This document shows, piece by piece, positions 1 through 34,080 of a DNA stretch of 34,080 bases. The translations under genes were made by a program, and so were the position numbers. The DNA comes from a virus. The stretch spans positions 1-34,080 of the IMG/VR virus record IMGVR_UViG_3300027714_000057. One strand, written 5' to 3'. Below the pieces are notes generated by a model. It saw only the letters and a list, made by a program, of their open reading frames with translations, ran no database searches and was not told where the DNA came from. The first letter of the stretch is position 1, and each line of letters starts with the position of its first letter.

Positions 1-1249
1 CTGTTGTTGCTAATGTTGCAAGTCCTACTGCAATATTAGCACTACCATCAAATGAGGTTCCACCAATAGTTCTTGCGGTTGCCAGTGCAGTTGCGGTGTC
101 TGCATTACCCGTTACATCACCAGTTATATCACCAACAAATGCTGTTGAGGTGATACTAGTTGCACCAGTAACCACACCAGCGTCAATAATAATAGTACCA
201 TCAAGAACAATTTGTTGTCCAGCAAGTGGTGTAATTAACAAGTCAGTACCAGCAGTTGAACTTATTGTATTAGCGTTTATATTAAGATTATCTACTTGAA
301 GTGCAGTAAGAGTTCCTACTGAAGTAATTGCAGTTTGAGCTGCACCAGTAACAGTTGCAGCTGTACCAGATGCGTTTCCAGTTACGTTACCAGTTAATGC
401 ACCAGCAAATAATGTTGCAGTTAGTAAACCACTACTAGCATTAAAAGTTAAATTAGAACCACTCTTCGGAGGTAAATCACCTGTTGCCGCAGTTGCAAAT
501 AATGGAAAACAAGTAGTATCACTTGACTCATCTGCTACTGTAACAGCAGTACCAACAGATGCCAAAGCAACTGCGATATTTGCAGAACCATTAAATGATG
601 TTCCACCAATAGTTCTAGCAGTTGCAAGTGTAGTTGCTGTATCTGCATTACCTGTAACATCACCAGTTATATCACCAACAAATGCTGTTGATGTAATACT
701 TGTTGCACCTGTAACTACTCCAGCATCAATAATAATAGTACCATCAAGAACAATCTGTTGTCCTGATAATGGAGCAATCGTTAAATCTGTACCAGCAGTA
801 CTAGAAATAGCATTACCGTTGATATTAATATTATCTACTTGTAGTGCAGTTAGTGTTCCTACTGAAGTAATTGCAGTTTGAGCAGCTGTAGCAAGAGCGC
901 CTGTAATTGTTCCTGTTGTTGTTAGATTTTCATTACCAAAACTAATGGCCCCAGAACTATCTGTAATAGAACCAGCAGCTAATGCAAGAGTTCCAGCATT
1001 TAAAGTGGTTCCCGTCAAAGTCGTGATAGTAGCAGAAGTTTGTGTTCCTGCAACTACACCACTAATACTAGGGGCAGTTAATGATATTACAGATGCAGTT
1101 GCACTAATACCACTACTTAAAGACGATGTATCTCCTAATAGAGTATAAATCTCTAAAAAGTTATCATTAACTTTATCAGAAGCAGCACGTAAGGTATCAC
1201 CTGTACCATCATTTGCTGCGCCTCCTATTCCAAGTACTTGATTTGCCAT
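1..1249 (-). CDS. Tail-fibre-like protein C, 3' end outside window
   Basis: This is an open minus-strand frame of 416 complete codons that runs off the left edge, so the C-terminus is missing. The ATG at 1247-1249 follows an AGGAGA ribosome-binding site and a TATAAATA late promoter. Residues about 11-40 read NDGTGDTLRAASDKVNDNF followed by EIYTLLGD. From memory this matches the N-terminal baseplate-anchoring stretch of T4 gp9/gp10, and the fibre gene starting at 18210 carries the same motif. The rest is Ala/Thr/Gly/Ser-rich, with repeated blocks such as TSITSTAFVGDITGDVTGNADTA arranged as a tandem duplication of 181 residues. The composition fits a trimeric beta-structured fibre shaft. It lies directly after gp14, where T4 has other structural genes. 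I infer a late virion fibre attached to the baseplate; the receptor-binding tip lies outside the window. Confidence 0.8.
   Translation of the reverse strand, partial: MANQVLGIGGAANDGTGDTLRAASDKVNDNFLEIYTLLGDTSSLSSGISATASVISLTAPSISGVVAGTQTSATITTLTGTTLNAGTLALAAGSITDSSGAISFGNENLTTTGTITGALATAAQTAITSVGTLTALQVDNININGNAISSTAGTDLTIAPLSGQQIVLDGTIIIDAGVVTGATSITSTAFVGDITGDVTGNADTATTLATARTIGGTSFNGSANIAVALASVGTAVTVADESSDTTCFPLFATAATGDLPPKSGSNLTFNASSGLLTATLFAGALTGNVTGNASGTAATVTGAAQTAITSVGTLTALQVDNLNINANTISSTAGTDLLITPLAGQQIVLDGTIIIDAGVVTGATSITSTAFVGDITGDVTGNADTATALATARTIGGTSFDGSANIAVGLATLATT
120..760 (-). repeat. Tandem 543-bp duplication in fibre C
   Basis: The block around 121-212 recurs at 664-755, an offset of exactly 543 bp (181 codons). 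The two copies differ at scattered, mostly third-codon positions. Both encode the GDITGDVTGNADTATxLATARTIGGTSF stretch. The duplication keeps the frame and lengthens the fibre shaft. Confidence 0.75.
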
Positions 1250-1266
1250 CTATGTTCTCCTAACTC

Positions 1267-1274
1267 TATTTATA
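1267..1274 (-). promoter_or_regulatory. T4-type late promoter upstream of fibre C
   Basis: TATAAATA on the minus strand matches the T4 late promoter element recognised by the gp55 sigma factor. It lies between the gp14 stop and the fibre C start, 18 bp upstream of the ATG. Confidence 0.75.
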
Positions 1275-1275
1275 A

Positions 1276-2265
1276 TCATGTAGGATCACCAAATGGATTA
1301 GATTCTGTAAAGTCTAGAACTGTATCATCTAATGTATCAAACAATTCGTTCTGTGCAGTCTTATCATTAATGGTATCTCCAAGACTTCGTGCTTCTTCTT
1401 GTAGTAGATACTCTGCATTTCCAGTATCGGCAGAATTTTCGAGCAATATACTTTCTCCTGATGAAGATGAATCTGTACTAACTATTGTAGCATCTATCGT
1501 AACATCATCTACATCAATGTTATACAGTTCACTATCAATAGATAATGATTGTCCTACTTCAGATTCTTGTTCTAGAGTAAACTGAAAATTGAGTAAGTTA
1601 AGACTTAATGCATCTTCTATCGCATCTATATCATCTATACCAGTATTAAGTTCTTCAGAAGCATAATCAAACAGACGGCATCTTAATTTGTATACTGGGT
1701 TGCTGTCCAGTTGAAAGAACGGCTCATCATGATCTACAAAGTTAACTTGAAACATTTTTTTAAGTATTGGATGATAAATTGCATCACCCTCAAAAGGACG
1801 ATCTGAATCTGTTGCATCTGTTTCTGATATAATATAGAAATCACTTCCCTCTAAGTCTGTAGTTGTTAATGCAAGTGTACCAGCTTCTAAAAGAATAGAA
1901 CCACCCTCTTCTTCATCAGTTCCAGATTCTATTGTAATCTGTTTTGTAAGTTCTTGAAATCTTAATTTGTTTACTACAAAGGTTGCTTCACTTAAATTTT
2001 GTAAACCAAACTGATTCATTATATCTCGTTCACCCGCAAAACCACCGTCTGCATTTTCCATATACATTTCTATTTTTGATGCATCTTTAAATTTAGAGAG
2101 AGTGTCTCCACCAAGAACAGCGTCTTCTGCAACAATAGTACGATCCATATAAAAAACATCATGACCGTGTATCTGAATTGCTTCAGCTACTAAATTTGAA
2201 TATAAACTTTGTTCTGTTGATATTGCAGCAACATTACTAGTATGAAAGAAAGAATTTACAGCCAT
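1276..2265 (-). CDS. 14: Neck protein gp14
   Basis: The product is 329 aa, against 256 aa in T4. It is the head-tail neck protein that acts with gp13 to close the filled head and join the tail. The N-terminal half carries the conserved pattern of marine T4-like gp14: NSFFHTSN, then AIQIHGHDVFYMDR, SKFKDASKIEMYMEN, a D/G-rich turn and ATFVVNKLRFQEL. Residues about 115-165 and 240-300 are acidic and Ser/Glu-rich, with ILLE-type strands like those inserted in other wedge proteins here, which explains the extra length. The ribosome-binding site TAGGAT overlaps the end of gp13, so the two are probably translationally coupled. Assignment rests on these motifs and on gp13 immediately upstream. Confidence 0.88.
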   Translation of the reverse strand: MAVNSFFHTSNVAAISTEQSLYSNLVAEAIQIHGHDVFYMDRTIVAEDAVLGGDTLSKFKDASKIEMYMENADGGFAGERDIMNQFGLQNLSEATFVVNKLRFQELTKQITIESGTDEEEGGSILLEAGTLALTTTDLEGSDFYIISETDATDSDRPFEGDAIYHPILKKMFQVNFVDHDEPFFQLDSNPVYKLRCRLFDYASEELNTGIDDIDAIEDALSLNLLNFQFTLEQESEVGQSLSIDSELYNIDVDDVTIDATIVSTDSSSSGESILLENSADTGNAEYLLQEEARSLGDTINDKTAQNELFDTLDDTVLDFTESNPFGDPT

Positions 2266-2269
2266 ACTA

Positions 2270-3091
2270 TTATCCTACCATGTAACTAACTGGTAATTCA
2301 AATGCTAATTGAATCTGATCCTCTAGTTTTTGTTGTTCATCTATTGCTTGTGTGTAGATTGTTTCACCGTTCATGGTAACACCGCCCAACATAGCAACAC
2401 CACTAAACTTAGATAGGTTTGCTCCCCATTGTTTTTTAATTAATGAAGTTGCATACCTTTTGAGATATATGTCATCAAAGATATCAGTGTAAGATGTTGG
2501 ATCAACCTTACGATAACACTCTATGATTATAAACTCACTATCAGCTACAATTTTATTCTCCCAATCCATATCAATATAAAGACGGTTTTGGTGTTGATTA
2601 AAACGTATAGGTGTCTCACCTACAAGAATATGCTCAAGGAAATCTAAATTCTGCATTTGTAACTGATAGTTCATAACAGAAGTAGATGAGAAGTCATAGA
2701 GATCATTTAATCTTAATTGATAACGAACATCAAATAAACTTCCACCACCACCAGTATCAGTTAAAGGAAATACTCTTAGAATAGAAACAACAGATTGTGG
2801 AACAGGAATCCAGTTGTTACCTTCTTTCCATGTTGAAGATACAGAAGTATCTACTACATCCGTTGCCGTGGTTGAACTATTAGACCTTGCTCGTGTTATA
2901 TCAGCTTCTGTTACCAGATGTTTTAGATACATCTTTTCAATACCATCATAGTGATATTGTGCAAAATATTGCAAAGCTTCATCTATACGATCATCTACTT
3001 GATCATCTGATACGTTAATATCAATAACACCAGAACCAAGAGCTCTAAGACAGTAAGTTTTAAAGGTTGCTTTAGTAGAAGGTATAGCCAT
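2270..3091 (-). CDS. 13: Neck protein gp13
   Basis: The product is 273 aa, close to the T4 family length of about 300. gp13 forms the neck ring with gp14 after DNA packaging. Residues 1-60 show the recognisable gp13 start: KATFKTYCLRALGSGVIDIN, a DDQVDDRIDEALQYFAQYHYDG segment, then YLKHLVTEADI. The C-terminal half includes FNQHQNRLYIDMDW and a LKRYATSLIKKQWGANLSKF helix typical of the family. The start is clear, with AAAGGAG a few bases upstream and a TATAAATA late promoter 21 bp upstream. Four bases separate it from gp14. Confidence 0.9.
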   Translation of the reverse strand: MAIPSTKATFKTYCLRALGSGVIDINVSDDQVDDRIDEALQYFAQYHYDGIEKMYLKHLVTEADITRARSNSSTTATDVVDTSVSSTWKEGNNWIPVPQSVVSILRVFPLTDTGGGGSLFDVRYQLRLNDLYDFSSTSVMNYQLQMQNLDFLEHILVGETPIRFNQHQNRLYIDMDWENKIVADSEFIIIECYRKVDPTSYTDIFDDIYLKRYATSLIKKQWGANLSKFSGVAMLGGVTMNGETIYTQAIDEQQKLEDQIQLAFELPVSYMVG

Positions 3092-3111
3092 ATAATTAAC
3101 TCCTTTCTACA

Positions 3112-3119
3112 TATTTATA
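3112..3119 (-). promoter_or_regulatory. T4-type late promoter for gp13-gp14
   Basis: TATAAATA lies on the minus strand 21 bp upstream of the gp13 ATG and just after the end of the 785-aa adhesin gene. The downstream sequence holds the AAAGGAG ribosome-binding site. Confidence 0.8.
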
Positions 3120-3166
3120 AGAGTAACCATCTTGTTGACTAATTATCATATTAAGAACTTGATAAT

Positions 3167-5524
3167 TTATCTGGCCCGAGACTGGGAAACGCCTACCCCA
3201 CCGAATGGAGCTTCTCCCCAAGCACTAAATAGATTTTTTGCTACATTACCGTTTATGTCGGCCGCCGATTCCCTCAATTTAAAGCCATTAGATAATATGT
3301 CGATATCGATCAGATCTGTTTCCATAACCACATTCCGACCAAAATTAAGTCCGTCTGTCACTGTGTTAAAAGGATTTTGACCTGTATCGTACCAGTATCC
3401 GTTTCTATTACCATCAAATCTTCTTATGAAAATAGCTCTTGGCCGAAAACCGCAAAACACAAAAGTTCCATTAGCAGAAGCATTACCTACGTAATTCCCA
3501 TGCTTCTGATACCCAGGAACATCAGCATATAAGTAGGCTAAATAGGTTCCATCTTCAGTATTGCCAGCGTTATCAACAACAAAAACACTGGCGTTATGAG
3601 TTGCAGCAAAATAAGAACTAGAACTTGATTCAACAGAACTTTGAACACTGCCAGGTTCACTAATCGGAATATTAAAATTATCACCTGTTAGGGCTGTATG
3701 CCATGCGAAGGTAGCCGCGCCAGTGTCTCGCCGCATTACCATAATAAAGCCAGGCTTTACCCCTAAACTGTGCGAAATCGACTGAGTTGCGCTGTCATTT
3801 CCAGTATAGAGCACGATATCAAAACCTTCAGTCGCGCCCTCTTTGAATCCCACTAACGTATTTGGGCTTGTATTAGTATTATATTGTCCATCAGTGCCAA
3901 GAGTAACGCCGTCAGCGTCAAAAGATTTGACGCCTTGTGCTACTGTACTTTCTCCAGCAGCCGTATTCATTGGCATTTCTTTTGTAGCACCTCGAATGGT
4001 ATCTACAAAATTCCAGTCAGAAGAACCGCTATGATCTCGTACCCAAACTGCGTTAGGAGATAGTGCTGTATTGCCTCCAAATGCGCGAGCGTTTTCTGAT
4101 CCTGTGCCAGTAAAAGTCTGAACGTTCATTGCCGCGCTTGGGTCTTTGATTGCTGGTTCGGGCAAATTAGCGGTGCATAAAGCTAGATACCCAGACGGTG
4201 GCGCATATTTAAAATCTCCAAAACCATTTCCGTCAGATTCGCCGCCTTCTCCGTCGATAGGAGATGTGCCAAAGTTGGCTTGGACAATGGCAGAAGTTCC
4301 GGTGGTGAAATACCAAGTTTGGCCAGCCTCTAAATCAGTCACTGCTATTTTTGATGAATTGTTAATAAAAAATTCTAAATTTAAACCGTCGAGATCAACA
4401 GCCATGCTGACAACGTCATCTGCACTTATATTGCCGAGGTTAGAGGTTGTGATGGCACCGTCTTTCCAGTAGCGACCGCTTGAATCGTAGCCTCTACCTT
4501 CTCCATCAAGTGAAAATTGAAAGTTTAATGTAGTCGAATCTTTGGCTAACATGACCATTGCTGTTGAAGAGATAGTGGTAGGGACAAACTCAGCATACCA
4601 TTTTCCTGAAGTCATACCAAACGGGGATGCGTTATTTTGTGTCAATGATACAGTACCCCCGTTTCCTACAGTTCCAACAGTGCCACTGTTTAAAATTATT
4701 TTACTTAGAGTAGCAAAATTTGATGACCCTGAATCAGCATTGTCAGCTGGAGAATCTTTTATTGTGTCGTTATCAGCAATTCCTGACGCAGCCCAATGAT
4801 TTGCTTCTCCACTGGTGTCAGTTCCTGGCCCGTTACCTACCGATTCAAGAATTTTCATTTCCAAATAATAGCCATTGTCGCCAAACGTAAGCGATTGATC
4901 TTCTATGGAGATAGCTCTCCACCCCCCATTTGAATCGAATTCGCCAAAGCTGTTGGCTAGTAATCCTTGGCCATCAATCCACACAATCTCTGCCATAAGA
5001 CCATTATAGAAATTACCTCCATTATGATCCTCTCCAATTTTATGAGCGCAAGCAGAGTTCCAACCAGGCACATCTGCCCCAGAATCGGGTTGGTTGTCGG
5101 TTGAGAAAGAAGTGATTCTCACGCCGTTAACGAATATTTGGCTTCGATTGCCATTTCCTCGGCTCGTATCCATTGACCAGACAAAATTATACCAACCAGT
5201 TGGGTCTAGGAATTTTTGAGTGGTAACTTGATTCACCGTTCCAGTCGCATCGACAAAACTTAGATTTCCAGCTGCTAAGAATTGCATTTGATGATCGTTA
5301 CCATCGGTGCAAGAAAACATCTTAACGTTCGTTAATAACTCCGTTCTTTTAGTCCACCAACTAAGAGTAAATGCTTTTTGAGAAGTTGGAGTTCCAAACG
5401 TCAAATCCATATGAGCAGAATCAGGTGGATTAAATCGAAGAGAATTTGAAACTGCATAACCGCCAGCTGATGGGGGAGTACTGGCAGTACCAAAACCAAG
5501 GACATTATATCCAAAACTTGTCAT
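3167..5524 (-). CDS. Lectin/SPRY-like tail adhesin, compositionally foreign
   Basis: This 785-aa protein looks like a receptor-binding or tail-fibre-tip protein. Residues about 35-200 resemble a LamG/concanavalin-A jelly roll (SLRFNPPDSAHMDLTF, FTLSWWTKR, WYNFVWSMDTSRGNG, IFVNGVRITSF, GLMAEIVWIDGQ). Residues about 285-430 resemble a SPRY-type beta-sandwich (GMTSGKWYAEF, FSLDGEGRGYDSSGRYWKDG, VSMAVDLDGLNLEFFINN). Residues about 470-770 form a third beta-rich module (NAVWVRDHSGSSDWNFVDT, FDIVLYTGNDSATQSISHSLG, GYWYDTGQNPFNTVTDGLNFG), which I recall from marine phage tail proteins under a DUF7483-type name. G+C is visibly higher than in its neighbours (line 3181-3240 is about 48%, against about 30% at 8101-8160), suggesting recent acquisition. 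It starts 12 bp after fibre B with AAGGA upstream, so it is probably co-transcribed. The role is inferred from domains and position. Confidence 0.75.
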   Translation of the reverse strand: MTSFGYNVLGFGTASTPPSAGGYAVSNSLRFNPPDSAHMDLTFGTPTSQKAFTLSWWTKRTELLTNVKMFSCTDGNDHQMQFLAAGNLSFVDATGTVNQVTTQKFLDPTGWYNFVWSMDTSRGNGNRSQIFVNGVRITSFSTDNQPDSGADVPGWNSACAHKIGEDHNGGNFYNGLMAEIVWIDGQGLLANSFGEFDSNGGWRAISIEDQSLTFGDNGYYLEMKILESVGNGPGTDTSGEANHWAASGIADNDTIKDSPADNADSGSSNFATLSKIILNSGTVGTVGNGGTVSLTQNNASPFGMTSGKWYAEFVPTTISSTAMVMLAKDSTTLNFQFSLDGEGRGYDSSGRYWKDGAITTSNLGNISADDVVSMAVDLDGLNLEFFINNSSKIAVTDLEAGQTWYFTTGTSAIVQANFGTSPIDGEGGESDGNGFGDFKYAPPSGYLALCTANLPEPAIKDPSAAMNVQTFTGTGSENARAFGGNTALSPNAVWVRDHSGSSDWNFVDTIRGATKEMPMNTAAGESTVAQGVKSFDADGVTLGTDGQYNTNTSPNTLVGFKEGATEGFDIVLYTGNDSATQSISHSLGVKPGFIMVMRRDTGAATFAWHTALTGDNFNIPISEPGSVQSSVESSSSSYFAATHNASVFVVDNAGNTEDGTYLAYLYADVPGYQKHGNYVGNASANGTFVFCGFRPRAIFIRRFDGNRNGYWYDTGQNPFNTVTDGLNFGRNVVMETDLIDIDILSNGFKLRESAADINGNVAKNLFSAWGEAPFGGVGVSQSRAR

Positions 5525-5536
5525 GTTTTATTTTCC

Positions 5537-7405
5537 TTAAGCGTCATTTGCAGCATCAGTAGTAAAGAATAGTTTTATACCTATAAGTCGTGCGTCACCA
5601 GCTTGATTGTCAGCAGATACATCTCTAGCTATTTGAAAGAAACAACAATCTGCAACAGCAGGAGAACCTGCAATTGTTATTGCACCACTTTCTACTGAAA
5701 CCATTAAATCATTTGATGTACCACTATGTGCAAGTGCAGTAGTAACAACAGCAGTACCAAATGCTGTATTAATAGTATCATCACTTGACATAGCAATACC
5801 GCTTAATGCCCATGCAACTGTTCCTGTGTTAGTACCTGTTACTGTCCAAAAAGGTTGAAAAGTAACTGTTCCTTCATTCCACGATTTAGGAAATGCTATA
5901 CTAAATTGTGCAAAATCATCTGCCCCTGTTGCAAAATCTAATACTTTTAGATCAGGTCTTAATGCAGTTGTTTCTACTTGAGTTATATCAGAGCATGGAT
6001 TAGTTGTACTTGGATACATAGCAGCAGATGGAACCCATATAGATTCTTTTCCAACAGTTTTTATAACTGCACTAGCTACAGTTGCACCAGCAGTATCAAG
6101 GTCTACTGTACCATCTGCAGCAATTGCAATCGCACCAGCAGTAGTAGCAGTACCAATAGTACAAGCGTCTTTGAGTAGTATGTCATCAACAAAGGTTACT
6201 ATACCTGTTGATGCAATTGTAATAGCAGAAGTTGAACTAGTAACACCGATTGTTGCAGCATCCTTTAGAATAATATCATCAACGAATGTTACAATACCAC
6301 TTGATGCAATTGTAATAGCAGTTGTAGCAGAAGCTGCTCCTATGGTTCCACCATCTTTAATAAGAATATCATCTACAAAGGTAACGATACCACCAGAACT
6401 AATCGTCATAGCAGTTGCAGCACCAGCACTACCTATAGTACCAGCATTTTTTACAAGGATATCATCTACAAAGGTAACGATACCACCAGATGAAATTGTC
6501 ATTGCAGTCGGTGCAGAAGCAGTACCAATTGTACCACCGTCTTTAATTGTAATATCATCTACAAAAGAAACAATACCAGTAGAAGCAATTGTGATAGCAG
6601 AGGTTGAACTTGCAACACCAATCGTTGCGGCATCCTTCAAAATTAAATCGTCTACAAGGGTTACAATACCAGTAGAAGCAATTGTGATAGCAGAGGTTGA
6701 ACTTGCAACACCAATTGTTGCAGCGTCCTTTAAAACAATATCATCAACGAAAGTAACGATACCTGTAGATGCAATTTGCATTGCGGCTGTTGAAGAAGCA
6801 GAACCAATATTACCATTATCAGGAAGTAACACACCACCATCAGCAGAAAGCGTAATAGTAGTTGCAGAGATTGCTCCGTTAAATATTGCTTTACCAGCAT
6901 CACTCATATCAAGAGTAAGAGCAGTTATATCAGTAGTATTATCTGTACCTTTAAAGATAATATCTGTATCACCAGCCTGTGCATCAATAGTAATATTACC
7001 AGCTGAAGTAGCAATACTTACAGCAGCATCACCGGCAGAAATATTATCTGCGGCCGGAGCTCCAACTCCCAAATTTGCTGGAGTGATTTTTTTAAGAACA
7101 CCACCATCATTGATAAGAATATGATCAGCGTCAGAAACACTAGTTGATGTAGTACCAACTGCCGCATTACCAGTAGTAATAAGTGTGCCTGTAATATCAG
7201 GAATTGTGATTGTACGGTCACTAGTAGGATCAGTTGCAAGAAGAGTTGTCTCATTTGCATCAGCAGTAGAACCCTCAAAAACAATTGAAGATACAAACTG
7301 ATTACCTCCAGCAATACCATCAACATCACTTATTAGGTTGTTAAACTGAACTCTCAGTTCTTCTAGACTGTCACTAGGTAGAATTGCACTTGCTTCGATT
7401 GCCAT
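5537..7405 (-). CDS. Repeat-rich tail-fibre protein B
   Basis: This 622-aa protein is a likely trimeric fibre shaft. Residues 1-45 (SDSLEELRVQFNNLISDVDG) form a possible helical attachment segment, and residues 60-195 are Thr/Ala/Asp-rich beta sequence. Residues 199-446 hold eight copies of a 31-residue repeat of the type TIGVASSTSAITIASTGIVT followed by FVDDIxLKDA; the last copy is degenerate. Residues about 450-622 form a globular end (ESIWVPSAAMYPSTTNPCSD, PKSWNEGTVTFQPFWTVTGTNTG, CCFFQIARDVSADNQAGDARLIGIKLFF) common to marine phage fibres. The ATG overlaps the stop of the 76-aa gene by one base (TAATG), so translation is coupled. The G+C-rich adhesin follows directly; fibre and adhesin probably form one receptor-recognition unit. 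Confidence 0.8.
   Translation of the reverse strand: MAIEASAILPSDSLEELRVQFNNLISDVDGIAGGNQFVSSIVFEGSTADANETTLLATDPTSDRTITIPDITGTLITTGNAAVGTTSTSVSDADHILINDGGVLKKITPANLGVGAPAADNISAGDAAVSIATSAGNITIDAQAGDTDIIFKGTDNTTDITALTLDMSDAGKAIFNGAISATTITLSADGGVLLPDNGNIGSASSTAAMQIASTGIVTFVDDIVLKDAATIGVASSTSAITIASTGIVTLVDDLILKDAATIGVASSTSAITIASTGIVSFVDDITIKDGGTIGTASAPTAMTISSGGIVTFVDDILVKNAGTIGSAGAATAMTISSGGIVTFVDDILIKDGGTIGAASATTAITIASSGIVTFVDDIILKDAATIGVTSSTSAITIASTGIVTFVDDILLKDACTIGTATTAGAIAIAADGTVDLDTAGATVASAVIKTVGKESIWVPSAAMYPSTTNPCSDITQVETTALRPDLKVLDFATGADDFAQFSIAFPKSWNEGTVTFQPFWTVTGTNTGTVAWALSGIAMSSDDTINTAFGTAVVTTALAHSGTSNDLMVSVESGAITIAGSPAVADCCFFQIARDVSADNQAGDARLIGIKLFFTTDAANDA
6068..6811 (-). repeat. 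Eight tandem 93-bp coding repeats in fibre B
   Basis: The period is 93 bp (31 codons): the same string lies at 6571 and 6664. Copies 2, 3 and 7 are nearly identical at the DNA level, copies 4-6 diverge, and copy 8 is degenerate. The same unit occurs about four times in fibre A at 17398-17769. One 41-bp stretch (6705-6745) is identical to 17663-17703. Confidence 0.9.
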
Positions 7406-7635
7406 TATTGATTACCCACTAACTTTTTTAAGAGAGATTTTATTTCATACATCTCTGACTTTAATGTATTTATATCTCTTGTGGTGTCTCTTATTGTATC
7501 TCTTGCTTTTTGTGCTTCTGAAGCTCTTTGTTTTGCTCTATCATAAGCACCACGATTACGATTTACTATTGCACCAGAATTTATATCCCTAGATAAATCA
7601 GGATGTCCTTCTACCTTAATAAATTTACTTTCCAT
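7405..7635 (-). CDS. Small coiled-coil virion-block protein
   Basis: This 76-aa protein has no function I can name. The start ESKFIKVEGHPDLSRDINSG followed by AIVNRNRGAYDRA resembles a small protein common in T4-like cyanophages and other marine myoviruses. Residues 32-74 are charged and heptad-like (RAKQRASEAQKARDTIRDTT, then INTLKSEMYEIKSLLKKL), predicting a helical coiled coil. It is sandwiched between the DUF4815-like protein (one base apart) and fibre B (1-bp TAATG overlap). It could help attach or assemble the fibre, but that is inference from position only. Confidence 0.75.
   Translation of the reverse strand: MESKFIKVEGHPDLSRDINSGAIVNRNRGAYDRAKQRASEAQKARDTIRDTTRDINTLKSEMYEIKSLLKKLVGNQ
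7467..7474 (-). promoter_or_regulatory. Possible late promoter inside the 76-aa gene
   Basis: TATAAATA lies on the minus strand 62 bp upstream of the fibre B ATG, within the coding sequence of the 76-aa gene. Its position would allow separate late expression of fibre B and the adhesin. Being inside a gene, it could also be chance. Confidence 0.5.
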
Positions 7636-7636
7636 C

Positions 7637-10600
7637 TTATGTTACCAAAGCCATTGCTCGAAATTCACTAATTCTTGGTGGTTCAGCTGAATTTGTTCCT
7701 TGCATGATAATTTTTATTTGAAATGATATGAACTCATCTAGTGATTCACCAATACCGTCATCTGTAACACCACCAGTATAACTATATTCTCTAAAGTCTT
7801 CATTGTCAGCAGAAGCAGGAACAACTTCATCAGGTGAACCATCTGTATTAAAATTTGTATAACCAAGATCATCAAAGTCAGATGCATCATCTGTTCTTAG
7901 AAGTTTAAATAAAACTTTAATTTCAGAAGTTGCAGGCCTATGAGCAGAAAATAATACTTTCAATGCACTTGCAGGATTTTCTAGCGCAATTTGTTTTGTG
8001 ATATAAATTGCAGCATTATTATCACCTTCTGGTTCTGTTGAAGGAAAGAAGTCTGTTGTTGGATAAACATCTGATGATGTATCTATATTATCTAACCTAT
8101 TTGAGATTGCAAATAAAGATGTTCTTTGTAAATCAATAACAGGAGAAACAGTAGAAGATGTTGTTGTTAATTTTATTGGTATAAATAAAGATTTTATTCC
8201 ACTTAGTTCATTAGTTTCATTAATACCAGAACACACCATGTGTGGTAAGTCAAATTTATAGTTATCATTTAGTGGTATTGTTCTTGCATTTGCAGCACTC
8301 AAGGTAGAGAAAGAAGTTTGAGCTCCAGAAGCACTTGTTGAAGTTGTAGGTCTAATACTCGTTTCAATTGTAGTTCCAGGCAACTCTAATGAACCAATCA
8401 TAGTTTGTACATAATCTATAATAGCATTTTCTGTAGCAGTTATAACACTACCACCAATTTCAGCAACACCACTTTTAGCAAATGTTAAAACAACATTATC
8501 ACTTAATGATTCAGCACCACTTAATACAAGAGTGTTTTGGTTTGTAACTGTAGTAACTGTTATGCCTGAATCAACTCCAGTTCCAGAAACGGACATTCCT
8601 ACTTCAATAGTTCCTCTATTACCATCTACTACTAGAGCAGTTGTACTACTGATAGCACCATTAACCAGTGCTGTAGCACCATTAATAACAGGAGGAGATG
8701 TTAGAGTTATTGTATAACTATCAATTCCAATATTTGCAAGTGATGTATGAGTTTTATTGATCTCTGTCAAAGGTACTCTATGTATAATATAAAGTTCAAC
8801 AGTTGCACCGTCAGCATGAGTAGCTGCGGTTGTACTATTTTCTCCTCTAGAAAGAACAGAAACATTGTTTCCAGATATTGCAGTATATTTCATTATCTCA
8901 TCATCAATTTTAATAAACCATTCTGATGATGCACTATTTGCATATTTACCAGTAGTATCATCAAAGTTAGTTCCACTAGTTAGAGTTAATGTTGCAGCTG
9001 TAGCAGTTATATCACCATTAAGTGTTGTAGAAGCACCAGACTTTACACCATCAATAGTAACATTATTACTAGTAGAATACATATGGTGATCTATGTGTTT
9101 AACTTTTACAGTAGTACTACCATCTTCTAAAAATATAGAGTTTACAGCTAAAGTTCTTACAGGAATTACTGTATTTTGCATAGTTAAAGTTCCACTAGTA
9201 TTAGCTTTAAATTTTGCAGTCTTTAATTTAAACTTCAAATCTTCTAAGAAAGACGGGGCCCAAGTACTATTATTACTAGATTTAAATAAAACACCAGTAT
9301 GAGGTTGTTCAGATATAGTTCTTGTTCCACCAATATCTGTCTCTCCCATTCGAGCAACCCAAACTTTATATTCTTGTGAGACTGATATTACTGAAATACA
9401 ATACTCAGTGCCAGGTTTTACATATACTGGAGATTTAAAAGTAAATGTTGTTGCAGTTGCTCCAGTATTAGATGTATTGATATCTGATGCGTCTTTAATT
9501 ACTCTACCAAATGGTAATATCTTTTTGCCAGGATAACCGTTAATAACATTTCTAATTTCTACTCTCATTGGAAGAGTTTCATCTTTATCAGAGAAAAAAA
9601 GATCAAGAGAAGTAATAAATCTTCCATCTGAACCTGATGATCCCTGCACAGTAAATGTTTGAGAAAGAGGATCATCACCATCACTAAATGATGGTTCACC
9701 AATCTGGAAAGTATCTCTGGATACAACTCTTGATGTTGAACTTGATTGATTTAAGGTTGTTTGTACAACTGTAGCATTTCTAGTTGCAATAATTGTCTCT
9801 TGTTCAGTTTCTAAAATACCTTTAGCTGTATATATTGCATTTCCAGCAGTAGTAAGGGAATCTGTTAAAGCGTCAGCTGTAGAGTTTGTATCAGCTGATG
9901 CATCACTTCCAGTAAGATTTTTAGAACTTGATGTTAATCTGAACTGAACTTCTCCAGTTGAAAATTTAAGATTACCATCTATTTTTGGGTCTGGTATTAC
10001 AAAAGTTCCTTCAACTTTACCAACATTTGTTGTTATTAAAGGACTTCCAGCAATAACAGTTGTATCTGTTGAATAGGTATTATTCAAAGGAGTAACATGA
10101 ACATTTACATCTAATTTATCAAAGAATACAAAAAGTTTTGTATTTGGTCTAAATCCTGTGCCAATAAAACTTATAGTTCGAGCTCGCATTACAGGAATAA
10201 GGGCTCTGCTAACTACACGTAATCCTTGTGCTTCTCTATCAACCTGTTCAATAACATTAGTACGTATTCCAGTTCTACTTCGATCTGTTCTGACTGTAGT
10301 AGTTGTTCTACCAAGTCCAGCATCCCCATTGCCTCCAGCTCGAAGAACTTCAGTTCTAGTTGTGCTACCTGACCATTGAGTTTGCCAAGCGTTCCAAATA
10401 GTTCCTATTTGGTTTTCAACTGAAGCTGTAACCGCATCAAAATTTCCATCAACATTAATAATAAGTTCTGGAGCTACTTCTGTTTCAAACCATTCGTCAC
10501 TGTCAGGTGATAATTCAATTGTACCAACCCATTCGTGAGATAAAAATGGTGCTACTTTTTCAATTCTAGATGCATAAGGTTGTTCTGTAAAAGTTTCTTC

Positions 10601-13600
10601 TGTATAAGGAAGAGTTATAAGATCACCAGTTTTTTGATATCCAGCCAAAGTTCTTTCTACATCTGTAGAAACACTTTCTTCTATAAATAACCCTTTGGTT
10701 ACGTGTTTAGGACGTAAATGACCTAACTGCATATCCATAGCACACTTATAATCTTTATGTGCAACGTCACCAAGTCTGTGGCCACTAAAGTTATCAACTA
10801 CAAAACCAGACTTAAATCTACTAAGACCATTTGCATCTGTAACCTCAAAAGATTCAGCATCCCTCTCTAATAAATTAAGAGCAGTATAATACTCAACATG
10901 ATCTAATCGTCTTTCTATTTCACCAATATCTTTCATAGTGAATCTTTGATTTCTTTCTCTTTGTATTTGTACATCTGTAGGTTTAAATGTAAATGCTGGT
11001 AAAAATAATGTTGCTAGTTTCATAGATGAATCTGGAGATTTTGGTGTAATTGGTTCTTCTGCACCAACACCCTCAACAACATTAATAAAACCTTCAGCAT
11101 CCATAGATACTACAGCAATTTTTGATAAAAAGAATTCAAAATCACTTTGAATAGTTGATCCAGGTTTACAAACATCTACAGTAGAAGAACCAGCTCCATC
11201 ATATTGTCTATGGAAAAAATCAAAAGAGTTTCCTGTAATTTCATCTATAGTTGATAATGTAGATGATGCTCCTAATATATCTTCAACTCTTGGACGGAAA
11301 TCGTATGTATCCATAAGAGGAAAATCACCAGAAGGTTTAGGAGCATCTGGATCAACTTTCGTTGCAGAATATGTTGGAATATCTTCAAAGTCCATCTGAT
11401 TTGCAACATCAGTATAAGAATCAACTGTCATTACGTCACCAGAACCATGTTCTAAATAATCATGTATTACTAACAAACGTCCAGTTGGAGCAGAACTGCC
11501 GGGGCGTCTTACAATTCTAGCAATATCATAATAGTTATCTCGTTGTCCAGTATCTAGAGTATATCTACTAGTAACAACATCACTACCATCAGTTGTTGCT
11601 GAAACTATTCCAGTTGCCGTAGAAGATTCTCCTGTTATCGTATCAAAAGTGCTAAATTTAGTATTATTTGTAGATACAAAACTAATAGGACTTGATGTAG
11701 AAATAATTCTTGCTGTAGCACCAGAAAAAGAACCAGTTATTTTTTCACCTCTTGTGAATGTTCCCGAAATTGTTCCTATAGTTAAAGTTGGCGCAGAAGC
11801 ATCTACAGATACATCTTCTGAGTCAAATACTGCTGCCAAATTAAATACATCAGCTCTACCTAGTGATACAGTTTTATCTGTAGGTCTTGTACCAAATGCA
11901 TCTGTTGCACCAGTTACAACCTTAACTTGTTTCATAAGGTTAGTTGTTTTTGTTTTATGTGATACTGAAGTTTTAAGGATTGTTGCAAATAATTTAACTT
12001 TTGCAGAATCAGCAAGAATAGTATCGTCTGTAACTGTAAGTGCAGCAGTACCAACTCCAGAAGTTTTTCCTGATAAAGTTACAAGATCACCTTGAACTCC
12101 ACTACCATCTCCTGCTGCAAGAATAGACATTGTGAAATCTTTTTCTGCAAAAGATGCAAATGTTTCGTTTGAACCAGCAGAGAATGTTACAACACCAGAA
12201 GCGTTTGTTGTTCCTACAAACTGCCTTCTTACTGTGTATTGAGTATCGGTTGCTCCACCATTACTTGCAGTTAAAAGTGTTTTAATAACTTTTTTTGGAA
12301 GTTTAAATATAGACCTATTTTTTTGTGCATCTTTAAGTCTTGCAAAAGTAGGAGTTTCTCTACCAATAGCTTCGATACCAAGGTCTTCTTCTTCAATAAC
12401 ATCACTACCAGCATCAGCACCATTTCCATCTGTGCCATCCAAAATAATAGAACCTTCTTCACCAGATGCAGCTTCCAATACAAAGTCTGCTGTAAAGTCT
12501 TGTCCATTATCAATATCTTGCATATGTACTGATCTCAAATCGGAGAAAGTATTTGATGTTACTGTAGCAACTGTAATATCTACATCTCCAACAGTTTCAA
12601 TAATTCCACCTACCTCTGATGAATCAGATGCTACAAGTTTTTCACCAACTACAAATGTTCCAGCAACATTTGTTAAATTAATACTTGTTACAGAAGTTCC
12701 ACTTTCAAATACAAATCCAGTTGCACCAGAAGTAGCACCAGTAATTAAAACACCACCATTTGCATGAGAGGCAATTAATGTAGGACTTGGTGTTCCACTT
12801 AATGTTAACTTTGTAAATGGACGTATATCAAACATATAAAGTTTGTATATAGAAGTATTATTAGAAGAACTTGCTCCAGCTGCACCAGATGAAAATTCTA
12901 TTGATCTTGCACGAGCAACACCAATCAATTCCCCTCTTGCTGAACCTCTAGTAAGAATAGTATCATTATATAATTCTAGAGTTTTAAATGCTGTAGATTC
13001 ACCACTAATAAATGTTACGTCAGGTGTTCCAAAAATGTTTGTAATAAATGCAAAGTTACCTAAATCAAAAGTAGATATACCAGCATTAATCGTTTCAAAA
13101 TCTCTGGCCTTATTAACATCTTTAAATGTCGGTGCAATTTTTTCTATTTCAAAACCACTAACATATGCTTTTCCTGGGCTTACTTGTAATGATAATAAAC
13201 TTGAACTTGCAGTATTTCCATCATCTGTTGTAGATCCATTTGCAAATGTACCAATAAAATCTTCATTACCAACACTAGTTGTAACAGACTCCTTTGAAGA
13301 AAATTGAAATGGCCTAACTGTATAGTTACCAGATTCATCAAATGTTCTTCTTGCAAGAGTTTCTTCTAAAACAGAATATTCTGTATTTCTAACTTGTGTT
13401 TGTATAACACCATCTTTTACATTCATCAGTTCTACAAAAGTACTATCTGCTTCTGAATTTCTATCAAGTTTAGCTAATGCCAAACTAATCTGTAAACGAT
13501 GAGCACCTTTTGCTGCAAAGTTTGAAGAACCTGTAGAATTATCTAAAAGAGATGTATCTGATTCTGGAGTAACAAGAGTCTCCGATACCGTAAATCCAAC

Positions 13601-14299
13601 ACGATAAGATGGAGTGTTATCATACTTATCAAGAACAATAGTTTCTTCTTCGCAAATAGTAAACATACCGCGAATATAATATACACCAGATTGTACAGTT
13701 ACAGCCGATCCTTTTCTAGATGCAGGCCCCAAAGAACTTGCAAGATTTAAAGCAGTTGATCCTGTAGCTGCACTAAATGATGAGGTAAAGGTAATTGCAG
13801 ATGCAACATTAGAAGAGTAAGATGTAGTGTGAGTTATACCAGCATTTGCAGAAATATTTTCTCCATCAGCAAACGAAGCTGTAATATTATCCGTACCTGT
13901 TGCAAGATATCTAATATAAAGAGTAGGTTGTTCTGTCGTTGTTGCAGCATCAAATCCTACAACAACAGCAGTAACACCAGTAGTTGCACCAGTAATAGTA
14001 ACAGGTGTTGTAGAATTAAAATACTGTGAAGGGTCTACAGTTTCAGAAGTAAAGGTTGATGCTAATTTTAGAGAATAAAATCTTGTATTTAATGTAGATT
14101 GACCTGGAATAACCAAAGCACCTTCAGCAAAAATATGACTCCCATGTCTTTCTATTTGATTTTGTAGTGAAGATTGTAGTTGCGTTAATTCTCTAGCTTG
14201 AATTGCAAATCCAGGGCGAAATAATACTCTATTAAAATTATCTGTTTCATCAAAATCATCGTAATATGGAGAAACATTTAAATCGGTTTTTTGTACCAT
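7637..14299 (-). CDS. Giant DUF4815-like baseplate/tail structural protein
   Basis: This 2220-aa protein is the largest in the window. Its N-terminus (KTDLNVSPYYDDFDE, then NRVLFRPGFAIQARELTQLQ and QIERHGSHIFAEGALVIPG) is the conserved start of a structural protein of T4-like cyanophages and pelagiphages, which I recall as DUF4815. In such genomes it sits near gp8 and is sometimes labelled gp10. Later regions include repeated beta modules (GTFVVGEKLVASDSSEVGG, GTFTRGEKITGSFSGATA), a charged helical segment about residues 1100-1180 (RERNQRFTMKDIGEIERRLD), and a 64-residue domain at 1877-1940 shared with the gp7-like protein. One DGTD motif occurs near residue 620. It occupies the place of T4 gp9-gp12 and starts four bases after gp8 with GGAG upstream. 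The exact T4 equivalent is uncertain. Confidence 0.8.
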   Translation of the reverse strand: MVQKTDLNVSPYYDDFDETDNFNRVLFRPGFAIQARELTQLQSSLQNQIERHGSHIFAEGALVIPGQSTLNTRFYSLKLASTFTSETVDPSQYFNSTTPVTITGATTGVTAVVVGFDAATTTEQPTLYIRYLATGTDNITASFADGENISANAGITHTTSYSSNVASAITFTSSFSAATGSTALNLASSLGPASRKGSAVTVQSGVYYIRGMFTICEEETIVLDKYDNTPSYRVGFTVSETLVTPESDTSLLDNSTGSSNFAAKGAHRLQISLALAKLDRNSEADSTFVELMNVKDGVIQTQVRNTEYSVLEETLARRTFDESGNYTVRPFQFSSKESVTTSVGNEDFIGTFANGSTTDDGNTASSSLLSLQVSPGKAYVSGFEIEKIAPTFKDVNKARDFETINAGISTFDLGNFAFITNIFGTPDVTFISGESTAFKTLELYNDTILTRGSARGELIGVARARSIEFSSGAAGASSSNNTSIYKLYMFDIRPFTKLTLSGTPSPTLIASHANGGVLITGATSGATGFVFESGTSVTSINLTNVAGTFVVGEKLVASDSSEVGGIIETVGDVDITVATVTSNTFSDLRSVHMQDIDNGQDFTADFVLEAASGEEGSIILDGTDGNGADAGSDVIEEEDLGIEAIGRETPTFARLKDAQKNRSIFKLPKKVIKTLLTASNGGATDTQYTVRRQFVGTTNASGVVTFSAGSNETFASFAEKDFTMSILAAGDGSGVQGDLVTLSGKTSGVGTAALTVTDDTILADSAKVKLFATILKTSVSHKTKTTNLMKQVKVVTGATDAFGTRPTDKTVSLGRADVFNLAAVFDSEDVSVDASAPTLTIGTISGTFTRGEKITGSFSGATARIISTSSPISFVSTNNTKFSTFDTITGESSTATGIVSATTDGSDVVTSRYTLDTGQRDNYYDIARIVRRPGSSAPTGRLLVIHDYLEHGSGDVMTVDSYTDVANQMDFEDIPTYSATKVDPDAPKPSGDFPLMDTYDFRPRVEDILGASSTLSTIDEITGNSFDFFHRQYDGAGSSTVDVCKPGSTIQSDFEFFLSKIAVVSMDAEGFINVVEGVGAEEPITPKSPDSSMKLATLFLPAFTFKPTDVQIQRERNQRFTMKDIGEIERRLDHVEYYTALNLLERDAESFEVTDANGLSRFKSGFVVDNFSGHRLGDVAHKDYKCAMDMQLGHLRPKHVTKGLFIEESVSTDVERTLAGYQKTGDLITLPYTEETFTEQPYASRIEKVAPFLSHEWVGTIELSPDSDEWFETEVAPELIINVDGNFDAVTASVENQIGTIWNAWQTQWSGSTTRTEVLRAGGNGDAGLGRTTTTVRTDRSRTGIRTNVIEQVDREAQGLRVVSRALIPVMRARTISFIGTGFRPNTKLFVFFDKLDVNVHVTPLNNTYSTDTTVIAGSPLITTNVGKVEGTFVIPDPKIDGNLKFSTGEVQFRLTSSSKNLTGSDASADTNSTADALTDSLTTAGNAIYTAKGILETEQETIIATRNATVVQTTLNQSSSTSRVVSRDTFQIGEPSFSDGDDPLSQTFTVQGSSGSDGRFITSLDLFFSDKDETLPMRVEIRNVINGYPGKKILPFGRVIKDASDINTSNTGATATTFTFKSPVYVKPGTEYCISVISVSQEYKVWVARMGETDIGGTRTISEQPHTGVLFKSSNNSTWAPSFLEDLKFKLKTAKFKANTSGTLTMQNTVIPVRTLAVNSIFLEDGSTTVKVKHIDHHMYSTSNNVTIDGVKSGASTTLNGDITATAATLTLTSGTNFDDTTGKYANSASSEWFIKIDDEIMKYTAISGNNVSVLSRGENSTTAATHADGATVELYIIHRVPLTEINKTHTSLANIGIDSYTITLTSPPVINGATALVNGAISSTTALVVDGNRGTIEVGMSVSGTGVDSGITVTTVTNQNTLVLSGAESLSDNVVLTFAKSGVAEIGGSVITATENAIIDYVQTMIGSLELPGTTIETSIRPTTSTSASGAQTSFSTLSAANARTIPLNDNYKFDLPHMVCSGINETNELSGIKSLFIPIKLTTTSSTVSPVIDLQRTSLFAISNRLDNIDTSSDVYPTTDFFPSTEPEGDNNAAIYITKQIALENPASALKVLFSAHRPATSEIKVLFKLLRTDDASDFDDLGYTNFNTDGSPDEVVPASADNEDFREYSYTGGVTDDGIGESLDEFISFQIKIIMQGTNSAEPPRISEFRAMALVT

Positions 14300-14303
14300 A
14301 CTA

Positions 14304-15803
14304 TTAGAACTCCACTATAATTTTGATATCTTCTGTTTGATCTGTAGATCTTGATATTGGTTTTCTATTTTCTCTATAAATAATATTTCCACTATCCGGT
14401 TGAAGCTCTGGGTTCGCAAATCCATTAGTAAACGTGATAGTATTTCCACCTTCCAAACTTACAGCTGAATCAGCAGTTAAGTCTGGTGTGCCTGTTGCAG
14501 AAGAACTAGCTCCTGTGACCGTACCAGATCCAGAGAACACATAATAAGCACCATCTGAACTTAATGTACCAAATCCTCCAAACCTTTCCTGTTGATAATA
14601 AAGAATTTTAAGTGTAGAATCATATTCTACAACTGTACCAGTTGCAACAACACTATCTGAATTTGTATGTGTGATTACTTCATCAGCAGTAAATGTGCCA
14701 GGCGAACCACTAAACTTCATAGCATAAGTTGTTCTAAATGATGAAGCAGAACCTACGGTTGATGTTCCAAAAGTTGTAGGATCAACTACTAAATTAATAT
14801 TTCTAAAATCGTTTCCAGTTAAGAAGTCATCACTATCAGCACCTTCAAGACTAGTTTGTAACAGAACGAAATGACCACCTAGTTCATTTACAGCATTAGA
14901 ACCATGACCACCTTTTGGGGAAATAAATACTGATATTGCTGAACTTGATCCACCGATTGCAGATGCACTAGTTAGTGCTGCGTCTGAGAATGTAAACCCA
15001 CTACCAAGATTAACTGTACCAAAAGTGTAACCAGCACCAGCTTGTTGTACACCAGTATTACCAGTTGATACCGCTGAAATAATAGTACCAGAAACTGTAA
15101 TTTTTACAATTGCACCACTAGAAGTTCCAGCAGAAGTTCCATCTCCATATACTGCTGCAAAGTATGTTCCGTTAGTTAAACCACTACCCGTATTAGTAAC
15201 AGAAATTGATTCGATTGCACCGTTTACAGCAGCTGCACTTACTACACTGTCTGTAGTTACAGGCATAAAGTCCGTTGTTAAAAATGTTGCTTGTTCTGCA
15301 GCAGTAATAGAATACATATATTTAAGAGTGTATCCACCTAGAACAAAACTAGAAGTTGACTCTGATGTAGGTTCAGCACCACTATATGCAGCTCCAGAAT
15401 TATTATCTAATACTTTATAAATTCTGTTATCAGAAGTTCTAAAGAAGAATGTAGAATCGAATATGTTTGTAGCGCCAGATGTTGTTGCATTTGATGAACT
15501 AACATTGTCTCCATACATATCATATATTGTACTATTTGCCCAATCTCTGCGAGGTAATGCAAAAGTTATGTTTGTTGAAGAAATCTTTTTTGCAGCAAGA
15601 GCACTATCCCAAGCATAAAACTCACTTGAAATATCATCTGCTGGTACTGGGGGTGAATCATCACTTCCTCCAGAAGTTGCAGAAGTAAATGCATTTGGTT
15701 TGCCTATCATGAGATAATAAACATTTCCAGAAGCTTCAGTAAAAGACTCAAAAAATTGTGTCGCATTATGACTTCTAAACTTCTCTGTAATTATTGCTGT
15801 CAT
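14304..15803 (-). CDS. 8: Baseplate wedge subunit gp8
   Basis: The product is 499 aa, against 334 aa in T4. gp8 is a dimeric wedge protein that assembles onto gp10/gp7 before gp6. The C-terminus is diagnostic: NPELQPDSGNIIYRENRKPI followed by SRSTDQTEDIKIIVEF matches the conserved gp8 tail. The N-terminus (FRSHNATQFFESF, YYLMIGKPNAF, LPRRDW, TIYDMYGDNV, FFRTSDNRIYKVLDN) is also family-like. The central region (about residues 190-430) carries extra glycine/serine-rich beta segments, including PGTFTADEVITH, related to the GExITG repeats of neighbouring proteins. It starts with AGGAT upstream and is preceded by a late promoter at 15833-15840. Confidence 0.88.
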   Translation of the reverse strand: MTAIITEKFRSHNATQFFESFTEASGNVYYLMIGKPNAFTSATSGGSDDSPPVPADDISSEFYAWDSALAAKKISSTNITFALPRRDWANSTIYDMYGDNVSSSNATTSGATNIFDSTFFFRTSDNRIYKVLDNNSGAAYSGAEPTSESTSSFVLGGYTLKYMYSITAAEQATFLTTDFMPVTTDSVVSAAAVNGAIESISVTNTGSGLTNGTYFAAVYGDGTSAGTSSGAIVKITVSGTIISAVSTGNTGVQQAGAGYTFGTVNLGSGFTFSDAALTSASAIGGSSSAISVFISPKGGHGSNAVNELGGHFVLLQTSLEGADSDDFLTGNDFRNINLVVDPTTFGTSTVGSASSFRTTYAMKFSGSPGTFTADEVITHTNSDSVVATGTVVEYDSTLKILYYQQERFGGFGTLSSDGAYYVFSGSGTVTGASSSATGTPDLTADSAVSLEGGNTITFTNGFANPELQPDSGNIIYRENRKPISRSTDQTEDIKIIVEF

Positions 15804-15832
15804 TTATTTATCCTACAATAGTTTCTTTCTTT

Positions 15833-15840
15833 TATTTATA
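15833..15840 (-). promoter_or_regulatory. T4-type late promoter for gp8
   Basis: TATAAATA lies on the minus strand 30 bp upstream of the gp8 ATG, in the gap between the 232-aa gene and gp8. Confidence 0.8.
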
Positions 15841-15883
15841 AGAGTTATCAATAAGGTTTTGGATAATAGGAGTAATTATTCTA

Positions 15884-16582
15884 TTAAGCCGGTGCCCAAG
15901 AGGCTACAGCCATTACTTCTAAATTAGACGATGACGGTGTGGCTGAAATGTCAGTTAATGAGTTAGCACTTAAACTACTTGCGCCTGTGAAGGCATCGTC
16001 AACCTGGGCATCGAAATCTTCGGTTCCTAGCCCTGACCAAGTCCAAGAAACATTTAAGTTCGATCTTGCTATACCAATCTGAACGCCCCCTGTGGGTAAA
16101 GTAAGACCTGTTATAGCAGCAGGGGTGGAAGCTGAATCGGCCTCAGCATATTCATCAGCGGCTCCATCGACTTGCCACACACCGCAGCTACATCTACTAG
16201 ACGCAGCGCCCAACGTAACAACAATATTACCAGTGGCTGAAGTTATCCCGTTAACTTCCCACAATTCACAGAAAATGCCTGATGCAGCTTGATTCTTTAC
16301 AAGAGCGCATGCGTTACCGTCAACTGTGATGCCTGTAGCAGCAGCCGTGGCTGAGTGAGTAATGCCAACGACCACTTTATGAGCGGTAGTATTGCCTAAA
16401 TCCACATCGGAGAATGTGAAGGGAGTGCTGCTTGATGTAATGACTTGGGAAGACGCAAAGCTTAGTCCGCTCACTGAGACCCAAGTGTTTGAATTTAAAG
16501 ATGCTATATTACTTGCGGCAGTTCCGTTCCAAGAAGCAATGTTGTTTTCTGCTATACCATTAATTGTTGAAATATTTGCCAT
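15884..16582 (-). CDS. G+C-rich adhesin-like virion protein
   Basis: This 232-aa protein has no family I can name with confidence. The N-terminus has short repeats (STINGIAENNIASWNGTAASNIA), a pattern I know from the start of many marine phage tail proteins. The rest is a Ser/Thr/Ala-rich beta domain with two close cysteine pairs (CSCGVW near residue 132 and earlier CAL/CEL). G+C is clearly above its neighbours (line 16141-16200 is 53%). The ATG overlaps the stop of fibre A by one base (TAATG), so it is translated with that fibre. A fibre-tip or decoration role is inferred from this coupling and from the parallel arrangement at 3167-7405. Confidence 0.7.
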   Translation of the reverse strand: MANISTINGIAENNIASWNGTAASNIASLNSNTWVSVSGLSFASSQVITSSSTPFTFSDVDLGNTTAHKVVVGITHSATAAATGITVDGNACALVKNQAASGIFCELWEVNGITSATGNIVVTLGAASSRCSCGVWQVDGAADEYAEADSASTPAAITGLTLPTGGVQIGIARSNLNVSWTWSGLGTEDFDAQVDDAFTGASSLSANSLTDISATPSSSNLEVMAVASWAPA

Positions 16583-18210
16583 TATGCCAACACAACAAAG
16601 TCGCTTGAAGGTTGAAAAAATACAACATCAGCAGTTAAAGCATATCCTACAGTACGAACAATATCTCCAGAACCAGTAGGCTTTGTATGTGTCATGGCTC
16701 CAAGAGTTCCACTAACGTAAAGTGCTGCGCCTGGAGTAAAGTTAAATGTATCATCTCGTACAAACGAACCAGGCAATGCTACGTTTACAGCGGCACCACT
16801 AGATGCTGCTGCTAACGTAAGACCCATCATATTAATTGAAGTTCCTGCCGCATCTGCATCAGCTTCTAACCATGTTGAACTACCTCCTAAGATTACCAAG
16901 TCAAATGCAGCTGCTGAATAACCAGCATTTAATGTATTGGTTTGCGGGCCGGTTGCTGTGTGATCTGTTGGTGGTGTAGCATCTAACTGAAACGGTGCTT
17001 GAAGTCCTGCTAAACTAAAGTGTGCTGCGTCGATAGAAGCATCAGTATAGTGTTCACTATCAATAGCATCATCTGCAATTTTAGCACTCGTAATAGCGTC
17101 TGCTTGAATGTCAGCAGTTTCTACTGTATTGTTAGGAAAAACAGGTACAGCAGTAAATGTGTGTACACCTGTTGTTACAGCTGTTCCACTAATCTCGACA
17201 TTAGCATTTATATCAACAAGAGTTGCATTTAATTCTATCTCATCTGTAGCGTTAATATCTAAAATTGCATTACTAGGAGCGCCAATATTCTGACTTGCAT
17301 CATTAAACTGTATGACGTTTGTACTATTTAATAAAATACCAGTATCATGAACGTGTGTTAATGAAACTTCATCATTAGCACCAAATGATAATATTGCGCC
17401 GTCATGCTGTAATTCTAAATCTTGCGTTAATGTTACATCGCCATCTGCCCCTATTGCTATAGCATCAGGGTCAGAAGCAGAACCAATAGTACCAACATCT
17501 TTAATTAAAATATCATCAACGAATGTTACAATACCAGTAGAAGCAATCGTTATAGCAGAGGTAGAGGAAGCAACACCGATTGTAGCCGCATCTTTAAGAA
17601 CTAAGTCATCTACTAATGTCACTATACCCGTTGATGCAATTGTAATAGCAGAGGTAGAGGAAGCAACACCAATTGTTGCAGCGTCCTTTAAAACAATATC
17701 ATCTACAAAGGTAACGATACCTGTAGAGGCAAGAGTCATTACAGCTGCAACCGAAGCATTACCTATCGTATAACCATCAGCACCCTTAAAGGCACCAGTT
17801 GTTGTTATTGCACCAACACCTAAAGTTCCTGCTAATGTTACGTTTGCACCAGAAAATGTTGCGGCTGTCGTTGTACCAGACTTGATAATAAGATTACCAC
17901 TAGTATTAGTTGCACTACCAAAAGTAGTTCCAGCATCCTTGAAGAAAATATCTCCACCATCTGCATCCAAAATAATATCTGTAGTTGCATCAAGAGTAAT
18001 TGTAGAACCAGAATCTATTTCAGTTATGATAGGAGCAACTAAAGTAATAACTGTACCAGAAGCACTAATACCAGAAGATAAAGCATCGCCGTCACCAAGA
18101 GAAGTATAAAGTTCAACAAAGTTATCGTTGATCTTATCACCACCAACTCTTAGACTATCACCTGTGCCGTCATCTGCTGCAGATCCTAATTCTAATGATT
18201 GTAATGCCAT
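16582..18210 (-). CDS. Tail-fibre protein A with gp9/gp10-type N-terminus
   Basis: This 542-aa protein is a likely baseplate-anchored fibre. Residues 13-42 (DDGTGDSLRVGGDKINDNF, then VELYTSLGDGD) closely match, from memory, the N-terminal anchoring motif of T4 gp10 and gp9. Residues 148-271 hold four 31-residue repeats, the same family as fibre B. Residues 272-400 are Asp/Ala-rich beta sequence with IELNATLVDINANVEISGTA, and the C-terminal 150 residues form the common marine fibre end (AGYSAAAFDLVILGGSSTWL, PTGSGDIVRTVGYALTADVV). AAGGA lies seven bases before the ATG and a late promoter lies upstream. Its position between gp7 and gp8 is unlike T4, where gp7 and gp8 are adjacent, so this fibre and the following 232-aa gene look like an insertion into the wedge operon. 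Confidence 0.8.
   Translation of the reverse strand: MALQSLELGSAADDGTGDSLRVGGDKINDNFVELYTSLGDGDALSSGISASGTVITLVAPIITEIDSGSTITLDATTDIILDADGGDIFFKDAGTTFGSATNTSGNLIIKSGTTTAATFSGANVTLAGTLGVGAITTTGAFKGADGYTIGNASVAAVMTLASTGIVTFVDDIVLKDAATIGVASSTSAITIASTGIVTLVDDLVLKDAATIGVASSTSAITIASTGIVTFVDDILIKDVGTIGSASDPDAIAIGADGDVTLTQDLELQHDGAILSFGANDEVSLTHVHDTGILLNSTNVIQFNDASQNIGAPSNAILDINATDEIELNATLVDINANVEISGTAVTTGVHTFTAVPVFPNNTVETADIQADAITSAKIADDAIDSEHYTDASIDAAHFSLAGLQAPFQLDATPPTDHTATGPQTNTLNAGYSAAAFDLVILGGSSTWLEADADAAGTSINMMGLTLAAASSGAAVNVALPGSFVRDDTFNFTPGAALYVSGTLGAMTHTKPTGSGDIVRTVGYALTADVVFFQPSSDFVVLA
17398..17769 (-). repeat. Four 93-bp coding repeats in fibre A
   Basis: Four 31-codon units of the TIGxASxxxAITIASTGIV plus TFVDDIxLKDA type; the last is degenerate. 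They share a 41-bp identical stretch (17663-17703) with fibre B (6705-6745), which suggests recombination between the two genes or recent duplication. Confidence 0.85.
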
Positions 18211-18231
18211 TTTTTATTCCTTAATTATATC

Positions 18232-18239
18232 TATTTATA
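18232..18239 (-). promoter_or_regulatory. T4-type late promoter for fibre A
   Basis: TATAAATA lies on the minus strand 22 bp upstream of the fibre A ATG, between the gp7-like gene and fibre A. An AAGGA ribosome-binding site follows. Confidence 0.8.
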
Positions 18240-18242
18240 AGA

Positions 18243-21200
18243 TTAAATTGTACGATCAAAGGTACTTTCTATTTGATCAAATCTAAATTGATTTGAATCA
18301 AATCCACCTTGTATGGATGTATCAACTTTAACAACTGCATTTGAAAGTTGATCTAAGAATGAACCTTTTTCTTCTTTTATATTAGAGCCAGCATTTGTAG
18401 AATCTGAATCTGTACCATCAAGAACTATGTTATCAAATCCTGTACCCCTAAAGATATTTTCATTATCTTCTAATTTAATAGGAGCATTTTCATTTTCTAC
18501 ACCAAAAGTTTCTGTAGAACCAGTAGCATCTAATACGAGATTACCAAAAGAACCACCATCTGTTCCAGTTTCAATTTGAATATTAGTAACTTCAAAATTA
18601 GTACTTTCTAATCTCATAGTACCAATATTTCTAGATTCTATATCAGCTGGTAAAACAAAAGGTTCTACATCTGAATTTGTAAAGTTTTCTGGTGGTATTG
18701 TTCCAGTTAAATCAAATCCATGTGTTGTTCTTTTAAGAACTTCATCTTCTGGTATTATTCTTTGAAACTCTAAAGATATTTTATTTTGACGGCCAACTCC
18801 AGTTTCATCCTCTAGTAACATTTCGTCACCATGAGTACCAGATACAGTTGAACCATCTTCTAATCTAAATGAACCTATCTCATCTGTCTCTTGAAGAATA
18901 CCAAATACTTCTCCACTACCTGTAGGATCAACAATAAATATATCTGGCCGTATAATATCTTCTAATACAAATAAGTTGAAATTAAATTGTGACTCACCTT
19001 GAAGTAAATCACCACCATGCCTACCTGTTTCATCAAATGCATCTAATAAAATATTACCACCAGCATTTGTAGAACTACCATCAGTGCCGTTTAGAACTAT
19101 ATTATCGTCTGTATAGTTTGCAAATTGTTTAAAATCAAATCCAGAGTCATAGTTTAAATCTGAGAAATCTTCCAATTGCAATTCATCTCCAGCACCATCA
19201 ATTCTATTAACACTACCTTTTTTATTTATTTGTTCAAATCCATTTAGTAATAAAACTCCAGATAATGCTGTACCAAATTCTAATTCAATACCACCACCAT
19301 CAGTATGTCCTGTAAATGGATTTTCTGCTAGAGTTATTAAACCACTAGTTAAAGAAGATGCTTGTATACTAGGTAAGTGTATCTTTCTTGATACTACGGA
19401 AATAACAGATCGTTCAAAATTGTTTGTATTACCTTTACCCGCACTTTCTAGATACTGAGTTCCACCACTTTCATTTAATATATTATTATCACTATCTACA
19501 ACACCTATATCTAAAGTAAAGAAGCTAGTTAAATCACATAATGATTGTTCTAATTCTATATTATCTCCATCACTAGTTCCAGAAGAATCAATACCATCCA
19601 GAAGGAAAGCACTACCAGTATCTGTTGGTGTAATATGATTACTATCTGGAGTACTGTTAATAAGTAAACTATTAGATATAGTTTCAGCACTTTCAGAAAT
19701 AATTTTATCACCATCACTTTCATCTACAAGAACACCAAACTCTCCAGCTCCAGTTCCATGAGTTATTGAAATACCTTCGAAGTCTAGGAAGTTAAGAGGT
19801 AGTGTTTCACTTACTAGTTTAAATCCAGAATTAGTAGAACTTGAATCTGTACCATCAAGAATTAACTCACCAATATTAGTTTCATTATTTTCTAATAAAA
19901 TTTCGTCATTAAAGTTATTAACGCCATATCCTTCAGAAACTCCCATACGAGTTTGTACTTTTTCGTCAAACAATATTCTAAATGTAGAAGCAAGTATAGG
20001 AGAGAATGTATCAGTATCAGCAGTATAACCACCACCAAGACTTGAACCAACTGTTCCTATTGCAACAGAAATTGATGTTGCTAAAGAAACTTTACCAAAC
20101 ACATTAAATCCAGCTGGGTGAACAGCCTTCTTTAACTGTGTTATGTAATCTGTTGTTGCAGCACCAGTTTCAATTTGATATGAAAATTGTTGATAGAAAA
20201 CAGAATCTTGCAAACGGTTTAAATTTTCTCCAACAAGACTTTCAATATTAGAACCATAAGAAGGAACAGTTTCGGCTTGAGTACCAATAGCAGTTGTACC
20301 CTTTCCAATTTCAGCAGAAACAATCGTTGCAGTAGCACCCCCAGAATCCGTGATAGTAACAGGAGTTGTGAGAAAATCTATAGGATCTTCATTAATTAAG
20401 TTAGCACCAATATCAGTACTATTTACATCTGTACCATCAAGAGCAATACTTCCATCAAGAGCTTCAGCATCACCTAAGAGAAGATCATTAAAGTTTAATG
20501 AATTAGCATCAGTACCATTTAGAATGATAGAATTACCAATACTCTCATTTATGATATTGTCGCCAGCATCAGTACCAGATGCATCAGTACCTTCTAATAG
20601 AAGATGAATTTCATTTACCGTACCATACTCTATATCGGCATCTAATAAAATATTATCACCATCATCATCTAATGTAGCTACAGCTGCACTATCTTCTGTA
20701 ACAAACCTATCTCTTACATGAGCTCCAGATTCAAAATATCTTTCAGTAGATAAACCTTCTGTTTCAAATATTAATAAATCACCATCTTGTTCTGATATTA
20801 ACTTATCATAACTACTTCTACCATTTGTAGGATCAACAGAACCATCTCCAAATCCAGCTGCAGTTTCTAATGCAATAGCAGAATGATCTAAACCTTCGTG
20901 AAGGAATATACCAATTCGTGTATCCTCTACTACAAGAAATCCATCACTACCATTATCTGTATCATCTTCTAAAGTAAAGTAATCTAATTGTTTACCAGAG
21001 AAAGATGAATCTAATACAAAATTATTTCCATTTTCATCTACTAGTTGATCTTCTTCAACTAAAATATTATCTGCTTGAAGATCACCCTCACCATCTCTAT
21101 CACTCAGTTCAAGCAAACTTTTTTCTAATTCAATATCATTACTATCGCCATCTTCCATAGTAATTCTTATAACATCTTCAAAAGTAGTTTCTAGAACTTT

Positions 21201-23228
21201 AGTTGTAGCGTTATAATTTTTTATTGTTCCTGTATGTGTAGTAAGAGTGTTTGTTGCAACAAAAGTTCCTGTTGCATCTTTAACAACAAAGTTAGCGTGA
21301 AATTGAGCTTCGGGGGATTGGTTATACTTAAATCCTTGGTTTGTAACATCAACACTATCTACTGCACCAATATTTTTTGTTGTTGCAAGAAGGGCAGCAG
21401 CTGTTCCACCAGTTGTTATAATGCTAACAGTTGGAAGTAAAGAATAACCATCACCACCATTACTAACAAATATTCTAGTAATCTCACCAGTTGCAACTGT
21501 ACCTTCTTCTAAAGCAAAGGAATCTGTTTCTGTTCCGTAAGTATCACCACTTTCTTGTAAGTCATAACCATTTTGATTTAGTATAATATTACTACCAGCA
21601 TTTTTAGAAGAACCATTTGTTCCATCTAAAACAAGAGTGTCACCAATACCACCAGCAATATTATCAAAGAATAAATTGATATTGTCTGATAGAGTTAATG
21701 CAGAACTTATAGTAATAGAATTTTGTGATGCAACAGCTGTTACAGTAATAACTCTAGATCGTTCTATACCATTACCAGATAAAACCATACCTACTACAAT
21801 TGTTCCAGAGTTTCCATCTAATTTTACTGTAGTGCTTTTAGATGTTGCACCATTAACAACAGCAGTAGCTTCAGTTCCACCACCATCTAATACAAGTTGA
21901 AACTCTTCTAGTTGTGAAGTTGATCCTGATTCAAGAACTAGAAGTTTTCCAGCATCTGTTGATGATGAATCTGTACCATCCATTATTAAAGAACCATCCA
22001 CAACAGAAACAAATCCAGTTGCAGCTGTAGTGTTAGTGCTTATCTCTGTAGTAGTAAATGTTAGAACATCTCCTACATTAAAGTTTGTTCCTGCATCGTC
22101 AATAATAACTTCACTAACACTACCCCTTTTAACTGAGGTAACTTCTGCTTTAGCTTCACCATTACCTATTGCTGTTTGTGTGTCTAATTCTACTTTGTCA
22201 CCAATATCATAAAGAATACCACCATTAGTCACATTAAATTTTGTAACTATACCTCTAATTGTAAATGTCATAGTAACATCTTGAACAGTAGATGTTCCAG
22301 TAATAGTTTCTCCGTCTATAAAAGTTCCAACTATAGAAGTAGGATTTAATTCAAATTGAACTATAGCATCTCCACCTTCTGCTGTACTCAATGCACTAGA
22401 AACAACAGCGGTGGCACTAGAAGTACCACCTGTAATTGTTGTACCAACAATTTCTGTTGAAATAGAATTTATGCCAGGAGAGGTTCTCAATATTACTTGA
22501 TTAACCCAGTTTCCATCTGATGATCTCATCATAAATTTATTTGGATAAGTTACTTCAGAATTTTGTCCCAACAACATCCTCATAAAAATTTTATGACCTT
22601 CAGATGTTCCCTTCGCTCGGTAAAGTTCTCTAATGTTCTTTATTAAATTTCTTTTATTAACACCATCAGCAAGCTTGTTTGGTATTGCGTTCATAAACGA
22701 TTCACGTAATTGATCTAAGAAATCGTATATGGTATTATCTACGTTTGCATACTCTAATAATTGCTGTAAAGTTTGTACAGGGTTTGCTCTGTATCTATCT
22801 ATCGTACCAGTTGAACTAGAAGTTCCACCAGTAATAGTTTCACCTGTCTGAAACTGTTGTTGAGATGTTATAAACAATCTTGGTGTATCATTACCAAGAT
22901 CATCTACAAGAATTTTTGCAGTAGCTTTACTTATTGATCCAGTAATGGTTTCACCAACAACAAACTTACCATCGGTTCCAGAACCAGACTCTAAAACAAT
23001 TTCATTACCATCTACATCTAATACACTTGATGGAGTTTCTAATTCTAAAAGTAGATTATCAATATTAACAGTTACTCTTAATTCACCAGCTTCCAAATAT
23101 TCATAATAGTATTTTAAAAATTTTACAAATAGAGGATGGTCTGCTTGTATAAAGTCAGGAACTTGACCTTCAATTAAAGGACTAATCTTAGTTGTTAAGT
23201 TTGATGAATATCCGTCAAAAGGAGCCAT
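18243..23228 (-). CDS. 7: Giant gp7-like baseplate wedge protein
   Basis: This 1661-aa protein sits in the gp7 position between gp6 and fibre A/gp8; T4 gp7 is 1032 aa. Residues 1-70 (LTTKISPLIEGQVPDFIQAD, FVKFLKYYYEYLE) and 150-245 (RANPVQTLQQLLEYANVDNT, FMNAIPNKLADGVNKRNLIK, YRAKGTSEGHKIFMRMLLG) form the conserved core of this protein in marine T4-like phages. The rest is largely inserted beta repeats: nine DGTD motifs (for example LIMDGTDSSSTDAG), several GExITG motifs, NGGxGY-type strands and a 64-residue module shared with the DUF4815-like protein. An AVHPAGFNVFGK segment near residue 1040 may mark the end of the core. The start lies three bases after the gp6 stop. The core-to-gp7 equivalence rests mainly on position, so the symbol is tentative. 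Confidence 0.7.
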   Translation of the reverse strand: MAPFDGYSSNLTTKISPLIEGQVPDFIQADHPLFVKFLKYYYEYLEAGELRVTVNIDNLLLELETPSSVLDVDGNEIVLESGSGTDGKFVVGETITGSISKATAKILVDDLGNDTPRLFITSQQQFQTGETITGGTSSSTGTIDRYRANPVQTLQQLLEYANVDNTIYDFLDQLRESFMNAIPNKLADGVNKRNLIKNIRELYRAKGTSEGHKIFMRMLLGQNSEVTYPNKFMMRSSDGNWVNQVILRTSPGINSISTEIVGTTITGGTSSATAVVSSALSTAEGGDAIVQFELNPTSIVGTFIDGETITGTSTVQDVTMTFTIRGIVTKFNVTNGGILYDIGDKVELDTQTAIGNGEAKAEVTSVKRGSVSEVIIDDAGTNFNVGDVLTFTTTEISTNTTAATGFVSVVDGSLIMDGTDSSSTDAGKLLVLESGSTSQLEEFQLVLDGGGTEATAVVNGATSKSTTVKLDGNSGTIVVGMVLSGNGIERSRVITVTAVASQNSITISSALTLSDNINLFFDNIAGGIGDTLVLDGTNGSSKNAGSNIILNQNGYDLQESGDTYGTETDSFALEEGTVATGEITRIFVSNGGDGYSLLPTVSIITTGGTAAALLATTKNIGAVDSVDVTNQGFKYNQSPEAQFHANFVVKDATGTFVATNTLTTHTGTIKNYNATTKVLETTFEDVIRITMEDGDSNDIELEKSLLELSDRDGEGDLQADNILVEEDQLVDENGNNFVLDSSFSGKQLDYFTLEDDTDNGSDGFLVVEDTRIGIFLHEGLDHSAIALETAAGFGDGSVDPTNGRSSYDKLISEQDGDLLIFETEGLSTERYFESGAHVRDRFVTEDSAAVATLDDDGDNILLDADIEYGTVNEIHLLLEGTDASGTDAGDNIINESIGNSIILNGTDANSLNFNDLLLGDAEALDGSIALDGTDVNSTDIGANLINEDPIDFLTTPVTITDSGGATATIVSAEIGKGTTAIGTQAETVPSYGSNIESLVGENLNRLQDSVFYQQFSYQIETGAATTDYITQLKKAVHPAGFNVFGKVSLATSISVAIGTVGSSLGGGYTADTDTFSPILASTFRILFDEKVQTRMGVSEGYGVNNFNDEILLENNETNIGELILDGTDSSSTNSGFKLVSETLPLNFLDFEGISITHGTGAGEFGVLVDESDGDKIISESAETISNSLLINSTPDSNHITPTDTGSAFLLDGIDSSGTSDGDNIELEQSLCDLTSFFTLDIGVVDSDNNILNESGGTQYLESAGKGNTNNFERSVISVVSRKIHLPSIQASSLTSGLITLAENPFTGHTDGGGIELEFGTALSGVLLLNGFEQINKKGSVNRIDGAGDELQLEDFSDLNYDSGFDFKQFANYTDDNIVLNGTDGSSTNAGGNILLDAFDETGRHGGDLLQGESQFNFNLFVLEDIIRPDIFIVDPTGSGEVFGILQETDEIGSFRLEDGSTVSGTHGDEMLLEDETGVGRQNKISLEFQRIIPEDEVLKRTTHGFDLTGTIPPENFTNSDVEPFVLPADIESRNIGTMRLESTNFEVTNIQIETGTDGGSFGNLVLDATGSTETFGVENENAPIKLEDNENIFRGTGFDNIVLDGTDSDSTNAGSNIKEEKGSFLDQLSNAVVKVDTSIQGGFDSNQFRFDQIESTFDRTI

Positions 23229-23231
23229 TTT

Positions 23232-25136
23232 TTAATAACTCGACGGTGTTGTATAACTAGAGGTTGTATTGTATATTGATCCAGCTGCAGAATCTCCGGT
23301 TGATATAGTATCTACTTCTCCCGTTACGGTAGTGTTTATAAAATCTATTTCTAATATTTGGTTACGAAGAGGAACAATGTCGCTTGAATCTGGAATTACT
23401 GTTATTCTAATTATACTAGAAGCGGCACCATCAACATCTGATATTGATATTATATTAATATTATTAATAACAATACTACCAGTTATATAATCTATTGTTC
23501 CTACTGTTTCATCTTTATATACTCTTACACCAGCAACAATAAAGAAAAGTCTTAAAACACCACTACCATTATCATCAAAAAACATAATATTAGTTGTGTC
23601 TCCACTAATCTTAAATCCAGTGGAAGATAAAACACCCCCAGCAATAGAATTATGACCATCGTGTGGATTAAAAATTTTATTATTAAAAGTAATGGTATAT
23701 GATTTTGATGTATTTAATAATGGTTCTAGATTATGAGCCAAAGTTACATTAGTAATATTTCCTGTTATAGAATTATCAGTATCATCTATAAGTCCTGTTA
23801 CTTTTGAATGTCTAAACATTCCGTCAAATTGACCTAAACTATTTTTATTCAAGTTTTTTAATGCGGTTAAAATTTCAGATGATAATCCAGCTGAAGTTTT
23901 GGTTGTTTTACTAGAATCAAACTTAAAGACTACTTGTAAAATAATTTTTGTGGTTTGAGTATTAACAATAACTGGTGTTATTGATGCAACTGTAAAAGGT
24001 GCAAGATCAACAACTAATTGAGATTTTTCAGTAGCAGTTAAATTATTACCTGTCGTAGATTTTATTGATATAAAAACTTTTCCATATTCTGGAGTACTAA
24101 CTACACCAAGACTTGTATCAAAAGAACCAGCCTCTCCACCAAAGACTTGAACAGATTGAGTATTAGGGAAAAGTTTCTTTGCAAAAACTTTATAGTCCTC
24201 TGATGTAACACAACGACCTTGAGAAGCAAAATCCAAAGGAGCATTATATTTTATAGATGCAAGACTTTCTGGTTCTGAACCAGCAGATGCAATTTCTGAT
24301 GTTGCAACTGATACATCTGTAACACTTGAAATTGATGCCGCATTTGTAAATAAAGATGCACCGTTTGCAGCAGTTTTATTAGATACAATATATGTAAGTA
24401 TAACAATGTTGTTATCAGAAAGAGCAGTACCAATAATACCATCACCAAAGTAAACTTCAAATAATCCAGCTTCCACTTCTTGTAAAAAGAAAACATTACT
24501 TCCAGTTGTTACTTGTGTTATGTCTGTTGCTTCTGTAAATACATTAGAAGATGAATCTGTAGATGATGTTTGAACTTTGACTGTCAAAGTAGTAGTGTCT
24601 GCTCTATTATTTGTAATAAGAAATCTTTGATCTATATCAGAAGAATCAACAGTATATCTTGTTGTAATAAATGTTCCCTCATAGATGTCAACTCCAACAA
24701 AAGGAATAGTATTACCAATATTAGATTTTGTTATATCTTCAATAGTTGAAAATTGATAAGATACATCCTCTACAGTAGTATTGAAAACAGTTCCTGCTGA
24801 CATTGTTACCGAAATATCATTAGTATTAAGAGTAACATCTATCTTTGCTTTTGAAGCTCTAGAAGAAGTTGGAACATAACCTAATGTTTTTGCGTGAGAA
24901 ACAATACTTGATCTTAATGACGCACTATCTAAAAACATTTCATTTGCTAACATATTTGCATTGAAACCAAGATAGTGAGTGTTGTATGCAAGAACATCTA
25001 ACAATGCACTCATACCAGAACCCTCAAAATCATAATCCGTAAATTCGTTTTGAGCTCCTAGAAATATTTTAAGATTTTCTTTTACATCATCAAAATCAAA
25101 TTCTGTTACTTCTAATCTTTTATTGTTTGTTGCCAT
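23232..25136 (-). CDS. 6: Baseplate wedge subunit gp6
   Basis: The product is 634 aa, near T4 gp6 (660 aa). gp6 forms the inner baseplate ring that ties the wedges together. The N-terminus is typical: LEVTEFDFDDVKENLKIFLG, DYDFEGSGMSALLDVLAYNT, YLGFNANMLANEMFLDSASL, then LGYVPTSSRASKA. The middle shows LFEVYFGDGIIG and the conserved APLDFASQGRCVTSEDYKVF stretch with FGGE nearby, hallmarks of the gp6/J-like wedge family. Its ATG overlaps the end of gp25 by one base, so gp25 and gp6 are translationally coupled. Confidence 0.92.
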   Translation of the reverse strand: MATNNKRLEVTEFDFDDVKENLKIFLGAQNEFTDYDFEGSGMSALLDVLAYNTHYLGFNANMLANEMFLDSASLRSSIVSHAKTLGYVPTSSRASKAKIDVTLNTNDISVTMSAGTVFNTTVEDVSYQFSTIEDITKSNIGNTIPFVGVDIYEGTFITTRYTVDSSDIDQRFLITNNRADTTTLTVKVQTSSTDSSSNVFTEATDITQVTTGSNVFFLQEVEAGLFEVYFGDGIIGTALSDNNIVILTYIVSNKTAANGASLFTNAASISSVTDVSVATSEIASAGSEPESLASIKYNAPLDFASQGRCVTSEDYKVFAKKLFPNTQSVQVFGGEAGSFDTSLGVVSTPEYGKVFISIKSTTGNNLTATEKSQLVVDLAPFTVASITPVIVNTQTTKIILQVVFKFDSSKTTKTSAGLSSEILTALKNLNKNSLGQFDGMFRHSKVTGLIDDTDNSITGNITNVTLAHNLEPLLNTSKSYTITFNNKIFNPHDGHNSIAGGVLSSTGFKISGDTTNIMFFDDNGSGVLRLFFIVAGVRVYKDETVGTIDYITGSIVINNINIISISDVDGAASSIIRITVIPDSSDIVPLRNQILEIDFINTTVTGEVDTISTGDSAAGSIYNTTSSYTTPSSY

Positions 25137-25576
25137 TATCGTAATACCTCTAGAAATACTGTTAAGTCAACAAGCTCTGTCGGTGCATTAACAACAAAGA
25201 ACTCTATTGTCACTTCATATTCATTACGATCTAAATTTGGGTCAGCACGAACACTAATAAGTTTAACCCTTGGTTCAAAATTTTCAATAACATCTTCTAT
25301 CTTTTTTGCAAGAATAAATGCTGTCATGTTAGTCATATTCTCAAATAACATATCTCTAATACCAGAACCAATTTCTGGATGAAAGGGTTTCTCATAATGA
25401 TTCAATAAAACAAGATTACGAACAGACCTTTTAACAGCTGCTATATCTGTAACCTTTCTAACATCCTTAGATGCTTGTGTCTTTGCAAAGAACAAATCTA
25501 AATCTTTATATTGCCGCACATTACGGTCTATATCATTTTGACCTTGTGCATCTCTATGTGCGGTTGATGTAGCCAT
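25136..25576 (-). CDS. 25: Baseplate wedge subunit gp25
   Basis: The product is 146 aa, close to T4 gp25 (132 aa). gp25 joins gp6 and gp53 in the inner wedge and helps start sheath polymerisation. Features include the KVTDIAAVKRSVRNLVLLN segment, the PFHPEIGSGIRDMLFEN motif, and the family EPR signature at residues 101-103 within ENFEPRVKL. The C-terminus has the usual beta strands (YEVTIEFFVVNAPTE). AAGGA lies upstream of the ATG, with two late promoters beyond it. Placement directly before gp6 is the marine T4-like arrangement. Confidence 0.93.
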   Translation of the reverse strand: MATSTAHRDAQGQNDIDRNVRQYKDLDLFFAKTQASKDVRKVTDIAAVKRSVRNLVLLNHYEKPFHPEIGSGIRDMLFENMTNMTAFILAKKIEDVIENFEPRVKLISVRADPNLDRNEYEVTIEFFVVNAPTELVDLTVFLEVLR

Positions 25577-25598
25577 TAAGTTAGATTCCTTTTACATT

Positions 25599-25606
25599 TA
25601 TTTATA
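25599..25606 (-). promoter_or_regulatory. T4-type late promoter (proximal) for gp25
   Basis: TATAAATA lies on the minus strand 23 bp upstream of the gp25 ATG, in the gap before gp25. Confidence 0.8.
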
Positions 25607-25637
25607 AAGAAACTTAGAGTTTATTTTAACATATCTA

Positions 25638-25645
25638 TATTTATA
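25638..25645 (-). promoter_or_regulatory. Possible second late promoter for gp25
   Basis: A second TATAAATA lies 39 bp upstream of the first and overlaps the stop codon of the 345-aa gene. It would act in tandem with the proximal element. Confidence 0.6.
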
Positions 25646-26678
25646 CCTTGTATGTTGGGTCATATGTAGAGTTAGTTTGATACCTCACTACAAAAGAAAG
25701 GCCTTCTTTACCTCGACGTTGTTTTCTAGCAGGTGCTTCTGTATAATTTCTTAGAACCTCAGAAATTAATATTTCTTTTCCTGATACAGTAAACGTATCA
25801 AACCTACCTACTTGACCTTTCCTTAATGGTTCCTCTATAATGAATCGTTGTCTACCATCTTCATCAAAACCTTTAACTGATGATACCTTTGTTGGTATTT
25901 GTTTTAATTCTATAACTGGCCCAGCAGTCCCAGATGAAACATTATCTAATAAAACATTCTCAGTAATAATAATAGGTCTGGTAGAAAAACCAGCCTTACT
26001 AATATTCTTTCTTTTATCACCCTCAAAAGCATCGGCAGCAGTTGTCACTTCTGCTGTAATAGAATTTTGAGTAACTTTTGTAGTTTTAGTTGCTATTGTA
26101 AGTTGTTCAGTATCTTCTTCAGGCAAAGTTGGTGATGTAACTATGACTGAACTTGATGCGGCATTTGTTGCAGCAGTTTGAGCTAAGTTTTCTTGGATTG
26201 TAGCTGGAACTTCTTCAACAGGATCATCTTCTGGTAACTTAACTTCAATAGCTTTTTGAACTGCATCACCACCACCTGCCGGAAGTTCAAAATTAGGAAT
26301 ATCAAAAGATAAACTCTTACCAGCGGCAACAGCTGAAGCAGCACTTGAGACTAAACTATTCAAACTAAATCCAGATGCAGATAATGCTCCACCAAAGTTT
26401 GATGTTATACTTGATAACAAACCCGCAGCTTGTGCTGCATTAGCAATTCCAGATAAACTAGACAATTGTGCTTGTAAATTAATATTTGGTAATTCTAAAC
26501 CTTGTGGAATTAGACTTCTTAAATCTGTTGCAAGAGCAGACAGTTCTGATCCAATTGCAGTTGATGCTATCAAAGCTTCAACTTCCGAATTTGCTTTCGC
26601 AATAATGGTTGTAGAATCTATCTGTTTTAAAATACTATTAAATTTTTCATTGGCCGCAGCCAACCCCCCAGTAATCAT
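25641..26678 (-). CDS. Unrecognised 345-aa virion-block protein
   Basis: I do not recognise a named family. Residues 1-140 are Ala/Ser/Leu-rich and helical (FNSILKQIDSTTIIAKANSE, LSGIANAAQAAGLLSSI). Residues 140-230 are acidic, Thr-rich and probably flexible. Residues 235-345 form a charged beta domain (RPIIITENVLLDNVSSGTAG, DEDGRQRFIIEEPLRKGQVG, FTVSGKEILISEVLRNYTEA, RKQRRGKEGLSFVVRYQTN). The ribosome-binding site GGAGGA is formed by the last codons of the PAAR gene, indicating coupling. The location between the PAAR tip and gp25 suggests a baseplate hub or spike-associated structural protein; that is inference from position. Confidence 0.75.
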   Translation of the reverse strand: MITGGLAAANEKFNSILKQIDSTTIIAKANSEVEALIASTAIGSELSALATDLRSLIPQGLELPNINLQAQLSSLSGIANAAQAAGLLSSITSNFGGALSASGFSLNSLVSSAASAVAAGKSLSFDIPNFELPAGGGDAVQKAIEVKLPEDDPVEEVPATIQENLAQTAATNAASSSVIVTSPTLPEEDTEQLTIATKTTKVTQNSITAEVTTAADAFEGDKRKNISKAGFSTRPIIITENVLLDNVSSGTAGPVIELKQIPTKVSSVKGFDEDGRQRFIIEEPLRKGQVGRFDTFTVSGKEILISEVLRNYTEAPARKQRRGKEGLSFVVRYQTNSTYDPTYKV

Positions 26679-26681
26679 ACT

Positions 26682-26972
26682 CTATCCTCCTGCAAAAACA
26701 TTTTCGCTACCAGCAGCAACTGATGTACATGAAGTAATACTGTCGCCAATTCTACCGCAACCCAAATCATTAACTTTAACTGTAGTTGAACCTGTAGTAA
26801 TAGGTGCAACGTGAGGGGGGCATGGAGCTCCTGGTAATAAATGTACTGTATTAATATCTGTTTGTCTACTTACCGCAATACTATTTACAAACACATTTGG
26901 AGAACCTATAGCTCTAACCATTTCAGAGCAATGTGGTATATCTGCATCGCCTATTCTAGTTACTGCTGGCAT
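26682..26972 (-). CDS. PAAR-domain spike-tip protein (gp5.4-like)
   Basis: This 96-aa protein has the PAAR pattern: paired short segments (PAVTRIGDADIPHC and LGCGRIGDSITSC), each starting a Gly/Asp turn with a Cys, and a central HLLPGAPCPPHVAPITTGS stretch with His and Cys residues that can bind the metal ion at the tip. PAAR proteins such as T4 gp5.4 cap the gp5 trimer and sharpen the membrane-puncturing spike. The gene overlaps the 202-aa gene by 17 bp and lies four bases before the 345-aa gene, in the expected position after gp5. Confidence 0.9.
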   Translation of the reverse strand: MPAVTRIGDADIPHCSEMVRAIGSPNVFVNSIAVSRQTDINTVHLLPGAPCPPHVAPITTGSTTVKVNDLGCGRIGDSITSCTSVAAGSENVFAGG

Positions 26973-27564
26973 TTGTACTCTCCTGTGTAATTAGTTTTTT
27001 TAATTTAAAATTCCACAAAGCAATCTCTCTATGTTCTGCTTCCGTATGGCCATCACCTTCAGCATGAGGTTCTCCTACTGGTGGATGAAAATGATCTGCA
27101 CCAACTGCATCTCCTACTATATTATCAAAAATAATCTTTCCACCAGTCTCATTTAATAAAACATCTGTTGTTCCTGTTTCTAATCTAACAAACGGCCCAA
27201 AAATAATATCCCCATCTATAAGTTCTAATATTAAATGGTTTTCTGTACCATCTGCAAAATTCTCTGGTACTAATTTATCTCTACCTTCAGCATTTTCCAT
27301 TATTAGATTATCACCAACATTAGCAGAAGAACTATCAGTACCATCTAAAACTATATTATTTTCTTCAGACTCTTCAACAAATTTATCTGTTTGACCAAAA
27401 TTTAAAGTATCTATTTCTAATAATATTTCATTCGACTGTTCTTCTGTTCCTAAGTCTGGTATAAAACTAATAACGTGTTTCAATGTTGCTAATGGTATAT
27501 CATCATAATTAGTATACACTATCTTTTCATTAGACGAATCAATTATAGTAAATGCGTGAGCCAT
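26956..27564 (-). CDS. Unrecognised 202-aa protein between gp5 and PAAR
   Basis: This is a protein of unknown function seen in the same place in marine T4-like phages, as far as I recall. The N-terminus (HAFTIIDSSNEKIVYTNYDD, LKHVISFIPD) and the C-terminus (a His/Glu-rich stretch HFHPPVGEPHAEGDGHTEAE, then HREIALWNFKLKKLI) seem to form a core. The middle (residues 45-150) is beta repeat sequence including IVLDGTDSSSANVGDN, the same motif that fills gp7. The His-rich segment could bind metal. It starts five bases after gp5 and overlaps the PAAR gene, so it is probably part of the hub/spike module. Confidence 0.75.
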   Translation of the reverse strand: MAHAFTIIDSSNEKIVYTNYDDIPLATLKHVISFIPDLGTEEQSNEILLEIDTLNFGQTDKFVEESEENNIVLDGTDSSSANVGDNLIMENAEGRDKLVPENFADGTENHLILELIDGDIIFGPFVRLETGTTDVLLNETGGKIIFDNIVGDAVGADHFHPPVGEPHAEGDGHTEAEHREIALWNFKLKKLITQESTNASSN

Positions 27565-27569
27565 TTTAA

Positions 27570-29117
27570 TTATTCTTCATCAACTTCAATAGCTACTGGG
27601 TTCAAGTCAATATCTGGGCCACCTGTTATTTTAATGTTGCCACTAGATGTATGTGTCCATGTTTTTCCTGTGGTAGAAATCCAACTTGTTCCTATTGTAT
27701 CTTTCCTTGTTGTAGTTGAGTTAATTAGCATAGATGTTCCTGAGCTAATTGTCGTTGATAAAGTTGATCTCATATCTACATTTGATCCAGATTTAAATGA
27801 CATTATACCAGAAGTTGTTGAAACTACCATATTATCTTTTGAAGTGATAAATAAATCTTTGTCACTAGTAATTTTCATATCATCTCCAGAATAAATTCTA
27901 TTAATCTTACCAATCACTTCTGTCTTCGCACCAACTATGTTTATATCAACATCACCGGCGCCGGGCGCAGCTCCTTCTTCAAGGGGCCCTATATTACCTC
28001 TCACATAACCGCTAATATTATATGCATGATTACCTTTTATTTCTTCCTCAACATTACCACCACTTTTATACCCAACCTTAGTGCGAATATTTCCGCCTAT
28101 CTTTTGTGTATAGTCTCCTTCTACCTCTAAATGATAATTACCTTTAATATATTCTCTTACCGTTCCTGCTATTGTTAGATTAACACTACCTGATACATAA
28201 ACATTAGAACCACCAGCAATAATCTCATAGTTGTCTCCAATAACTTTAACAACTTTATCACCATTAGTATGAAGTTCCTCAAATGTTCCTGACTTATGCT
28301 GAGTAAATAATCTTTCAGCACCAGGGCTATCATCTATCTCACGTATATGACCTGACTCACTTTCGTGAACATGATTGTATGGATATTGAGCGGATGTATA
28401 AGGATCTGCATCTTTTACAATTCCTTTAGGTTGAGGTTCTTCCCAAAATCCTCTAGGGTCTTCTTCTGCAATATCTGATACAGTAGATAGGTTTGGTTTA
28501 GTTGCTTTTGGAACACCTGTATGATCTTCTGGAGGATGTTCATCACCTTCAACATGAGGTATACTAGGATCACCTCGTAGTCTTCGTGATCTACGTTCAA
28601 TTAATTTATTATGATTTTCTGAATTTTCACCTTGAGCAAGTCTACTGGTATCTGATTCTCCAACCTCATGCCCAGAGGCCATAGTATAGGTATCACCATC
28701 TACAGGATAAGGCCCATATGCAGGATCACCTTTATACTGAGTCTGTATAGCATCTTTTCCTCTAGGATCATTAAACCCTTCTCTTGGGTCAGCAGCTGCT
28801 TCTGGATTACCAGGAAGAGAACCTATGATGATAGGTTGTTGCTTGTCTTCAGCATCTCTAAAGAAACCGATAACATAAGAACCTTCAACAAGAAAGGATG
28901 GAGTGCTGCCCATCCCATGCATAGAAGGGTCTGTTACTGGATGCATAACATGAGCCCAAGGTAAATCGGTTGTGGGAAGAGCAGATATATCTTCTGTATG
29001 AAAACCAAGACAACGAACTCGTACTCTTCCTAGAGCATCAGGATCACTACGATCTTCTACTACACCAACAAACCAGACAAACCCATCTAGTCCCATAAAA
29101 TTACTTTTTGCTACCAT
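27570..29117 (-). CDS. 5: Baseplate hub/spike protein gp5 without lysozyme domain
   Basis: The product is 515 aa from the ATG chosen here. gp5 trimers form the central membrane-piercing spike. Residues 13-110 match the gp5 OB-fold (FVWFVGVVEDRSDPDALGRV, LPWAHVMHPVTDP, GMGSTPSFLVEGSYVIGFF, QPIIIGSLPG). Residues about 115-260 are a charged linker without the T4 lysozyme sequence. Residues about 270-500 have the short-strand pattern of the triple-stranded beta-helix (GSNVYVSGSVNLTIAG, GNYHLEVEGDYTQKIGGNIR). I prefer the ATG at 29115-29117 to the in-frame GTG at 29127-29129, because GAGGA lies five bases before the ATG and homologues start this way. Two late promoters lie upstream, making gp5 the first gene of the virion block. 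Confidence 0.92.
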   Translation of the reverse strand: MVAKSNFMGLDGFVWFVGVVEDRSDPDALGRVRVRCLGFHTEDISALPTTDLPWAHVMHPVTDPSMHGMGSTPSFLVEGSYVIGFFRDAEDKQQPIIIGSLPGNPEAAADPREGFNDPRGKDAIQTQYKGDPAYGPYPVDGDTYTMASGHEVGESDTSRLAQGENSENHNKLIERRSRRLRGDPSIPHVEGDEHPPEDHTGVPKATKPNLSTVSDIAEEDPRGFWEEPQPKGIVKDADPYTSAQYPYNHVHESESGHIREIDDSPGAERLFTQHKSGTFEELHTNGDKVVKVIGDNYEIIAGGSNVYVSGSVNLTIAGTVREYIKGNYHLEVEGDYTQKIGGNIRTKVGYKSGGNVEEEIKGNHAYNISGYVRGNIGPLEEGAAPGAGDVDINIVGAKTEVIGKINRIYSGDDMKITSDKDLFITSKDNMVVSTTSGIMSFKSGSNVDMRSTLSTTISSGTSMLINSTTTRKDTIGTSWISTTGKTWTHTSSGNIKITGGPDIDLNPVAIEVDEE

Positions 29118-29132
29118 ACCAATCCTCACATA

Positions 29133-29140
29133 TATTTATA
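29133..29140 (-). promoter_or_regulatory. Late promoter 1 for gp5
   Basis: TATAAATA lies on the minus strand 15 bp upstream of the gp5 ATG. It is so close that its transcript would carry only a very short leader. Confidence 0.65.
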
Positions 29141-29144
29141 TATG

Positions 29145-29152
29145 TATTTATA
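29145..29152 (-). promoter_or_regulatory. Late promoter 2 for gp5
   Basis: TATAAATA lies 12 bp upstream of promoter 1 and just after the stop of the 59-aa gene. The pair marks the switch from early/middle to late genes. Confidence 0.75.
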
Positions 29153-29156
29153 AGGA

Positions 29157-29336
29157 TTAATGCAAGTCTGGATCTCGACCTAAACGAATTTTTTCTGGCT
29201 TGTCATATTTTTCAACTTCATAAATCACATTTGAGTCTAGATTACTATCCCGAAATTGTTGTAAAATTAAATGTACGTCATCCTTATCTAGATGATCAAC
29301 CATTATTGTCTTAGTAATAATTCTATATTTTATCAT
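29157..29336 (-). CDS. Small 59-aa protein before the late block
   Basis: This short acidic/basic protein starts IKYRIITKTIMVDHLDKDDV, continues HLILQQFRDSNLDSNVIYEV and ends KPEKIRLGRDPDLH. I do not recognise it. It looks like one small alpha/beta domain. The frame is closed by TAA and coding quality is good for its size, but the ribosome-binding site is weak and the gap to the 81-aa gene holds a palindromic A/T stretch (about 29344-29361). It is probably the last gene of the early/middle transcript before the gp5 promoters. Confidence 0.6.
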   Translation of the reverse strand: MIKYRIITKTIMVDHLDKDDVHLILQQFRDSNLDSNVIYEVEKYDKPEKIRLGRDPDLH

Positions 29337-29363
29337 TATAAGTAATATTTAGTAAATATTATA

Positions 29364-29609
29364 TTAGAACAACTCTGATTCGCAAGCATACTCATTACCA
29401 AGAGTAGTTTTAATCTCAAAAAAGATAGAATCCTTGTGCTTATCGCGTACAGGAACATACTTCTTAGTCTTCTTAGACCAATAAGTAACTAAACCACCCT
29501 CTAACTTAACATCATCATACGAGTCAGATTCTACTGAAGTAAGCTTACCTGTATACTTATCACCAATATCATCAATAAATGATACAACCGCGCCAATTTC
29601 TAATTTCAT
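29364..29609 (-). CDS. Unrecognised 81-aa protein, SH3-like beta barrel possible
   Basis: The function is unknown. The sequence LEIGAVVSFIDDIGDKYTGK, then SYDDVKLEGGLVTYWSKKTK and SIFFEIKTTLGNEYACESEL has the short-strand and turn pattern of a small SH3/Tudor-like barrel. The ATG has AAAGGAA upstream. A strong sigma70-type promoter lies directly upstream (29637-29665), so the gene can be expressed early from the host polymerase and separately from the uvsX operon. Confidence 0.7.
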   Translation of the reverse strand: MKLEIGAVVSFIDDIGDKYTGKLTSVESDSYDDVKLEGGLVTYWSKKTKKYVPVRDKHKDSIFFEIKTTLGNEYACESELF

Positions 29610-29636
29610 AATAATTTCCTTTGTTTCATTATATTA

Positions 29637-29665
29637 ACTATAACATATAGAATATAGTTTGTCAA
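29637..29665 (-). promoter_or_regulatory. Sigma70-type early promoter for the 81-aa gene
   Basis: On the minus strand TTGACA (29660-29665) and TATAGT (29637-29642) are separated by exactly 17 bases in an A/T-rich spacer. The 81-aa gene starts 28 bp downstream of the -10 element. Confidence 0.75.
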
Positions 29666-29695
29666 CATAAAAATGCACTTTTTATAAAGTTTATT

Positions 29696-29869
29696 TTAAT
29701 CTTTACTCCAGTATGATAACACCCAATTAATTATCATCATAGGAAGTGTTATAAGTAAAAAGTAAACTATAAGAAAAATAAGAATTACAAATCCAAAGGT
29801 TAACGTAAAAATTAAATCAATTACTAGCTGTATCTTTCCTCTTACAGTCTTGATAGGAACAAATCCCAT
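29696..29869 (-). CDS. Small single-span membrane protein (57 aa)
   Basis: The frame reads MGFVPIKTVRGKIQLVIDL, then a continuous hydrophobic segment of about 30 residues (IFTLTFGFVILIFLIVYFLL and onward), ending MIINWVLSYWSKD. A positively charged N-terminal flank (K, R, K) precedes the hydrophobic stretch. This predicts one or two inner-membrane helices with the N-terminus inside. It overlaps the stop of the upstream gene by one base (TAATG), and GAGGA lies just before the ATG, so it is translationally coupled. I recognise no family. Small early membrane proteins of T4-like phages often alter the host envelope, affecting lysis timing or exclusion; that role is inference. Confidence 0.7.
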   Translation of the reverse strand: MGFVPIKTVRGKIQLVIDLIFTLTFGFVILIFLIVYFLLITLPMMIINWVLSYWSKD

Positions 29870-30270
29870 TAATCCTCACCACCAAAGATTCTTTCCCAAC
29901 CTTCTTTGTATTTTGGAGATATAGGTCTGCTTGCAACACTACCAGTTTTTTGTGATTGCAATGTATCGTAGGCAATCTTCTTACCTCTATGTACAGCAGT
30001 ACGAACCTCTTTTACAAATTCACCAGCTCTTCGATCTCCTTCTGGTGTAGTAATATCAATATCTTTTGGCATTGTAATAGTATCAGAACCTTCTTTATGA
30101 AAACCATCAGAAGAGATACTACTCCCCTTCTTCTGCTGCCATGCGTGATCTACTCTCTCAATAGTGGAACCATCAGAAGTTGTTTTAACAATAGTTCCTT
30201 CACCAAACTTACCTTTACCTTTTACTACCTTATCAACAATATCTTGTTTTTTAACTACTTTGTCTTTCAC
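29869..30270 (-). CDS. Unrecognised basic protein after uvsX (133 aa)
   Basis: The function is unknown. It is lysine-rich (KDKVVKKQDIVDKVVKGKGK, with GEGTIVKTTSDGSTIERVDH following) and ends with SRPISPKYKEGWERIFGGED. The first 20 residues form charged heptad-like repeats. No ATG fits the start. I chose GTG at 30268-30270, which has AAGGA eight bases upstream; TTG at 30274-30276 is an alternative but lies only two bases from the AAGGA. It is part of the uvsX operon and overlaps the membrane-protein gene by one base. Confidence 0.65.
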   Translation of the reverse strand: MKDKVVKKQDIVDKVVKGKGKFGEGTIVKTTSDGSTIERVDHAWQQKKGSSISSDGFHKEGSDTITMPKDIDITTPEGDRRAGEFVKEVRTAVHRGKKIAYDTLQSQKTGSVASRPISPKYKEGWERIFGGED

Positions 30271-30290
30271 AACCAATTTCCTTTTTGTTC

Positions 30291-30737
30291 TTATTTGTTA
30301 TCATAGCTTCGACCTCTAGGCCGAAGATCATTTACCGATTTCCACTCATCATATTCTTTTTGTAATTTTTCAACTCGTTTTCTTTCCTTTGCAGCAGCTG
30401 CTTTAAACTCTGGTGTGGATGCATCATTTAATGGGTATGGTCTAATACCCGCAAGTTCTTTCCAATCAAAGTGTACAGATATAGATTCATCTTGAATACC
30501 TTCTATCCATTCCTTTATCTCATAATTTGTATCATGTGCTATGTTGTAATAACCCAACTGCTCAATCAGAAAATCTTGCTTCCAAGCTTTTGTATTCAAT
30601 TCATTCTGTTCTACTGAAAGAGCCAACTCTTCTTCTGGTGGAAGTTCTTCTTCAATACCAAGCATTGCATTAATCTCTTCATCGGTAAGACCAAGTTTTT
30701 TTAACTTGGCAATACCTGACTTTTTAATATCATCCAT
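30291..30737 (-). CDS. Unrecognised acidic protein downstream of uvsX
   Basis: This 148-aa protein begins with a small helical motif (KSGIAKLKKLGLTDEEINAM) resembling a UBA-like or short three-helix domain. It then has an acidic stretch (EEELPPEEELALSVEQ), a mixed domain containing WIEGIQDESISVHFDWKELA, and a C-terminal charged coiled coil (AAAKERKRVEKLQKEYDEW). I do not recognise it. Its ribosome-binding site CAGGAG is formed by the last two uvsX codons, so it is made together with UvsX. A role as a recombination or replication accessory is only a guess from that coupling. Confidence 0.7.
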   Translation of the reverse strand: MDDIKKSGIAKLKKLGLTDEEINAMLGIEEELPPEEELALSVEQNELNTKAWKQDFLIEQLGYYNIAHDTNYEIKEWIEGIQDESISVHFDWKELAGIRPYPLNDASTPEFKAAAAKERKRVEKLQKEYDEWKSVNDLRPRGRSYDNK

Positions 30738-30739
30738 AA

Positions 30740-31804
30740 CTACTCCTGACCATCTTCATCAACACTCTCCAATGTAATCTCTTCAATTTCTTTTGAGCCA
30801 TACTTAAACTCTGTCTCACATGCTAGGTCTAACTTATGCATAATATCTTCCGTGAAATATTTATGAGGATTGTTAAGTATCTCTTTACCAAACTGCTTCG
30901 TTCCATCAGGCATCTCAAATCGTGTGGATACCTTCTTAAAGATTTCATACTTCTCTGCAAGTTCCAGCAGACCATAGTAACGATCAAGTCCCTTATCATA
31001 AGTTAATCTTACATCAACCATCTTATTCTCTTTGGTGAGTCTCGACTTATGATTCTTACAGTGAATGATATTACCGATTACTTCTGTACCATCCTTCTCC
31101 TTCTTCTTAGAAAGATACACAATCGAACTCGCTGCGTATTTTAGACCACTACCACCACCCATCTCTTTGGTGGAGAAGAGTCCCATACTCTCGTAAGTAT
31201 GATTCGTTACTACCATCGGAACATTCGCTCGCCCCAACTTTAGAGTCAGAACTCGAAACGCTGCTTTGAGAACCTGAGCTCTCGTCATATCCCTTGTCTC
31301 TTTACCATCAGAAGTATCTTCGACTTCCTTGGTAGTACTCAGCATACCCAGAGAATCCAGACATATAAACAGAGGCTTTCGCTCCGATTCGTCTTGTGCA
31401 AGATACTGATCAAGAACCTTCAGGGCTTGAGTACGAAACTCCTGCACAGTAGTCACAGGAAATATCACCATTCTCTTCGTGTCAATTCCTCTTTCAATTA
31501 CCATCTGCTTTGTAATCGCACTTTCACTCTCAAAATATATGACACCTGCATTTGGGTCTACATCAAGAAAGTTCTTTACAATTCCCATAAGAAAGTATGT
31601 CTTACCTGTTGCACTTTCACCTGCGAGAGCTGTAATCTTATTTGCAGGCAATCCACCATTCACTGAACCACTCAATAGTCCATTCAGTATGTATGAACCT
31701 GTGTCAATAAAAGTATTAACGTCACCTGCCTCTACACCATCATCCACAATAGATGCATACTCATTACCAACTTCCTTGATAATGTCTCTTAAAAAATCAC
31801 TCAT
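30740..31804 (-). CDS. uvsX: UvsX RecA-like recombinase
   Basis: The product is 354 aa (T4 UvsX is 391). It forms filaments on single-stranded DNA and drives strand exchange for recombination-dependent replication and repair. The Walker A motif is G-ESATGKT at residues 62-69. Walker B is LFICLD ending at D150. [11 protein letters not shown] (198-208) is the L1-proximal motif, and [18 protein letters not shown] (214-231) follows as in UvsX proteins. The C-terminal part includes [14 protein letters not shown] (307-320) and an acidic end. The ATG directly follows the stop of the 69-aa gene (TAAATG). Pieces of its 3' coding region recur in the 80-aa gene at 32717-32959. Confidence 0.93.
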
Positions 31805-32014
31805 TTATCTTTCCTTATAAAAAATCATACCGCCGTGGTCATCAATAATATACTCTATACCCCAAACTTCTTCCATAGTAGAAACCAGAGATTCTCGAAA
31901 GTAATTCGGAACTCCGGTAATACTAATATAACTATTAGAACCAACATTTTTAATTGGGCCTTCTTTATCTAAATGTAATGTCAAATGATCAAATATAAAA
32001 TCAGGTATTCGCAT
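31805..32014 (-). CDS. Unrecognised 69-aa protein upstream of uvsX
   Basis: The function is unknown. The sequence RIPDFIFDHLTLHLDKEGPI, SNSYISITGVPNYFRESLVS, then MEEVWGIEYIIDDHGGMIFY looks like a small alpha/beta fold. It is the first gene after a sigma70-like promoter (32058-32086) and is directly followed by uvsX with no gap, so it probably belongs to the same early transcript. Its ATG lies 44 bases downstream of the -10 element. Confidence 0.7.
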   Translation of the reverse strand: MRIPDFIFDHLTLHLDKEGPIKNVGSNSYISITGVPNYFRESLVSTMEEVWGIEYIIDDHGGMIFYKER

Positions 32015-32057
32015 AGTTTCTTTCTTTCTTCATAGTATTAATATTATCACTTTACAC

Positions 32058-32086
32058 AGTGTAACAGATGTAATCAAATAAGTCAA
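32058..32086 (-). promoter_or_regulatory. Sigma70-type promoter for the uvsX operon
   Basis: On the minus strand TTGACT (32081-32086) and TACACT (32058-32063) are 17 bases apart. The first gene of the operon starts at 32014. The -35 box overlaps the end of the doubtful ORF at 32083-32262. Confidence 0.65.
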
Positions 32087-32262
32087 GGAACTTTATGAGG
32101 GAAAATAATATTATTCCCCGTATATGGAATAACTTGTTTATTTAATATCTCTATTCTATTTAATATTTCTTTCCGATATGTGGGAGTAATAGATGGAACT
32201 GTGAGCTCACTCTTTAAAACCTGCACCACAAGCATATCTGTAGATGATAGATTTTTATTCAT
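32083..32262 (-). CDS. Doubtful small ORF (59 aa)
   Basis: From the ATG at 32260-32262 the frame encodes NKNLSSTDMLVVQVLKSELT, then PTYRKEILNRIEILNKQVI. The frame is open further upstream to 32346, but that start has no ribosome-binding site, while GGAG lies about eight bases before the internal ATG. The residue pattern is reasonable (an amphipathic helix in the second half). It ends inside the -35 box of the next promoter. I do not recognise it, and it may be only partly coding. Confidence 0.4.
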   Translation of the reverse strand: MNKNLSSTDMLVVQVLKSELTVPSITPTYRKEILNRIEILNKQVIPYTGNNIIFPHKVP

Positions 32263-32327
32263 TCGAATTGTCTCCGTAGTCTTATAGGGGAAATATGCAT
32301 ATTCTCTTCTTTTACTTATGTTATATT

Positions 32328-32345
32328 TAATATACGGGTAGTGCA
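32328..32345 (-). repeat. 18-base direct repeat, copy 1
   Basis: The minus strand reads TGCACTACCCGTATATTA. Copy 2 at 32404-32421 matches at 16 of 18 positions and lies 76 bp away. Both end in an A/T-rich stretch that could be a -10 region. Confidence 0.6.
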
Positions 32346-32403
32346 TTTGAGTTGCTCTGAGGTTTTGGGGGGGGCCTTTCTATCACAAGTATATCTCCAT
32401 TTA

Positions 32404-32421
32404 TAATATCAGGGTAGTGCA
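32404..32421 (-). repeat. 18-base direct repeat, copy 2
   Basis: The minus strand reads TGCACTACCCTGATATTA. It differs from copy 1 at two adjacent positions. It could be a binding site or part of paired promoters. Confidence 0.6.
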
Positions 32422-32547
32422 ATCAACATACGCTCAGTTTTCGATACCCTCTAATCATCAGAAAATATCATCAGGGAACCTAACATCCTGTATAGATTAC
32501 ATTTACCTGCTCAGTTCTTAAGGCCCCCTTTACCTGAGAATAGTGGT

Positions 32548-32601
32548 GTGTGAGATGTCTGTTCAAGGGGAGAAAGGAGATAAATCCCTGACACCTCACA
32601 C
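32548..32601. ncRNA. Candidate long stem-loop
   Basis: The left arm gtgtgagatgtc (32548-32559) pairs with gacacctcacac (32590-32601): 11 pairs and one A-C mismatch. Inside the 30-base loop, aggg (32566-32569) can pair with ccct (32586-32589). No poly-T run follows on either strand, so it is not a typical terminator. It may be a structured RNA or a DNA cruciform site. The strand is not known. Confidence 0.45.
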
Positions 32602-32716
32602 TGGTATAAAAAGAAGAGACAACACGAACCCTCACACCATATATTATAATGGAACTTTACTGTGAGCCAGGATCATAATACTATGATCGCACCAACCTTA
32701 ATGTCTCTAATAAAGT

Positions 32717-32959
32717 TTAACTAGTTCTCGTATTTTGTATTGTATTCCTCATATCTTCCGTGAAATATTTATGAGGATTGTTAAGTATCTCTACTCTCCA
32801 ATGTAATCTCTCTTCATCAACTGCACATTCATCACCCATACTAGTCAGTGTAGTCTCTCTGAGAGCTCTCAGTGTAGTCATGGCAGCCCTTGTTCTTCCA
32901 TACTTCAATAGGTTCATAACAATATCGATATCACTCAGCGTCTTATTAAAATCAGTCAT
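32717..32959 (-). CDS. Chimeric 80-aa protein with uvsX-derived C-terminal part
   Basis: Residues 1-46 (TDFNKTLSDIDIVMNLLKYG, RTRAAMTTLRALRETTLTSM) form a short helical region that I do not recognise. Residues 47-69 are built from uvs[17 protein letters not shown] (57-69) repeats UvsX 308-320 and comes from a 42-bp perfect match. It is preceded by a 19-bp match read in a different frame (RLHWR) and by an 11-bp match (VDEE). The gene has a good start (AGGA seven bases before the ATG) and two strong promoters upstream, so it may be expressed. Function unknown; the UvsX peptide alone has no catalytic motif. Confidence 0.6.
   Translation of the reverse strand: MTDFNKTLSDIDIVMNLLKYGRTRAAMTTLRALRETTLTSMGDECAVDEERLHWRVEILNNPHKYFTEDMRNTIQNTRTS
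32751..32821 (-). repeat. Three uvsX-derived tracts in rearranged order
   Basis: 32751-32792 is identical to 30843-30884 (42 bp). 32793-32811 is identical to 30764-30782 (19 bp). 32811-32821 is identical to 30753-30763 (11 bp). All are in the same orientation as in uvsX, but their order along the strand is reversed, and they join at GAGA/AGAG microhomologies. Confidence 0.85.
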
Positions 32960-32996
32960 TCAATTTTCCTGAGAGACTTTCAGTGGTTAATACCCT

Positions 32997-33013
32997 AGAT
33001 GGCAAATCCATCT
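32997..33013 (-). promoter_or_regulatory. Leader hairpin upstream of the chimeric gene
   Basis: Perfect 6-bp arms AGATGG and CCATCT flank a five-base loop. It lies in the untranslated leader, between the proximal promoter and the ribosome-binding site, 38 bases before the ATG. It could affect RNA stability or translation. Confidence 0.45.
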
Positions 33014-33040
33014 CCAGTAGCCTCTCTCTTCATTATCTTT

Positions 33041-33069
33041 ATAGTACCATACTAATACCTGTTTGTCAA
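33041..33069 (-). promoter_or_regulatory. Sigma70-type promoter, proximal, for the chimeric gene
   Basis: On the minus strand TTGACA (33064-33069) and TACTAT (33041-33046) are 17 bases apart. The next gene starts at 32959. Confidence 0.7.
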
Positions 33070-33082
33070 GAACAATCGTACA

Positions 33083-33148
33083 TTATTCTATATTTAATTC
33101 ATAGTGTATCATATATGTCACAATGTTATACAGTCTATAGTTATTCAT
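33083..33148 (-). CDS. Possible 21-aa leader peptide
   Basis: An ATG at 33146-33148 preceded by TTGAGGGTTA opens a 21-codon frame (NNYRLYNIVTYMIHYELNIE) that ends just before the proximal promoter. It starts 19 bases after the -10 of the distal promoter. It is too short for coding statistics and is listed only because of its ribosome-binding site and placement. Confidence 0.25.
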   Translation of the reverse strand: MNNYRLYNIVTYMIHYELNIE

Positions 33149-33166
33149 TAACCCTCAACATAGTTG

Positions 33167-33195
33167 AGTATATACTACTATATGGCCATTGTCAA
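33167..33195 (-). promoter_or_regulatory. Sigma70-type promoter, distal
   Basis: On the minus strand TTGACA (33190-33195) and TATACT (33167-33172) are 17 bases apart. This is the strongest match in the window. It lies in tandem with the proximal promoter 126 bp downstream. Confidence 0.75.
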
Positions 33196-33386
33196 GTCCC
33201 TTTATGAACTATTTCATCGATATTCATGGGGGAAACTAAGCTATCTGTGATAATATCTGAGTATGTGTGGAAATAATGCTGAAACTCTGCAAACTTTAAT
33301 CCCTATGACATATATCGTATATACCTTTATTTGTACCTTTTTAATATATGGTCAAATATGGGTATTTATGGGTTTCTGTGGTAGAC

Positions 33387-33788
33387 TTATCCGCAAAACC
33401 CCCAATTATCTTTATATGGAGTGTATTTACCTTCTCTCTTGAGAGCAATCCTCAAATTCTTTACATCTCCTGTGGCACTTCTAGGTATCATATACCATGT
33501 ATCATGAACTACATCATGCACAGCAAAGAAGTCTATAGACTCTGGTGGATATGGATATTTACCTTGTTTGCCTGACTTGACAGCGTTTGTTCCCTTACAG
33601 ATGTTGACATTACCATCTCCCTTGATAGATGATTTGACTTGCACTTTGAGTAGTTTACTATTAACATCTACAATAAGGTCATAATTTTCTGTTGTAAATG
33701 GTGTGCTTACACTATACCCATGTTCAATCATACATTTATGAGCAAATATCATCTCTGACCGTTCACCTTGTTTTACTGTATTCTTCAT
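33387..33788 (-). CDS. PD-(D/E)XK nuclease-like protein
   Basis: This 133-aa protein matches, from memory, the PDDEXK_5 type of small endonuclease-like proteins, some linked to group I introns. The pattern is KQGERSEMIFAHKCMIEHGY (acidic residue E9 or E12), then NYDLIVD with D37, then VQVKSS with Q50 and K52. This gives the E...D...QxK catalytic set. The C-terminal part DFFAVHDVVHDTWYMIPR is also family-like. It overlaps the stop of the SWIM gene by one base (TAATG). Possible roles are a DNA-processing nuclease in recombination/repair or a homing-type enzyme; no intron is visible here. The substrate cannot be told from the sequence. Confidence 0.75.
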   Translation of the reverse strand: MKNTVKQGERSEMIFAHKCMIEHGYSVSTPFTTENYDLIVDVNSKLLKVQVKSSIKGDGNVNICKGTNAVKSGKQGKYPYPPESIDFFAVHDVVHDTWYMIPRSATGDVKNLRIALKREGKYTPYKDNWGFCG

Positions 33789-33991
33789 TATCCCTCTAGC
33801 ATTGATACTACTTGTCTTGTATGTCTACATTTACTATTGTACATGAACCCTTTACACTCGCATGTAAATCCTTTATCATGCATTGTTATCTTGTATTCAT
33901 CACCCTTCTTACTACCAGCAACTGGCCATATGGTGTTTACGAGGAAATGGTTCTTGGTGTTGATTTCTTTTGATTTGTAATATCTTTTCAT
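33788..33991 (-). CDS. SWIM zinc-finger mini-protein
   Basis: This 67-aa protein has a C-terminal SWIM signature: C44-x-C46, eight residues, C55-x-H57 (FTCECKGFMYNSKCRHTRQV). SWIM fingers bind one zinc and are known for binding DNA or proteins; they occur in recombination-linked Sws1/Shu2 proteins and some transposases. The N-terminal 35 residues are basic with short strands (VNTIWPVAGSKKGDEYKITM). It overlaps the upstream gene by four bases (ATGA) and the nuclease gene by one base, so the three are translated together. It could be a DNA-binding partner of the nuclease; that is inference from coupling. Confidence 0.75.
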   Translation of the reverse strand: MKRYYKSKEINTKNHFLVNTIWPVAGSKKGDEYKITMHDKGFTCECKGFMYNSKCRHTRQVVSMLEG

Positions 33992-34080
33992 AGGGCATTA
34001 GCAACTACACGAAGTTTTGGAGATTTTTCAAGTTTTTCCATCGCAGATTTCAACCGTTCATAAACAGTGGTATCACTCAC
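33988..34080 (-). CDS. C-terminal end of an upstream gene (partial)
   Basis: An open minus-strand frame enters from the right edge and ends at TGA 33988-33990, giving 30 residues in the window: SDTTVYERLKSAMEKLEKSP followed by KLRVVANAL. They form a charged amphipathic helix. The stop overlaps the ATG of the SWIM gene (ATGA), which supports a real coding end. The GTG at the very edge may not be the start. The protein cannot be identified from this fragment. Confidence 0.6.
   Translation of the reverse strand: MSDTTVYERLKSAMEKLEKSPKLRVVANAL

Follow-up and report, generated by a model that had tools for sequence, protein, structure and literature searches.

The analyzed DNA, herein referred to as the window, is the whole 34,080-base stretch of the IMG/VR virus record IMGVR_UViG_3300027714_000057, which belongs to an uncultured marine T4-like phage. 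All the genes and expression signals described for its uvsX region are located on the minus strand. The uvsX gene (30740..31804) encodes a RecA-like recombinase of 354 aa and matches PF00154, the UvsX protein in PDB entry 9gbg (E 3e-159), and phrog_97 (E 2e-88); judged by the last of these matches, it is a T4-type uvsX. With 71% DNA identity, the uvsX of Methylophilales phage Melnitz is the nearest from a cultured phage, followed by that of Pelagibacter phage HTVC008M with 69%. A small gene encoding 80 aa (32717..32959), herein referred to as the mosaic ORF, contains exact copies of short pieces of uvsX. It is preceded by a structured RNA leader and a promoter and, approximately 0.4 kb upstream, by a second variable slot that holds a nuclease gene in the window.

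Composition of the mosaic ORF

Three contiguous tracts of the mosaic ORF match the uvsX 3′ DNA exactly and lie on the same strand as uvsX. Tract C (32751..32792, 42 bp) corresponds to uvsX codons ~307-321 (source at 30843..30884), tract B (32793..32811, 19 bp) to codons ~341-347 (30764..30782), and tract A (32811..32821, 11 bp) to codons 348-351 (30753..30763). In the sense direction, the order is C...B-A in uvsX and A-B-C in the mosaic ORF, i.e., reversed, and the A-B part of the ORF is one contiguous 30-bp uvsX block in circularly permuted form. Tract C keeps the uvsX reading frame and encodes a 13-residue peptide, tract B is read in a different frame, and tract A is again in frame (VDE). 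The lengths, orientation, order, and frames of the tracts given in a preliminary description of this DNA were thus confirmed by alignment, the 11-bp tract being less secure. The same description had called the small gene one assembled from shuffled pieces of uvsX. The exact tracts stand, but they cover only ~71 of 240 coding bases (~30%) of the ORF, and the remaining ~70% is not uvsX.

For estimation of chance matches, 2000 ORFs were simulated as first-order Markov sequences built from the mosaic ORF. The longest match to uvsX among them was 15 bp, so the 42- and 19-bp tracts are far beyond chance. Tract A, taken alone, is weak evidence of copying: its 11-mer is found at three places on the minus strand of the window, and ~0.5% of the simulated sequences match the uvsX end over at least 11 bp. 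Tract A is made credible by its position, as it adjoins tract B in the ORF and is the immediate neighbor of tract B in uvsX. The chance of finding it in this arrangement, estimated from 10-mer counts, is ~1e-3.

The strict microhomology is 1 nt at the A/B joint and 0 nt at the B/C joint. The earlier argument from GAGA/AGAG microhomology at the joints is therefore weak, though tracts B and C both start with AGAGAT at their sense 5′ ends, which are the landing points. The take-off ends, GAAGA and GAGAGT, are purine-rich.

The N-terminal 46 residues of the mosaic ORF are not derived from uvsX. No homolog of the ORF was found in phages, Pfam, or PHROGs, and no related ORF was found in phage records or in the whole records of the relatives, the latter search being run without a positive control. 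Among the relatives searched, none has the same N-terminal half without the tracts, as would be expected for a version preceding the event. Two candidate relationships of the N-terminal half were rejected: its DNA similarity to the slot genes of relatives was equaled by 56 of 200 shuffles, and its content of leader-derived pieces (CACTGAGAG-CTCTCAG, resembling the leader end) was equaled by 75 of 1000 shuffles. Residues 31-46 (RALRETTLTSMGDECA) are weakly similar to the end of a family of small leader-adjacent genes with the consensus ...MGeEcAxEYxxxYG. In a profile comparison this segment ranked fourth against 5000 shuffles, with E = 0.86 among real ORFs and E = 0.14 for the best of several profiles, so that the likeness is only suggestive and may be taken as a lead. 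The uvsX patch starts directly after GDECA in the mosaic ORF; if the likeness is real, the patch took the place of the last ~10 residues of this family.

The family itself is undescribed. Its members are proteins of ~45-57 aa with the pattern MTxEE...MGeEcAxEYxxxYG, and their genes adjoin the leader RNA (L029, 2197-2361 and 2702-2866; L096, 3636-3800, minus strand; L125, 77-217, minus strand; L116, 8086-8229, minus strand; L041, 1210-1368). Additionally, the mosaic ORF contains a 14-bp perfect palindrome, CTGAGAGCTCTCAG (window 32859-32872), flanked by an 11-bp direct repeat, GACTACACTGA.

Occurrence in related phages and timing

The same, near-identical mosaic ORF was found, with all joints unchanged, in the IMG/VR contigs L001 (3300027668), L002/L087 (3300027522), and L003 (3300028550), which represent three metagenome assemblies other than that of the window. 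Within the ORF, the four strains differ by one 2-nt change, which is too little variation for a test of selection. The search of related genomes proposed in the preliminary description thus found both the order and the identity of the tracts preserved. The concern that the mosaic is an assembly artefact is also largely removed, since the same joints are present in three other contigs with strain-specific SNPs nearby.

A related phage, L005, whose uvsX is 83% identical to that of the window, has no mosaic. Its uvsX differs from the window uvsX at several positions of tract C and at more positions of tracts B and A, and the uvsX of L004 likewise differs at tract positions. The mosaic tracts match the uvsX of the window lineage itself, in agreement with the earlier view that the patches derive from the lineage's own gene. 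Because of this match and of the differences in L005, the copying can be dated to the interval between the split from L005 and the separation of the four strains. By these sequence comparisons the event is recent, as had been supposed. The uvsX of L003 carries one derived base change at 30779, inside the source of tract B, while the L003 mosaic and other phages retain the older base; this argues against ongoing conversion or homogenization at this position.

No other uvsX patches longer than 20 bp were found elsewhere in the locus in the 80 uvsX loci compared, the mosaic strain itself aside. In scans covering ~1 Mb of related DNA, other dispersed exact repeats as long as these were few, apart from repeat arrays and repeated leaders. 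Both results point to a rare accident rather than a system. In L032, the 3′ end of uvsX shares a 20-bp repeat with the DNA that immediately follows it.

The gene slot, its promoter and RNA leader, and the nuclease slot

The DNA flanking the mosaic ORF is shared with L005, in which two unrelated small genes (66 and 65 aa) replace the ORF. In L089 the 66-aa type is present alone, and in L088 there is no gene at this place. Comparison of these sequences shows that the mosaic ORF occupies a swap slot downstream of a conserved promoter and RNA leader. The predicted promoter (33041..33069) is of the sigma70 type, TTGACA-17-TACTAT, has TG before the second hexamer, and precedes the leader. Hexamers resembling TTGACA and TACTAT precede the leader in most relatives. 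In a promoter scan, sites in the region were no more numerous than in shuffled sequence; support for this promoter therefore comes from its conservation.

Since the promoter and leader are conserved in relatives with other genes or with none, they predate the mosaic. As described earlier, the ORF does have a good promoter and a ribosome-binding site in front of it, while the idea that the promoter arose together with the new gene did not hold. The ORF is intact and, together with its expression signals (promoter, leader, ribosome-binding site, and start codon), is conserved across the four strains. Its expression from the promoter and leader is plausible, and it is predicted to be probably transcribed and translated early, because the slot promoter and leader were already in place. 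With such pre-existing signals, whatever lands in the slot is likely to be expressed.

The leader (32957..33035) is a conserved three-way-junction RNA of ~77 nt that serves as the 5′ UTR for the slot gene and overlaps the start codon with its 3′ end. Further copies lie on contigs of uncultured marine phages, for example in L005 (931-1007), L089 (1396-1472), and L097 (6796-6871 and 7083-7159, minus strand). A covariance model made from 12 examples gave 58 matches with 39 distinct sequences in the contigs compared, some of the loci being overlapping pieces of one contig. In the 39 distinct sequences, 98.3% of cells pair, a percentage that is inflated because the model was partly built on the scored sequences and the alignment was fitted to the model. 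Double-sided changes numbered 77, compared with 17.5 in shuffles and at most 15 with partners slid, these slid controls sharing the same alignment. The 49 stretches contributed by a pattern search were chosen for conserved bases and not for pairing in the variable helix. The bases CUGG...UAGG...CACUG are invariant, and the helices covary strongly.

No Rfam family reached the threshold for the leader RNA. The leader is missing from the cultured phages HTVC008M and Melnitz. Bacterial genomes, searched for its exact pattern, gave no match. The genes downstream of it vary between phages and are sometimes lacking altogether. Helix 1 starts no more than ~10 bases from where the transcript is expected to begin, and its end lies directly ahead of the ribosome-binding site; from this placement, it can be guessed that the leader serves in 5′-end protection or translational enhancement of early mRNAs. 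We slightly favor the view that this undescribed leader family acts as a mobile module for the expression of small early genes that replace one another in uncultured marine T4-like phages, and that the mosaic is a newly forged gene captured by the module. The leader RNA may be a more interesting object than the mosaic itself. Confirmation would make it a new conserved phage RNA, one that could also mark fast-changing gene slots.

Among known systems, the nearest concept to the leader RNA seems to be that of the promoter early stem-loop (PeSL) cassettes, through which genes are shuffled in T4-type phages (Arbiol 2010 and Comeau 2014, as cited in PMC4503421). In both cases, as far as that citation indicates, a conserved early promoter and an RNA structure border a slot of exchanged small genes. 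The titles cited in PMC4503421 name PeSLs as composite promoter-terminator motifs, and this description would set them apart from the leader, a covarying three-way junction that lies in the 5′ UTR, after the promoter, and has invariant unpaired bases but no U tract. No terminator was found near the leader in a scan of the region. The hyperplastic regions, or "ORFanages", of T4-like cyanophages (PMC4503421) are similar in that small lineage-specific genes are clustered; the difference is that here one small gene reveals a partial origin from uvsX. Phage orphan genes seldom reveal their origin, and in this case a part was traced, with date bounds, to a neighboring essential gene.

The second variable slot contains, in the window, a PD-(D/E)XK endonuclease gene (33387..33788; PF11645 PDDEXK_5, E 4.5e-18). 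In L001 and L002 it is occupied by a 176-aa HNH-like gene (HNH_3, E 7e-5, just under the curated cut-off) and in L089 by a gene for a 207-aa repeat protein. No nuclease gene is present there in L003, where a short stretch matches the end of the HNH-like gene. The slot corresponds to positions 33395-33806 of the window, 753-1301 of L002, 2678-2684 of L003, and 306-965 of L089. The nuclease slot turns over between strains that share the mosaic and shows presence/absence polymorphism at a single site. Between the window and L089, the flanks of this slot are 89-95% identical, compared with ~73-80% for other shared DNA, a pattern that would be as expected for homing co-conversion. Next to the endonuclease gene lies a gene for a 67-aa protein (window 33788-33991, minus strand) with a CxC...CxH motif (CECKGFMYNSKCRH), SWIM-like by eye. 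It has no Pfam match, and its DNA is 95% identical to that of L089.

Origin of the mosaic

The most probable explanation, to which we assign a probability of approximately 0.7, is that a replication or repair accident wrote short pieces of uvsX into the 3′ part of a small accessory slot gene. In such an event, a break or a stalled fork within the slot would provide a 3′ end that anneals to the uvsX 3′ end 1.9 kb away. The annealed end would be extended across A, slip back to B and again to C, and then rejoin the slot, with AGAGAT at the landing sites of B and C as the slip-back points. The patch would have overwritten an existing gene, and the resulting ORF would be either neutral or a variant form of the gene that held the slot before, and not a designed mimic of UvsX.

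A plausible trigger would be a homing break at the adjacent free-standing nuclease slot, repaired by illegitimate recombination, since such repair of homing breaks, with microhomology junctions, is documented in T4 (PMC2988022). The T4 gene segA encodes a free-standing homing endonuclease, lies between uvsX and beta-gt, and has uvsX as its target, which it cleaves (PMC2988022). The present locus resembles the T4 case in having a nuclease slot near uvsX that turns over between close strains. It differs from segA in that the nucleases are PD-(D/E)XK (PF11645) or HNH-like and their homing is predicted, and the presence of the mosaic in L003 without a nuclease gene is a point against the nuclease as trigger. 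The mosaic also resembles templated insertions and template-switch mutations, in which short exact contiguous tracts from a nearby locus are joined in changed order. The best-described cases of these are eukaryotic, whereas here the locus is that of a phage and the joint microhomology, just 1 and 0 nt, is minimal, which speaks against templated repair.

An unlikely alternative to serial template switching is that the uvsX 3′ end was duplicated in tandem and then underwent deletions. Tracts A and B adjoin in uvsX and appear in circularly permuted form in the ORF, the arrangement that a tandem copy would give; the order A-B-C, on the other hand, needs parts of at least three tandem units in addition to relocation over 1.9 kb, and no remnants of intervening uvsX DNA surround the tracts. 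No intermediate with longer tandem uvsX copies was found among the contigs compared, an absence that does not refute the duplication.

It is somewhat less probable still that the mosaic ORF is a functional mimic of UvsX, a small product that would regulate UvsX or its partners or serve as a decoy for them, with the in-frame 42-bp tract under selection. Tract C does encode, in frame, a motif that is conserved in the UvsX of relatives, and the ORF, which has a promoter, a leader, and a start codon, is intact in all four strains. However, tract C would fall in frame by chance in one case of three, tract B does not keep the frame, and there is no independent recurrence among the 80 uvsX loci. The structure model of the ORF, predicted from the single sequence, had low confidence (mean pLDDT 64), and the one 2-nt change in the four strains gives too few substitutions for a test of selection.

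Less probable again is a role of the transcript as a decoy or target, in which the sense copy, with 42 nt perfectly identical to uvsX mRNA, would titrate an antisense RNA or an RNA-binding protein acting at the uvsX 3′ end. No RNA family was detected in the window, the uvsX of L003 already differs from the L003 mosaic in tract B, and we know of no antisense transcript at the uvsX 3′ end. Nothing was found in support of the earlier ideas of a decoy RNA or a short homology donor. An assembly chimera, which 42-bp direct repeats could produce by misleading short-read assemblers, has a very low probability in view of the identical joints in three contigs from different metagenomes and the strain-specific SNPs around them.

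Other repeats were observed in the window and its relatives. Long arrays of a 12-bp repeat of the TCAAGTCATGGA type flank both sides of a 286-aa ORF upstream of uvsX in L018 (1-868 and 1854-2163). Arrays of this type were also found in L015, L017, L019, L021, and L116, and they are open in several frames on both strands. The window itself contains near-exact long direct repeats at 57-880 and at 6207-6763 / 17509-17727, within apparent repetitive structural genes. These repeats have 543-bp and 93-bp periods, and the copies ~11 kb apart share at most 41 bp exactly.

Follow-up and report, generated by a model that had tools for sequence, protein, structure and literature searches.

I-Ssp6803I (2OST) is encoded in an intron, and the Shu2/SWS1 type is the SWIM partner of RecA/Rad51-type recombinases. 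For intronless homing, two reports describe site-specific cutting and repair by copying (PMC6083498, PMC2993671); the first of them presents F-CphI of cyanophage S-PM2 as a free-standing homing endonuclease of a marine cyanophage. In PMC4925675, gp5.3 of the phiYeO3-12 type is listed as a homing endonuclease. Barth et al. (2023) describe hotspots, close to replisome genes, in which a single locus carries nucleases of different classes (PMC10448857). In fungal mitochondrial mobile ORFs, an endonuclease ORF lies behind a host gene whose tail is repeated after it (PMC3630166).

The DNA investigated here, called the window, is a virus record of 34,080 bases with two coupled ORFs at its right end on the minus strand. 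A preliminary description had proposed that they encode a SWIM zinc finger protein and a PD-(D/E)XK nuclease, which would form a recombination or DNA-processing pair or, as a fallback, a selfish nuclease cassette. The arrangement is real and was correctly seen. The 133-aa ORF very probably encodes an endonuclease of a known kind, the free-standing PD-(D/E)XK homing type. It would have entered the genome of a T4-like marine phage as a bare ORF, at a hotspot that lies upstream of uvsX and directly behind the SWIM-like gene, which is probably no partner of it.

The two coupled reading frames

Both ORFs were recovered as described (Table 1), joined by a TAATG junction and preceded by an ATGA in which the TGA stop of the cut-off upstream ORF overlaps the SWIM-like start codon. 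Because the UvsX proteins of cultured phages closest to that of the window are those of Methylophilales phage Melnitz (77.7%) and Pelagibacter phage HTVC008M (70.4%), the window was assigned to a T4-like marine phage. The uvsX gene starts 1.6 kb past the end of the nuclease gene. Within an 80-aa "chimeric" ORF at 32717-32959 (minus strand), 50 bp match the 3' part of uvsX at 94% identity; this arrangement is retained in L002 and L008, and L006 retains the ORF.

Table 1. Coordinates of the features in the window
Feature	Position	Strand	Remark
uvsX (RecA-like recombinase)	30740..31804	-	context only
Conserved intergenic block (TGCGGATAAGTCT...)	33301..33396	-	follows the variable slot
Nuclease ORF, 133 aa, I-Ssp6803I-type PD-(D/E)XK (PF11645)	33387..33788	-	
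DNA absent from allele L003 (~94% identical)	33394..33785	-	net 392 bp; ends uncertain by a few bases
Nuclease Q50-V-K52	~33641-33633	-	
Nuclease D37	~33680-33678	-	
TAATG overlap of SWIM-like stop and nuclease start	33786..33790	-	
SWIM-like small zinc-finger ORF, 67 aa	33788..33991	-	CxCx8CxH at residues 44-57
Upstream ORF, 3' end	33988..34080	-	cut by the record end; other genes there in relatives

The nuclease scored 66 bits (E 4.5e-18) with Pfam PDDEXK_5 (PF11645), for which the curated cut-off is 26.1, and matched phrog_5018 with an E value of 8.4e-17. A profile of eight nuclease relatives matched I-Ssp6803I with an E value of 2.9e-13. The AlphaFold2 model had a mean pLDDT of 84.7, and its best Foldseek match was 2OST (TM 0.81, E 2e-9), followed by MepB and Hjc resolvases at E values of about 3e-3 and weaker. 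The score above the Pfam cut-off and the 2OST fold match thus confirmed the assignment to the PD-(D/E)XK nucleases. D37, Q50, V51, and K52 align with 2OST and are invariant in 12 of 12 sequences; we take D37 and Q50-V-K52 to be catalytic. All close members are found on uncultured contigs. The dN/dS was 0.13-0.26 for the nuclease (five of seven pairs, the unsaturated ones) and 0.08-0.34 for the SWIM-like gene (nine pairs). At the sequence level, both genes are evolving as coding sequence.

A low dN/dS would also be consistent with a domesticated Holliday-junction resolvase or a phage DNA-repair enzyme, and since the fold matches that follow 2OST include Hjc chains (E 3.6e-3 and weaker), the fold leaves room for a resolvase role. 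However, 2OST was by far the better match in both the structure and the profile search, and patchy presence, empty sites, and changing neighbors (see below) do not suit a housekeeping gene. We consider such a role very improbable.

The SWIM finger that had been read in the smaller ORF held up in its metal ligands and fell short in its profile score. C44, C46, C55, and H57 are conserved without exception in the 10 aligned members, with a spacing of 8 between CxC and CxH in nine of them and of 6 in L039, and PF04434 gave a sub-threshold match on the Cys/His region in 6 of the 10. None of the 10 reached the cut-off of 19.6 bits (best, 16.9), and a Pfam search with the window protein at E ≤ 10 yielded no match. 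Because no member exceeded the cut-off, the protein is named SWIM-like here. Its structure model (pLDDT 58.3) was too weak to inform on the fold; Foldseek and VIA-align applied to it gave no convincing match and no recognized SWIM chain. When the whole window was searched with PF04434, a sub-threshold match was obtained at 16163-16222 (minus strand) inside another ORF. It is probably due to chance and says little, since all 14 control genomes match at this loose limit.

In the scans done, the SWIM-like gene was present on 15 viral contigs besides the window, and a scan of species genomes gave no match. One query of cultured phages gave a single match and two further queries none. The match, in Aeromonas phage avDM11-UST (L027, E 4e-3), lies inside an RNA polymerase gene that is annotated in five pieces (2348-3928) and apparently frame-shifted, and was therefore treated as chance. 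In distant phages, a neighbor of the SWIM-like gene encodes a small protein that weakly resembles DNA ligase profiles, with phrog_19233 ranked first (L035 3972-4250, L038 4702-4773, L039 5694-5987). Upstream of the SWIM-like gene in L009, an 85-aa repeat protein (2820-3077) was observed. By eye, and with no Pfam match, it resembles repeats in an ORF of L021 (4396-5172) that looks like GIY-YIG and is coupled to the nuclease as its downstream neighbor.

Co-occurrence and nuclease exchange behind the SWIM-like gene

Co-occurrence was assessed by tblastn in 109 fetched loci, 67 with the nuclease and 31 with the SWIM-like gene. Both genes were found together in one locus, the window itself (L001). 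The SWIM-like gene was found in 0 of the 66 other nuclease loci and a nuclease of the window type in 0 of the 15 other SWIM contigs, counts that describe the neighborhood and not whole genomes, because flanks were mostly about 4 kb and some contigs short. The 30 other SWIM loci represent these 15 contigs, several of them fetched repeatedly, plus the chance match L027.

A recombination or DNA-processing pair acting with UvsX would fit the overlapping TAATG junction, and uvsX lies about 2.2 kb or less downstream of the SWIM-like gene in five contigs (window, L002, L031, L033, and L035). In L036, L037, L039, and L040, however, no uvsX match was found in the 3.4 to 6 kb read beyond the gene; the remaining SWIM contigs are too short to read. 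The junction itself is no evidence for a partner, because the nuclease clade is habitually coupled to other genes, also by overlapping junctions. With the co-occurrence counts, which answer a refutation test set in the preliminary description itself, and the unrelated nucleases found in the same slot, this proposal of the preliminary description is largely refuted, and we regard it as extremely improbable.

The slot directly behind the SWIM-like gene was readable in 14 SWIM contigs including the window, which are not independent cases because L006/L008, L009/L010, and L039/L040 are close pairs; two more contigs end too soon. A profile-identified nuclease occupies the slot in five of them: PDDEXK_5 in the window, HNH (HNH_3) in L006 and L008, and an endonuclease VII-like enzyme in L009 and L010, where the ORF carries an endonuclease VII profile. 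The HNH ORF scored 22.8 bits with HNH_3, just below the Pfam cut-off of 24.8, and PHROG HNH profiles matched it at 8.3e-10; L008 was assigned as having the same ORF as the scanned L006. The sixth slot, that of L005, contains a 207-aa ORF for which Pfam and PHROG scans gave no match. It is called nuclease-like because of HNH- and NUMOD3-like letters seen by eye, which we take as nuclease-like, and because ORFs of this type wander between sites as well (L099-L102). Outside L005, these ORFs carry or end in G(T/N)L(D/E)xF(I/L), which resembles a polymerase tail. The other eight slots (L002, L003, L004, L007, L035, L038, L039, and L040) are without a nuclease.

The nuclease is optional at two sites, where alleles with and without it were compared (window versus L003 and L012 versus L101). 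L003 is a clean empty allele with TGCGGATAAG directly after the SWIM-like stop codon. Over 1.7 kb, L002 and the window are 99% identical, yet L002 lacks the nuclease and retains GTATATGAGG. Since the HNH genes of L006 and L109 have the same sequence at their 3' end, this remnant looks like a scar. At the second site, nuclease copies with 92% identity lie behind a DnaB-like helicase gene in L012 and L013. The same junction occurs without the nuclease in L101, which shares 97.5% identity with L012; the flanks are 97.5% and 97.6% identical, and the 6-nt ATGAAA is shared at both ends. Overall, empty alleles were 2-6% divergent or scar-bearing. As the DNA missing from them is about as long as the ORF, the nuclease appears to be a bare ORF.

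Exchange also extends to the surroundings of the slot. The last SWIM codons vary with the nuclease (SMLEG in the window, RSITNE/KSITNE with HNH or HNH-like ORFs), and the gene upstream is swapped as well, with the breakpoint at the SWIM-like start codon. The SWIM query found nothing in L109; the slot is preceded by another gene there and contains the L006-type HNH gene. The intergenic block follows the slot in the window, L002, L003, L005, L006, L008, and L109. The block contains CCCATAAATACCCAT and follows the slot irrespective of the gene in it; it was also noted in L101 (2688-2762), and in L109 it is at 7760-7781 (minus strand).

Breakpoints that coincide with the ends of the SWIM-like gene could also point to a two-part selfish element, in which the SWIM-like protein would be the targeting or accessory subunit for interchangeable nucleases. 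The five profile-identified nucleases and the nuclease-like sixth in the 14 slots agree with this, as does the 95% DNA identity of the SWIM-like gene to that of L005 at only 80% identity of the UvsX proteins. Eight of the 14 slots are without a nuclease, however, PDDEXK_5, the L005 type, and HNH (L109) also occur without a neighboring SWIM-like gene, and no SWIM-nuclease fusion was seen among the loci, so that such an element seems very unlikely. Relatives with an empty slot or with other nucleases in it imply that the two genes are no working pair, and a dedicated SWIM-nuclease pair was rejected on the basis of co-occurrence and of nuclease exchange at one slot. Our preferred view is that the SWIM-like gene resides in a variable operon close to genes for recombination and replication; a link between it and UvsX is conceivable.

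Nuclease relatives and repeated gene tails

Relatives of the nuclease were found behind DNA polymerase (L014-L017, L020, L021, L023, and L046), DNA methyltransferases (L018, L019, and L042-L044), the clamp loader gp44 (L024 and L087 by profile; L084, L085, L086, and L088 by their tails), a gp33-type late-transcription regulator (L045), and other ORFs (L022, L025, L026, L089, and L090). Commonly, their start overlaps the stop of the preceding gene or follows it after a few bases. Empty alleles, slot exchange, and the variable positions of the clade bear out the fallback reading as a selfish nuclease cassette.

In 8 of 16 contexts (L014, L018, L020, L021, L024, L045, L046, and L084), the 3' end of the nuclease gene repeats that of the preceding gene with a local score of at least 12; the 16 are representatives from 28 loci, window included. 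Random tail pairs had a median of 6 and reached the top 1% at 11, their top 0.1% being inflated by identical contigs. The strongest repeat is that of L024, where 20 bases covering the end of the clamp-loader gene are identical. Repeated tails are ECNFK/ECEFK (clamp loader), GNTLF (gp33), and DFFG or LEDFFG (polymerase, a methylase). No repeat was detected for the window nuclease (score 6), its nearest relative L012, L022, L025, L042, L085, L087, and L089, all with scores of 6-8. Among distant relatives, a score of 12 was obtained in 1 of 26 testable loci (L081); 35 loci had been entered, 9 of them lacked an ORF within 400 b upstream, and L047, L067, L075, and L079 were excluded as duplicate or cut. 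The control of adjacent ORFs (n = 313) includes at least six entries that are nuclease pairs themselves, and its two top scores both stem from a single position in a contig that was fetched twice (L030/L004).

In L020, where the polymerase end was used for the test, the repeat continues beyond the stop codon. This speaks for duplication rather than for a useful peptide alone. In L030, a non-nuclease ORF behind the polymerase ends in STLEDFFG, as the polymerase does, so that for the LEDFFG class a functional tail rivals duplication. Of the 21 nt that precede the stop, 19 are the same in the polymerase gene of L030 and the ORF behind it. LEDFFG was seen to end a DNA polymerase (L014 733-3201), a methyltransferase (L018 646-1521), and an unassigned ORF (L030 1879-2439); we assume that it is possibly a clamp-binding motif.

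We find it conceivable, if somewhat short of probable, that the nuclease clade spreads by the route of the fungal mobile ORFs. A nuclease would enter a replication gene near its 3' end, leaving the tail of the host gene present twice, and the displaced copy would become the in-frame C terminus and stop of the nuclease. An LEDFFG-like tail might tether the enzyme to the sliding clamp at the fork. On this view, the copy in the window would have moved to the SWIM hotspot later, without a tail. A limited search that covered few subscription journals found no description of such duplicated tails for phage homing genes.

Probable insertion behind the SWIM-like gene and comparison with known systems

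The reading of the 133-aa ORF as a free-standing homing-type endonuclease is based on its family and fold, the nuclease-free alleles, the replacement of nucleases at the slot, and the wandering of the clade. In a mixed infection, the enzyme would cut an allele that lacks the nuclease, close to where the neighboring gene has its 3' end, and phage recombination (UvsX, gp46/47) would then copy the nuclease gene in. Insertion exactly behind the stop codon would leave the resident gene intact and have the nuclease translated by coupling. The SWIM-like gene would be the resident accessory gene of the variable operon. What had been guessed to be a recombination pair thereby becomes a documented mobile gene with alleles lacking it, and because such alleles exist, the putative homing target is open to direct test. 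The locus also shows that nucleases of unrelated families can occupy a single slot upstream of uvsX. Should the tail repeats of the relatives be confirmed, they would connect phage nucleases with the way in which fungal mobile ORFs insert.

The window nuclease resembles I-Ssp6803I in fold, in PF11645, and in the aligned YDLV...QVK core; I-Ssp6803I is intron-encoded, whereas the window nuclease is a bare ORF. F-CphI belongs to another nuclease family and adjoins psbA; it has an endonuclease VII motif, and an endonuclease VII profile was found for the slot nuclease of L009 and L010. The survey of Barth et al. considered here covers T5orf172 and IPA-HNH nucleases, whereas the locus described here has PDDEXK_5 beside a SWIM-like gene. 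Fungal mobile ORFs differ in nuclease family and host, and the window copy is without their repeat, but their tail repeat is like that in 8 of the 16 contexts of the nuclease clade. Gene 5.3 of T7 and its relatives are distant (about 33-35% identical to the nuclease) and come from another phage group, and no SWIM gene accompanies them, but they belong to the same family, are free-standing, and lie directly behind the DNA polymerase in T7-like phages.
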